Assembly: GCF_000002865.3 (NCBI RefSeq)
Contig: NW_001865068.1
Location: 473,537 to 537,536 of the forward strand
Source of the DNA: Monosiga brevicollis MX1
Lineage: Eukaryota; Opisthokonta; Choanoflagellata; Craspedida; Salpingoecidae
DNA: 64,000 nucleotides
Direction of reading: 5' to 3'
The position numbers were made by a program, and so were the translations under genes. This document shows positions 1-64,000 of this stretch, one piece after another; positions within the stretch are counted from its first letter, which is position 1, and every line of letters begins with the position of its first letter. The notes beneath the pieces were generated by a model. The model saw only the letters and a list, made by a program, of their open reading frames with translations. It had not been told where the DNA came from and did not search any database.

Positions 1-462
1 CCTGGCGCTTGTACCAGGGGGTCTCGGCCTGCGCTGGGCGCTCTTCCGTAGGGACACCAAAGCCAAACAGAGTGCGCTTGGCCACAAGGGTGGGCAAAGC
101 TACACGAGCTATCCGAGACAAGACGATAAAATCACAACGTGCAACATGAGAAGAAAGAAAGAAAAAAAAAATCCTTGTGCGTGTGCGTTACTGGAACAAC
201 AGTCTTCCGCGGGATACGGCCTATCTAAACCCCAGCTTTCCGAACCCTTGTTTGCTTGTGCTTGAAGCAAAAGGCAAGCCGTCAAACAGCTGCTTGTTCG
301 GCCCGAGCATCCCGCTGCGAGATGGCGCAGAAAACTGCGCGTCAACAAGAGGTTGGCAGGGGCACAGGCCATACCTTGTTGAGCCTGTCCGAGGGCAGCA
401 AGGGTGCTGGGAGCACGTCGCGCAAGCGCACGCGCTGTGGCAAAAACACGGGCGGCAGCCAT
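1..462 (-). CDS. Mitochondrial precursor protein, partial
   Basis: Two-exon reading on the minus strand that runs off the window edge. Exon 1 (462-375) starts at an ATG and encodes an Arg/Ala/Ser-rich, acid-free leader (MAAARVFATARALARRAP...), typical of a mitochondrial targeting peptide. The intron has a GTATGG donor and a GGATAG acceptor. Exon 2 (108-1, phase 1) continues as RVALPTLVAKRTLFGFG and ends within the window at ...TPWYKRQ. Codon use and clean splice sites support a real gene. I do not recognise the mature protein; only about 65 residues are visible. The rest lies left of the window. Confidence 0.55.
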
Positions 463-1538
463 TCTGTCCAAGAGATGCAAGCGGCTGGCGTACACGAGTC
501 ACGGGTTTGCCAATCAGTGTTGTCGTGCAGCACTGCCAGTCGTCGGTTGGTCTGAAACCAAAGATGAAGCGCTGCCCAAAAGACAGCACCAATTCACGTC
601 CACCGAACGACGTCCACACGCGTCAATCAACTCCTCTTCGTTGCAATAATCCTTGAAGTAGGCAGGGCAGGGAGGGCAGGGAGAGGGGTTGAATAGCACG
701 ACCGGGGTCAAGGGTCCAGCCACCAGCGACCAACGACAAGAGAGAGAGAAAGAAAAGACAGAACTCGTGTGTGCTGTGGGAGAGAGAGAGAGAAGGAGAG
801 AGGGGTGGTGTGGCAGAGACTGGGGTGGAGGTAGAGGTTTGGGTAGAGGTGGAGAGGTTGAGCAGAGGTAAGGGGAGAGAGAAGGGGTAGGGGAGGGAAG
901 CCTTACCGTGGGAAATGATGGGCAAAAGAGAGGGATGACATTGAACAGGAGGGAGAGGCAGAGAAACGGACGGAGATGAAGAGAAAACGAGAGAGTCATA
1001 CAGTGAAAAAGACAAAGGCAGAGACGGCGAAGCACAGCGAGTGTGTGGCTGTGAACTGTCGAATGAGAGTGTTGAAAAAGTGTTATTGAAAACATCCAAT
1101 TTTGATTTGTTCAGTCATTCAAATATTTTCCCGCGTAAACTTGAATCTGCGGACATCCCTGGGAGTGGAAGCCGGCGCAGGGCGACCGCGCCCGTTGCCC
1201 CTCAATGCGCAGCCCGTTGCCTTGCACGGTCCACGACGCGCGTGAGAGAGACTGTGGGTGTCGGGCGGCTCACAGCGTGAATGACAACTGATGAACCGAT
1301 GGAGAGTCTGGATGGATGATGCGTGAGTGTGGGCTCTTTTGATGAAAATGGGACGTGCCGGCCCAGCAAAGCGTGCAGTGCGGTGACAACAGGCTCCCTT
1401 GTCACTCGCAACGGTCATGCGCTTGCCAAGCCCACCACCACAATTTCATGGGCCGCTTGGAGCCCGCTTCATGTTTTGAACTTGCTCGCTTCCCCCTGTC
1501 ACCCTCGTCATTTTCTGTTCGACGGCCACAAGCCCCTC
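463..1538. other. Intergenic, purine-rich, no gene seen
   Basis: Between the divergent first gene and the PTB gene. Positions 650-1030 are strongly AG-rich on the plus strand (short GA microsatellites). The open frames here are low-complexity Ser/Pro/Leu translations without splice structure. It probably holds both promoters, but no element can be named. Confidence 0.5.
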
Positions 1539-1588
1539 NNNNNNNNNNNNNNNNNNNNNNNNNNNNNNNNNNNNNNNNNNNNNNNNNN
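1539..1588. other. Assembly gap (50 N) followed by a C homopolymer
   Basis: Run of 50 N, followed closely by a run of C. The unread stretch is probably a hard-to-sequence homopolymer. Confidence 0.95.
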
Positions 1589-1803
1589 ATTCCCCCCCCC
1601 CCCCCCCCCCCCCCGCCCGCTTCCCGATTCGCTGGCGGCGTGAGAAACCCTTGTGTCTAACAACGTCACGCGTGAGCAAAGACGCGTAACCTTGGTTCAA
1701 GCTCAACAACCTTGAAGTACACCCCATCCTTTGGCTCATTTCCAGCGGCCGGATCCCGCTGCCACCGAAACGGAAACCTTTGATCTCCCAGCTCCTATCA
1801 AAC

Positions 1804-3169
1804 ATGTTGTTCAACCCCCGTCACGCCTTGTCCCAGCCCGAGTTGGAGCCCGGGCAAGCTCAAACCGCCCACCTGGCGCTCAGTCAGTTTGCTGAACAGG
1901 CCGAGCTTCGTCATCGCCGCAGCAAGGAGCGCGTGCGGGCCTCAGTTCGCTCAGCCGGGCCTCCGTTTGCAGACCGTGTGGATGTGCCGCCAGCCAACCC
2001 TCAAACGCCGATGGCAGAGTGTGGGACATCTGCGGAGTGTGTGACAACTGGTTCTGCCAATAAACGGGATCAGCAGCTGGCGCTCGTGATTGCCTCCATG
2101 GAGGCCATTTTGCAGCAATTCGCCCAGGCCAAGCATGAGCATGAACTGCATGCACTCCGGCAAACCTTGGCGAATTCACCCCGGCCACCGCCCCAAGCGT
2201 TTTCGGCCCCCTCCAGCCCCCGCGTGACAGAGCAAGGCGGCCTTTTGCGCCCTATGCACCAGCGTCGCGCCTCGCTACCCGCCGCGCACACGTTGGTCAA
2301 GGCGGAGCCGACTCCCTTGCTGGGCATGACCATGCGCCATCCCAATGACCCGTTGCCGCAGCCCCTTGAGCAAGTCTCAAAGACCACGCCCCCCTCCAGC
2401 CTTTTGGCGGACCCTCATCTTGGAGCCCCTTTGCACGAGTATCATGGCAAGGTGGTTGCCACCCAGGCCTCCCTACACCTGGGCTTGGTGGGCCTGTATC
2501 GGATTGAGCTTCATGAGCGCTTCCTGCTCTTGGTCGACGCCAGCACACTGCAGCCGCGAATGGAGATCCCGTACATTACGATGCAGCGGTACGGCCTTCT
2601 TCTTCTTTGACGCTTGATCCGCTAGTCTCCTGAATTCCGAGCGCGGATGCTCTTCGCTGTTCCCCACACTCACGCTTGGTGGCATCGATTGCTCCGGCTC
2701 GGCTATGCTGCATCTTCTCTGTCTTTTTCCGCTTTAGGTACGGCGCAGACGGCGAATTTTTGCAAATTGATATCGGTAGCCTGTTTCCACAAGCTGCGGG
2801 GACCTACCTGTTGCGCAGTCCAGACACCCCCACCATTTTTGCCAAGCTACTTGAGTGCGTTTGCTGAAGCCTGCCCCGTGTACCCCCCCCGTCTCGGTAT
2901 ACGCGCGTGGTGCCTCTGCTCACCCGTTCAATCTTCTCTCTTGCTGCATGCCCCGTCGTCCTGCCCGACTTGTTTAGAATCTTGGCCTAAACAGCCTGGA
3001 CCAAATCTCGTCATCATAATTATTCACATGTCAGCCCCTTTCGTGTAGATTTACAAGTGGTCGTGTCATGGCAACTGCGTCGTCTTTGCTCAGGAAACGG
3101 CCCTCGAGTTTTTGTACTTTCTTGAATGTGCACATCCGCGCGGGCCTTGAAGCCGCGGGCATTAATTAA
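1804..3169 (+). CDS. IRS-type PTB domain adaptor (DOK/FRS2-like)
   Basis: Exon 1 runs from ATG 1804 to 2588. It encodes a Pro/Ser/Gln-rich N-terminal region with a helical, charged segment (around QQFAQAKHEHELHALRQ), then the first half of a PTB fold (LGLVGLYRIELHERFLLLVD). A canonical intron (2589-2737) joins CG|G to give ...PYITMQR-YGADGEFLQIDIG..., and exon 2 ends in the C-terminal PTB helix (PTIFAKLLE). The pattern 'PYxxMxRYGxDGxFLxxxxG ... GTYLLxSPxxxxIFxxL' is that of IRS/DOK-type PTB domains, which bind phosphotyrosine NPxY motifs on receptors. A donor at about 2857 (GTGCGT) and acceptors near 3052 or 3094 keep the same frame to a stop at 3167-3169; reading straight through would stop at 2867. 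There is no PH domain, unlike DOK and IRS proteins. Likely role: adaptor in tyrosine-kinase signalling. Confidence 0.65.
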
Positions 3170-3310
3170 TCCAGTCCTGTTTCTACTGCCTCAGTCAACT
3201 GTTCTTGCTGGCACCATTCGATTGTCTGAGACACCACATCTTTTACACAGAGGCGGAGCAGCCGTTCAACAACACGGGAGGTGGCGGGCCAGGAGGAATG
3301 CAACTCATGT

Positions 3311-5894
3311 TCAAATGCAAGTATGGACTTCACCCAAGGCCCGCGCTACAATCAAATCAAGCTGCGAGACCGGTGTCTTGAGCTTGGGCACGACGTCTTC
3401 GCAGGGAAGGCAGCGAATGTCTTCACCAGCAATGTATAAAATCTATAACCCCCCCCCCCGCGGCGAAATTTACAATTCAACCGACATGCCACAATCAAGG
3501 CCGAGTCCTTGTGACAATCATTTTTAAGGCGCAGGAAGCCAGCGCAACGTCTTACCTGGTCGCCCTCCTCCAGGCCGGCGCGATCCGCAGCCGAGTCGGG
3601 CCGAACCTTGGTCACGCGCATGCCATCAGACCGAACGTCTTCCGAAATGGCCAGACCATAGCCGGCCTCGTGAGACTCCTAGGCAAAGTATGACAACGAT
3701 GCACATGAGCGAGAGGGAAAAGAAAGGACTGGGTAGAAGGTGCGCAGAGAGTCGCTTTAGCTGGCACACGTGCCAGTAACATGCCCTTGAGCTCAGCTCG
3801 GAGCCTGGCCTGACCTTAGAGAGGACGACGGTGAAGAGGTTGTACGCAGCATACTCTTCTTGAAGCTCCTGACAGAAGGGAATATTCATCGACTCACAAC
3901 GTGAGTGACCATCAGGCAGCCTTGGCATTGATGCTCGCGTCGCAGTGAGCACACCTGAAAGTGTCGGTCATCGTGGATAGTTGAATCTTGGGCAAAACTG
4001 TCATGACTAGTATCACCCTCATCGTCGTCGGTGGCAGTGCTAAAGCGCTCTGAAGCATCGCGTTCGTGCACGTACTGTTTGGCCTATGTCCAGCAGGCGA
4101 GGCCAGGACCAGGGTGAGCCGAACCACTCGTCTCTGGGCGCACCAGACCGACCGCCACAAAACACCAAGATGCAACGGCGATGCGAGCTTGATGGTTGTA
4201 CCGATTCAAGCGGTTGGACGCCCAAGAAGCTGTCCATGCTCGTGGGCATGGGCACGGAATAGGCTGGGGCAATGACGTGTGAGCGACCATCTGCCGGGCC
4301 AGCGCGATGGCCCGCAACGTGGTTGCGCATGGGAGACACAAACTCATGCTCCTGTCGCAAGCCAGCCACGCTCTCGCCATCGGCAAAGTACTTGCGGTTG
4401 ATGTTGCGCGCTGCACACCGTAAAAGTCATCGCAGCAAAGGCCGATTTGAATCAAACAGAGTAGCAGAGAGATGGCCCAAGCGCAAGGGACAGACAGACA
4501 GAGGGATTAAAAACGAACCAAAGTGGACTTTGCGGTTGGGGTCTTGGTCCTGATCCGAGGGCTCTGGCGTCTGAAAGCGAGGGCTGGCAGCATCACTAGC
4601 GTCGGACGGGGTCAGGAAGCGCCTAGAGATGTGCAAGTGCAGGCTGCAGGGGGCAAGAGGGAGGCGGGGTTATGCCGATTGGCGGACCACGTACTGGTGA
4701 ATTTGCAGCGAGAGGAGGTCGCCGCCATGGTTGATCATTTCCCGGGCCTGTGCCAGGGACATGGCGCGACAAGCAGATCCGTTGATCTGTGTCGCGACGA
4801 GTCAGCGCGAGTCAAAGGTATGTCAGGAGGGTTGGGATTGAGGGACGATTGGAAGAGGAAGACGAGGTGGCCACGGCTGATTGCCACGCACCGCTAGAAT
4901 ACGATCTCCCACGCATAGCCGTGCATCGGCGGCCACCGAGTTCTAGCGAGGGGCAACGGTTTCAAAGTTGTTGAGCACTCTGCCAGGCCCTGTGGTGCTG
5001 CCAGCGCCCGTGGGGGCTACGTACCGGCTCGAGGGCTGTGATGACCAGGGCTTCGCCGTGACTGGCCGCGTCTTCTCCCACACTCAAACCTGTATGTACC
5101 CGGTAGAGGCGTAGCAATGAGCCAGTCTCAACTCACAATCTTTGAGCAAGAAAGGCAATGGAGGAGGGCAAGCCTCTGCTTGTTCCCGAGTGGGGCGTCA
5201 AAACAATGGGGATAGTTGGCCATGAGCACGCCGCCAGCGGCTTGCTTTGTCGGGTGGCCTACCAAAATATTCGCCGGGGCGTCGGGCCAGATCGAGATGG
5301 TGGGCAATACGTTCTGGGGTGCTGGATCTGGGTGTGGCATGGCCATTCTGTTGCTCCGCGCTAATGTGGGCTTGGTTCGAGTGCTTCTTGAGCAGGATGG
5401 CCTGCTCAGCGTACAGTTCGTGCACCTCGGCCAATTCTCTCTGGGAAAGGCCAAAGAAGGGTGACGGGGGCATGGAAACATAACGGTAGACAAAATATCG
5501 AATTGAGAACGCACCTCGAGTTGCGTGCGAGCTTCCTCTTCCCGCTTAAGGGACTGCCGCAGATGATGTAGCTCCGCGTTGGTGGCGACCATAAAGCTTT
5601 CGAAGCGGTCTTCCAGGTCGCGCAGATCACGGCGGAGGATGCGATCTTCTGTATTGGTTGGCAGGGCAGTCGGGGTTGGGACGGCGGCAGAACTCTCGGT
5701 GGGATAGGGCCTGCCGGGCTTGCTCAGGGAATCCAATGTCAAGTCATCTCGCCTAAATGGTGGAGCATGGACACATCGAGGATTATGATTGCTTTGATAG
5801 AGGCACAACCAACACCCGCGAGAGACAGATGGCGACCGTGCAGGCGCAGGGTGCTGTCCAGGCAAGGTGGTGCTTTGGGATGAGGAGAAAGAGG

Positions 5895-5960
<66 letters not shown>

Positions 5961-6097
5961 AAGGAGCAGCAGAAGAAAGCAAGAGAGAGATAACGAGAGA
6001 GCGAGAGAGGAAAATAGGGAGGGGCCAACGTGCCGCGGGGACCTTACCGAACATTTGTGCGGCGGAGAATAGGCCCCCGCTGTTGCTGTTGAGCCAT
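3311..6097 (-). CDS. Coiled-coil scaffold with two PDZ domains
   Basis: Minus-strand, multi-exon. Exon 1 (6097-6048) begins MAQQQQRGPILRRTN. Exon 2 (5752-5515) encodes a Ser/Thr/Pro stretch and then a coiled coil (RDLRDLEDRFESFMV..., LRQSLKREEEARTQLE) that continues in the exon starting at 5440 (RELAEVHELYAEQAILLKK). PDZ1 is split over three or four exons between about 5258 and 4690; visible parts are GEALVITALEP, VGDRILAINGSACRAMS and AREMINHGGDLLSLQIHQ, with a degenerate ligand loop (GLPSSIAF). A linker of Ser/Pro and acidic residues follows. PDZ2 (about 3680-3311) carries GYGLAISEDV, AADRAGLEEGDQ and ILYIAGEDIRCLP, and ends at a TGA at 3311-3313. All junctions used are GT-AG and preserve frame, though the linker exons (4400-3800) are only approximate. 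PDZ proteins tether C-terminal peptides of membrane proteins. The exact orthologue is not recognised. Confidence 0.7.
5886..5960 (+). repeat. (GA)n microsatellite in intron 1 of the PDZ gene
   Basis: Nearly pure GA dinucleotide run. It lies within the first intron of the minus-strand PDZ gene, where it reads as a CT-rich tract. Confidence 0.9.
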
Positions 6098-6736
6098 GTC
6101 CAATCTTTGTACACAGAGGGTGGAATCGAGAGAGCCAGGGCAAGTGGGACGCCCCTCGGGGCGGGACTGGATCAAAGGAGCGTAAATCAGCGGCGCGATT
6201 GGGTCTTCGCAGGTGAGACGTGTGCTTGGCGTCGATGCGTTCGTCAAGATGACACGCGGCTGCCTGATGTCTTGAACCCGTAAAACCAGGTCTTTTAGCG
6301 TGCGCGTGTGTGTTTGCGTGCGAACTTGAGGACCACGGCGTGTAGAGTGAGGCGTCCAGGTACCGCAACGATGCGGTCGCCGTTACAGCGCGGAGGCCGG
6401 CAGGTGAAAATTCGAGCATGCACGCAAGCAATTTTAAAAGTATTTTACTAAAAGCCATTCGAACACGGTCAACAAGGAGCCTTTCTTGAGTGTGCTGGTT
6501 ATATCGTTTTGTCTCAGCATTGATGCACTTAGGATGTATTTTAATGTATAGACTTTTAGAGTTAATGAAGTAAATAGTCGAGAGGAATACTATACTCATG
6601 TAAATGGTCATTGGGTTAATGTAGATATAACTAGAGTAAATGTTGCTTATATTACAGATATTGAAGCTCGTGTGATCGTTCTTGCAGATATTAAAGGTAC
6701 AAAGTTACGCAGTTTGATTGTGGACAACGTCGCCAT

Positions 6737-6770
<34 letters not shown>

Positions 6771-7117
6771 GGCGGCAGAGGCGGCAGAGGCGGCAGAGGC
6801 GGCAGTGGCGGCAGGAGCAGCAGGAGCAGCGCGGCGGTGAGACCAGAGGTAGCGTGTGCATCTGTGGGTGGTGGTGTTTGAAGGAACGGGGTGCGGGGGA
6901 TGTCTACTTGCGCCTGTGCGTGCGTGTGGGTGTATACAATTGGCGTCGTCGAGCCTTGTTGTGACTGGACGCTGTGGTGTACCGCCGCTCACAACATTGC
7001 GTTTCATCTTGACGTGCAGGCACACGCCTACGCACGTACCGTTTGGTACCCTGAGCGTCTGGCTGAGCATTGAGGCCATCATCTCTGCCTGCGTCGCTGC
7101 CTGTCCTCCAAGTCGCT

Positions 7118-7148
<31 letters not shown>

Positions 7149-7224
7149 GCTCTCATCAATTTGGTTGTGCCCATCGATAAGAACCCAAGCACACGGGGCG
7201 ACTTTGGACGGCACGCGAGCAATC
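6098..7224. other. Intergenic with an AT-rich island and a CAG/GGC repeat
   Basis: Divergent promoter interval between the PDZ and kelch genes. About 6425-6720 is markedly AT-rich compared with everything around it. On the plus strand it is open from about 6550 through 6740 with no ATG at its head (...NVAYITDIEARVIVLADIK...), then runs into a (CAG)n/(GGCAGA)n tract at 6738-6810. A T homopolymer lies at 7122-7148. No gene is called; the open stretch is discussed in the findings. Confidence 0.5.
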
Positions 7225-9465
7225 ATGTCCGTGTTTAGAGGTTTGGCGGACTCCCTGCGGCGATTAGCCATGATTGCCAGTCGGACCAGCGTCTCCGAGC
7301 TGCCGGATCACAAGGCCCTTCAAACCTTTGACAAGCGCGGCATCGGGAACTCTGGTACCCCGTCGGCTCGCTCTGGTCACGTCGCCGTCATTATCAGTGA
7401 CTATCTCTATGTATATGGGGGGTTCCAAGATAGCGGCAGGTCTCACACCTGCCCTGAGGTGCGTTGTCTCGCGGGGTTCATGAGCATCGCGTCGCCCGTT
7501 CTGGCACGGGCAGCCTGTTGGTTTCACTCCCGCGTGTGGCGTGCGTACGCGTTGTTCCACGACCAGCTTCATCGGATGCATCTGATTTCCAAGCAATGGG
7601 AGCTTGTACCTTGCACCGGAACACCGCCCTCTACCACCTGCAGCCAGTCAGCTGTGGCGGTGGGCTACGAAATTTGGATATATGGCGGCACGGAGTGTAC
7701 GTCAAGCTTACGTTGCGCCTGTCAAGGAAGAGGGCTGTCAAGGAAGAGGGGCGCTTAGCCCATCTGGCCTGTGGACTTGCTTTTGTTGTTGCATTTGCCT
7801 GCCTTGCGTGCCCGCGGCATTCCTATTGTAGTTGGTGCTTGAGGCCTGACTTGCTCCGTGCTCATCTTACTGACACAGATCCCTTTGGCGTGAACAATGC
7901 TCGGGACCTACATTACATTGACGTGCGCGTGGGCGAGTGGCACACGATTTCTCATGAAATTGATCAGTGCCCACTGGCTCGCTTTGGACAGGTGAGCAGC
8001 CCGTGCGCACATGCTCTGCCGTCTGCATGGCCCCGGCCGATGGTTGATATCTGTTGGTGCTTGATGACATTTGCTGCCTGATCAACCCTGGCTTTAGTCA
8101 ATGGTGTATGATGCCGCACAAGAGTGCTTTTGGATTTTTGGCGGCACACAGGGCACCCAGTTTTACAATGATCTGTGGCGCTTTGATTTGGCTACCAGGG
8201 TACTTATCATGTACCCGTTTGCAGCCCCACCCTTCGCTCGTCACACAAATCACACCTGATGGTTGCCCCTGCGTCTTGATTGTGGTCACCTCTCCTCCTG
8301 GTAGACTTGGGAGGAAATTGTTCAAGGGCCCTTTGATAACTGGCCCACCCCACGTTACCGACACCAGGCCGTTATGCACAATCACCGCATGGTCGTCCTG
8401 GGAGGTGGTACGCCCAACCCCACTCCCGATAAGTTTATGGACACTGCACTTGTGTTCAATACGCGCACGCGACGATGGGAGACTGAACATCTGCACGGTG
8501 ACAACGCGGGTACGTGCTCCGTTTGCCAGTATATCCGCCCCCACTCCCCTTTCCCGTCCCATCTTGTGAGCAGGGACTCTATTCAGCTGATGTGCGTGAC
8601 GGCCGCGGATGCGTAGATGGCTATCCTCCCGAATTGCGGTCCCACACCTGCACCAAATACGGGGAATGTATGTCGATTTACTGTCTCTTGGTCTTGCTTG
8701 GTTTCGCTGGCAAACTGGATCAGAGCCTGCTATGCTGGTCCCTGCTACTCTCTCATTTCGGTGGGCGGTGACTGACCTCCCTTGTGTGATAGACCTGTAC
8801 CTGCTCGGCGGGATTTCCAAGCCCAGACAGGTTTGGGTTCACGTCTTTAGGTTGCATCTGCCCACCTTGCAGTGGGAGCATCTCAATCATCTGCGGTGGC
8901 CTTGCCCCACCCTCTTCCACATTGCTGAAATCACCAGCGTGCGTATCTTGGCCGCCACACTTGCTTATGCAAGATTCCGCTGTCACTCCAATTATTTTTG
9001 GTTGACCAAGGTCTAATCAATTTTGCTGTGTCGGCCACCCACAGTACGGCGAACTGATCACCTTTGGTGGTCTCGCACTCGGCAGGACCGACCGGCGGTA
9101 CGCTCGCGAACAGACATGCTTTTCAAAAACGGTCGATCACCTCGCAACCACGCCTGCGGTGGCGTGTCGCCATCGCACATCTTCCTTGAACCTTTAATGC
9201 GACTGTAATAGGATCAATGACGTGTGCTCAGTCCTGATAACGCCCACTCCCACCTTGAAGTATCTCTGCATCGTCGCCATTGCTGCTGCTGGGTATGTTT
9301 CTGATGGGTTAGGCATTGCACGGGAAAACAAGGTTGTGGAAGTTGGGTGATCAAATTAACGTTGTGCTGCCAATGCCACGCCTGGTAAAACCACCGTCTC
9401 TTTCCAGCGCTAGGTTTCAGCCCGAGGAAGTCTACCGTGCCGTGGGCTCATCGGTATGCAAATGA
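7225..9465 (+). CDS. Kelch-repeat protein, KLHDC10-like
   Basis: Multi-exon gene from ATG 7225 (MSVFRGLADSLRRLAM) to TGA 9463-9465. It encodes about six kelch blades. Recognisable pieces are ARSGHVAVIISDYLYVYGG (about 7365), SAVAVGYEIWIYGGT (about 7650), FWIFGGTQGTQFYNDLWRF (about 8125), RYRHQAVMHNHRMVVLGGG (about 8360), DLYLLGGISKPRQVWVHVF (about 8795) and YGELITFGGLALG (about 9043). The RYRH...LGGGT blade and the order of segments match the KLHDC10/Slim family of Cullin-RING substrate receptors. The exon at about 9212-9290 encodes PTPTLKYLCIVAI, placed where KLHDC10 has its Elongin-binding box, followed by RFQPEEVYRAVGSS. The likely role is a substrate receptor of a CUL2/5-type ligase; that is inferred from family and motif. 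The final exon could extend if the GTATGC at about 9453 is a donor. Confidence 0.7.
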
Positions 9466-9879
9466 ATGTCTTTGGCTGTCTTGCGATGAGTATCCTTCGC
9501 TTCCTCTCTTCTTCACTTTACCTGTCTCTAATCCATATTCGATTGCCTGCGGGGCGCCGTCTCATTAGATGCTGGTGGATCAAATATACCCACGCACCTC
9601 TACGATCCAGTCAAAGTCTTCGGCCCCGCGCTGTGCCTCACCCTCATGATTGCCACGAAAGGCGCACCTGGCTCTGTATCCATAATAATTGTTTTCTGCA
9701 CTGCATCCGCGTTGACGCGGTCCTGTGATGTGGTTAAACTGCCAGCAGATGACGACGTGGTGAAATGCAGTAGTGCACGACTTGAGATTACAATTGACAT
9801 TCATTTTGATGCTAAAACCGATGCCAAACATCCTTGCAATATGGCAAACCTCCCTGTGAATGCACACTCGTCGTCCCTG

Positions 9880-10070
9880 AACAGAAAGAACAGAAAGAAC
9901 AGAAAGAACAGAAAGAACAGAAAGAACAGAAAAAACAGAAAGAACAGAAAGAACAGAAAGAACAGAAAGAACAGAAAGAACAGAAAGAACAGAAAGAACA
10001 GAAAGAACAGAAAGAACAGAAAGAACAGAAAGAACAGAAAGAACAGAAAGAACAGAAAGAACAGAAAGAA
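9880..10070 (+). repeat. 9-bp tandem repeat (CAGAAAGAA)n, about 20 copies
   Basis: Uninterrupted array of a 9-base unit, with one copy carrying AAAAAA in place of AAAGAA near 9925-9935. Because the unit is three codons long and has no stop in any phase, all six frames are open across it. It lies between the kelch gene and CEP120, with a T-rich stretch just downstream. Confidence 0.95.
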
Positions 10071-10326
10071 GTAAAATACATCGGACTAAAATTTGGAGGG
10101 TAATCGGCAATTTTAGAATCGAATTTCAAATTTGAATTTTTTTTTTTTCGCTTTTTCTCTCTCTCATTTTTCAAGGAGCTCGTCTGAGCCGGCTGGCTCC
10201 AAGGACCTCTCTGAGACCGTTGGCTGCCTGCTAGAGCCTTGTGATCGTCACCCGCGCGTAGCAGGAAGCTTGGTGACAGGCAGAGGGTTCGACTGTCCCG
10301 CCGAGTCTCTCTGAAGGACCAGGAGG

Positions 10327-13300
10327 ATGCGCCATCAAGCCGTTGTGGTTGCGGTCGGCCAAGGTGAGAGGCGATTGCCTTTGCCCGGGCCATTCGTGAT
10401 GCAGAACGGCTGGCTGTCTGGCACAGATAGTTTTGGATCAAGCCGAGCCTCGGAACATTGCTGCAGTTGATCTTTTTCTCATCTTCTGGTACTGTCACAC
10501 CCTTGTCAGGCCGGCACTTCCCGTCGCGGCCGCAGTTCGATCTCGTGCTCGAAGCCGCCTTGGATGGCAAGAGCCTCAGCACAGACCCCGTGCCACACAA
10601 GGCGTCCTTCACCATTGACAATGAACTAGTACGTGAAGATCCTGAACGCCAGCGGTCTCCTATCCACTGCTCACCCCTCTGTTGTTGCTGGACTAGGCTT
10701 GGATCCTGACACGTCGCTCTTGGAATTACCATCGAGCCCAGCGGACCCAAATCAAACTCAATGTCTGTCACGCGCACCCCCCTTCCCCCTGTTTGACATC
10801 CGTCATCATCCCTCTGGGTCAGCCTGACGAATTTTATCATCGGCGTCTAGGTGTATGCCGTGCCCCAGGCCGAGGTACAAAGCCAGCTTAACATCGCCGG
10901 CACGCGCGAACTTTTGGGCTATGTCATGCTTGATCTACGACTGGCTCTTCCTGCAAGCCGCGCTCGCGTAAGAAGACAGCGCGCTGTTACTCGTACTTCT
11001 TCCCAGACTCAACGCATCATAGCACTGCCTGGCATGCTCATGTTTCGCCTTCTACGTCAGGCCTCCACTTGGTACCCTTTGCTTAATTGCGTCTATCGCA
11101 AAAGCAAACCCGAGTTGTTGATTCAACTATTTCTGGAGACTATGGATGGTGCGCTTCGTACTGCTGGTCTTATTGCAATGCGACAGCGCATTTGTTTCAT
11201 GCAGACCAGGATGTGCACCACAGACCAGCAACAAAACAACACAAAACAACTCATGCCTTCCCCTGCAGCGCCCACCGATCGCATCCCCGTGGCAGTGGTT
11301 GAACGCCACCTAGAACCCGTCCTGGCACTGGGAGCACCCGCTTCCGAGGAGGACGCACGTATGTTTTGGCGCGTCATGCCGCTGCTCTGGCTATCGTTGA
11401 CCTGTATTTTCATTTCAACGGTCTATGTATCTCCTTGTCAAAACAACATGCGCATCAACCCGTTCACCTACACCGTTGCCCGTGGTGGTTGGGCATTCGT
11501 TAGATGACTATGCGCTGGCCTTGCGCATCAAAGATGCCACAGGACTGACCGCGGTACGCATTTCGCATGGACTCGAGTGCTGTAGTCAGCATAACCCGCA
11601 ACATTGACCTCATACGTTGGCAACCGCTTGCCTGCCCACCAGATGGCCCTCATGTCCGAGGCCTCGGATCAGCACGCCCTGAGCCAGGCCTTTTTTGAGG
11701 CCACTCTCGAGGGTCTCACGTGTGCTTCTTCCCCATTTGGGCTCTCACATGCCCATGATCTACGCTCACTGGAAATGTACCTAAATCTATGGACCACGGA
11801 GGCCAACCTCGAACGTTTTCTTCAGACAAATGGCCAGGACCTGCAGGTACGGGGCCTCGTTCTCCATGCGCGATAAGCCAAGCCTAGAGAAGGTCAACGG
11901 ATGGCCACCGTCTCAACACAAGTAACGGGTACATGGTTGGGCTTGGTGTTTTGTAGTTGGCGGTGTGCTTCCAGGGCGCGGACGGCAGCCAGCCTTTGGG
12001 AACCTGCAGCCTGCACATGGCTGATGTGGCGGCTCCTAGCGCCGACCGGGGTCGCCCTCAGGAGCATCGCGTACGAATGACCTCAGCAGATGGTACCCGT
12101 CACTGCACTCTAACTATCGCGACGCAAATTATACCTCGCCACCTCGGGGCTCGGGCGGCGGAGTCGCATGGTGTGGCTGCAGAACTTGCCTCGGCCACAC
12201 ACACGACGGACACGGTGCACCATCACCCCGTTCCTCCTACAGGTGCTGGTGGTGCACCCCCTGACCCACTGTCCCTGAGCAGTGATGAGAGTGAGCCAGA
12301 TCACCAGGGTGGCCTCGAGGGCCCGGACCACTCTCGGCCAGGCTTTCGCCGCTTGGCCATCGGGGTAGACTTTCAGACCCTTCAGCGAGCTCAGCGTCCT
12401 CCGCAGCAACTCAAGGTGTGTTGTCTGCTTCCAACTACGCGATTTTGGTTCTGCTCTTCTTCTTTTCACGTTGCTTCAATGGGTTGTTAGTTGCTGGTGC
12501 GCTATCGGACCGCCTTATTGGGCACTCCGGGGCAATATCTGACCCATCCGTCCGTCATGGTGAGTCATTGGTTGTAACCCGCCACTGCACGACCCGCCTT
12601 GCTTTTGAAATCGTAGCAATTGATTCCATGCCGCCGCTCGATCCCTTGTCTCCGCCCTTTCTAACGGTGATTGTCGCAGGTGCAACGGGGCAGTCAGGTC
12701 CAGTTGGCACACGGATTTGCCAGCTACGACCTAGTGACCTCTGTGCCCACCCTTGATCAACAATGGCACGATGACGTGGACGTTGAACTGATTGAGCAGG
12801 ATCAGGTAACCTTACCTGCGCCTTTTGTACCCAACCACTGAACGCACCCCGCTTTGAGGTCACAACCCTGCCCAACCGTATGCATTACAATATCTTGATT
12901 GACTTTTTCAATATTATTTTTCATTTTTTCATTTTTTTTCAATTTTTCAATTTTTTTTTGTTAACCCCTGGGTCCCTCCGATGCCAGTATAATGGCCATC
13001 GCGTAGCGGGTCGTGGTCGACTTCGCCTCCGCTCGCTCTTTGATCAGTGGACTCGGGCTGATGGACACACCGAGCTGGTGTCGGCGCGGGAAACAGTGAT
13101 GTTTGTGACGGACGAAGGCGAGGCTCCAAGCGAAGTACGGTCTTGGACCTTTGCGACAGCACCTTGTTGGACGTGCCTTTTCTCGCGACCGCTCTCACAT
13201 TCGTTCGGCGACTCTTCTGACTCACATTTAGGTGGCTCGGGCCGATGTGCTGCTGACCCTACAAGATTTGGGAGCAGCAGACATTCCCATCAACGAGGCC

Positions 13301-13987
13301 ACGTTTGCGCAGCGCCCGGCTTTGAAATCAGCCACTCATCACGCTGCTCTGCCACCCAAGGCTGTCGGTGTCGAGCACGATGGTTTTGAATCACACGGTC
13401 AACCTGCCGAGGACGGGGTGAACTTGACTGCTTATGGCCAAGGGGGGCCATGGCGAATGGGACCTGCCCCCGAGCGAACAGGGCACTTGCCGCCTCCTCA
13501 TTCGGAGGAGTATGATACGTTGTCGGCAACAACGTACACTGCCGCGGCTGGCGCCGGCGAGCTGGGCGAGCGTCTGCCCGGAGATGCCGAGCAGGTGGCA
13601 CAGCAATATCAGGCTCGGCTCGAGTTGGAGCTGTGGATGAAGGAGGAGCAAGAGCGCTTTCGTCAAACTCTAGAAGAGAAGGAGCAGGCGGCCTTAAAGC
13701 GCCTGGCGGCTGAATGGAAGGCTCGCAATGGCCAGCAAGAGGCCATTCTCACTCAGCGCATGCAATCCTACAACAAGACCTCGGCTGAGCTTGAGGCAAC
13801 ATTGCGACGCGTTCGCGAGCGTGAAGCAGAACTGGAGCGAGAATCCCAAGAGCTCGAGTCCAAGCAAGCAGAGCTTGCACAGCAACACGAGCGTGCCATG
13901 ACGGAGTTGCGTGACGCTAGTCGACGGCTTGAATCAGACTTTGCGCACCAGGTATGCAAGTGGGGAAAACACTTTTGCCGCAGTTGG

Positions 13988-14026
<39 letters not shown>

Positions 14027-15087
14027 TGTGTGTGTGTGTGAATGCTCCGAGCATTGAGGTTTTCAGATGTCAGCATCGACCTGTTGACCATCAGCTTGGC
14101 AATCTGGTCGAAGCTTAATATTTGCATCTATTCATGATTGTCACGCTCCATCTATGATAGTCGGAGCTATCGCAAAGCAGGACACGGTTCCAGGAGGAGC
14201 ATTTGCATCGTATCTCCGAAGATCGCGATCAATTGGAGCAACGCCTCAAGGTTTTGCAAGAGGAAAATGAGGCGCTCCGTCTTGAGCGGAGCCGCGGTCC
14301 CAACGTAGGTGTTGGTCTTGCTGCGCTGCCAAGCCACACTGCAGTCCTCATCCGGTTTCATGTGGCTTGCTTATAGGCTCAACTTCAAGCCGAGGTAGTA
14401 CGGCTCAGCAGTGAAGTGCAGCAGCTGCATCGGCAGCTCGACGCTGCCCAGCGTTCCAAGGACCAATACAAACAGCAATGGTAGGTCTTCTCAGGCCCTA
14501 CCCTTATTCACCATCTTTATTGGGCCCGAGCAATGGATGTGTGCGAGGTGACCATCGTAACGTTTGGTGCTCGTGCTCTGACAGGACCAAGGCCTTGCAC
14601 ACTGTGGCTCAGCTGCGGCAGAAAGAGCAGCTCTTGTCTCGTGAGCACCTTCGCCAGCAACAGCGTGAGCTGGAGGTATGTCAGTCAGCTTGGCTCAGTT
14701 GTACGGCACTTCCATGTTTGCCTGCTTCATTGTATTTGTCTGTTGGCGGTCTGGTAGCATCTTCGTTTGCAATATTTAATGAAGGAAGAACGGGACGTGA
14801 CGGGCAATGAGATGAAAGAAATTGCCGAAATCAAGGCTGAGCTACAACGGCTGGCCCAACTGACGGTGGGCAGTTCGTCGCGTTCGCTAGGTGGCCACAG
14901 CGAGCCTGGAACCTCGTCATCAGCTCCCCAGACCGAAGCCCCCGCAGGCTTAAACCGGCTGCAAGCCGAAGTTGCTCGCCTCACCCACGAACGGCAGTCG
15001 CTGCTCAACACGAATATCTATCCACCCACAGACCCGGTGATTCGACAGCTAGATGCGCGTATCGCCTTGCTCATGAGTCAGATGTGA
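10327..15087 (+). CDS. CEP120: CEP120 orthologue, centrosomal/basal-body protein
   Basis: Long multi-exon gene. Exon 1 (10327-10363) gives MRHQAVVVAVGQ. Exon 2 (10510-10628) gives GRHFPSRPQFDLVLEAALDG and TDPVPHKASFTI, matching the start of the N-terminal C2 domain of CEP120 (EGRHFP...ATDPVDH). The next exon has ELLGYVMLDLRLA, equal to the GYIVLDLR of the family. The middle exons (11250-13200) carry further C2-like segments. The C-terminal third is the diagnostic coiled coil: LELELWMKEEQERFRQTLEE, KRLAAEWKARNGQQEAI, DQYKQQW, TKALHTVAQLRQKEQLL and HLRLQYLMKEE, then the terminal LNRLQAEVARL...TDPVIRQLDARIALLMSQM. CEP120 acts in centriole elongation and basal-body assembly, which fits a flagellated cell. 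Stop TGA is at 15085-15087. Intron positions in the middle are not all fixed. Confidence 0.88.
13989..14040 (+). repeat. (GT)n microsatellite in a CEP120 intron
   Basis: GT dinucleotide run with one GGG interruption, just after the donor of a CEP120 coiled-coil exon (donor GTATGC at about 13952). Confidence 0.9.
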
Positions 15088-15093
15088 AATAAA
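15088..15093 (+). terminator. AATAAA polyadenylation signal of CEP120
   Basis: AATAAA begins directly after the CEP120 stop codon. A second AATAAA occurs about 40 bases further on (near 15131). CEP120 and the cysteinyl-tRNA synthetase gene converge here, with 317 bases between their stops. Confidence 0.5.
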
Positions 15094-15404
15094 TGATCTT
15101 GTCCTTTTTATCTGCATGCCAGCACTCCTTAATAAATAGAAAGCCGCCTCACAAGAGCAATGATAATATCAATAGCAAAGTCATGATCATCACTCTTCTC
15201 AATCTCTGCGCGGTGCTACCATCAATTCGTGCAAGCAAATCATGCTCATTCTCTTCACATCTTTCGAACCTCCGTCTGTTGTGTCTCTCTTAGTGTATCT
15301 GTTTGCCTATGTGCTTGTCTGTCTTTCCAGTTTTCATCCGAGCTAGGTACTGGACGACACACGAACATGCTTGAACCATATTAAGCAGTGCAGGTCGTGC
15401 GCCT

Positions 15405-17927
15405 TCACTTAATGCGCCAGGTCGTTGCATCCTTGCCATCCAGCATTTCCACGCCGAGTTCGCCTACCCAGCTCACGAGTGAGCCTAGTGCTTGCCACAG
15501 CGATAGTCGCACACCAGTGAAACACACGGGTTGACGCACGACGTACCGAGTCGTGCGCGAGCGCGGTCACACGCGGCGAATAGTGAGCCTCGCATCGCAT
15601 TCTCACGCGGCGCCGTGGTTGCTTCGTGCCGTATTGTATGGCGAAAATGGACCATTTCATCGAGGGCCTTGGTGAGCACAGCAGTCGTGTCCTGGTCGGT
15701 CTGGACCCCCTCCGAAGTGGCCTCAGGTGGTTGTGCGCAATTGAAGCCCAGTGTGCGTAGTGTTTGAAGAACCTCCTGGGCTCCTGCGGCATTCATGGTT
15801 GGAATGAGAAGACGACCTCACGCACGCACATGGTGCGTGCTTCTCTTGGAACGACCACGTACGTGCTGTGACACCGGGATCCACTTGTTTGCTGACGGTG
15901 CCGAGCTTGAGCTCACGCATCTCTCGAAATATACGTTGCAAAGCGCCTCCCGTGTTGAACTCGCGTTGCAGGAGAAGCCGAACACTTTCTTTGTAGTCGC
16001 TAGCTTGCTGGAAATGATGTACAGAGGCTGATGACTGTTGAAGGTGGCGCACTCGCGAAAATGAGACAGATGTATGATCCATACGTGTGCCAAGTCTGCG
16101 CGCCAACCATGGATTACCAACCGCTTTGCTTTCAAGCTTTGCCAGTTGTCGTGTGCGGGCCACGAATTGGGCCAGCTTACGCACGGCACTTTCAGCCCCG
16201 TCGATCAACTCTGAAGTTAAATCTAGACTGTTGGCCCAGCGAAGTGTGAAAAAAAAAGCTTAGGTGTCTTCAAGACAGGCTGGGTAAAGCCAGGTTAGTT
16301 GTCACAGACAGGAGGGTAAGAACACCTACCTGGTGTCATAGTATCCCTGTAGGGCAATGTAGCGAAGACTGTCTGCGCTGTGGTCCGCCAAAAAAGCGCG
16401 AATAGAACGCGAGTTGCCGAGAGACTTGGACATTTTGACCGAGTTGAGCAACAGCATGCCAGTGTGCACGAAGCAGCTGCACCAGGGAGAGCCATCTCCT
16501 ATGCTCTCTGTGTACAGCCAATGTGGACATCGTCCATAACATTGCGAACAAAGATGAGTTTTTCCCGTTCAATCTGCTGCCATGTCCTGAGTGAGCGCGA
16601 AGCAAACCAACCGCATTGTGCAATCTCATTGGTGTGGTGGGGGAACTTGAGGTCGAGCCTAAAAAAGGAGGGGAATTGGGGCATGACGTGCGGCGTTTCA
16701 AGATGCTCCTAGCAACGCTGGTGCGAGCTCAGCATGTGGTGGGGCAAAGGAACGGACCCGCCAGTGTGGAGATCAAGGTGGGGGCCGAAATACTCTGTGG
16801 CCATGGCCGAACATTCAATGTGCCTGTATTTTTCAACCAGCGTCAGCTGGTTGGCACGAGGGTAGGTAGAGGCGAATCATGGTGCGAATGGGGCAGACGC
16901 GGACCAACCAGCCTGGGCGACCTCGGCCAAAAGGAGATTCGAAACCAGGTTCATCTGAATGACGACTAGCTTTCCAAAGAGCAAAGTCACGTGGGCTTCG
17001 AATGTCGTGTGCACGAGGTTCCGCGTCTTGTGCATTGCTTTCGGATAGGCCAAAGGGACCGTAGCGATCAAGGCCAAAGGCAGTCACGTCGAAATAAATA
17101 CTGCCATCTTCAGCGGCATATGCATGATTGCGGTCCAAGATGTTCTGTGATGGTACGGCGTGCACATTAGGGCATGCATGCCACGGAAGTGTGTGTGCTT
17201 GTGCGCGCGCGTGTGTTTGCTTGGGAGAAGCCGGAGGAGACATGCAAGTGACTTTCTCAGCACACCTGAATAAATGTGATGATGCTGTTCATATGCTCAG
17301 AGACGCGCAGCGGAAGGTGCGGAGGCAACACGTTGAGTTTGGCCATGTCGTCCCAGAAGTGCTGCTCCATCTCGCGCGCAAGGTCCTAGAAATGACACAC
17401 GCGTTAGCCACATCCCTATAGGACTTGGGCAGCACATTCGCTCGGTAGGGAGAGCCCAACCTGCCAATTGCGCTGGTTCGCGTGCGCGCGGGCAATAATT
17501 TTGTCATCGATGTCTGTGACGCTCATGGCTTGAATCAATGACACTCCTGCCGCTTCGAGGATTCGACGCAGGGCATCGAGGCGCAAATGCGACCTGAGGG
17601 AGAGTGGTGGAAAAAATTCCAGCGTTTGATCAGGCTCAAACAGTCGAGATGATGGCCAGTGGCTGAGTAAGTGGAAGCGGCGCGTGCTCACATGGCGTGC
17701 CCGAGATGAGCGTCGTCGTAGACAGTAGGCCCGCATTGATACCAGTACAGGGGTCGTCCGCTGGGAATGGGCAGCGGCTCCACTTGTCGTGTAAGGCTGT
17801 TGGTGATTTGAAACAAGGGGCCAGCCTCGGCAGTTGTGCCCAGTGTGGCCAAGGCTCGGTCATGGCCATGTCGTCTTGCCCAGCCGCTGGGCAAACGGCG
17901 CAGCACGCGCGATAGGAGAGCTACCAT
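15405..17927 (-). CDS. Cysteinyl-tRNA synthetase, probably mitochondrial
   Basis: Minus-strand, multi-exon. ATG at 17927-17925 opens with an Arg-rich leader ([21 protein letters not shown]) that looks like a mitochondrial presequence. Class I synthetase landmarks follow in order: [17 protein letters not shown] (zinc Cys plus HIGH box, about 17740-17690), [19 protein letters not shown] (about 17520), [17 protein letters not shown] (about 17120), DFALWKA, GRPG then [13 protein letters not shown] (second zinc Cys, about 16800), [15 protein letters not shown] (about 16640), and [13 protein letters not shown] (KMSKS, about 16430-16390). The C-terminal exon gives [18 protein letters not shown] and TGA at 15405-15407. 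It charges tRNA-Cys. The usual HHENE is HHTNE here. Targeting is inferred from the leader; no second copy is visible in this window. Confidence 0.87.
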
Positions 17928-18377
17928 CTTGCTGGAAAGCTTTGACTGTACGCCCACAGGCCAAAGCACGGGTATCGTCGAATGCAACGCCGCCCCTCTC
18001 CCCTCTTCCTGCTGTTCCCGCTGCTCACTGGCACGGGCACGGGCGCGATCATGAGGAGGTGAACACGAGCTCTGCCTCGGTGTCAACCTCTGCGTCTCTG
18101 AAGTCAAACCTGCTCGCAACGTAATCTCTACTACGGGTTGAAGTTTAGCTGTAAAATGAACCATTGGTCACAGCCCTCTCTCAAAATATCTTCATGGCTC
18201 TCTTTGTCTCTCTCAGTTTAAAATAATTTTTTTTCTCTCTGTCTGTCTCTCTGTCTCTCTGTCTCTCTGTCTCTCTCTCGTGGCGGTGAGGTGCAGGCGC
18301 CTACACGGGCTAGTTGAGGAGGTGGGGCCGTTGAGAACACTGTTGCGTACGCGTGGGGAGGACCCAGACTGGTTGCA
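17928..18377. promoter_or_regulatory. Bidirectional promoter interval, CysRS / CstF-50
   Basis: The two genes are divergent with 450 bases between their ATGs. The interval contains a CT-rich tract with four tandem CTGTCTCT units (18234-18280). No TATA box is evident. Confidence 0.35.
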
Positions 18378-20687
18378 ATGGCTTCGACAGCCACCGCAGA
18401 GGCCGTTGGCGAGCGCCATGATCTTTACCGCAGCATGATGCAGTACGTTGACGGTTGCCTCACGCTCTGCGCGTTCAAGGGCTTGCCAGTCTACTTGGCG
18501 GGGATGCGATGGCTGGAGCTTGGTGGATGGGCTTGCATGGCTCGACGGACTAACGACCGTCACTTATTGATCCTTGTCTAGGCAGTTGCTGGCCGATGGC
18601 CATCATGATATGGCCCAGCAGCTGGCCGAGCGCCTGAGCACGGATTTGGGCGCGCTCTCAGCTTCGTCGGGCCTTTATGACCTGTTTGCCGCCAGCAACC
18701 AGACATCCACGAGTCAGTTTGATGTCTTTGGTTCAGGACGCTTGCTGTTTCACTGCCGGCTCCATGCGTGCTGTATAACCACTGACGCGCACCCCCTCGG
18801 TGCCTCTCTTCAATTCTGTGCTCATCTGCGCGTTTGGGTGGTGCTTCTCATACTCGTCCAAACTACAGTGTGGACGCAAAATACTGCCGCTACGACTTCT
18901 CGAGGTCGGTATCGTGTGCACAACTCGCATTTCCTCAGTTTGGCACGTGTGCTACAGGGCTTGGTGCACCTGGTCCTGATCTTTCATTTCGCGTTGTTTA
19001 TGGGCTAGGTCTTGACTTTGGTCACACAGTGGACCCCGCCACGCTGGATGCCCGCTTCGAGCTCAAGGCAGCCCTGTCCCTTCCATCAGCACCGACCGTT
19101 TGTGCGTCGCCAAGACTGAAGACTGCTTTGCTGTCTTTTGAGGTGTTGCCCCAGCATGTTTATATTTCACCCTTACTTATCCCTCTTTGTGCCAGGCGCC
19201 GTTAGTCGCGACGGCGAGCTCTTTGCCGTTGGGTGCCAGGATGGTCGCGTGCGTGTTTATCGCTCGCGTGGTCTCGTGACTTCGACCAACATGGTCGAAT
19301 CCGGTTCCGCGGCCATGCTTGCCAACTTTGACGGCAGCTCGCCCGTCTCTGCCTTGGCCTTTCATCCGACCAAGGCCATCATTTCAGCGGGTTCCACCGA
19401 CGGTCTCATCAGTCACTTTGATTTCACTCCCAATGCCCAGAACATCTCAAACACACTCCAGGTGGGCCCAACGGCCACGCTCTGTCCCAAACAACTTTTC
19501 ATGCACATGACTGATGATAACACGCAATGATGTTGCTTCGAGGCAGGATCCATGCGGCATCACTGCGCTCGAGTACCATCCGACGGGCGCCTACTTGCTC
19601 GTAGCCGCCGAGCATCCCACTCTTCGTCTTTACAATACTGATACCTGGCAGTGCTATCGTCCCGCCAATTGGGCCACAGAACACACGGCCCCTTTGTGCG
19701 CGGTACGCGTGCACGTTTCCGGCTGGCTTTCCAAGTGGCCCATGCAGTCGTAGCACTCATCTTACCCCCCTTGCGTTATTATGATGGGGAAATCGACATA
19801 GGCGCGCTTTACAAGTGATGCCAAGACTATCGTAACTGCATGTACTCTGGGCATGGTCAAAGTGTGGAGCGCCGTGAGTCTCACTTGCCTCAAGACGCAC
19901 GGCCCGATTTTTGACATGGACTCGATCTGCAACCTTCAGGTCTGTTCCTACCTACCCCAGCTTCAATGATCCGCGTTGCCTCATTGGCAAAAGCCATGTG
20001 AAGGATATGCACTTGTAGCCAGACGTGTCATGTAATCGCTCACGCCGGGCCGGTTGTGATGGCTCTGCCTTGTTAGCTATCCTCAAGTGGCACCTATGCG
20101 CTCATTACAAGCTCGACGCAGCGTCTTGTGCTCATGCAGCTCGATAACGGTGCGTCTGGCCCCCGGGAGACAGGGTGAAAGGCTTGGTTGGTTCACCTGC
20201 CACTCATCACCTGTCGCTTTCAACTCTGGTAGGACGTGTCATCTTCGAATACAAGGGAGCTACTCCTGCCTCGGCCTCTACCCCAGCAGCTTTTGCTCAG
20301 GACGAGGCCTTGGTGCTCTGGGCGGATGAGTCGGGATCCATTGCCGCGTGGAACACACGGACCGCGGAGCCCTTGGCTGCTACTGCTGCCCACCCGGTGC
20401 CTATTTTGTATGTCATTGCTCCAAGTGCCTTGTCTTGCAAACACCGTCAGCCCGCCTGTCCCAAGCCAGTTGCGCTCACGCCGTCTCGGTTCGGTTCACC
20501 ATATTGTAGGACCATGTATTACAGCGAGGCAAAGCAAATGCTCTTGACAGGCAGTGGTGATCGTCAGCTGAAATTATGGCAAAGCCCCAGTGCCAATGTA
20601 GCCACAGCCTCGGCCGCCGCCCAACGTCACGATAACTCTGTCAAGACGGAGACCATCAAAACCGAACCCACGACCGCTGATGACTAA
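18378..20687 (+). CDS. CSTF1: Cleavage stimulation factor subunit 1 (CstF-50)
   Basis: Multi-exon WD40 gene, ATG 18378, TAA 20685-20687. The first exons encode MASTATAEAVGERHDLYRSM and QLLADGHHDMAQQLAERL, matching the N-terminal homodimerisation helices of CstF-50 (RQQLYKLIISQLLYDGY). Then come GLDFGHTVDPATLDARFEL and WD repeats: VSRDGELFAVGCQDGRVRVY, SPVSALAFHPTKAIISAGST, CGITALEYHPTGAYLLVAAE with HPTLRLYNTDTWQCY, TSDAKTIVTACTLGMVKVW, VLWADESGSIAAWNTR and LLTGSGDRQLKLWQ. HPTLRLY-N/D-xxTxQC is a CstF-50 hallmark. The C-terminal tail VKTETIKTEP holds SUMO-consensus-like lysines (IKTE) not usual for the family. CstF-50 acts in pre-mRNA 3' end cleavage. An A-run directly follows the stop codon. 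Confidence 0.88.
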
Positions 20688-21097
20688 AAAAAAAAAAAAA
20701 AATCAAAAGAATTGATCACAGCTCGAAACGTCAGAACTTTTTCCACCACAGAGTGTGTGTGGAAACGGGAATAATTGGGGCTGGAAAAACAACTGTGAAA
20801 CGCATTTGATTTGTATGCAGGATCACGCTGACTTTTTTTTTTTCTTTTGCATCCGAACGAGAAACGGCAGCGGCAGACTTGAAGTCCCCGGTGCCGGTGC
20901 ACGATCGGTGGTCTGGAAATCGAAGCATCGTAGAAAGTTTGACTGGTTGCTGACGGAGCACTTGGGTTCAGGTGTGAGCTGAGCGTTTCTTGCTCTGCGT
21001 GATTGCTGGAGGAGCCTGATTCCCTTCCGAGTCGGGTGTCACGCGGTCCAAGCCGATCTGTGCCTTGCTCGGCGTTGCTGGAGGGAGGTCCGGCACC

Positions 21098-21916
21098 ATG
21101 GCGTCGAAGGATGGCCTGCTGAAGGTGGTCATTCTTGGCGATGGCGGTGTCGGCAAGTCCTCGCTCATGGCCCGCTTCGTCAACAACACCTTTGATGAAC
21201 ACAACTACCATACCATCGGCGTGGAGTTTTTGAACAAGGACATCATCGTCGATAACAAGACTTGCCACTTGCAAATTTGGGATACGGCCGGCCAAGAACG
21301 CTACAAGGCCCTGGTAAGCTCACAGCAACTACCCCGCGCTGCCTTCTTTGCTCTGCTCCAAGCCATAATTTGCAAAGAACAGGGCATCCAAGCGCGTCAG
21401 CGCCAGACCTGGCCCATCTCGCTTTGGCATGCAGTCGTGAGGCTCAATGACTCACCTTGCCTTTTCTCCCCTGTGTTCTTTGCCTGACTGTCCCGGCCCG
21501 CCGGACTCACGACGGCCGCGGCCCTGTCATAGCGGCGGCCTTTTTATCGCGGATCAGATTGCTGCATGTTTGTATTTGATCTCACGGACCGACACACTTT
21601 TGATCACTTGGACGCCTGGATCAGCGAGTTCAAGGAGTTTGCCGAGGTTGAAGACCCCGACAACTTTCCGTTTCTTTTGGTCGGCAACAAGGTGGACGTG
21701 GAAGGTCGTCAGGTGGCTCATGCTCAAGCCCTGGACTTTTGCAAGGGTCATCATGACATGCCTTACTATGAGACGAGTGCAAAAACCGCCGAGAACGTCG
21801 AGGAAGCCTTTCTCACAGCCGTTCGCCTCCTCATGGCCAATCAAGTGAACGTCAAGGCAAAGTTCACCGATACCGTCGATCTCAAGGCCAAGGAGCGTGC
21901 TCAAGGGTGCTGCTGA
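21098..21916 (+). CDS. Rab9-like small GTPase
   Basis: Two exons, 21098-21313 and 21533-21916, joined in phase 0 (RYKAL-RRPFYRGSDCC) to give 199 residues. P-loop GDGGVGKSS, switch I HTIGVEFLNKD, switch II WDTAGQERY, base-binding GNKVD and ETSAK, and a C-terminal ...AQGCC double cysteine for geranylgeranylation. HTIGVEFLNKD with DFLF-type downstream segments fits the Rab7/Rab9 branch, with Rab9 the best match (late endosome to trans-Golgi traffic). An ATG codon lies at 21098 in a good context (CACCATGG). It ends 233 bases from the stop of convergent HIS4. Confidence 0.9.
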
Positions 21917-22149
21917 TACATTTCTGTTTTTTTTTTTTCTCCTTTGCATTCCACGTCTCTTTCTCTTCTTTTTCTTAGGATCGTTCACTATCTCTCTCTT
22001 CTCCATTCCTCATTGATTTCTTCTCAAATTGTTGCTTCAACCCATGTATTAGTGTCGTGTTTCCCTTTCCGAATGCCCTTCCTTGTAGGCTTTTGCTTGA
22101 TGTAACTGCGAATGTTGACATGCTTCATCTCGATTGACTTCTTGTGCAT

Positions 22150-25100
22150 TTAAACGGCAATGACTGGCTTTGTGTTTGTCGCTTTGAGGGCGCTGGGCAG
22201 CCGCAGCGCGGCCGCTCGAGAATGCCCGTGAAGCCCTTCAATCAATGCTAGATCCACAGCGTCCTGAATAATAACCTCGGCAGACTAGAAAATGGGTACA
22301 AAGCATCACGCCTTTGAATGAGAAAATGGATCAAAATCACAAAGTGAATACCCATGGGACGGGCACGAAAGCGTACCGCGCGATCTTGCAGCTCAAGGAA
22401 GGTACGGGGCCGCAAGAAGGTGTGCACGCTCAGTCCACCAAACGACCGAGCCGTGCCGCCCGTGGGCAGCGTGTGGTTCGGGCCAGCTCCATAGTCGCCC
22501 AAAACCTCCGCAGCCATGTGGCCCACAAAAAGAGCCCCATAGTGCTTGAACCGCGGCACCAGCGCCGCCGCATCCGCCGTGTGCACCTCCAAGTGCTCTG
22601 GTGCCAATCGGTCCGACACCTCAATCGCCTCCTCCAGACTGGCCGTGTGCACAGCAAAACTGTTCTTCTCCACGGCTACCCGTGCCGTCTCTGCCGTAGG
22701 CAGCGTCGATAATTGGCGCTGCACCTCCTTGTTCACCGCCTCAATCAGCGTGCTGCTCGGTGTCACCAAAATGGCGCGCGCTGCCACATCATGCTCGCTC
22801 TGTGCCAACAAGTCGGCAGCCACCACCGCCGGATCAGCCGTGTCGTCGGCCACCACCAAGCATTCCGAGGGACCCGCCAACATGTCAATGGCCACAGCAC
22901 CCGCCACCAACGACTTGGCAGCCGTCACAAACTTATTGCCAGGCCCCACAATCGCATCGCACACCGGGACCTCGCCGGCGCCATACGCAAATGCTGCAAT
23001 GGCCTGGGCTCCCCCCACGGCCAACAGGCCATCCGCGCCTGCAATGTACGCAGCTGCCAGCACGCTTGGGTGGGGGCGGGGGCTTGCCACCCACACCTGC
23101 TTGACACCCGCCACCCGGGCAGTGATGGCACCCATCAGCACACTTGACGGCAGTGGATAGCGACCTCCGGGCGCATAGCATCCCGCCACCTCCACGGCTG
23201 CCACGAGCTGACCCGCCCGGCCGCCATCAATCTTCAGGACGGCTTCATCCTGGACCGACTGTCGCTGCATCTGGGCAAACAGCCGGATTCGCGACGCCGT
23301 GCGATCCAGCATGGCACGGTCCGCGGCCTCCAGCTCGTCGTACACCTTCTTCAGATCAGCCTGACGGTAAATGTGTGGTTGGCCCACCTCAATGTCGCGC
23401 AGACGCACGGCGTGTTCCAACAGCGCTGCTTCACCGCGTTCGCGGATGTCGTGCATGATGGGCTCCACGATGGCACGGGCATCGGCGTCTACAGGGTCGC
23501 GGTGCAGGGGCGGCACGTCGTCTGACGGAATAACCCGCAAAGTGGGCTCCTGCAAAGTACGGGAATTGGCAGGCGCAGTCAGGGTGGCAATGGGGTGAGT
23601 GGTGGAAATGATACGGGAAGCGGCTTGGAGGAGGTGAACTAACCACAACAGACGTTTGCTCAACCACATGGTCCTGCTGCTCGGCCTGCAAACGGGCTTT
23701 GAGAAACTCAGGCTTGGCATTGCCAGGGCGGCGCTTGATCTTGAGATGACGGCGGTCCAGCACTCGCTCAACATCCGTAAAGGAGACACCGGCACTCACA
23801 CATTTGACCATGGCAAAATAAACAAGGTCGGCAGCTTCGGAGGCAACATGATCCGCCGTATCGGCCTATCAGCAAGTTTTACATCAAAAGTGCGGGGCAA
23901 CGCAAAACTGATCAACTCGGCACCACCTAGGGCAGGAGAAAGAGGGCATGGGGGCCTGCATACGCAGTGCGGCAGTCAATCCGTACCTCACTCAGTTCAA
24001 TGGCTTCCTCGACCAGCTTGTTCTTCAAAAGACCTGGGTCATTGTAGAGTCGCTGCGAGTAGGAGCCTTTGGGCGCGTTGGTTTTGCGGTCTTCAAGAAC
24101 AGACTCCAATAGAGCAATGCCAGTGCGCTCCCCGAAGCACGAGTGCAAGTTGCGATGGCAAAAGCCCTGAAGCATGAGGCCAAGAGAGTGGGTTAATGGT
24201 GAGAAGGGGAGGAGCGAGGTTTGTGAGCAGCCCGCTATGCGTAACACGATGCACTGACCGCGCCGTGCTGGGTGACTTGGAAAATGAGCAGATCACGATC
24301 ACAATCGTAATTGATGCGTTGGAGGGTTTGAGTGGCGCCAGAAGTGAGTCCCTTGTGCCACAGACCACGACGCCGGGACCAGTATACGCCTTCCTGAACT
24401 TCAATGGCCTTGCACAAGCTCTCTTGGTTGGAGTAGCAGACACCCAATGCCTTGCCCCGCTCGTCAACGACGAGGGTTGTCCACAGCTGATCCTCACTGC
24501 AAACGAGAGTGGGCCCGAGCGTGAGATCAGAAGCAATCGGCTGTACGTCTCCGTTTGCAAGAACGTCTGCACATGCGTGCGTACCGGTCGGTGTTCAGCA
24601 GGCTCGTCAGGAAGGCACTCGCCGATTCCGAGGTTTCAAGGGAGGTGAATTCAACCTAGCATCCACGATTGGAAGGGGGTCATGACATGATTGATGGGGA
24701 AAAAAAAAAGGTGGTTGTTTTCTCCGACGACGGTGCAGGGAGCTGAGCCGGGATGCCAAGGGGAGAACAGGGAGCGTACCACCGCAGCAATGCCGGCATC
24801 ATCTCGTTCGCGGGCATGGGCAGGGTTGCTGGCGGGTTGCCAAATTTGCATGTTGGCAGGACGCTCTGGTACCGAGGCTGAAGCATCAGTCAGCTAAGGC
24901 CACGGGAGAAAAAGGCGTTGAGTCGAGTGACAAGGAGCTTGAGGCTGAATCAGAGGAGAACGTGGTGCAGAAGACATACAACGAGGGTGCCCACAGCCTC
25001 GATGATGGGTGCAGCTGGCAATCGAGAAGCGGCGACGGCAAGGCGCTCGCGAGGAAACTGAATACGGGGCATCGAGTGTAAGGTGAGCCAATGTGAACGG

Positions 25101-25654
25101 GAGTCAAATGGTCAGGTGCGATGGAGTCCAGCGGATTGACCCACGGAAGCTAGATCCTCGGCCGAGATGGAGTTGATGGGAACAATGACTGTCCGTGCGC
25201 CTGCGTTCAAAAGTTCCTCGACACGATGAGCATCACCGGTGCCGAGCCACACGTGCACAAGATCCTCCTAGGCCGTTGTGGGCATAGGGAGTTTGGCAAA
25301 ATGAGCAACACGATGGGCAACCCAAAAAACATGAAACGTGCCAGCCAGCAGGGGTGGAGGCACGTGGAGGGCAGCAGCGCATGCGCGATGCAACAACAAC
25401 CTTGAAATAAGGTACGAGGCTGGCAATGGGAGCCTGATCAGCAATGGCCAGGATGTAAGCTCCAAAGAGCCGGAGGTGCTGGCTTTCCGCCTGGGACAGC
25501 GCCTGATGCCCAAATGCGCAGGAAGAAGAGAGGTAATTTAAGAGTGGGAAGCGGTCGACATGTTCAGCTGCCAGCTACAATCGCGCACCTGCCGCCGTTC
25601 CAAGGAAATCTTGGGCAGGATGGCCTGGATCGGTTCCAGCCCATGAGGGGCCAT
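22150..25654 (-). CDS. HIS4: Trifunctional histidine biosynthesis protein (HIS4)
   Basis: Minus-strand, multi-exon fusion. N-terminal region (ATG 25654: MAPHGLEPIQAILPKISLER; then AESQHLRLFGAYILAIADQ and LNAGARTVIVPINSISAEDL) corresponds to the non-catalytic N-domain of fungal His4. Next is phosphoribosyl-AMP cyclohydrolase (GVCYSNQESLCKAIEVQEGV, YWSRRRGLWHKG, INYDCDRDLLIF), then phosphoribosyl-ATP pyrophosphohydrolase (PKGSYSQRLYNDPGLLKNKL, EEAIELSE, ASEAADLVYFAM), then histidinol dehydrogenase (about 23560-22150; GCYAPGGRYPLPSSVLM, GPGNKFVTAAK, AGPSECLVVADD, APEHLEVH, GAGPNHTLPTGG). A last exon (22284-22150, SAEVIIQDAV...GHSRAAALRL) completes the dehydrogenase. It catalyses steps 2, 3 and the last two steps of histidine synthesis. 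The domain order is the same as in fungi. Confidence 0.9.
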
Positions 25655-25859
25655 GGTGGCCGATGACAGAGAGGAACAAGAACAACTGGGAGCTTGAGCT
25701 CCTTCACCCGCGCTGCGAGACGACAGCCGGGCAGAGAAGGATCCACCACAAGGATCAGATCATGGAGGTGTGAGCACGAGGGTTCAGATAGGGGGAGAGG
25801 CAGATCAGGGCCAACATCGAGCAAGCACCCCCCGGACATCAAGATGACCCAAGACCGCG

Positions 25860-25869
25860 CCGCGAGGAA

Positions 25870-25900
<31 letters not shown>

Positions 25901-26122
25901 TAGCCAGGAAGCAGGCAGGGCGGGTACGTACCAGCAAGCAAGTCAAGGCGGCGCGAAAAAAAAAGGCAAGGCTGGAGCAGTCACTGAGAGAGAGAGAGTT
26001 TGAGAGAGAGAGTTTGAGAGAGAGAGTTTGAGAGAGAGAGTTTGAGAGAGAGAGTTTGAGAGAGAGAGTTTGAGAGAGAGAGTTTGAGAGAGTTTGAGAG
26101 AGTTAGTTTGAGAGAGAGAGTT
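25860..26122 (+). repeat. GA microsatellite and (TTGAGAGAGAGAG)n minisatellite
   Basis: A short GA run at 25868-25900 upstream of HIS4, then from about 25987 tandem copies of a 13-14-base unit (GAGAGAGAGTTTGA) running into the gap at 26123. Confidence 0.9.
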
Positions 26123-26530
26123 NNNNNNNNNNNNNNNNNNNNNNNNNNNNNNNNNNNNNNNNNNNNNNNNNNNNNNNNNNNNNNNNNNNNNNNNNNNNNN
26201 NNNNNNNNNNNNNNNNNNNNNNNNNNNNNNNNNNNNNNNNNNNNNNNNNNNNNNNNNNNNNNNNNNNNNNNNNNNNNNNNNNNNNNNNNNNNNNNNNNNN
26301 NNNNNNNNNNNNNNNNNNNNNNNNNNNNNNNNNNNNNNNNNNNNNNNNNNNNNNNNNNNNNNNNNNNNNNNNNNNNNNNNNNNNNNNNNNNNNNNNNNNN
26401 NNNNNNNNNNNNNNNNNNNNNNNNNNNNNNNNNNNNNNNNNNNNNNNNNNNNNNNNNNNNNNNNNNNNNNNNNNNNNNNNNNNNNNNNNNNNNNNNNNNN
26501 NNNNNNNNNNNNNNNNNNNNNNNNNNNNNN
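26123..26530. other. Assembly gap (408 N)
   Basis: Run of N that begins inside the GA minisatellite, so its true length is unknown. Confidence 0.97.
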
Positions 26531-27072
26531 GCGCGCGTATTGAGCTTTTGAGCTGGAGGAGAGGTTGTTGAAGATTATGTTGCGGTGTTATAGTGTTTAT
26601 CATTTTGGGGGTAAGGTAGTTATTGTCGCCAAACAAGGTCTTATTGAATTGGTTCAGGACGAGGGTTCATGAAAACGTGCTTTGGCTCTGCGTCTTGGCG
26701 CGATTTTCTCGGGGCATGGGGGTGGTGAATGTTCTTCAGGTTGATGCCCAACGCTCATGACATGGGGCCCCGACTCACTGCCATTCAGCCGTTCAGCCGT
26801 TCAGCATGCACGTGCACCAAGATGCTGAATTCGGAGTTGAAAACTTTATTTCCCAGAGTCATATTCAATAATAACATTTGTCGGGAGACGAGCAGACGAG
26901 CAGCGGGGAGCACGGAGCCGTGCTGGAGGCGAGCTGGGAAAAAAAAAAAAAAAAAATGAGGCTGTGGGTGGTGGTTTGGGAGTGAGGTCCGTTCTCAGGG
27001 TCTAGGGGAAAGCAGTGCAGAGACGGGCCAGTGTGCGTGTGCGTGTGTGCGTGTGTTGTGTTGCATGCCATC
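26531..27072. other. Intergenic, no gene seen
   Basis: Upstream of the thymine-DNA glycosylase gene. Contains an A homopolymer (26940-26956) and a short GTGTGC-rich stretch at 27030-27058. No coding signal on either strand. Confidence 0.5.
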
Positions 27073-28476
27073 ATGGCTCAGCGATCAAGACCGAGGCAAA
27101 CGCGGGCGAACCAGACGGCGATGGACCCCAATGTCAAGCGCAAGCAACCCCCGCCGGTAGCGCTGCTTTGCTGTGGGCCGGCGACTGCTCGTTTTGGGCA
27201 CAGAGTACCCGCATGCAGCCTACAACTGGCCCAAATCTCACCGCGTTTTGCGGCGCTTTGCATACCATGGCATAGAAACGGGTCAAACGGGAGCGCATCA
27301 TCGAGGGCACGCCCGAGAGTGAGGCATTGCGGGGCGGTCTTCCAGACCTCTTGTTGCCCAATTTGCGAGTTTTGATCATTGGCATCAATCCAGGCGTCTG
27401 GTCAGCTGCTCGTGGCCACCATTATGCAGGTTAGAGCTTTGCAAGGGTCCTCGCCGGCGACGCGGGGTTGACTTCAAGCCTGTCCGCGTCCGCGCTCACT
27501 CGCGGCTATCCCCCGCATCCGCAGGTCCTGGAAACCACTTTTGGCCGTGCTTAAATCACTCGGGGCTTCTCCCAGCTGGCGTGGAGCTGGGCTGGCAAAC
27601 TGACATGTCTTGTGGCCAATATGGGATTGGGTTTACCAACTCGGTTGCGCGCACGACTCGCGGGCAGATGGACCTGGACAAGTTGGTCTGCTCTACCCAA
27701 ACATTGGTCGCGACATTTTGAAAAAAAACATTGGTCGCGGCATTTTGACCGCCGGCTTTCTTTTGACATGTGATGTTCACTTGTCCTACCATGCTCTCGG
27801 GCAACCGTGGTGCAGGTCGGAAATTGAGGACGGCGTGGCGCGTCTGAGGCAACTCATTCAAGAATATCAACCTGCCATTGCAGCGTTTAATGGGAAAGGT
27901 GAGCATGTTGTCGGGTGGGGCAAGCACTGGCTCGTGTTGCTCGGGCAGTTGTCCGCACTTTTTTCGTGTCGCTCGAGCAGGCAGTCACAATCACCTCGAC
28001 CTTGGGCCGTACTGGCTTCTTTTTTGTCAGGCGTCAGCGAAATCTTTTTTAAGCGTCAGTTTTCGCGCAAGGTCACGACGCTCGGACTTCAGCAGGAGAC
28101 CATTGGGGTAGGAACACGTCACGGCCGTGTACACGGGCCCTTTTCACCACGCGTGTCTTTTAACTTGACGGGATTGATTGGTGCAGGAAACGCGCCTTTA
28201 TATCATGCCGTCGACCTCGCCGCGCGGCGCCACAAGACCCAGGTCAGCATTGGGCGACGGCCTGTTTGGCATAGCGTGGGCGGAGCTCATACAGGGTGGG
28301 CTGATGTGCGACGCAGGTGGCAAGACAAGCTGCCTTTCTTTCGGGAACTGGCAGCTCTGGCAAAACCAGCCATCAAAGCAGATGAGGGTGATTCTGTCGC
28401 ATTGCCCGCACAACCCACCACAGTGACGGTCAAGGCTGAACCAACCGAGGCCTCCGAACCGGCCAAGCCAAAGTAG
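27073..28476 (+). CDS. TDG: Thymine-DNA glycosylase (TDG/MUG family)
   Basis: Seven exons with frame-consistent GT-AG junctions: 27073-27156, 27276-27429, 27525-27681, 27816-27898, 28031-28107, 28187 to about 28241, and about 28318-28476. Basic N-terminus ([25 protein letters not shown]), then the catalytic region [36 protein letters not shown], in which GINPG holds the catalytic Asn of TDG. Also [13 protein letters not shown] (DNA-intercalation/binding loop), [23 protein letters not shown] and the C-terminal [11 protein letters not shown] loop that corresponds to YVMPSSSAR. The tail carries VTVKAEPTE, a SUMO-consensus lysine at a position reminiscent of vertebrate TDG. Removes T or U from G mismatches in base-excision repair. 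The intron at 27682-27815 contains a direct duplication. Confidence 0.9.
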
Positions 28477-29189
28477 ATCAACCGTGCTGAGCGCGCCCCT
28501 GCAAGGGGGTAAAGGCTGTGAATTGACTAATGTCTGTCATCTCGAGGCCTTGTCAAGACTCTCGTGGGTCTGTTCCCACTTGCTTTTCCAGCACGCCCCA
28601 CATATCAGTTGAGTTGAGAGAAGCCTAGACCCAGGCTTGTGGCAGTGGCAGTGGCAGTGCCTGTGTCTGTAGCAGTGGCAGTGGCAGTGGCAGTGGCAGT
28701 GCTTGTGTCTGTAGCAGTGGCAGTGGCAGTGGCAGTGTCACCATAAGCTCGCCCCTAAGCTCTTCTCTCTTTTGTTTTGCACTTGTCCTTCTCGCGTTTT
28801 CCCTTGGTTCACTCGTTCCTCTGTCTCTCTGGTGCTGCAATTTGTTAGTCCCTCTTCTCTTTGAAAGTAATCAAATTTCCCCCAATCTCTGTTTCTCTCT
28901 CTGTTAATACTCAATTTTTCCCCACGAATTCTCTCCCTCTCTTTGCTCCTTTCTACATTTCTCTGAACCTCTCACGCGCTGACTCTCTCTCTTCGTTTCT
29001 CTTTTCACCACTTTTTTCGTTGTGTGTGTGATGACGTTGGCGGTTGTCGAGCGCGCGCTACTGACGACAACGACGAGGCAGCATCGACTCGTTGGCAAGC
29101 AAGGGACCCGGACGGCATTTATTCAACTCGGCAAACGTGTGTGTAGCCTTTGCACCTCATCGTCTGCCTCTTCCTCTTTGCTGAGCACG
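28477..29189. other. Intergenic with GGCAGT repeats and pyrimidine tract
   Basis: 28636-28740 holds (GTGGCA)n blocks separated twice by GTGTCTGTAGCA, a short compound minisatellite. From 28750 to 29010 the plus strand is CT-rich, ending before the UMP-CMP kinase start. A possible upstream in-frame ATG for that kinase is at 29031. Confidence 0.7.
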
Positions 29190-30565
29190 ATGGCTAAGCC
29201 CACTGTTGTTTTCGTTCTCGGCCCGCCCGGTGCCGGCAAGGGCACGCAAAGTTCCAACATTGTCAAGGTGCGCGCCGGGACCACCTCTCTCTTCCCACCC
29301 TCCCTCTCGCTGTGCCCCAAAGGACTAGATGGTCGTCAGAGGGAAGACCAAAACATGCGGAGGGGGGGAGGGGGAGCAGGGATGACCAGGTTTTTGCTTT
29401 TGCTCCATGCCCTGATTCACCACTCCCCATGTTTCCTGATCCTTCTGCCCTATTTTCTTTTCGGAATGACCCACTAGAACTTCAACTTTACCCATCTCTC
29501 GGCTGGTGATTTGCTCCGCGCCGAGCGGTAAGACGGCACAAAAGGACAATCTGCGACAATCTTGGTGCTAGGGGTGCTAGATTACCATCGAGGCACCCTG
29601 TCCCGTGGAGACAGGGTGGCGCGGGGCCTCTCTGATGCATAGCGCTCGACCTCAACTCGATGGGTTGCATCATTGATCTTTTTTGGCCGCAGCAACACGG
29701 GCTCAGATTTGGCTGACCTCATCAACGGCTACATCAAGGAAGGCAAGATTGTGCCCGTCAAAATCACTTGTGGCTTGATTGAAAAGGTACGTCAACGCGC
29801 GCGCGCGCGCGCGTGTTCAATGGGCGGCACGTTGACATCAGATATTTTTCATCTTCTCATCCACCTGGCCATGACATCCGACCCCAGGCCATGCAAGAGG
29901 ATCCCAACTCCAAGTTTTTGATTGATGGCTTTCCCCGCAACAAAGACAACCTGGATGGTGAGACCTCGTGAATGCCTCATCGTGTTTGTGCCGCGCACCC
30001 CTGATCCCTGGTTTGATGTTGGCTTCTGACAGGCTGGAACGAGGTGATGGCTGACAAGGTTGATGCACGTTTTGTTCTCTTCTTGGACTGCCCTGCCGAG
30101 GTCAGCGGGCGCCTCCTGCTTGTGTGGCCCGGGGCACTTGTACCATGCGCACACGCTTAGTGTCGCGTGCCGTCGTGAATACCCTTTTATGCTCATTTCG
30201 CCTCGTTTTCTCTTCTTGCTGTCAAAGGTGTCGACCGAGCGTTGCCTTTCTCGCGGTGCTGCCGGAGGTGGCCGCGTCGATGACAACCTTGAATCCCTCC
30301 AGAAGCGCCATGCCACATATGAGAATGAGACCAAGCGTACGTGGGCGCTTTTTAGCTTGCTCATCATCCCTTGAAACCACTCGACATTGAAAATAGGACA
30401 ACTCTTTCTCGTATCATCATGCTCAGCTTTGGTGTGTTTGAACTTGCAGCCGTTCTGGATGAATTCCTGAAGCAGGGCATGCTGCGCAAGATTGATGCCA
30501 CTCGCGATGTGGATGCAGTATGGACGGATGTGGATGCCCTCTTCCGTGAGGAGAACCTGGCCTAA
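29190..30565 (+). CDS. CMPK1: UMP-CMP kinase
   Basis: Multi-exon. Exon from ATG 29190: MAKPTVVFVLGPPGAGKGTQ (P-loop). Following exons: NFNFTHLSAGDLLRAE, NTGSDLADLINGYIKEGKIV, PVKITCGLIEK, PNSKFLIDGFPRNKDNLDGW, VDARFVLFLDCPAE, VSTERCLSRGAA with RVDDNLESLQKRHATYENET, and PVLDEFLKQGMLRKIDATRD ending ...FREENLA, TAA 30563-30565. The GFPRN-DNL-GW and RxDDN-ES-xKRxxTY signatures are specific for UMP/CMP kinases rather than adenylate kinases. Phosphorylates UMP, CMP and dCMP. The frame stays open upstream to ATG 29031, which would add a Thr/Arg-rich leader without acidic residues apart from one Glu. Confidence 0.9.
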
Positions 30566-30810
30566 GTCTGTTTCCGCATCAGATTTGTCTTTGTTCTGGC
30601 TCCACTTGAATTGATGCCGCGGTCCAATGTTCGTTGGCTTGTTTGTTGGCTTGTTTGTCGCCATGCTACATTTTCGATTGAAGATGACTCTACAGAACCC
30701 TTGGCATGGTCTAGTTCCAGCCGGGGGGTTGGTAGTTCACTCGATCCCATTGCAAAGCTATGTACTCTCTAGGATTAGGGCTTCTGGAATGGATTGGCGG
30801 CAATGCGCTC

Positions 30811-32018
30811 CTATTGCAGCCGCTTGTACCTGGCAAATGAGGCGCGACTGGTCACGGAGAGCGCCTCGTCCCACCAGTCACCGTAGTAGACGACGAGTGA
30901 GGCATTAATGTGATGAAAAAACTTGGTGTCTTTGGGCAAGTGATCAATGCAATAACGATAGAGTCGCACGAGGAACTCGGCGTCTTGAAAATGGAGAAGA
31001 TCCTCGCGAGCTCGTGTCCAGTTCCAGGCAGAGCGCAGCACGATGGGGTGACCATGATGGACGCGCGTGCAGCTTGGTTCGGTACAGCCGGGCAGAATGA
31101 GACCGTTGTCGAGACTTACATCGGTGATGATGGTGGGAGGCTCGTTGATGATCCAGTTGACGGGGGTCAAAGGCTCATTTCGCGGGGTCACCAGGTAGTT
31201 GTGGGTCATGAAGACCATGTCATCACTCACAGAGTGCACAATGTGGTACAGCTTTCGAGGGTGCCAGGCGTCATCGTCGTCAGCCAAGACCACGTAGCGC
31301 CGGGTGGCGTGGTCTACGCCGGTGTTTCGGTTGGCACCGGCATAGAACCTGCCCTGGCGTAAGACTACCTCCAGTTTGGATGGGATGCGGCTAGCACGGA
31401 AGACATGCTTGAAACATTCATGAATCAGTTTGGCTTGTTCAGAGGTGCTCACACCGGCAATGACCAGGATGACTTCGGCAGGACAGTAGAGTTCTTGTCG
31501 TGTCAGGCTTTGGACAAAACGGTCGAGGGTTGTGGCGAGCCAGGCCTCGGTCAAGTCTGGCCTCTTGATGAAAGAGGGGACAATGACGGAGAAGTTTTCG
31601 GCCACCTCGGTGCAAATGGCGTGAGGCAACAAGGGGCATCCTCTGATGGAGGTTCGGGGCCTTGTCCAGCTGATGTTCAAGTCTCGCGAGAGCCTTTGCG
31701 CCGCTCTTCTTTGAGAGGACAGCATAAAGTTGGGCGGTGCTGTCGTGATGGCCACGGCAGGGTCGGAATGAAATCCGAAAGACACGACACAGGCGGGGAG
31801 AGCGTAAGCGGCAAATTTCAACACGTGCTGGTTTGCTCGAGCGCATCAAGCCGGCTCGCCAGGATGCATGGGAGATGTGGGGCGAGGCATAAAACCGCGG
31901 CAAACGTACATGTCATGAGATATGCACCGCCGAGGAGCAGCAGGAAAAGAGACATGCCAATCATCAGCCAACTGAGCTGGCCCCAGCGCCCTGCCACGGG
32001 GGCGCTTCCAGAGGCCAT
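30811..32018 (-). CDS. Type II membrane glycosyltransferase (GT-A fold)
   Basis: Minus strand. ATG 32018 gives a short cytoplasmic tail (MASGSAPVAGRWGQLS) and one membrane segment (WLMIGMSLFLLLLGGAYLM), then an intron near 31910 and a long catalytic exon ending at 30811. The lumenal part has an N-linked site (NIS), VAENFSVIVPSFIKRPDL (a start typical of GT2-like GT-A domains), VLRQGRFYAGANRNTG and RRYVVLADDDDAWHPRKL, where the DDD run is the nucleotide-sugar/metal motif. Further NxT/S sites (NWTR, NAS) fit the Golgi lumen. Family GT2-like by pattern; donor and acceptor are unknown. Position of the intron after the membrane segment is approximate. Confidence 0.7.
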
Positions 32019-32225
32019 GTCGCAATGGTGGGGCGCCCGGGGTGATCCTGGCGATGGACACAAGTCAAGCCTCCGAAGCCAAACTCACCCGCCACACCGG
32101 TCACCCCCTCCCACCCCCGAGGCTTCACGGGCCAGTCCAAGCCGTTTGTTTCCCATGCATATCAGCCAAGCCGCGTTGACAGTCTGAAAGTGAATAGATT
32201 GCGGTCTCAGTCTCGAGTGTGCCGA

Positions 32226-32436
32226 AGAGAGAGAGAGAGAGAGAGAGAGTGTGTGTGTGTGTGTGTGTGCGGGAGAGAGAGAGAGAGCGGGGGGAGAGAG
32301 AGAGATCAATTGATGCACATGTAGGGGGACGGAGAGAGAGAGAGAGAGAGAGAGAGGGAATATGAGAGAGACTCAAGAGACACAGAGACTCAAGGGACGG
32401 AGAGACTCAGAGACAGAGACAGAGCGACAAAGAGAC

Positions 32437-32469
<33 letters not shown>

Positions 32470-32750
32470 CAGAGAGACAGAGAGACAGAGACAGAGAGAG
32501 AGACAAATGAATACAATTCAAAGCACAAAGACCAGAACAAATCAAGAGAGAGACAAGGATGCAGAGACTTTGAGGAAGAGACGAGGAAGGGATAGAGGTA
32601 TAGATGGAGAGTGAGAAGAGGGCGAGGGCGAGGGAGAGGGAGAGGAAGACGGCGAGGGAGAGGGCGAGGGCGAGGGAGAGGAAGAGGAAGAGGAAGAGGA
32701 AGAGGAGGGAGGGGGGAGGGAGATAAGAGACGGAGAGATGGAGAGCGAAA
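32226..32750 (+). repeat. GA-rich compound microsatellites
   Basis: Successive tracts (GA)n, (GT)n, (GA)n, (GACAGA)n and (GAGGGA)n between the glycosyltransferase and the first L-domain gene. Open frames over them are low-complexity only. Confidence 0.9.
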
Positions 32751-32864
32751 AAGTAGACACAGACACATGCCTTGAACGAGGAAGGCATACGTTCGCAGTG
32801 ATAAAAAAGTCATTTATTTTTTCCAAGTTTACATGTAATCTTTGAATTTTTTTTTTTTTTTTGG

Positions 32865-35074
32865 ATGATGGCTCCGGGCGTGAGGAGGAGGATGAGGGGG
32901 ATGGGGCTGTTGTTGGGGTCAATGTGCCTGGTTTTGGCTGGGCTGGCGGGGGTGGCTGGGCAAGGTGAGACGGGCGTCGAGCCTATGTTGTATGTGGATG
33001 GTGATGGCACTTTGCACATCAACAGCAGCAGCAGCCGTGATGGGGGCGTCGCGCGCGTGTTGATTGACGGGGTTGACGTTTTACAAGAGCTGGCCGAGCA
33101 GCGTCAGCTGATTGGCTCCTTTGAGAAGACGGTCAACACCCTGGCCGCCATGACGTTGGTGGTTCACTCGGGCGACGTCGGGTGTGACTTGGCAGTCCCG
33201 CCCGGTGTTACTCAGATTCAGGGCAACATCAAGCTCGTGGCGTGTACCGTGCTCACGGCCACCGATCTTATTTGGTCGCTAAGCCGCTTGACCTCGGTTA
33301 CCGGTGACCTTATCATCCAGGTAGGCCTCTGGAAAAAGCAGATCCTTTTGGCCTCAGACTTCCTTTTGGCCTCAGAGCTACTGCTTGAGCTTTAACGGAA
33401 TCGGCTGACGCTGCTGCCGCCGCCACCTTACTCATACAATCAACGCATTGCCTCGCTTCCCTGCACGCATCTGCAGAACACGTTGGGATTGACCAACCTG
33501 GACGCTTTCAGCCAGCTGACCAGCGTTGGAAAAGATCTCTTTCTTCGGGTATTGCACCTCTCGGCTTGATCCTGCCACCCCGCGCTGGTCTGTGTCCGAG
33601 TGCCAGGGACGGGCCCGTTCTCAAGGCTCCATCTGGAATCGTGCGTAGAGCAACGCGGACCTCAGTAATATCAATGGATTACGGGCGCTCAAGCTGATTT
33701 CAGGCAACCTGAACATTTTCGTACGATCACATTATTGTTATCCCTCAGTCCCGATGCGTTTGGCCGCGAGCGTGGACAAGAACGTGCACTCATGTCGTTG
33801 CCATTGTCGTCTCGTCTTCTCCAGAAAATTAATTTGCTGACCAACATTGATAGCCTCTCAAAACTGACTCGAGTTGAAGGCTTTATCCACATTGAGGTCC
33901 GGTCGTCTGCCAATTCGCATCAGGACATAGCCGAAGCATGTTCTGACTCTTTTTTTTTTTTTTTTTTCCCAATTTTCTATGGTCGTTGCCAACCCGATTC
34001 TTCAGAGCAACGCCAATATCGAGCACCTAGATGGCCTGTTCAACTGTACCACCAAACAGGGGTTAGCCGTATCTGTACGTATCGTGGACTTGTCAGCTGG
34101 TTCAAAAACCTCCCCTTGGCAATGGCGGGGTCATGCTGGCGCAGGGCAAGTGGAGCCCATGTGCTCATTTGTTTGGCTGACACATGGTTGATACAGGCGA
34201 ACCTTGCCTTGACCAACATCGATGGCTTGAGCAGAATTACTACGTGTTTATATCTGCGGATCAATGTTTGTCAACACCCATGGCTGTACTTGCTGAATGG
34301 TTCATGGGAAGCAAAGGGCAAGGGTACGCAGCGGCATCTGAACAACGTAAGCTGATTTTTCTGCGTAGGACAATCCGTTGCTGACCAACCTGGATGGACT
34401 TTCCAACCTTTACAGCACGGGCAGCGTCACAATCCAGGTCTGTGTAGCAGAAAGCAATCGCGCTGATGGGGTGGGGGAGTTGATCAGGGCAAGGATTGAC
34501 TCGAAGCTGGTTGAGACCCAAGGTTATTGATTGTTGTTTCTGATCTTGCTTTTCCCAATTAGAACAATGGGAGGCTGCTGAACGTTGACGGTCTGGCTCG
34601 GCTTGACTCTGTATCCTACTACGTGGTAGTTCGCGTACGCCATTCTTCGCGCTTATGGTGCATCTCTTATGAATCTGGTCATAAGCCAAGGGGTATCTTC
34701 TTGTGAGCATGTTGAAAGGCGCTCAACTTGATCTTCTCCTGCGAACAACCCTGTAGAACAACCCTCTGTTGGTCAACCTCATCGGCCTCAGCAACCTCAG
34801 GCACATTTCAACTAACCTCCGCATTCAGGTCAGGGATTTTTTGCCTTTGACCATGGGCCTGGCATGACCGCATCCTCATGGCTTTCTCGTATCTCAGACA
34901 AACGGCAATTTGACAAGCCTCGAGCTGCACAATCTCAACTATGTCGGAACCTATGTGGAAGTGTGTGAGAATCCTTTGCTAAATATGTCGGCAGCTGCTA
35001 GCTTGCTGGCCGGTCTCGGTAACGATTCAGAGTTGTGCCATATCATCACCAACCAGATCCCGTGCCCGTGCTGA
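32865..35074 (+). CDS. Secreted receptor-L-domain repeat protein 1
   Basis: ATG 32865 with a signal peptide (MRGMGLLLGSMCLVLAGLAG). The N-cap exon encodes EPMLYVDGDGTLHINSSSS, VLIDGVDVLQELAEQ and VGCDLAVPPGVTQIQG...ACTVLTATDL. Then nine or so exons each encode one 24-residue repeat, flanked by phase-0 introns: for example 33477-33548 (NTLGLTNLDAFSQLTSVGKD), 33655-33720 (SNADLSNINGLRALKLISGN), about 33826 (INLLTNIDSLSKLTRVEG), about 34375 (NPLLTNLDGLSNLYSTGS), about 34561 (GRLLNVDGLARLDSV) and about 34758 (NPLLVNLIGLSNLRHIS). The pattern NPxLTNLDGLxxLxxVxGxL is that of receptor L-domain beta-helix repeats. A Cys-containing C-cap (VCENPLLNMSAAASLLAGLG...CPC) ends at 35072-35074. No membrane segment, so probably secreted. 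Paralogue of the genes at 45347-47444 and 48699-50577. Confidence 0.75.
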
Positions 35075-35660
35075 AGTGACGAGGCAGCCAGGATAATGAC
35101 TATTCTATTTCAGAACTAGTGGTAGAGGCGTGATGTGAAATGGCTGCCCTAGTCTTGGTGTGGCGTTTATTTTTGCTTGACAGAGGTTCCGTGCCATGAG
35201 GATCTCGCGACGTGCGTCACGTGCGAGTGTGAGAAAAGGTTTGAAACAGACACCGCGCGCCGGGTTCGCAGCCGGGTTGTGGTGCGTGTTTGTCATTCTT
35301 GCATCAATTCAATTCTGGGGCACGCGCGCGGGCAAAACGTGATGGGAGGATGTGAAGATCTGACATTTGGTACATTTTGTGTCATGGCCTTGGCAAGGCC
35401 CAGGACACTGCCGAGGTGGTTGGGTGTTGGGGGTGGATGGGAGACCCGGGGCGTGGTCATGTATATGGCTGGCTGTGACGGGAGGGCGGTTTGAAGCGCA
35501 GTTGGATCAGCCTGTCCGAATCTAGGGCTAATGCGAGGAAGTGTTACAAGAGGTAGCTGTCAGCAGGAGTTGCAAAGGAGTCTGCGAGAAGCGAGAAAGA
35601 GCAAGGATGGTGATGCTCAGGGCAGACCAACAAGACACGCACCCATCACACGGACGATCG

Positions 35661-35738
<78 letters not shown>

Positions 35739-36523
35739 ACACACACACACTTTCCAGATGTCCAGTTGGGTGTCATGTCCCACCTGTAGGGTTTTGTTGG
35801 GGGATGGTTTTTCGTGAATTTGCAGCGTTACTTCGGCGCTTTCATGCTATAGATGCTCGGCAATCCGCTTCAACGCTCTCTTCCGCAATCCGCTCGCTAA
35901 ACCTTACAGTTTCCTCGCTAACTGCTCCTTTCAGTTTCCGCTATCCGCCGCCTTGCTGTAAACGCTCCTTTGCGGTTTCTGCTGTACGCTCGCTAAATCG
36001 ATCAACGCGTTTCCGCTTTATTATTGTGTGTGACTGTGAATGTCAGGACTTTCGTCAGAACTTGATGGCACGAGTGGTTTTATTTTATTTTTTTTTGCTT
36101 CTTTCAACTTTTTTTTTCAACAAATTTTTTATTTTATTTTTTTTTTGGAAGGAAAGGCGGGTGCTTGACGGAGCTCTGCCATTACAGGGGTCAGCAGTGA
36201 CCGGCAGGGAGAGAGAGTCTGGCGACCGCAGAGCAGCGGCAGCAAAGAAGGTGAATACGGACGGGGATTAGGACACGGCGACTGCAGGCCTGAAAATCAA
36301 GGCTGGAGACCTGAGACCCCAAGACCCAGGAGCCAAGACCCAAGGGCTCGAGGCCGGCTCGGCGAGGGGGGGAGGTGTGTGCAAGGCTTGGGCGGAGATG
36401 ATGCGGCGAGTTTGAGCACGGTCCGCGAGCTCGGACTGGCCTGGTTGCCTCGCCCGACTCCTTTTGGTCTCGCTGTTTTCCTCTCCTTCCTTTTGGTGGG
36501 GCGCAACCCAACGTTTGGGCGCA
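35075..36523. other. Intergenic with (CA)n repeat, no gene seen
   Basis: Contains a (CA)n microsatellite at 35662-35750 and T-rich runs at 36080-36150. Between 35845 and 36010 short motifs such as CGCTCGCTAA and CGCTCCTTT recur in degenerate form. It is the upstream region of the receptor kinase; no reading frame with coding character was found. Confidence 0.5.
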
Positions 36524-37384
36524 ATGCGTCACGGCCCGGGCCGAGCAGGCCAGCGGTTAGCGCGGCTGCGGGCCGCGTTACATATTTACAGCTTGCCGCT
36601 CTTGCTCGTGTGCTGTCTTGGTGTCAGCGCGGAGACGTCAACGGTAATCAAGGTGTTCAATGCGCAATTCTCAATTTCTGCCCTGGAGCAATCCCTCACC
36701 AACCGCAATGCCTTTGAGACGTGGTCCAACGCCTGCGGACTACCTCCTTTGATTGTGCTCGATGGCAGTGCTGATAACAACGATGATGGATTCGACGCCG
36801 GTGACGACGATTTTGATACCGCTTCCAGCACTACCCCGCGTCCGACCTCCACCTCTACTCCCATCCCAGGCCTTGAGCATCCTCACCTGTGCCACTTGAA
36901 GCTTGCTGACACGTCTGGCCGGGTTGACCTCACCACAGAAACCCCCAACAAGACGCTGATCTACCCCTCCATCTCGGGTTACCTCAAGGCTGAACTCGAC
37001 CCCTGCGCAAGTACGTTCCTTCCTTTCCGTCAATGCCCCCAGAGTTCTTGCGAGTCCTTGAGCCCACGACGTAGTTGCTGGTGCGCTTACGGTTTGGCTT
37101 CAACCTTGGCGGATGCTGTCCTGCTGTCGCAGAAGCCAATACCTCGTTTGTCTGTCTCGACCACAACCTCAATCTAACCCATCATGCCCGCTTGATGATG
37201 CGCCTCGTTCGGGCCATGAGCTGGCGCCATTTAATGCTTTTGAACGACAACACCTGCACCCTCTACAACCTCCCGGCAGCACTTCAATCTGCTCTGCTGG
37301 AAGCCGCCGAAGCACATGTGGGTCTCCCCAGCTGAACCCCCAAAGTATAAAAATGATCACCCCCGCGTCCTTTGACCCGATTCT

Positions 37385-37422
<38 letters not shown>

Positions 37423-40400
37423 ACACCCACAATAGGACGTTTCCCTGATTGCCCATGAGACGGCTTACGAGGCATCCTGCAGCAACTTGCCCATTCGTGA
37501 ACACCCAATTCATCTTTTCCTAGCCAGTGATGTTTACAGTTCGGCCGTGGCATTCGTGCGCTCGCTCAACTACCACAGCAACGATCCACGGTGCGTTGAC
37601 TTTGCCTCACCCCATGACCTATCTTGATCCGAGTCGAGCTGCTTGCATTCCTCAACGGGTTACGCCTCTCACCTCATCTCACGCCCCAAACGCCATGCTT
37701 TGTGCGTAGCCTGGTTTACCTTTACCCGGAGGATATCAATCCTGTATCCTTTGAGACGCTGCTGACCGCCATGACTCCGTGGGACACGACGGGCGAGCTA
37801 CGTGCCGTGGCCCGTGCACGAACCATCATCGTCACCAGCAAACTGCCTGGTGCGCCGCTCCGCCTACACAAATAGCGTCTTCTTCTTGCCGCATGACGCA
37901 CTCAAGCAAGCTCAGCTCACCTCGCTTCGTCCCTGCTGGCGTTCACATGCCTATCAGAACTGTCCGAGGATCTGCCCGTCACCGCGCTGGCTGACTCCCT
38001 CCTCTCTTTTCTGTCGGGCCGGTGTCCAGAGCTACAGAATCAGCGCTCTGCATTTCAAATGAAGGATGCTGCTGGTAACCCCATGCTGACAGTCCAGGTG
38101 CCTCCCACCGCAGCGCTGCCACACTCTTCAACGACCCAGCGCCTACGCGCTCTCATCTCGGTACTTTACTTCGGGCGCCCAGTCGTTCTACGCCTCGTGC
38201 CGAGCGCTTCTGCTCTCAAGATGGCCCCACTCACTCGCAGCTCTTCTTGGCATGGGGCTAGGAACCGGGCGAAGTTGTATTTTACTCACTCACAGGCCAG
38301 CCGTCCTCGGACCTCATCCTCTTTCCAGCCGAGCCTGATTTGCTCCCAGCTTCGGAATACCCTTTGGTGCTTCGTATTCTCCACGTTGCTTCACGGTACG
38401 CCGGGCCGCATGCTCCCAGACTTTGAAACCAGGACCGTTGACAATCTTCTGACGCGATCTGAAGCTGCGCTGACCTGATCCTCGCGTCACGCTTGGTAGG
38501 ATCGGACCTCCCTTGGAATACGGTGCTGCTGGGGCGGATGCCATGATTGTTGCAGCTTCTGGTACGTAGTTGTCATCAATGTTCTTCTCCACATACCACG
38601 CCTCCCCAATCGGACCGGACCGACGCTTACCCGAGTGTTCACTTTCTACATGTTTCACATCCGCGCGCGCTCCCAACAGAGTTTCTGGCAGGAATATTTC
38701 CAGACATCAAGATTGAGATTGTCCGTGCAGATGTGACGGGCCGAAACTGCAGCGTCATACTAAGTATCGCCGAGCAGCATGCCGTACATCTGGTTGCCGG
38801 CCCGGGCATGTCGGTCTGCGTCTTGCAAGCCATGAATGTCGGCCGCAGCTTGCCTTCGTTGCAATTTATTAGCCCCATCGGCACCAGCGCGGCCCTCTTC
38901 AACACCTCTGTCTACCCAAATTATCTCAGCCTCACCGCGTCCACACTCAAGCTCGGTGCCAACCTCTTCAACCTGGTTTCCGCACTTGGCAAGCCCGATT
39001 GTGTAACCCTTGTTCACGACTCTTTTCTCACCCCCAACGTGGACGTTACGGATCGTTTTCGTTCGCTGCTCAGCGCCGAAGGCCATGACGTGGCACTCGA
39101 CCTTGTCTTTCCCGCCAGCGCCGATGAAGTGCTTGTCGACGAGCTGCTCCGTACCCTTTGGGCCAACGGCACAGGCGTCGTTGTCGTGAGTCTGTACGTC
39201 AAAGCGATTCCTGTTGCTTCGAACAGCCCTTTTTGAACACGTTCTTCCTCATCCGCAGATCTCGCTTCTGCTCCCCAATTGCAGTTATCCAACGCAGTCA
39301 CAGTTGCTGTTCAATCGTGCCTACGATCTAGGCCTGCTTGACACCTCAATATTATGGGTCGCGTCCAGGTTTGCGCTTCCGACATCCGAGTGGGACGTCA
39401 ACGTGCGCCGATCCTTGAGTGGACGCCTCATCTCCATGAACTTGGACACACCCGAGGGTACTTCTCCGTTTGCCGCTCCATTTGCATCTTTCCAGTCTAG
39501 CACGGATCACCGTCGATTTATGGCCCAGATTATCGACCACGCCTGGATCATCAATGTTGCTGAGATCGTCATGATTACAGCGGTGGCAGCTGAACGCGTC
39601 AAGCACACTCACCGGTTTGGACGTGATCTGAACGCGACGCGTGAGCGGCTGCGCGACTCTGTCTATGCCATCCTCGTCAACAACTCGATTCCGGGACTGT
39701 ACTACGACCACCTGAATATCGATGCAGATGGCGAGCTTGGTGCAACAGAAACTGTCATCTTCGATGAGAACGGCGAGGTGGTGTCCATTGGAAATCCCGA
39801 GGGAGACGTCTTGGGCACCTGGTGGCCCCAAGCCCTTTCTTGCGCTGCCCCGCCCCTTCCTACTCCGCCAGTTGGCGCAGCGCTTTCCACCCCAGCTCCG
39901 GTTCAGGCTGTCTCCGACGAGCGAACGTTGATATTGGCCATCGTTCTTCCTCTGGTTCTGTTGGTCCTGCTTGTCCTGTGTCTAATGTTATTTTTTCAAA
40001 GGCGACATCGGCAGCGCGTGGATGTTGCCGCAGCCGTGGATCACTGGCAAACATATTGCCCAGAGCCATTGGTGGCCCCACCCATTCTTGCCCGGCGTGA
40101 CGTTGTTTTAAAGTCTTCTCTTGGCGGTGGTCAGTTTGGGAAGGTTTCCTTGGGCACGCTCCGCCAGGGCCGCGTCATGAGCTGGTCCAAGTCTGCGCAT
40201 GTTGAGGTCGTGTGCAAACAAGCCCGTGTCGGGGACTCTACGACGAGCACAGAGATGCGATTGCTGACTGAGGCAATTCTGCTCAATCAACTGCAAGACA
40301 CGATCCACGTCGTCAAACTCATTGGCCTTGTTGTCGAGCAACCAGCACTCATCCTCGTGTTGGAGTACTGCTCCCTGGGGGACCTGGCCCACGTGCTGCG

Positions 40401-41453
40401 CTCTGCGGTGGAGGACAACCGCCAAACGTCGTTTGCAGTCAAGATGCGCATGGCCCAGGACATTGCTCGGGGCATGGCCAGCTTGACTCGATACTCCATC
40501 GTGCACAGCGACTTGAGCGCTCGCAACGTATTGGTTGATGAAAACTATCGGTGCAAGGTCTCCGACCTGGGCTTGGCCTACGTTGGCCCGGACATGCAAG
40601 ACGTGGGGACCATCACCGCCATACGGTACGCAGCCCAATGCGCCTCGCAATCCCAAAGCCAAGCTGGAAGTGCCTTTCCAGAAAGCATGGCTCGACCTGT
40701 ATACTCATCACTGCGCACCGCTTCTGACTCGTTATGACAGGTGGGCAGCACCAGAAGTGCTTGAAGGTTCCATCGGCCCACAAAGTGATGTCTGGTCGTT
40801 CGGTATCGTACTGTACGTTGCTGAGTCGTGTCAGCTTGACCAGGAAATTGTGGGGGAAGCAGCCGGATTGGCCCCGGGCCACATGTTGTGTCATTAGCCT
40901 CACAACATGGTGCCCTGACCGCCGTTTTGTTTTTGCTGCATCCCCACCTTTGTTCCTGGGCAAATTTAGGTATGAGATTATGACTGATGCGGCAGCACTT
41001 CCGTATGGAAGTCTCTCCAGCTCCGCTGTAGTGGTTGCCGTAAAGGCCGGGTACCGGATGCCGCGTCCTGTGCGCTGTCCCGTGCCTGTGTATGAGCTGA
41101 TGGAGCAGTGCTGGAGCGAGTACCGCGCGCGACCCAGCTTTCTTCATCTTGCGGCCCAACTCTCTAGCTTCACCCCGCAGATGATGGGGAAACACGCCAG
41201 CACCCCATCGGAGCCGCCAATCCAAGAGCCCGTGGTCTCTTCGATTCCAGGCCAATATTCTCAGCTCAAACGCCCGGGCAGTGTGCCCGTCGCGCACGAC
41301 GATGCCCACGTTCAAGGTCAAGGTCATGGTCATGGTCTTGGCCATGATCAGGGTCATGATCATAATCATGATGCCATGTCCCATGTCCTTGCGCGCAAAT
41401 CCAAGCGCCGTAATCTTGATGAAGCCCCTCCCACCTATCTTACGTTGCTATAG
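36524..41453 (+). CDS. Receptor tyrosine kinase with Venus-flytrap ectodomain
   Basis: Multi-exon. ATG 36524 and signal peptide (AALHIYSLPLLLVCCLGVSA). The first part of the ectodomain (36600-38000; NLTHHARLMMRLVRAMSWRH, HPIHLFLASDVYSSAVAFV) and the second (38550-39840; PDIKIEIVRADVTGRNCSVI, VHLVAGPGMSVCVLQAMNVG, LQFISPIGTSAALFNTSVYP) resemble type 1 periplasmic-binding / ANF-receptor folds; the second ends in the typical DHLNIDADGELG...VIFDENGEV. Membrane segment TLILAIVLPLVLLVLLVLCL (about 39927-39990). Tyrosine-kinase domain from about 40090: LGGGQFGKVSLG (P-loop), VEVVCKQA (Lys), LVLEYCSLGDLAHVL, HSDLSARNVLV (catalytic loop), VSDLGLAYVG (DLG), then after an intron WAAPEVLEGSIGPQSDVWSF and YELMEQCWSEYRARPSF. 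HSDLSARN and the C-lobe mark a tyrosine rather than serine kinase. His-rich tail and a final PPTYLTLL; stop at 41451-41453. Exon boundaries in 37000-38500 are approximate. Confidence 0.82.
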
Positions 41454-41636
41454 GCCCATTGCCCCCAATGCCCGAGCTCATGTGTGCCAATTTTAGAGGT
41501 TTGTACTAGTCCAACGAGAACAGGAATGCAATGAATAAATGGTGTATGCCCCATCATGAACATTAATTTATTTATCAATCTAGATTCTGACTGCGACGAA
41601 ATCACAAAATGAGAGAGAATCATGACGGGGCGGATG

Positions 41637-43112
41637 TTAAAATTCGTCTTGCAGCTCCAAAGCCCAAGCAATCTCAGCGTCCCAAGGTGATATGGCAGGC
41701 ATCACGTTATGATATTGGACCACAGGCCAGCCCAAATCGGTAAAATCCTTCTCACAAAGATGCTTGGTGAGCTCTCGGACGTCCATTGGCAAAGTTTGCA
41801 TAATATTATACGCTTCCACTAGGTCACGACGTCGACGCGAATGGTGGGCGTCAAACTGCTCCCGTGTCCCAAAGTACCGGTCTGTACCTCCGTAAAGCTG
41901 CCCACACCGTGCCGCACAACCGTGCGCATCTGCCCCACAGTCGGTCAGACACCAGGCGCAGAATCCACAGCCACACCTGCCACAAGACAGCGCAAAGCAC
42001 CCATCAAAGTCGAAAAACGCTGTCTTGCAACGTGGGCAGGCCAGTGTCAGAATCTTCTCGACAATGTGCTTGCGAGCGTCCTCGGCCTGACGTTGTCGCT
42101 CGTCAAGCTGCGCACGCCTGACTGCTTCACGGGCGGCTTCCTCCCGCAGGCGCTGTTCAGCTTCTCTGTGCGCGGCCTGCTCCGTTTCCAAGCGACGCAA
42201 GTCGTCCAACAGCTTGATTGTTTCGCGCGAAACTTGTTGGGGCAGGTCAAAAAAATCAAAGTCCTTCGCCTTGCATTCAGGCACCGGACAAGGCACGGCC
42301 GAGCCCCGTGCGAGGCGATCATCGCGCGTGGCAATCTCACGGACGTGGTGATCAAAGCAAGTATTGCAGAGAAAGTGCTCTTTGGTGGAACACCATTCCG
42401 GGCGAGTTTGGGGGCAGCTCATCATCCAAACACACACAGCATTCCAAGGGGTTCCTTTGGGATGGTTTTCTCGCGCGCCGCCGTCTTGCAGGTGGCGGTT
42501 TCTGGTCGGGCTTGACGGGATGAAGGAATCGGCAGCGATGTTGCCGCCAATTGTTACAGCGATCGCCGTTCCGGCATTTGGGCGGTCTGTTCTTGGGGTG
42601 TAGCAGTTGGCAATCGAGATCCAAGCAAGCCACTTTCTTTGGGCAACGTTGCGGTGTACGAACTGAGCGAGTATAAGTATTGACCAAAGAAACGAGCGTC
42701 GCCAGACAAAACACATTGAAGACCATCTTGAAGTGACAGTAGGCCAAAGCACCAAGCGCGATCAGACTGAAAAAAACAGCAGCGCGGAGTGCGTAGTGGC
42801 GGGCTTTGTGATCAGGGGCCGGGGCCCTCAGACAGGAAAAATGAATCAGCTCAAAGCAGCTCTTGGCCAACGCAAACGTCAATTCTCCCAATTTGAGCAA
42901 ACACCAAGCACAAGCGGCCAAGCCATTGTCCAAGCAGGCTTTGCAAAAAGCAGCGCCAGATCCTGGAGTGTTGCCAGAAAACGAGAAGAAACAGCGAAGA
43001 CTGCACGGATGCAGCTCTTGAAAACCGAGGCCAACCTGCCGCGCATCGCCAGGCCCACAACCCCCAATACTAGCCAGACGACCAGCATGTTGAGATCGAT
43101 CATCAACCACAT
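41637..43112 (-). CDS. RBR-type E3 ubiquitin ligase paralogue A, membrane-anchored
   Basis: Minus strand. ATG 43112-43110 opens a hydrophobic segment (DLNMLVVWLVLGVVGLAM). A donor inside GGCAG|GTTGG and acceptor TTTTTTTCAG (about 42765) would join it in frame to a second hydrophobic segment (SLIALGALAYCHFKMVFNVF) and then to one or two Cys/His clusters (RCPKKVACLDLDCQLLHP; CRNGDRCNNWRQHRCRFLHP), which look like CCCH fingers. Next the RING start ECCVCLDDELP, a one-base frame break, then CSTKEHFLCNTCFDHHV, a charged helix, and the IBR/RING2-like LACPRCKTAFFDFDGCFALS-CGRCGCGFCAWCLTDC. The C-terminus diverges from paralogue B and ends ...DAEIAWALELQDEF, TAA 41639-41637. Probably transfers ubiquitin; the frame break makes function uncertain. 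Confidence 0.6.
41828..42645. repeat. 818-bp duplicated block, copy A (partner 43892-44709)
   Basis: Matches 43892-44709 at a constant offset of 2064 bases. Translations of both strands across it are the same in the two copies, and every stretch I compared by eye was base-identical. Outside the block the homologous flanks differ clearly. Covers the RING/IBR part of both E3 genes. Confidence 0.85.
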
Positions 43113-43406
43113 GTAGATGGAAAAAGTGAGAACGGACTCACTGCGAACCCATTCTTTTGAAAGCACATGAGCAAAATGAAGCGAAGAGAACAAAAGCAAA
43201 AGTTAGAAGCTATTCAACTTTTGAGCTGATGATGAGGAGACGATTTTTTTTTTTTTTTGGCGGTTCGTTTGAATTGGCATGGTGTGGTGTGCGAAAGAAG
43301 CAAACATTGGACAGAAAAGGCGATGAATCACGAGGTAAGGTCAACCACATCGGCAGGTGGGGCATACTGCAGCTTCAACGGCGCTGTGAACATGACTGAT
43401 CGGATA

Positions 43407-45066
43407 TCACCGGTATTCCATTTCCAACGCCAAAGCAATATCAGCATCCCAGCGTGGGTCTACAGGCGGTGGACGGGCACGCATTGGTCGAGCAGGTAAG
43501 TGGCGCTCTCTTTCTCCTTGTCTCACGTAGTCAGGAATTCCGCCCATAGGATCTGCAACGACTAATGGTGGACGATTTCGTGCGCGCAGAACTGGTCGAT
43601 GTAGTACATCTACATCCATGAATGGAGCCGGTGGATTCCTTCCGATGGGCCCTACAATAACCTCAGGCCCTCTTGGAACCAAGCCGTAAGCCCCTTGACG
43701 AGCTGCCTGCCGCCTTTCCGGGACAAAAGCGGCGGCTTGCAGTGGTTGGGCCTGGGCCTTTGCTTTGTCGACGTGATCCTCTTGACGGACCGGGCGCCAG
43801 CCCATATCAATAAAATCCTTCTCACAAAGATGCTTGGTGAGCCTTTTGACTTTTTGGGGCAAAGTCCGCAAATAAGCTTTGACTAAGTCTTGACGTCGAC
43901 GCGAATGGTGGGCGTCAAACTGCTCCCGTGTCCCAAAGTACCGGTCTGTACCTCCGTAAAGCTGCCCACACCGTGCCGCACAACCGTGCGCATCTGCCCC
44001 ACAGTCGGTCAGACACCAGGCGCAGAATCCACAGCCACACCTGCCACAAGACAGCGCAAAGCACCCATCAAAGTCGAAAAACGCTGTCTTGCAACGTGGG
44101 CAGGCCAGTGTCAGAATCTTCTCGACAATGTGCTTGCGAGCGTCCTCGGCCTGACGTTGTCGCTCGTCAAGCTGCGCACGCCTGACTGCTTCACGGGCGG
44201 CTTCCTCCCGCAGGCGCTGTTCAGCTTCTCTGTGCGCGGCCTGCTCCGTTTCCAAGCGACGCAAGTCGTCCAACAGCTTGATTGTTTCGCGCGAAACTTG
44301 TTGGGGCAGGTCAAAAAAATCAAAGTCCTTCGCCTTGCATTCAGGCACCGGACAAGGCACGGCCGAGCCCCGTGCGAGGCGATCATCGCGCGTGGCAATC
44401 TCACGGACGTGGTGATCAAAGCAAGTATTGCAGAGAAAGTGCTCTTTGGTGGAACACCATTCCGGGCGAGTTTGGGGGCAGCTCATCATCCAAACACACA
44501 CAGCATTCCAAGGGGTTCCTTTGGGATGGTTTTCTCGCGCGCCGCCGTCTTGCAGGTGGCGGTTTCTGGTCGGGCTTGACGGGATGAAGGAATCGGCAGC
44601 GATGTTGCCGCCAATTGTTACAGCGATCGCCGTTCCGGCATTTGGGCGGTCTGTTCTTGGGGTGTAGCAGTTGGCAATCGAGATCCAAGCAAGCCACTTT
44701 CTTTGGGCATTGCGCGCAGCGATCGGGTGGGTGTGTCAGCGCACACAAGAATTCGCGGCAACGAGCTTTCCGTGGACAGTGCTTATTTTTTGGAGCATGA
44801 CTCTCGCATGACTTGGAGCTTCGACCTTGATGGTAAGTTTCATGAGCGGGGTCTTTCGGGCTTGCCCTCTGTCGTGGATGCAGATCCCTGCACGCTTCGA
44901 CATGGCAGTGCTTGCCCCGCTTGCAGATAGGTGGGCGCTCAGCCGGATGCCAAAGCTTACACCCGACATTGTAGCAGTCCTTGGCGTATCGGCAGCGCTG
45001 GCCATGGGTTGAGCGCGTGCCAACTTGGGCCATGTCGCCGATCTCCTCCAAACCTGAAAAGTACAT
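43407..45066 (-). CDS. RBR-type E3 ubiquitin ligase paralogue B with CCCH fingers
   Basis: Minus strand, ATG 45066 (alternative in-frame Met at 45033). The N-terminal half is a series of Cys/His clusters: CRYAKDCYNVGCKLWHP, CKRGKHCHVEACRDLHP, CPRKARCREFLCALTHP, CPKKVACLDLDCQLLHP and CRNGDRCNNWRQHRCRFLHP, i.e. five C-x5-C-x4-7-C-x3-H fingers like those of Nab2/ZC3H14 RNA-binding proteins. A basic linker (PPPARRRRARKPSQR) leads to the RING start ECCVCLDDELP, a one-base frame break, then CSTKEHFLCNTCFDHHV, a coiled charged helix (about 44320-44140) and the RING2-like CPRCKTAFFDF...CGFCAWCLTDC. A Pro/Arg-rich tail ends DPRWDADIALALEMEYR at 43407. Likely an RNA-linked ubiquitin ligase if the break is bypassed or absent in the mRNA. 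Confidence 0.65.
43892..44709. repeat. 818-bp duplicated block, copy B (partner 41828-42645)
   Basis: Second copy of the block, same orientation, offset 2064 bases. Left limit at GACGTCGACGCGAATGG; right limit at CTTTCTTTGGGCA, after which A continues with ACGTTGCGG and B with TTGCGCGCA. Confidence 0.85.
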
Positions 45067-45346
45067 TTCGCATGCGCGCGCACCAGTGGCCGCGATCGAT
45101 TACAAGCAGAGGTTAATGGTTTGACTTCGTTACCAAAAGAACAATGTCGGAGTTTTTTGATTAATTTCATGAGAGCCAGGTCGTTGGAGCCATTGAGTTT
45201 TCGTCGTTATTCTGGTAAAAAGGTGCAACAAGTGCTCAGTTACTTACATCCGGATCGATGTTAGTTTTTTTTAGACGATCTATTTGTCTACTTTTAGACG
45301 ATGGAGAAAGAAAGTTGTCAACGCAGCGGAGGGACGCAGCCTGTTC

Positions 45347-46509
45347 TTATGCCCCACAAGTGGGGCATGTTGTGGCTTCGAACACCTGGCAACTGCCGAC
45401 GTCTCGAAGTCGTTCCTCTACAATGGAAAGGTTTAAATAGGGATTGTTGCAAATGCGGATATAGTGTCCAACGGAGCTCAAAGAGCTCAGGCCGTCAAGA
45501 TCGGTCAATAGTGGGTGTTGCTGGAAGGAGAGCATCACACGTCATGAATGAGTGGCAGCGCGAAGAGTTGCTAGAGTGCATACGGGTCGTTTGCAAAGGG
45601 CACACGGGTCGTTCACGATCCGAGCCAAGCTGGCATTACGCACGGCGATGTACAGGTACGTGTCAATGGCAGTCAGCGCGCCAAAGCCTGCAACAGATGT
45701 GAGGGCTGCATTGTTCTACAAAAACATCGGGGAAGCAAGGTGGCTCGTGAGTGGCATCAGAGAAAAGAAACGAGGAGAATGAGCCACAAGAACAAGACAG
45801 ACGTAAATCGACAAAGCGTCGCCAATGGATTCCAGGGCTTGCCAGCCATCCACCGTCATCAGCTTGGCGTTGTTCTAGGTGGGCAGGAGCGTTGAGATGC
45901 AAAAGCAAGACAGTAAAAGATTGATGAGCCTGATGAGCGCAGCTCAAAGAGCAAGAGGCGCACGATAGCACAACGGTAGGGGTAGGGGTTGGGGGTGGGG
46001 AAGGCGGGGTGCGACAGGGTTTCAGCGGTGTAGTTTGATCACTGGAGCTGCAAGACTCACGTATACGGATAGCGAACCGTTGATGATGGTCAAGTTCCCA
46101 AATCCATTGAGACTTGCTAACCTTTCATTATCCTATGAATCCCGTTGGCCGCATCAAGACGTCGCTGCAAACTCAACGGACATGCGAGAAACTGGGCCCG
46201 GGCTAAATCGGGTTGACTGACGCACATGGATAGAGCAAACGCCGGTGATCGAGCCTAGACGGGTCATCTCAATGCTAGAAAGCATCGGGTTGGACTAAAC
46301 ATGGTAAAACCCGGCCTGAGAGTGTTTCCCATACTGTCGCGTAGACACACACCTCAATGAGGACGTCCCCACCAATCTGATCAAGGTGATTCAACCCATC
46401 AACGTTCGTCAAGTTGACGTTGCTCTGAAGATCATGGCAAATTCAAGGGGCCACTGAAATGAGATGCGCTGACTTGAGACGCAGGTGCTCGGAGCACATG
46501 TCGGCCAGG

Positions 46510-46545
<36 letters not shown>

Positions 46546-47444
46546 CAACCCGCGCTGCGAACCCTTCAACTGGCTCAGGGCACAGGTCATGTACTGGCTC
46601 GCAGTGACAGAGCATGAAAAAAACAAACCGACCGAAATCATCAGAAATTCGCCGAGCACGCTCAGACTACGCAGGCCATCGAGGTTGACAAGCTCGGAAT
46701 TTCTCTGTCGGCAGCGCCACCGAGTCGCCAGCAGAAAGGCACGCCTGAGACAAGATGTTTTGCAAAGAAGAACATTGCATTAGCGAAACGCCTCACCTCA
46801 ACCGCGAGATAACCCCCGATCATGGTGAGCTTGCTCAAGGCGGTGATGTTTGCGAAAAACCGGTTGTCCTGTAGCCGTAAAAACGATGGAGAGCTGCGCG
46901 TGAGTGACGACCTCGGCGAGAAGCTCAGGAGAACAAGAAGACAGAAATGACACAGGCCTCTCTTTGCTAGCCCCACGCGCATCCACAAGGCCTGCAGAGC
47001 AGATGGTTCATTTTTCGATCGCACCGCAATTTCGACATTCCCCGAGACATGGACGAGATTCTTCAAGTTTGGCAGATGGGCCGCGGCCGTGGCATTGCAG
47101 TCATGCAGTTCAAGGCTGCCCACAACGTGTGTGACGGCAGGGTTCACCTCGTCAAGATTGCACCCAACATCCCCATTGTGGATCAACGGCGCCGGCGGTA
47201 TGGGTGGCAGGGTGGATGGCGCCGAGGTGGTGTGCGCTTGCCGCTCGCAAGCCGCTCGCAACGATTCCAGCTCCTGCAAAACATCCACGCCGTTCAAAAT
47301 GATACGCGATCCGCCCAGGTTCGAGCTGGTGATGTGCAAGTGTCCCTCCGCATCCACCTCAATCGTAGCCTCATCCGTACTCGTCACCGTGCCTGCAAGG
47401 ACCACCACCACCGCCATTCCAAACACCGCCCAGAGTGACCTCAT
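45347..47444 (-). CDS. Secreted receptor-L-domain repeat protein 2
   Basis: Minus strand, ATG 47444 with signal peptide (MRSLWAVFGMAVVVVLAGTV). The N-cap has TIEVDAEGHLHITSSNLGGS, RIILNGVDVLQELESLRAAC and VGCNLDEVNPAVTHVVGSLE, aligned with the N-caps of the other two family members. Repeat exons follow: DNRFFANITALSKLTMIGG (about 46865-46800), NSELVNLDGLRSLSVLGEF (about 46705), SNVNLTNVDGLNHLDQIGGD (about 46425), SNPMLSSIEMTRLGSITG (about 46290), LASLNGFGNLTIINGSL (about 46125), NNAKLMTVDGWQALESIGD (about 45875) and NNAALTSVAGFGALTAIDTY (about 45715). The C-cap (NPLLTDLDGLSSLSSVG..., CNNPYLN, CPTCGA) ends with TAA at 45349-45347. No membrane segment. A long T-run (minus strand) in one intron corresponds to the A-run at 46510-46544. 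Confidence 0.72.
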
Positions 47445-47477
47445 CGCAAAGAGAGAGAAGAGCGAAGAGAAAGAAAG

Positions 47478-47571
<94 letters not shown>

Positions 47572-47626
47572 CTGTGTGCGAGAGCTCTGTGTGAGAGAGA
47601 GTATGAGAGAAAGAGAGAGAGAGAGA
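47478..47626 (+). repeat. (GA)n microsatellite adjoining a gap
   Basis: About 90 bases of pure GA plus imperfect GA, starting 35 bases upstream of the ATG of L-domain gene 2 (minus strand) and running into the N gap. Confidence 0.93.
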
Positions 47627-47765
47627 NNNNNNNNNNNNNNNNNNNNNNNNNNNNNNNNNNNNNNNNNNNNNNNNNNNNNNNNNNNNNNNNNNNNNNNNNN
47701 NNNNNNNNNNNNNNNNNNNNNNNNNNNNNNNNNNNNNNNNNNNNNNNNNNNNNNNNNNNNNNNNN
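47627..47765. other. Assembly gap (139 N)
   Basis: Run of N within a GA microsatellite. Confidence 0.97.
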
Positions 47766-48698
47766 AGAGTATACTACAACTACCACATGTAAGAGGAAAC
47801 AAAGAAAACACAAAACAGGAAGGCGCGGCGTGACACGAGCAGCTCGACGTGTCCGTGACCGGTGTGCTGGTCTTTTGGTGGTTGACATTCCCGGATGTGA
47901 AAAGCCGTGTACTTGGTACTAGACTGTGTACCATACAAAGGCACCGGAACATCAGCTAAGCGGCTCGAGGTAAAACACCGCTTGGCTCGTGACTTTGGCC
48001 TGTGAGCCGTGTGCAACGCCATCTGCGCGCTCTCTCCAGACAGCGGTCGCAGGCGAAACCAGGAGCAAAGGGAAGCACACGTCCTTGCAGCTGGTAGCAC
48101 GAGGTGCTTTGTTTGAACATGAGGATAGTGTGGACTCCCGACTGCCGTTTGGACAAGGCGGGCCCACGATATCCCGGGCGAGTTGTTAGACGAATTGTAC
48201 GTGCGATTGGATGTAATTTGCACCCGATGTACCGGCGGCAGGATCCCGATCCGAGAGCGCTGTCGCTGCAGTCGCGTCTGAACGCCAAGAACCCTCACTG
48301 ACCATGACGATGCTTAAACGGCAAGCCTGTTATGCGACGAGGGTGCTACCTCGAAAACTGATTACGAGTTGGAAAGCCATGGGCAGACATTTTTGGGTTT
48401 TGCCAAGAAGAGACCAGGATAAGCTATGGGGGTAAGTGCTCTAAAGACAGGATGGCTTATGCTCATGTTGGTTCACGGACGATGTGCAGCGCGCTGCCAT
48501 TTTCTGTCTCACATGTGCGTCCGTTCGACGACGTGCTTGCTTGCTCGCAAATCAATTGTCAGACGATCAAGTCGGAGTTTCGACTTTCAGTTGGTAACAC
48601 TCATTTTTTTTGACATCCGACCTTTTTTTCTTGATTTGCGCGCGCATGACGCTCCGGTGAAGGTCACGGGCATCAGTGGACTGACTGACAACGCCGCC
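47766..48698. promoter_or_regulatory. Divergent promoter interval between L-domain genes 2 and 3
   Basis: Genes 2 and 3 are head to head with about 1.25 kb between their ATGs (part of it gap and microsatellite). The stretch 47930-48650 shows no coding exon on either strand. It should hold both promoters, but no element is named. Confidence 0.35.
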
Positions 48699-50577
48699 AT
48701 GGTGCTGCGTTGGGTCGTGTACAGTCTGATTGTGGCGACAAGCCTGGTAGTGGTACAGCCTGCGGTGGTTAATGACGAGCCCATCATTGGCGTCGATTTG
48801 GATGGCAACCTCTTCATCAACAGCTCATCAACGGGTGGTAACACGCGCCTGCTGCTGAATGGCGTTGATGTGCTTCAAGAGCTGACCGACATTCGCAACA
48901 TATATGCCGGAAAAACATCAAAAACAACAACGTTGGCTCCCAGCACCACGGCCTCTCCTACAGACATGCCCGTGACGTACACGGGCACTGTCGGCTGTCA
49001 GCTGGCGGGTGTGACCTCAAATGTGACACATATCCAGGGCGACATCAGCCTGAGATCATGCCCACTGCTGACGGCAGATAATCTGCAAGTTTTCAACAAA
49101 CTCGTTTACGTGAGCGGGAGCTTGAGATTTCAAGTAAGCATCGATCTGTGACTCCTGTCTTGATACTGTTCACCACAAAATAAACCCACAAGATTACATT
49201 CCTGACCGATGGTCCGCTTCACGTACGATGGGGATGAATGTACGATTCTGAGATCCTCATTCTATGGTGGGCTGTGAGCAGAATAATAACGCCCTGACCA
49301 ATGTGGATGGGCTTCGAAACATTAACAGCGTCGGTGGCGACTTGGACATTGATGTACGTGACTGCGTGAGGGCTCGTCATTTTTGAATGTCGCGTGGGCA
49401 AGCGAATTGAAATGATGATGATGTTTCCATGAACAACTTATGGGTTGTTTGTTGGCTCGGATAGAACAATGACGCCCTGACCAATGTGGATGGGCTTCGA
49501 AACATTAACAGCGTCGGTGGCGACTTGGACATTGATGTACGTGACTGCGTGAGGGCTCGTCATTTTTGAATGTCGCGTGGGCAAGCGAATTGAAATGATG
49601 ATGATGTTTCCATGAACAACTTATGGGTTGTTTGTTGGCTCGGATAGAACAATGACGCCCTGACCAATGTGGATGGGCTTGGAAACATTAACAGCGTCGG
49701 TGGCGACTTGAACATTGATGTACGTGACTGCGTGAGGGCTTGTCATTTTTGAATGTCGCGTGGGCGAGCGGATTGAAATGATGATGATGATGCTTCTATG
49801 AGCAACTTATTTATTGTTCGTGTTGGCTCGGATAGGAAAATGATAACCTGACCAATGTAAACGGGCTTGGAAGCATCACCAGCCTCGGTGGCGACCTGGT
49901 TATAAGCGTGCGTGGCTGCGTGAAGGCTTGTCGCGTTGACTGTCGCGCGTGTTCTGGACGTGGGTGAACTATGAGGATGGTGTGTGTCTGTGGGCGTCTT
50001 ATGGTTTGTTTGCCTGACTCGGTTAGGAAAATGACGTCCTGGCCAATGTGGATGGGCTTGGAAATATCACCAGCCTCGTTGGCAACCTGGATATTAGAGT
50101 ACGTTGTTGTGTGCGGGGCGTTCCACTTGAAATGGCGTGTGTGTGCGAACGCAGGTAAACAGAATGTGAGGATGGTGTGTTTGTTGGCATCTGATGGATT
50201 GTTTGCCTGACCCGGACAGTACAATGACGCCCTGACCAACGTGGATGGACTTGGAAACATCACCAGCGTCGACGGCACCTTGAACATTAGAGTACGTTGT
50301 TGTGTGAGGAGCATATCACTTGAAATGTCGTGCGTGTGAACATGGTCAAGCAGAGTCTGAGGTTGTTGTGTTTATGAGCGACTTATTGGACTTTTGCTGA
50401 TCTGGACAGTACAATCGCGCTCTGACCAGTGTGAGCGGACTTGGCAGTATGAACTACGTCGACAGCAAGATACAGATTTGCTCGAATAATCAACTCGACA
50501 CATCAACGGTACCAACCTCATTTCAAACGTTGGGATCTTGCCGAGTTATCACCGCCGGAGGCTGCAGGTCTTGTTAA
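48699..50577 (+). CDS. Secreted receptor-L-domain repeat protein 3
   Basis: ATG 48699, signal peptide (WVVYSLIVATSLVVVQPAVV). The N-cap has IIGVDLDGNLFINSSSTGGN, RLLLNGVDVLQELTDI, a Thr/Ser linker (KTTTLAPSTTASPT) and VGCQLAGVTSNVTHIQGDIS. Seven repeat exons start at 49282, 49465, 49648, 49836, 50027, 50220 and 50410; the first six are 72 bases, phase 0, reading NNNALTNVDGLRNINSVGGD and variants. The last joins a Cys C-cap (ICSNNQLDTS..., LGSCRVITAGGCRSC), TAA 50575-50577. Repeats one to three are virtually identical, introns included. No membrane segment, so probably secreted. Confidence 0.77.
49270..50409 (+). repeat. Tandem exon-plus-intron units, 183-193 bp
   Basis: Exon starts are spaced 183, 183, 188, 191, 193 and 190 bases. 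Each unit is a 72-base exon plus an intron of about 110-120 bases. Units 1 and 2 share the same intron text (GTACGTGACTGCGTGAGGGC...) and unit 3 differs at only a few bases. Confidence 0.93.
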
Positions 50578-51619
50578 GTCGTGTCGAGGGGCAAAAGGGT
50601 CTTGCTCGATGGACCACGGCGTTATGCAAATGCGTATTGATGTGTACCATGTTGAGTAGCAGGATGTCTTGAATGCCATGTCCCTGGGCGGAGTTTTTTT
50701 TTTATCTATATAGATCCATGAGTTGAAATGTTTATAATTAATTCTAAAGGCTCCGTCGTGCATCTGCCACTTGCTCGTTGGGTCCGACTGATCGGAGTAA
50801 CTTTCGCTGACAAGCGGTCGTGCCGTCAAGATTTGGCCCAGGACCATATGGCCAAGCGCAGCCAGGAAGAAAAGTGAAAGTTTTGTGCTTGAAACCAGCA
50901 TCGCGTAGCTCCGCATTGTCAGGCTTCACGGCGTGTGGAGGCCAGTTCCGTCGGCAAGATCATGGCGCTCTTACCAATGTGGATGACCAATGTAGCCGGG
51001 CTGGGCAGTCTCACAAGCCCTTTTGTAAGCATTGGTTTGTTCATGAAATGTTGCTTGTCTGCTTGTCTGCTTGTTTGGCTTGTTGTTGTTTTTTCTGCTT
51101 GTGTGGAATCTCTGTTGTTATTTTCGTTTTGCTCCTCCTCCAGAGTCAGGGGCTTTGAGTTGTCGTGCTCCTGCGCTGACTGTTCCCGTGTGGGGAGGAC
51201 TTTGATCGCTTGTGCTTGATTGCGTGTGAACGGCCTGGTGGACCGCTGGTTCCTGGGGCTTGTGGCGACGCTAGAGCGTGTGTGGTCGAGGTAAGTCGCG
51301 TCGGACGCTGCCTTTTGAGCATTGTCCCTCTCCCTCGCCTCACAAGACGCTGGTCAACGCCGTGCGCTATGCGTGCATCTCGTCAAGAACAGCGGTCCAG
51401 GGTGAGCAGCTTGCGCTTTGATTCAGCTGATCAGAAAGGGAGTGAGCTAGGCTCTACTGTTGGTTGGCCGGCTGCCGTTTTGGAGGGGGGGGGGGTTCTT
51501 TTTTTTTTTTTTTTTGCGCTTGTCCAATGTCACTCTTTTTTGTGTGAAGATTGTGTTGGATGACACTGATGATGGTCTGTGTTCAAAGTGCTATAGGAGT
51601 TTGATGGCGACCCGTGACC
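50578..51619. other. Intergenic with an L-repeat relic
   Basis: Downstream of L-domain gene 3 and upstream of the ankyrin gene. Apart from the relic at 50958-51024 there is a T-run (51497-51515) and no coding exon I can support. Confidence 0.5.
50958..51024 (+). pseudogene. Relic of an L-domain repeat exon
   Basis: GCGCTCTTACCAATGTGGATG matches the GCCCTGACCAATGTGGATG core of the repeat exons of gene 3, followed by GGGCTGGGCAGTCTCACAAG and a donor GTAAGC at the right distance. The frame breaks in the middle: the first half reads ALTNVDD in one phase and the second half AGLGSLTSPF in another. A displaced, decayed copy of one unit. Confidence 0.6.
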
Positions 51620-54600
51620 ATGAATTTGGACGATGGATACCAGCTGCACAGAGCGTGTGATTCATCGGATCCACAAGCGGCGCTGCGGTTGTTGGAAAGC
51701 TGGGATCAACAGCGCATTCAAGCCGCTGCCGTGTACAAAGATGAAGAGGTGCGTGCCGTGTTGGTTGAGGTGTCTGTGTCACTGATTCTGGGAACGTGCC
51801 ATTCAGGTCCCGATGTTGGTTTGACGAAAAGCTGCATGTGTGCTACTATGTGTGCGTGTGGTGGTGCCCACAGCTTGGCTATACGCCACTGCACTACGCC
51901 TGCGACAATGGCCATCTGGGAGCGATCGTGGTGGTGTTGGAGCATGGCGCTGATGTTCAAGCCAGGAATATTGTCAGTATCATCCCCCGACTGCTTTCTT
52001 TTGTATGATGTAGAACGCTTTTGTCGTTGGTCTGCATGCGCCTGCTTGTGAAGCAGGTGGTACCAGCGTCATCTCAACATGATGGGGCACGTTGATGCTG
52101 TAAACACGTAGGGTGGCTTTGCGCCACTGCACTATGCTTGCGGCAGAGGTCGTGTGGACGTGGTGAACGTGTTGTTGGAGCATGGCGCTGATGCCGACGC
52201 CAAAAACATTGTCAGTCCCTTTCCCTTCTTGTTACTCTCCTTTCGAGCGCAACACTTCCCTCTTCTCGACGTGTAGCTGGTGTATAGATGGAAGATGGAA
52301 CTCACGATGGTAATAACCTGGTCACATCTGGTGGTGATGTTTGTGTGAATCGACCTTCAGGGTGGCACGACACCACTGTACTATGCCTGCACCAAAGGCC
52401 ATGTCGGGGTGGTGGAAGCGCTCCTAAAGCATGGCGCTGATCCCGAACCCAAGAACGAGGTCAGTACTCCCATTTTCCCTGCCACGTCTTTAATCTTGGC
52501 TGGCTTGTTCTCCCTGTTGCTCTGCACGCGGTGCTGGCTTGCCAGCTGGTTTTGAGATTTATTTCATCATCTGTCACGCATGCGACTCGACGTCCGTGGG
52601 GGTACGGTGGTGAATCACTTCGCAGAATGATGTCACGCCATTACATGGAGCCTGTTCGCTTGGACATGTGGAGGTGGTGAGAGTGCTATTGGAACATGGT
52701 GCTGATGCCAACGCCCAAGACAAGGTCAGCGCCACCGTTTTTTCCCCTTGCTTCTCTTTGTTGATCCTCCTGCTTCCCTCTTGTTCTGGGTCTGGATCGA
52801 GGACCACTATTGTTTCCCTGCTTTTTCTCAATGTGATCTTGTGGGTCACGCCGATGCTGCCGCCGCACATGTGTCGGCTGTCTTGGTTGTGTTGTGGTGG
52901 TGCGTCGGCGTACAGTGTGGCATGACGCCATTGATCAATGCCTCCTCCAGCGGCCATGTGGAGGTGGCGAGTGTCTTACTGAAGAGTGGCGGTAATGCCG
53001 AAGCCAAGGATGAGGTCAGCATCCTTCGTTGCCACGCTGCTCTTGTCAATGCCGGTAGTTAACGCCTGAATGTTGTCTGTGTGTCATGTGTATACACCAC
53101 CTGGTGTGATCTTGATCTCGTTGTGAGGTTTTTGGGGGTGTATGCTGATGCTGAAACCACGTGCTTGGTGGTTATGCCGGTGATTCAATCCACAGCACGG
53201 CAGTACGCCTTTGTGCGCTGCCTGTTGCAATGGTCATATGGGGGCGGTGGAGGTGTTACTAACGCACGGCGTTGATGCCAATGCCAATGATGAGGACGGT
53301 CATACACCATTGTACGGCGCCTGTGGCAATGGCCATGTTGATGTGGTAGAGATGTTGCTGAAGCACAGCGTTGACGTCGGAAGTGGGGGCAGCAATATGC
53401 CATTGTACGCTGCCTGTTGCAATGGTCACGTGGCGGTGGTGGACATGTTGCTGAAACACGGCGTTGATGCTAATGCCAAAGCTGAGGACGACCGTACACC
53501 AATGTACGGCGCCTGTTGCAACGGCCGTGCGAGAGTGGTAGAGGCGCTGCTGGAGCACGGCGGTGTTGATGCCAGTGCCAAGGATGAGGTCAGCTCCATC
53601 CTCCTTGCCAGACTGCTTTCGTTTGACGTTGATAGCTTTTGTTCTCTGCATGTACCATCATCTGATTTGTTCCTCATATCCCCATGCCTTGGGCATGCTA
53701 CATTTGACGATGGCGACCAACTTCAGGCTGGTGATACGCCACTGCATTATGCCTGTACCAAGGGTCATGTGGAGGTCGGCGAGGTGCTACTGACGCGTGG
53801 CGTTGACATCCAGGTCAAAAATTGGGTCAGTCGCAACTGGCGTCTCCTACCCTACGTTTGGAACTCGATGAATTTTGTCTTTCTGCTGTTTTTGGTCTGC
53901 ATGTAGCGCGTATATATTAGCTGAGTAAAGTGCAGCTCATCATGATGTCGGCATCTTTGCAACTACGTTTGTAATGGTGCTGTTAATGATGAACCAACCC
54001 ACAGGGTGGCAAAACGCCACTGCACCGCGCCTCCTACCATGGCCAAGCAGAAGTTGTGCGGATGCTGCTGCTGCGTGGCGCTGATGCTCAAGCTACAGAC
54101 GAGGTCGGTTCCATCGCTTTTGCTCTTTTTCTTAACGTCATATCAATTTCTCCCCTCGCTCCCGTGCATCGGAATCAAACATGTATTCATCTTGTCATGA
54201 TACCGTATGATATGACATTGCAAACGCCCCGTATGACGGTGATTGTGGATGAATCGACAGCGTGGCAATACACCGCTGCACGACGCTTGCATGAGAGGTC
54301 ATGTGGAGGTTGTGGATATGCTGTTCCATGGCGCTCAGGCTCAAGTTGAGATCATTGTGAGTCCCACGCGCTGTGCTCGTGTTGCTCTTTGTTTGATGTC
54401 GATAATCGTCTCCCCTTTGGACTTGATGGTGATGCTCATCATGGCCTCTTTATGTGCGTGCTTGGTGGCGGCTGTGCTTTGGCTTTTAGGATGGCAATAC
54501 TCCACTGCACCAGGCCTCTTTCAAAGACCACTTCAAGGTGGTCAAGATATTATTGGAGCACGGCGCCGACCCTGAAGCCAAGAATGAGGTCTGTGCCCTT

Positions 54601-57600
54601 TTCCTGTCTGTCCTGCCACCTGTCCGCGATCTCGACTGCTTCCTTTGTTCCTCTCTTGGGTCACAGGCGGTGCTTGCCCACCAAATGGTATGATATGCAT
54701 CTCTCACTGTGCTGTGGGCATCTGCGACTCTACGTCTGTACTGCTGCGATGGCACATCAACCCCGCAGAATGATGACACACCATTACATGGTGCCTGTAC
54801 TTATGCACATGCGGGGGTGGTCGAAGCGCTGTTGGAACACGGCGCTCATTCAAACGCTCTGGATAAGGTGAATGTCTCGCCTCGTACCCTGCTGCTCTTT
54901 TTAGAGGCGACCGCTTTCCTGTTATTCCCGTTTGATCTGCATGCACAACAACTAGCATTGCTAAACTAACCAACTGTACATTTTATCTCATGTTGGTATT
55001 TTGGGCTGCAACCGCGTATGTTATGGTGCGGTTGGCGTCTGACCTGGGTGGTACATGGGCCGATAGCTTGGCAGAACACCGCTGCATCAGGCCTCATATC
55101 GCGGTCATGTAGAGGTGGTAGAGGTTTTGTTGAAGCGCGGCGCTAACGCCGAGGCGAAGGATCGGGTCAGTAGTACCTTCATTTGTCCTCCTACACCCCT
55201 TCATGGTGACGCCAATTGCACCACATGCAAGCCGGAAAGAGAAAAAGATGAAAGTCTTGGGGATGGAAATTGTTGATCTCACAACGATGATGGTGCGACG
55301 CAACCGCGTTCGTGTGGTGATGACGATACATCATATCATAGGACAACAAGACGCCATTGCAAGCTGCCTGCTATGAAGGTCATGCGAGTGTAGTAGAGTT
55401 GTTGCTGAAGCACGGCACCGGTGCCAAAGCCAAGAGCAACGTAAGTGCCCACCGTCTCACAGCTTATCCCATTGACAAAGGGTTTATACTTTCTTCCTTT
55501 TGAACTGCATGGGATGTTTTCACCAACATTTCTCAAACTTCCTTTTTTATTTTGGTTATTTGGGGTCTCATGATGCTGTAACTCCAACAGCTCGGTCTCC
55601 TACTTCTTCAGCAAGCCTGTATGCAAGGGCACGCGAGTGTGGCGGAGGAGTTGTTGAAGCGTGGTATTGGTGTTAACGCCAAGGATGAGGTCAGTATGTT
55701 CCCTTTATTTTATTGACGGCGGCTTTACATTTCTTCCGTTGGGTATTTGCACCCATTTCTATCGCACTTATTCCATCACGACAACCTGATGGGGCGACGA
55801 TGCATGGGCATGAGGGGGCGACGATGCATGGGCATGAGGGGGCGGTGAAGGCGTTGCTGAAGCACGGCCTTGGCGCTAAATACAAACTTCCCCCCCCCCC
55901 CCCACACACACACACACACCCACACACACACACATGCACACACACCCTCCCCCCTGTGTATTTTCGCCCTTCTTGTTTTGCAAATTGTTCCGCTTGTGCT
56001 TGCTCTTGAATCACCTGTTATAACTGTTGAAAAGACATGGGGATTCTGCAACCTAATGTGATGTGTTTCGTCAACCTACAGCTTAGCGACACACTGTACG
56101 AATTCTCCTGTCACGGACATGTTGACGCCCTCGAGATATTATTGAAGCACGGCGCAGATCCCAATGTAAAGACCAAGGTGAAGATATGTACATGTTATTC
56201 CTTCAAGATGAATTTGATTTCTCGTTTCTACTCTTCTTGGATGCTGACGGCTTCTTGATTATCGTTGTATTCATGTGAACTTGTCGCTCCGACTTGTTTC
56301 ATTTCTCAAGCCATAATATCTCATTACGTACTGTGTGGCATGCTTGTGCACCCCTGTGCATGGTTGTGGGTTTGGTTGGCGGTGATTCAACTCACAGTCA
56401 GGCAATAGGCCACTCCACGAGGCCTGCAGGCAAGGATATGTGCGAGTGGTACAGCTCCTATTGGAGCATGGCGCTAACACGGAAGCCAAGGAGAAGGTCA
56501 GTGCCTCCAGTTGCGCCTTGTTATCTTTTTCATGTTCACGGGCTTTTGTGGAATGCATACGCGCTGACATTCACACCTGATCACGGAACTGTGGAAATTG
56601 GCATTGGTAGTCCGAACCAGTGCGCAACTTGACAGCACTCCACCATGCTTGCAGGCAGGGCAATTGGAAGGTGGCAAAGCTGTTGTTGAATCACGGTGCT
56701 AATGTTGAAGCTAAAAGCAAGGTCAGAATGAGCTGTTGCACCTTGAATTCTTCTTGATACCAAGCGCGTTTCTCCGTGCTTCCTTTCTTGGGTTACGTAG
56801 CACCGTGATGCTGCACATGACTAGTGCTGGTTCTGTGGGTTATGGGACTTGCATCACCACATGCTGGTGATTGATGGTGAATACACCTTAGGCTGGCACC
56901 AGCCCACTTCAGTGTGCCTGCGGTCGTGGGTTTGTGAAGATGGTGAAGCTGCTATTGGAACACGGTGCCAACGCTAACGACAAAAACACGGTCAGCAATG
57001 CCTGGAGCGTGCTTTTTCTTCTTTGATGTCAATCGTTCCTTTTTTCCTTTGGTTCGCATGGCGTGGTGATGCATGCTTCACCCACTGGGTATTTGGCATT
57101 GAAAAAGCTTACTATGTTTTTGTGTAATTTGGGACTTGTGTTCCACGTGCGTGACAATCACGGGATCGTGATCAATATAGCACGGCTCTACAGCACTCTA
57201 TTACGCCTGCGGCCTTCGCCGTGTGAAAGTCGTGAAGGCTCTCCTGGAACACGATGCTAATGTGAACGCCAAACACAAGGTCAGAGCCACCGGTTGCGCC
57301 ACGTTTCGGTCAGCCACTTTTCCGGTGTCTTGGGTTACATGACAATGAAGATTATCATTGTGATTCATGTACACCAGCTGCCACAACATTTTTGATTTTG
57401 TGGCAAACCGTGCTTGTAAAACCGCATTTGTGACGATCGTGTGGTGTTCGGGGTGGTGCGTCATCCCGCAGCACGGCTTGACAGCACTCCACCGCGCCTG
57501 CGGCCTCGGCCATGTGAAAGTGGTTAAGCTGCTCTTGGAACACGGTGCTGATGTCAACGCCAAAGACAAGGTCAGAATCACCGGTTGCGCCACTTTCCAA

Positions 57601-59665
57601 GTATCTTGGGTTGCATTATCATTGTGATACATGCACACCAGCTGACATAAAATTTGATCCTGTGAAAAAAATATCGTGTTTGTACAACTGCGTTTGTGGC
57701 TATTGTGGTGCTGTTTGGGGTGGTGGATGACCCCATAGCACGGCTTGACAGCACTCCATCACGCCTGCGGCCACGGCCGTGTGAAAGTGGTCAAGCAGCT
57801 TTTGGAGCACGGTGCTGATGTTCACGCCAAAGACAAGGTCAGAACCACCGGTTGCGCCACTTTTCGGTCAGCCACTTTCCTGGTGTCTTGGATTACATGA
57901 CAATAAATTATTATTGTGATTCATGTACACCAGCTGCCGCCACAACACTTTTAATTTTGTGGCAAACCGTGCTTGCAAAACTGCATTTGTGACGATCGTG
58001 GTGGTGTTCGTGGTGGTGGATCACCCCACAGCACGGCTTTACAGTACTCCATCACGCCAGCGCGCACGCAAACACAAATATGGTACAGACACTGTTGGAA
58101 CACGGCGCTGAAACTGAAGTCTGCACTAAGGTCAGGACTTTTCGTTGCGCCCGTTTCGGTCTCCTCGATGACAATCGTCATTTCGACACGAGCAACTTGT
58201 GCATGACTGACATTACAACATGTCACGGAACTGTGGGATTTGGTGACGATGTAACCACGTGCTCGTGGTGGCGGTTGTGGCGGTGTATGAACCCGCAGTT
58301 TGGCACTAGACCGCTCCACCTTGCCTGCAGTCGGGGTAGACCGAGAGCAGCGGAGCTGCTGCTGAAACACGGGGCTGATTCTGAAGCAAAGAAAAAGGTT
58401 CAGAATCACCTCTGTTGCACCTTGTCGCTACCAGCCACCTTTCTCTTTCTTCCTTTCCGGTTAACATGGACATGTGGGTACTTGAACATCAAATCTCAGC
58501 ATTCGACTGTGCGCTATGTTGGTGGTGGTGACTCAACCCTCAGGATGGTGATACGGCACTGCTTTTGGCCTGCTTCAATCGTCACGTGAAGACTGTGAAA
58601 ATGCTGTTGAAGCACGGTGCTGATATTCACGCAAAAAACAAAGTCAGTACCTATCTTTTTTTGTTTTTGCTCCCTCTCGTTTACAACAACTTTGTTCAAT
58701 AATAAGGGCTCAATAATAATGAATGTCATTGTATTTTCCGCCAACTTTTTCCTAAGCATCTCAAATCACACGCTCGGCTGCGTTGTTTGCCCTTGCTTGT
58801 TTGTGTATCCTATTCTGATGCTTGCTCGTTCCCAATGCCAAGGTTACGTGGGCACCACCCATATTTGTTTAAATACAACCCTGTGGTAGATTCTATCAAC
58901 TTGGTATCGCTGATGCTCAAACGACCCCGTTTTCTTGGCTTTCCATTTCTCTCTTTTGATAGGAGGGAATGTCAGTTTGTTATCCGGCCTTTTATCATGG
59001 TCACGAGAAAATCGCGATCACGCTTTTGCAGCACGGCGTGGATGTTGACCAGTCAGGCACGGTCAGATTTCGAAGAAATTGGCTTGTGAACATTTCCCGT
59101 GATTGCATTATGGTTCTCGCTCCCGTATCTCAGTTGTTGGCCTTGCTACCCTGCTGAGGATGGTCTTGATGAAATTTGTGTTGGCTGTTCATTGCGGTTT
59201 CGATTGCGCTTGTTTCATGCGGCCTCCATTCACACGTTGACATTGTAGTTAAGTATGAGCCCTCTTGAAAGGGTTCTTAGGGGTTATCACACTGAACGGG
59301 TAAGAAATGCACCAAAAGTGGTGTTGTGGTATCTTGCACCTCTCGCGCTTTCTTCACATGCGTTTTGGAATCAGCTGGCTCGTCGGATACTTCGGGCCAG
59401 TCGTCGACTTATGTCATGCCAGAGCTTGGTGCCAGAAGGTGAGAAAATTATGTCCAAACTGCGTGCGCCTTTGTGGTACTGACACAACTCTTTGGTGGCT
59501 CTAGTTCAAGTTTTAATTCTGGCCGAGCAGCAGAGATTTCACCGTGCCTCACGTCGCGCCTCATGTGCAATACTTTTTGCTGTCGGCTGGCGCATGGAGC
59601 CGGCGCTCTTTGATATGAGCGCGTTTCATGATCTGAAGTCTATTCTGAGCGAACTTCAAGTCTAA
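51620..59665 (+). CDS. Giant ankyrin-repeat protein, one repeat per exon
   Basis: ATG 51620 ([20 protein letters not shown]). From 51874 to 59061 nearly every exon is exactly 99 bases, phase 0, and encodes one 33-residue ankyrin repeat (xGxTPLHxACxxGHxxVVxxLL-EHGADxxAKxx). Exon starts: 51874, 52112, 52361, 52626, about 52916, 53196 (four repeats in 393 bases), 53727, 54005, 54261, 54490, 54769, 55067, 55342, 55591, 56082, 56398, about 56635, 56892, 57181, 57472, 57739, 58032, 58299, 58544, 58963. C-terminal exons (about 59252-59304, [17 protein letters not shown]; about 59376-59440, [13 protein letters not shown]; and from about 59505, [20 protein letters not shown]...[10 protein letters not shown]) end at TAA 59663-59665. 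Ankyrin arrays mediate protein binding; no catalytic or membrane domain is seen, so the role is unknown. The exons near 55800 and 56635 look damaged. Confidence 0.8.
57181..58130 (+). repeat. Four recent ankyrin exon-intron units
   Basis: Exons starting at 57181, 57472, 57739 and 58032 (spacings 291, 267, 293) share the start CACGGCT, and the introns share blocks such as CACCGGTTGCGCCAC and TTGTGATTCATGTACACCAG. All other ankyrin introns in the gene are mutually unlike, so these four are the youngest duplicates. Confidence 0.85.
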
Positions 59666-59984
59666 ACCTATTGGGTATGTCCAGTACCTGCTGGAACACA
59701 CTGAAAGATACCAGTCCTGGCTATCGTGATCAACCACTGCAGGATGATGTTTGATTATCCTGGACGGCGCTCGTCAAGGAAGCCTGTAGAACATTGTGAT
59801 TGTTCCTGCCACCGAGAGACAAGTACGATCCTGTAGACCGGAAGTGGCATTTTTTCGACTTTGTACCTTTCCTGTTTCTATTTCCTCTGTTTGCTTTGTG
59901 AATTGACCACAAACAGATCATATCCTAAAAAGAAGCACTCCACGTGCCCAAGACACGGCTGTGGTGGCGACAAATGCAGGGCCA
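59666..59984. other. Intergenic, no gene seen
   Basis: Between the ankyrin stop and the next reading frame. No splice-linked coding segment recognised. Confidence 0.4.
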
Positions 59985-61183
59985 ATGACGGATGCTGCTG
60001 TGCCACGGATGCAGACGAGTGCTGCTTGCATTGATGAGGCAGATACAGCATCCATGTCGGTGCCAGCTTCTCCCATGGTCTCTGATGCTGATGACAAGGC
60101 GCCTTTACAGCAAGACGCGCGTGGCCCGGCGCAAACCACGATGGCAGAGGACGAGAACACGCCACAGCCAGTCATGCAGACAGCAGCACAGCCAACCCCC
60201 ACGAAACACGCGCCAGCCCCGTCGGCCTTGATCATTTGCGTGCCAGTACCATCGGCCTCGGGTTCAACCTCCTCTCCGGCGCGATCGGCTGCAAGCTCAG
60301 CCTCGGGTACACTGCGGCGTAAGCGAGTGCCGCTGGCTGCTGAAAGTACATGTACCCCTGGGTCTGACGATCATGACGATGGCAACAGCATCGCTACCAG
60401 CCCTGCTCCCTCAACATCCAAGCGATCGGCATCGGATGTCACGTGCACAGCTGTTGCTTCTTCAACACCGCAGCAAAACGAGCAGCATCGAGTGGCACGC
60501 GCACCGCTACCGTTGCCGCTACTGCTATCACTCGCTCTGAAGCCCCGGTATCTGCTGCGGCTACGCCACCGAATCGGCACAACGTCGCCCCAATATTTCG
60601 GTCGAAATCGGGGACAAAAAAAAAATATCTGATGAACTACGCGGCGGCTGACAAGTTTATTGGCGTTCTGAAGTTGATGGATGATTACTGCATGCGATGT
60701 ACCATTCGACAGGCGAAACCCGTCCTGAAGGCCGGGCATCGATGCGTATGCAATCGTGTTTGTGAGCGGTGTCACTTCGGAGGACACGAGACAAGTGATT
60801 GTTCAGTGCACCTCGCATACCCCGACAGAGCCTGTTGCTACGCTTGTGGAATGCCAAGGAAGATTCGTGGATGGGATACATGGGATCACCGTTGCAGGCA
60901 GTCCCAGGGGCTGAATTCGGGCCTGAGCTGTATCCTCCTTTATTCGGACTGTCATCAGGGGCTGCGCGACCTGGCCCAGCGGATGGGCTACAACTTGAGG
61001 GAACAGACATTGAAGGATTTCGATACGCGCGACCCGTTTGTCAAGTGGCTGTACTCGTCCGTTCCTGGTCTACCTCCAGGGGATGGGCATTGGCGTCTTG
61101 TGGAATTTGTGTTTGAAAGTGCGAGGATCCTGCTCCCCAGTGCGGCAGAAGCCCAAGTCGGCCCCCTCGACAGTTTTCGCTAA
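59985..61183 (+). CDS. Zinc-cluster protein or mobile-element remnant, frame-broken
   Basis: Two overlapping frames. From ATG 59985 (MTDAAVPRMQTSAACIDEAD) a Ser/Pro/Thr/Ala-rich acidic region runs to about 60480. In the second frame, from about 60480 to the stop at 61181-61183, the composition becomes ordinary and Cys/His-rich: YCMRCTIRQAKPVLKAGHRC, VCNRVCERCHFGGHETSDC (knuckle-like C-x2-C-x4-H-x4-C), CCYACGMPRK...WDHRC, then FVKWLYSSVPGLPPGDGHWR. The second frame has no ATG near its start, so the two parts need an intron or a frame break near 60450-60600. I do not recognise the family. The zinc pattern recalls DNA- or RNA-binding knuckles in mobile-element proteins, but no recombinase, integrase or helicase domain is in view. 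No terminal repeats were identified. Confidence 0.4.
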
Positions 61184-61835
61184 ACACACACACAGGAAGC
61201 TCTTTTGAGAATCAGAACACAGAACCGAATGTCAGAATGTCATCATGATTAGTATCTTCAATAACTGCTGAATCGACTGCGACGTTTTACTCTGACTGGC
61301 TAAGATATGCTTCAATAAAATGAATCTTTGCTTCATAAACCTCTTGCCTCCATATCCTTCCCTTTGCTTTTGGCTTCATTTTTTTTTTTTTCTCACTGAC
61401 ACGCGCCACGATGAAGCGGGCCATGGGCGGGGCGCGCGCGCGCTCCTGGTGGTGCGTTTTCGTCGTTGTGGCGCGACGGGCAAGTGCTGTCGAGGTGCAA
61501 GCGACGTCATGGATGAACGGGTGGCCAAACGACATTGCCGCGTGACCGTCGTGGATGGACCATTCTTGCTGATCTCGTGATGGGCTGCCATTTGTTGTCA
61601 AGACATTTCCTCGATCTGACCCATGAAGAGCCGCAACCGCTCGTGCGCTGATGGACGCGCTAGCTAGGCCCAAGAGCCACGGAGCCTGGCCAGATCCGGC
61701 ACGAAGCACTCCCGCTCAAATGCAGGTGAGAAACCGATCTTAGGCCCGCTTTTGAAAATGCTATCCATGATGCCCGCTGCCAGAAACGAAACCAAGAGTG
61801 ATTTTTGCGATTTTTGAAACGCCGGCGTTTCCGAC
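61184..61835. other. No gene seen
   Basis: Contains a T-run (61380-61391) and GC-rich stretches. Open frames on both strands lack start or splice context. It borders the tandem array to the right. Confidence 0.4.
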
Positions 61836-62960
61836 GGTAGTGCTGTGTCACAGGGCGGCCAACGGTGGATGAGGACTCCACAGTGAGGAGCGAAAGCGTG
61901 TGAAGAATGCGAGGTAAGCTTTGTTTTGACGTGCGCCGAAAATTGTGACCGCTGGCCCGGCTGCCATTTGGTGTTGAGGCGCGCCTTTTTTTTTTCTCTT
62001 GGTTTGAACTACTGAGGGGGGGTGCTAATGGTGGGGCTGTCGTGTCACAGGATAGCCACAGGTGGATGAATACTTCCCATTGAGCAGCGGAAGCGTGCGA
62101 AGAATGCGTGGTGAGCTTTGTTTTGACGTGCGCCGAAACTTGTGATCACTGGCCCGGCTGCCATTTGGTGTCGGCTGACGAGCGCACCTTTAGGCCGTTT
62201 TGAGGGGGGATACTAATGGTGGGGCTGGCGGGTCACAGGGCGGCCAACGGTGGACGAGGGCTCCATAGGGAGCAGCGGAAGCTCGTGAAGAATACGAGGT
62301 GATATTTGGTTTGACGTGCGCCGAAAATTGTGACCACATGCCCGACTGCCATTTGGTGCTGGCCAAGGAGCCAAGGCGCGCCTTTGGTTTAGTTTTGGCC
62401 GTTGATGGGGGTACTAATGGTGGGGCTAACGTGTTTCAGGGCGGCCAACGGTGGATGAGGACTCCACAGTGAGCAGCACAAGCGTGTCAAGAATACGAGG
62501 TGAGCTTTGTTTTGATGTGTGCCGAAAATTGTGACCAAGAGGCCGGCTGCCATTTGGTGTTGAGGCGCGCCTTTTTTTTTTTCTCTTCTTGGTTTGAACC
62601 TAATCGAGGGGGGTACTTATGGTGGGGCTGGCGGGTCACAGGGTGGTCAACGGTAGATGAGGACTCCACAGTGAGCACTGAAAGTGTGTGACGATTGCGA
62701 GGTAAGCTTTTTTGTGACGTACGCCGAAAATTGTGACCAGGGGGCAGGCTGCCATTTGGTATTGAGGCGCGGCATTTGCTTTGTTTGAGCCGCTTTGAGG
62801 GGGTACTAATGGTAAGGCTTGCGTGTCACAGGATGGTTCCAGGTGGACGCGGACTACAAAGTGAGCACCGAAAGCGCATGAAGCAGTTGACGTGTGCTTT
62901 GTTTTGACGTGCGCCGAAAATTGTGACCAGGGGCCCGGCTGTCACTCGGTCTTCGCAAAT
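61836..62960 (+). repeat. Tandem array of about 195-bp units with splice-like edges
   Basis: Six copies of TGACGTGCGCCGAAAATTGTGA (or close variants) begin near 61927, 62124, 62312, 62512, 62714 and 62904. Each unit also has GGCTGCCATTTGG, a G-run with TACTAATGGTGGGGCT, TGTCACAG then GGCGGCCAACGGTGGATGAGG, and a GAGGTAAGC or GAGGTGAGC. The CAG and GGTRAG edges resemble acceptor and donor sites around a segment of about 60 bases. Only some of the 60-base segments are open in the same frame. Confidence 0.85.
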
Positions 62961-64000
62961 GGCCCGTTGCTCGCATTTGTTCAATTTTTGGGTTCTTTTT
63001 GTCGTGGTGGCCATTAATTTTACATGACAAGTCAACGTTCGAGCTTTTGGTGCGCTGTACTGTCGGTACTCAATCGAAACTTTCAGAATGTTTATTGTCA
63101 TGTGGGCTCGGCGCAACCGCTAACAGCGACACGATCGGAGGCTAACCGTTAATGCGTTGGTGAAAGGATTGTTGAAAGACATCAATTTATAATATCAAGG
63201 CGAGGAAGCAAAAGTTTGAAACGCGTGCAAGGATACAAGTCGAGAGAAAGGGAAGCAGGTGGCGTGAGGACGGTACCGGATCATTGAGCGTGAAGTAGGA
63301 ATTGAGCAACAAAGCGGCGGAGAGGAAGATGAAGATGCGGCAATCAGGTAAAAATTAGGAAGTATGCAAAACAGAGGGATTTGAGAGAGCAGGACGGGGA
63401 GGCGGCGTTTGGCAAAATGTGTGATTGAAAGAGCAGCAAGAGTTGAGGGAAAGATGATCGGTTTGGAAAGTCGACTTTCAGGAGAAGAAAGATTTGGAGA
63501 GAGGAAGCGCAACAGGTGGCGTGAGGGACGGGCGGGAAGGTAAAAAGTTAAAAAAAAAAAATAAATAAAAAAAAGGTGCGAGATGGGGCGAGAGAGGAGA
63601 TGGATAGGAAAGGTAAACGGAAGATATTGAACGAAGGGGAAGGATTGAAAGAGATGGGAGCGAGCGAGTGGCGAAAAGCATGAGCAGTGGGACAAGCAGA
63701 ACACGAAGCGAGGAAAAAAATCAAAAAGCATGGGTGAAGATGAAAGGGGCATTGATCGGATGGAAGGGGAAGAGACGAAAAGGGGCACGGAGGAAAGAAG
63801 GAAGAAGTGAAGGTGAGGGGAAGGGGTCAGGAGTCGATGAAAGGGAGAATTAACATCATGAGAATAAAATTGGAAAAGGAATGGGAAGAGGAATGTAGTG
63901 TAGGGGAAAGGTATGGAAAAAGNAATTGAAAATTGTTGAGAGGGAGTATTGAGAAAAAAAGGAGGATGGAAAAATAGGGGTGGTGAAGGTATTGAGAATG
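62961..64000. other. Purine-rich terminal region, no gene seen
   Basis: From about 63200 to the end the plus strand is AG-rich with many short GGA/GAAA repeats and a single N at 63923. The long minus-strand open frame here (63788-63195) is a low-complexity Ser/Phe/Pro/Leu translation of the pyrimidine strand. Confidence 0.6.

What the first reader, a model, noticed from the sequence alone, without database searches (positions are those of the whole stretch)
36524..41453. Receptor tyrosine kinase with a Venus-flytrap ectodomain outside animals
The ectodomain segment at 38550-39840 reads as an ANF-receptor/type 1 periplasmic-binding fold, followed by one membrane segment and a tyrosine-kinase domain. 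This layout is that of the Venus kinase receptors, a family described from invertebrate animals. The upstream 36600-38000 region has similar lobe-like pieces, so there may be two tandem modules. In a presumed choanoflagellate this would be either an early relative or an independent fusion, and it suggests a small-molecule ligand.
Basis: partly seen in the sequence, partly recalled or inferred. Interest (0 to 1): 0.75.

Follow-up and report, generated by a model that had tools for sequence, protein, structure and literature searches.

The report
Choanoflagellate double-flytrap receptor tyrosine kinase
In a single-celled relative of animals, this gene encodes a membrane receptor with one clear, and probably a second, clamshell-shaped ligand-binding unit outside the cell and a tyrosine kinase inside, a layout that resembles but probably did not descend from a known family of animal receptors.

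The parts
36524..41453 (+). Whole coding span, 11 exons: 36524-37010, 37133-37317, 37436-37590, 37710-37849, 37958-38160, 38262-38395, 38500-38561, 38680-39193, 39285-40625, 40741-40812, 40970-41453; 1258 aa
   Evidence: exons 8/9 corrected by the C40 paralog; Ka/Ks by exon
36524..36631 (+). Start codon and N-terminal signal peptide (aa 1-36, by hydropathy and eye)
   Evidence: C40, C55 and P0027 also open with a hydrophobic leader, by eye
36632..38360 (+). Module 1, membrane-far ectodomain (aa 37-423): probable second VFT/PBP1 module with a low-complexity acidic and Thr/Pro insert in its first half
   Evidence: Conserved in C40, C55, P0027, P0038; low-confidence structure match to PBP1 ectodomains; sequence profile tests negative
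38361..39831 (+). Module 2, membrane-near VFT/PBP1 module (aa 424-809), mGluR-like
39928..39996 (+). Single membrane helix (aa 842-864)
   Evidence: Hydropathy, (residues 848-870 of the 1264-aa version)
40108..41162 (+). Tyrosine kinase domain (aa 902-1162), spanning exons 9-11
   Evidence: PF07714 E 1.7e-60 (residues 908-1168 of the 1264-aa version); tree
40504..40512 (+). Catalytic-loop HSD in place of HRD
   Evidence: same in C40, HRD in C55
40564..40572 (+). DLG in place of DFG; no paired tyrosines in the activation loop that follows
41313..41375 (+). His/Gly-rich repeat in the cytoplasmic tail, absent from the C40 paralog
41439..41450 (+). C-terminal LTLL, fits a class I PDZ-ligand pattern (S/T-x-hydrophobic)
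   Evidence: motif recalled, binding untested

Best explanation
The gene encodes a choanoflagellate receptor tyrosine kinase with a double clamshell ectodomain. Module 2, an mGluR-like Venus flytrap directly outside the membrane, closes on a small ligand; as in class C GPCRs and Venus kinase receptors, closure rearranges a receptor dimer and brings the two kinases together to phosphorylate each other and partners. Module 1, a probable second and degenerate flytrap, sits on top and likely contributes to dimer contact or allosteric control rather than primary ligand binding. The window gene and its paralog C40 form a divergent pair whose kinase has lost the HRD arginine and the activation-loop tyrosines but keeps the ATP-binding Lys and Glu and the catalytic Asp and Asn, so it is probably active without loop phosphorylation. 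The C-terminal LTLL/LTVL probably tethers it to a PDZ scaffold. Shown: gene layout, module 2 fold family, kinase family, conservation under purifying selection. Inferred: module 1 fold, ligand, dimer mechanism, kinase activity, PDZ tether. The layout most likely arose by fusion within the choanoflagellate RTK radiation, separately from animal VKRs.
Against: Module 1: no Pfam, PDB-profile or profile-profile support; its model has mean pLDDT 43.5, no Foldseek row reaches E 0.001, and the match covers one lobe and the return only. Asp208 and Tyr236 equivalents and the FxR arginine are lost, so an amino-acid ligand is doubtful. Loss of HRD, DFG and YY leaves kinase activity open. No transcript of the window gene itself was seen. 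No animal VKR sequence was available, so independent origin is indirect; grouping with Eph kinases is not rejected (p-AU 0.058). Three of the 7 M. brevicollis kinases put in the tree, and both other S. rosetta ones, fall outside the cluster that holds this family.
Confidence: 0.75

Rival explanations
1. It is an early member of the Venus kinase receptor family, inherited by animals from the common ancestor with choanoflagellates, and the choanoflagellate copies have diverged and gained a second module.
For: Same basic order VFT-TM-TK; mGluR1 Ser165 equivalent kept; C55 keeps HRD, DFG and the YY loop; PMC3703292 postulated an ancient protist VKR (passages).
Against: Kinase groups with choanoflagellate RTKs and grouping with insulin receptors is disfavoured, while VKR kinases are reported close to insulin receptors and VKR VFTs close to GABA-B receptors (abstract passage). 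The best 60 of 301 PDB matches of module 2's profile are mGluR and T1R3 (the other 241 not seen). VKR WFLP motif absent in 7 of 7 rows.
Confidence: 0.2
2. The receptor also carries an N-terminal Recep_L region, as in the public M. brevicollis model, giving a mixed insulin-receptor and VFT ectodomain.
For: MONBRDRAFT_29134 joins window 32.9-35.2 kb to this gene.
Against: The upstream frame has a natural stop at 35072-35074 after ...NQIPCPC; the join skips the signal peptide at 36524 and uses a repeat-rich 'exon' near 35850-35960; C40, C55 and P0027 start with their own leader; other Recep_L-like stretches lie nearby in the window. DNA upstream of the two paralogs reads mostly N, so absence there was not tested.
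Confidence: 0.07
3. Module 1 is not a flytrap but another extracellular domain of unknown fold; only one VFT is present.
For: All sequence profile tests of module 1 were negative.
Against: Predicted order of helices and strands and structure comparison point to the second lobe and return hairpin of PBP1.
Confidence: 0.2
4. The window gene's kinase is a pseudokinase and the receptor works as a partner of the active C55-type receptor in a heterodimer.
For: HSD, DLG and loss of loop tyrosines, shared with C40; C55 is canonical.
Against: ATP-binding Lys and Glu, catalytic Asp and Asn kept, by eye; of the regions compared by domain, the kinase has the lowest Ka (0.139).
Confidence: 0.3

Closest known systems
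Venus kinase receptors (VKR) of invertebrate animals
   Same: Extracellular VFT, one membrane helix, cytoplasmic tyrosine kinase; mGluR1 Ser165 equivalent kept
   Different: Probably two tandem VFT modules; kinase outside the insulin-receptor clade; window gene lacks VKR Arg107, YY loop, HRD/DFG and the WFLP motif
M. brevicollis UTK12 and S. rosetta RTKS (choanoflagellate RTKs noted as VKR-like in PMC3703292)
   Same: Same organism or group and same reported architecture; one of the genes here is probably UTK12 and P0070 may be RTKS (inference)
   Different: Could not be matched by name: the kinome paper is not held and supplements could not be read; the double module is not described in the passages read
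Class C GPCR ectodomains (mGluR, T1R)
   Same: Module 2 fold and part of the alpha-amino-acid site
   Different: No seven-helix domain; coupled to a tyrosine kinase
Tandem-VFT histidine kinases such as EvgS and BvgS (recalled; an EvgS paper seen only in the search listing)
   Same: Two flytraps in a row on a membrane kinase
   Different: Bacterial histidine kinases; flytraps of the other periplasmic-binding type (recalled); no shared descent claimed

Membership tests
Venus kinase receptor (VKR) | Extracellular VFT, single membrane helix, intracellular tyrosine kinase in one protein | tested here: met
   VFT identity
Venus kinase receptor (VKR) | Kinase domain close to insulin receptors (reported) | tested here: not met
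   grouped with choanoflagellate RTKs; p-AU for grouping with InsR 0.00722 and 0.0291. No VKR row in the tree
Venus kinase receptor (VKR) | Monophyly with animal VKRs | not testable with these tools
   No protein labelled VKR among the 120 of 5579 hits listed; all 3 protein searches used
Venus kinase receptor (VKR) | Published kinase motifs GxGxxGxV, VAxK..E, HRD, DFG, paired loop tyrosines, M(A/S)PE | tested here: not met
   Window gene: GGGQFGKV, VVCK, HSD, DLG, no YY, AAPE. C55 has HRD, DFG and YY. The paper itself lists VKRs that lack one or more motifs
Venus kinase receptor (VKR) | VFT Ser66 (mGluR1 Ser165) and Arg107 | tested here: not met
   Ser kept in the window gene, Arg replaced by Ser; 5 of 7 rows keep an Arg there (R107 taken as the FxR arginine, my inference)
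Venus kinase receptor (VKR) | Motif GY(V/I)WFLPxWL in most VKRs | tested here: not met
   by eye: 0 of 7 rows
Venus kinase receptor (VKR) | VFT group close to GABA-B receptors | tested here: inconclusive
   best 60 of 301 PDB matches are mGluR and T1R3; the rest not seen
Venus kinase receptor (VKR) | Activation by L-amino acids, notably arginine | not testable with these tools
   Needs a biochemical assay
PBP1/ANF_receptor fold, module 2 | Profile or fold match over the bilobed domain | tested here: met
   (the fold match is for relative P0038)
PBP1/ANF_receptor fold, module 1 | Profile or fold match over the bilobed domain | tested here: inconclusive
   Structure comparison of a low-confidence model of relative P0027 positive for one lobe; sequence tests negative
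UTK12 (M. brevicollis) / RTKS (S. rosetta) | Same gene or orthologue | not testable with these tools
   Kinome paper not held; supplement look-ups not available

The most novel reading that the evidence does not exclude
Choanoflagellates invented flytrap receptor tyrosine kinases independently of animal Venus kinase receptors and built a family with two tandem flytraps on one membrane kinase, a double-clamshell RTK not found in the listings of my paper searches, with one sub-branch that dropped loop phosphorylation.
Probability: 0.5. Interest if true: 0.65.

Novelty: new variant of a known kind. Interest (0 to 1): 0.48.

Why it matters
If right, the clamshell-plus-tyrosine-kinase solution evolved more than once near the origin of animals, and choanoflagellates sense small molecules through tyrosine kinases of their own making. 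M. brevicollis holds a natural comparison set: one single-VFT kinase (C8), whose EukProt relative P0046 keeps the Ser, Thr, Asp and Tyr of the amino-acid site; a canonical double-VFT kinase (C55); and a degenerate double-VFT pair (window, C40). That makes ligand sensing and the role of the second module directly testable. It also corrects a public gene model that lacks the membrane helix and the ATP loop.

Tried and rejected
Exon choices: an early model had wrong boundaries (one search gave stops; one search listed alternatives for exon 6); exons 8/9 were fixed only after C40 was found. Calls that used the earlier 1264-aa version, six residues longer at that junction, include 15, 16, 20, 29, 37, 38, 42, 45 and 46; the kinase and module 1 letters are the same in both, and I judge that no conclusion depends on it, but those calls were not rerun.

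Module 1 by sequence: Pfam on C55 module 1 (none), Pfam on 4 members at E up to 10 (2 unrelated weak families), PDB profile (0 hits at E up to 10), hhalign against module 2 with 4 and 5 sequences (probability 0.4; 0.3 and 0.1, on a 0-100 scale): all negative.

Homolog search with the C55 ectodomain: no hit at E 0.001, not even the MX1 copy of C55. Whole-protein search: 20 hits, of which P0001 is the gene itself and the others are kinase matches. The kinase-region search found the family.

Structure of the whole P0038: Foldseek's 50 listed rows are all kinases; the flytrap match came from the VIA second look, where 3 of 50 rows are mGluR ectodomains at the top and 47 are kinases.

First thought that C8 (L012) was a class C GPCR: rejected. 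Four exon pieces gave no Pfam match, but tblastn with P0046 gives nine colinear pieces over VFT, membrane region and kinase, 30-44% identity, E 3e-13 to 0.008; a tenth, E 0.22 on the other strand, is chance. Its gene was not modelled.

Recep_L fusion: rejected, see rivals. Upstream DNA of the paralogs is mostly N (4707 of 8001 and 7139 of 8001), so that comparison could not be made.

Tree choice: 50 of the 140 returned proteins were put in by hand, plus the window gene and C55, plus 7 of 8 M. brevicollis kinases (L006 dropped for stops in the frame used): 59 rows; one search added C40 (60 rows). A first quick tree is. The bootstrap had not fully settled.

VFT-kinase rows with Eph: p-AU 0.058, not rejected. 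The four VFT rows without Q as a clade: p-AU 0.274, also not rejected, so Q's exact place in the clade is open. P0046 as sister of the double-VFT clade: 75/73, not recovered.

PDZ-type C-termini: 10 of 135 other returned proteins fit the same loose pattern, so the motif alone is weak; it is kept in the window gene, C40, C55, P0027 and P0038, P0046 ends SVV, and P0070 lacks it.
Full report
Gene and organism. The window lies in a 39.5 Mb genome of 57 contigs. The span 36524-41453 matches MONBRDRAFT_29134 of Monosiga brevicollis MX1: aligned to my model, 1030 of 1043 residues are identical, all of them in five unbroken runs, and the differences are whole blocks that the public splice model leaves out. 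My final model has 11 exons with GT-AG introns and 1258 residues. The public model P0001 is faulty in three ways: it joins an upstream Recep_L gene, it skips the signal peptide, and it lacks residues 802-921, which hold the membrane helix and the ATP loop (its PF07714 match starts at profile position 23). The upstream Recep_L frame has its own stop at 35072-35074.

Support for the model. A paralog on contig C40 (L017) has the same 11 exons in the same phases and ends in the same PTYLTLL. Over 1221 aligned codons identity is 64.3%, Ka 0.276 and Ks about 2.4, that is near saturation; the membrane-far half (aa 37-423) has Ka 0.382 and Ks 2.58, module 2 Ka 0.227, the kinase Ka 0.139. So the duplicates are old and every part is held by selection; exon 5 is the least constrained (Ka 0.678). 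A more distant paralog on C55 (L011, 1289 aa) is colinear at 26.6% over 1056 columns. Searches of the genome with two single VFT modules returned matches at four loci: C27 (window), C40, C55 and C8; the tool calls such counts lower bounds.

The family outside this genome. The kinase-region search with C55 scored 7972 candidates, of which 5579 reached E <= 1e-10 and 120 were listed; four of the 120 carry both PF07714 and PF01094: P0027, P0038, P0046 and P0070. P0027, P0038 and P0046 come from EukProt and bear assembler-style transcript names; P0070 is Salpingoeca rosetta, named 'TK/EPH'. That the EukProt rows are choanoflagellates is inferred from their place in the tree. P0027 (1316 aa) and P0038 (1141 aa, cut at its N-terminus) have both ectodomain halves; P0046 (876 aa) has one VFT; P0070 has module 2 and looks truncated at the N-terminus and in the catalytic region.

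Ligand site. Aligned to mGluR1, the window gene keeps the Ser165 and Thr188 equivalents, and has Thr at Asp208 and Pro at Tyr236; P0046 keeps all four; P0070 keeps none of the four. The arginine of the FxR motif is Ser in the window gene and C40 and Arg in the other five rows. PMC2680970 (passages read) lists Ser165, Thr188, Asp208, Tyr236 and Asp318 as the mGlu1 residues for the alpha-amino-acid groups. Asp318 was not covered by the aligned segment.

Kinase. The catalytic parts that I could name by eye are present (ATP-loop glycines, Lys, Glu, catalytic Asp and Asn), but HRD is HSD, DFG is DLG and the loop lacks paired tyrosines, in the window gene and in C40 alike. C55 and P0046 have HRD. 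P0027, P0038 and P0070 lack the HRD arginine (HMD, HTD, HMD); C55, P0027 and P0038 keep YY. In the 59-row tree the four double-VFT kinases then in hand plus P0070 form a clade (99/95) inside a cluster of 27 rows (98/92) whose named members are all M. brevicollis, M. ovata or S. rosetta, the rest being unnamed eukaryotic or metagenomic rows; insulin receptors and all other named animal kinases fall elsewhere, and so do 3 of the 7 M. brevicollis kinases (L001, L004, L008) and S. rosetta P0036 and P0072. Holding VFT kinases with insulin receptors costs 40.2 log units, p-AU 0.007; with C40 added, clade support is 99/98, the cost 37.1 and p-AU 0.029. No VKR row could be included.

Print record. PMC3703292 (passages; sections 7 and 8) already states that UTK12 of M. 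brevicollis and RTKS of S. rosetta have VKR-like architecture; PMC4026697 repeats it (passages). [quoted passage not shown] PMC8662651 has no hit for venus, VKR, ANF or periplasmic (term search of main text). Searches for a double-flytrap receptor tyrosine kinase, judged from listings (one search listed 20 of 55), showed none; the library lacks most subscription papers and the M. brevicollis kinome paper is not held.

Conclusion. It is a new variant of a known kind: a VKR-like receptor by layout, not a VKR by the defining features I could test, and most likely a choanoflagellate invention with a second ectodomain module.

Noticed in passing
G000 C8 (L012:4047-8460): A fourth flytrap receptor tyrosine kinase, with one VFT, colinear with EukProt P0046; its VFT reads GPSTSSC and FFR at the matching places.
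   Followed up: partly
window 32868-35074 (+): Stand-alone Recep_L-domain gene with natural stop, fused to the RTK in the public model.
   Followed up: partly
window 46797-47444 (-) and 48777-49148 (+): Further stretches similar to the Recep_L gene at 32.9-35.1 kb, so perhaps a local cluster of such genes.
   Followed up: no
window 41637-42761 (-) and 43407-44735 (-): Two neighbouring frames with long nearly identical cysteine-rich stretches (CVWMMSCPQTRPEW, CPRCKTAFFDFDGCFALSCGRCGCGFCAWC), looking like a recent tandem duplicate of a RING/IBR-type gene (motif recalled).
   Followed up: no
window 41313-41375 (+): His/Gly-rich repeat in the cytoplasmic tail, absent from the C40 paralog; could bind metal or be neutral repeat growth.
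   Followed up: no
window 35661-35750 (+): Long CA repeat and, further on, T-rich runs between the Recep_L gene and the RTK, which may have misled the public gene model.
   Followed up: no
P0027, P0038, P0070: Several family kinases lack the HRD arginine (HMD, HTD, HMD) although P0027 and P0038 keep the paired loop tyrosines.
   Followed up: partly
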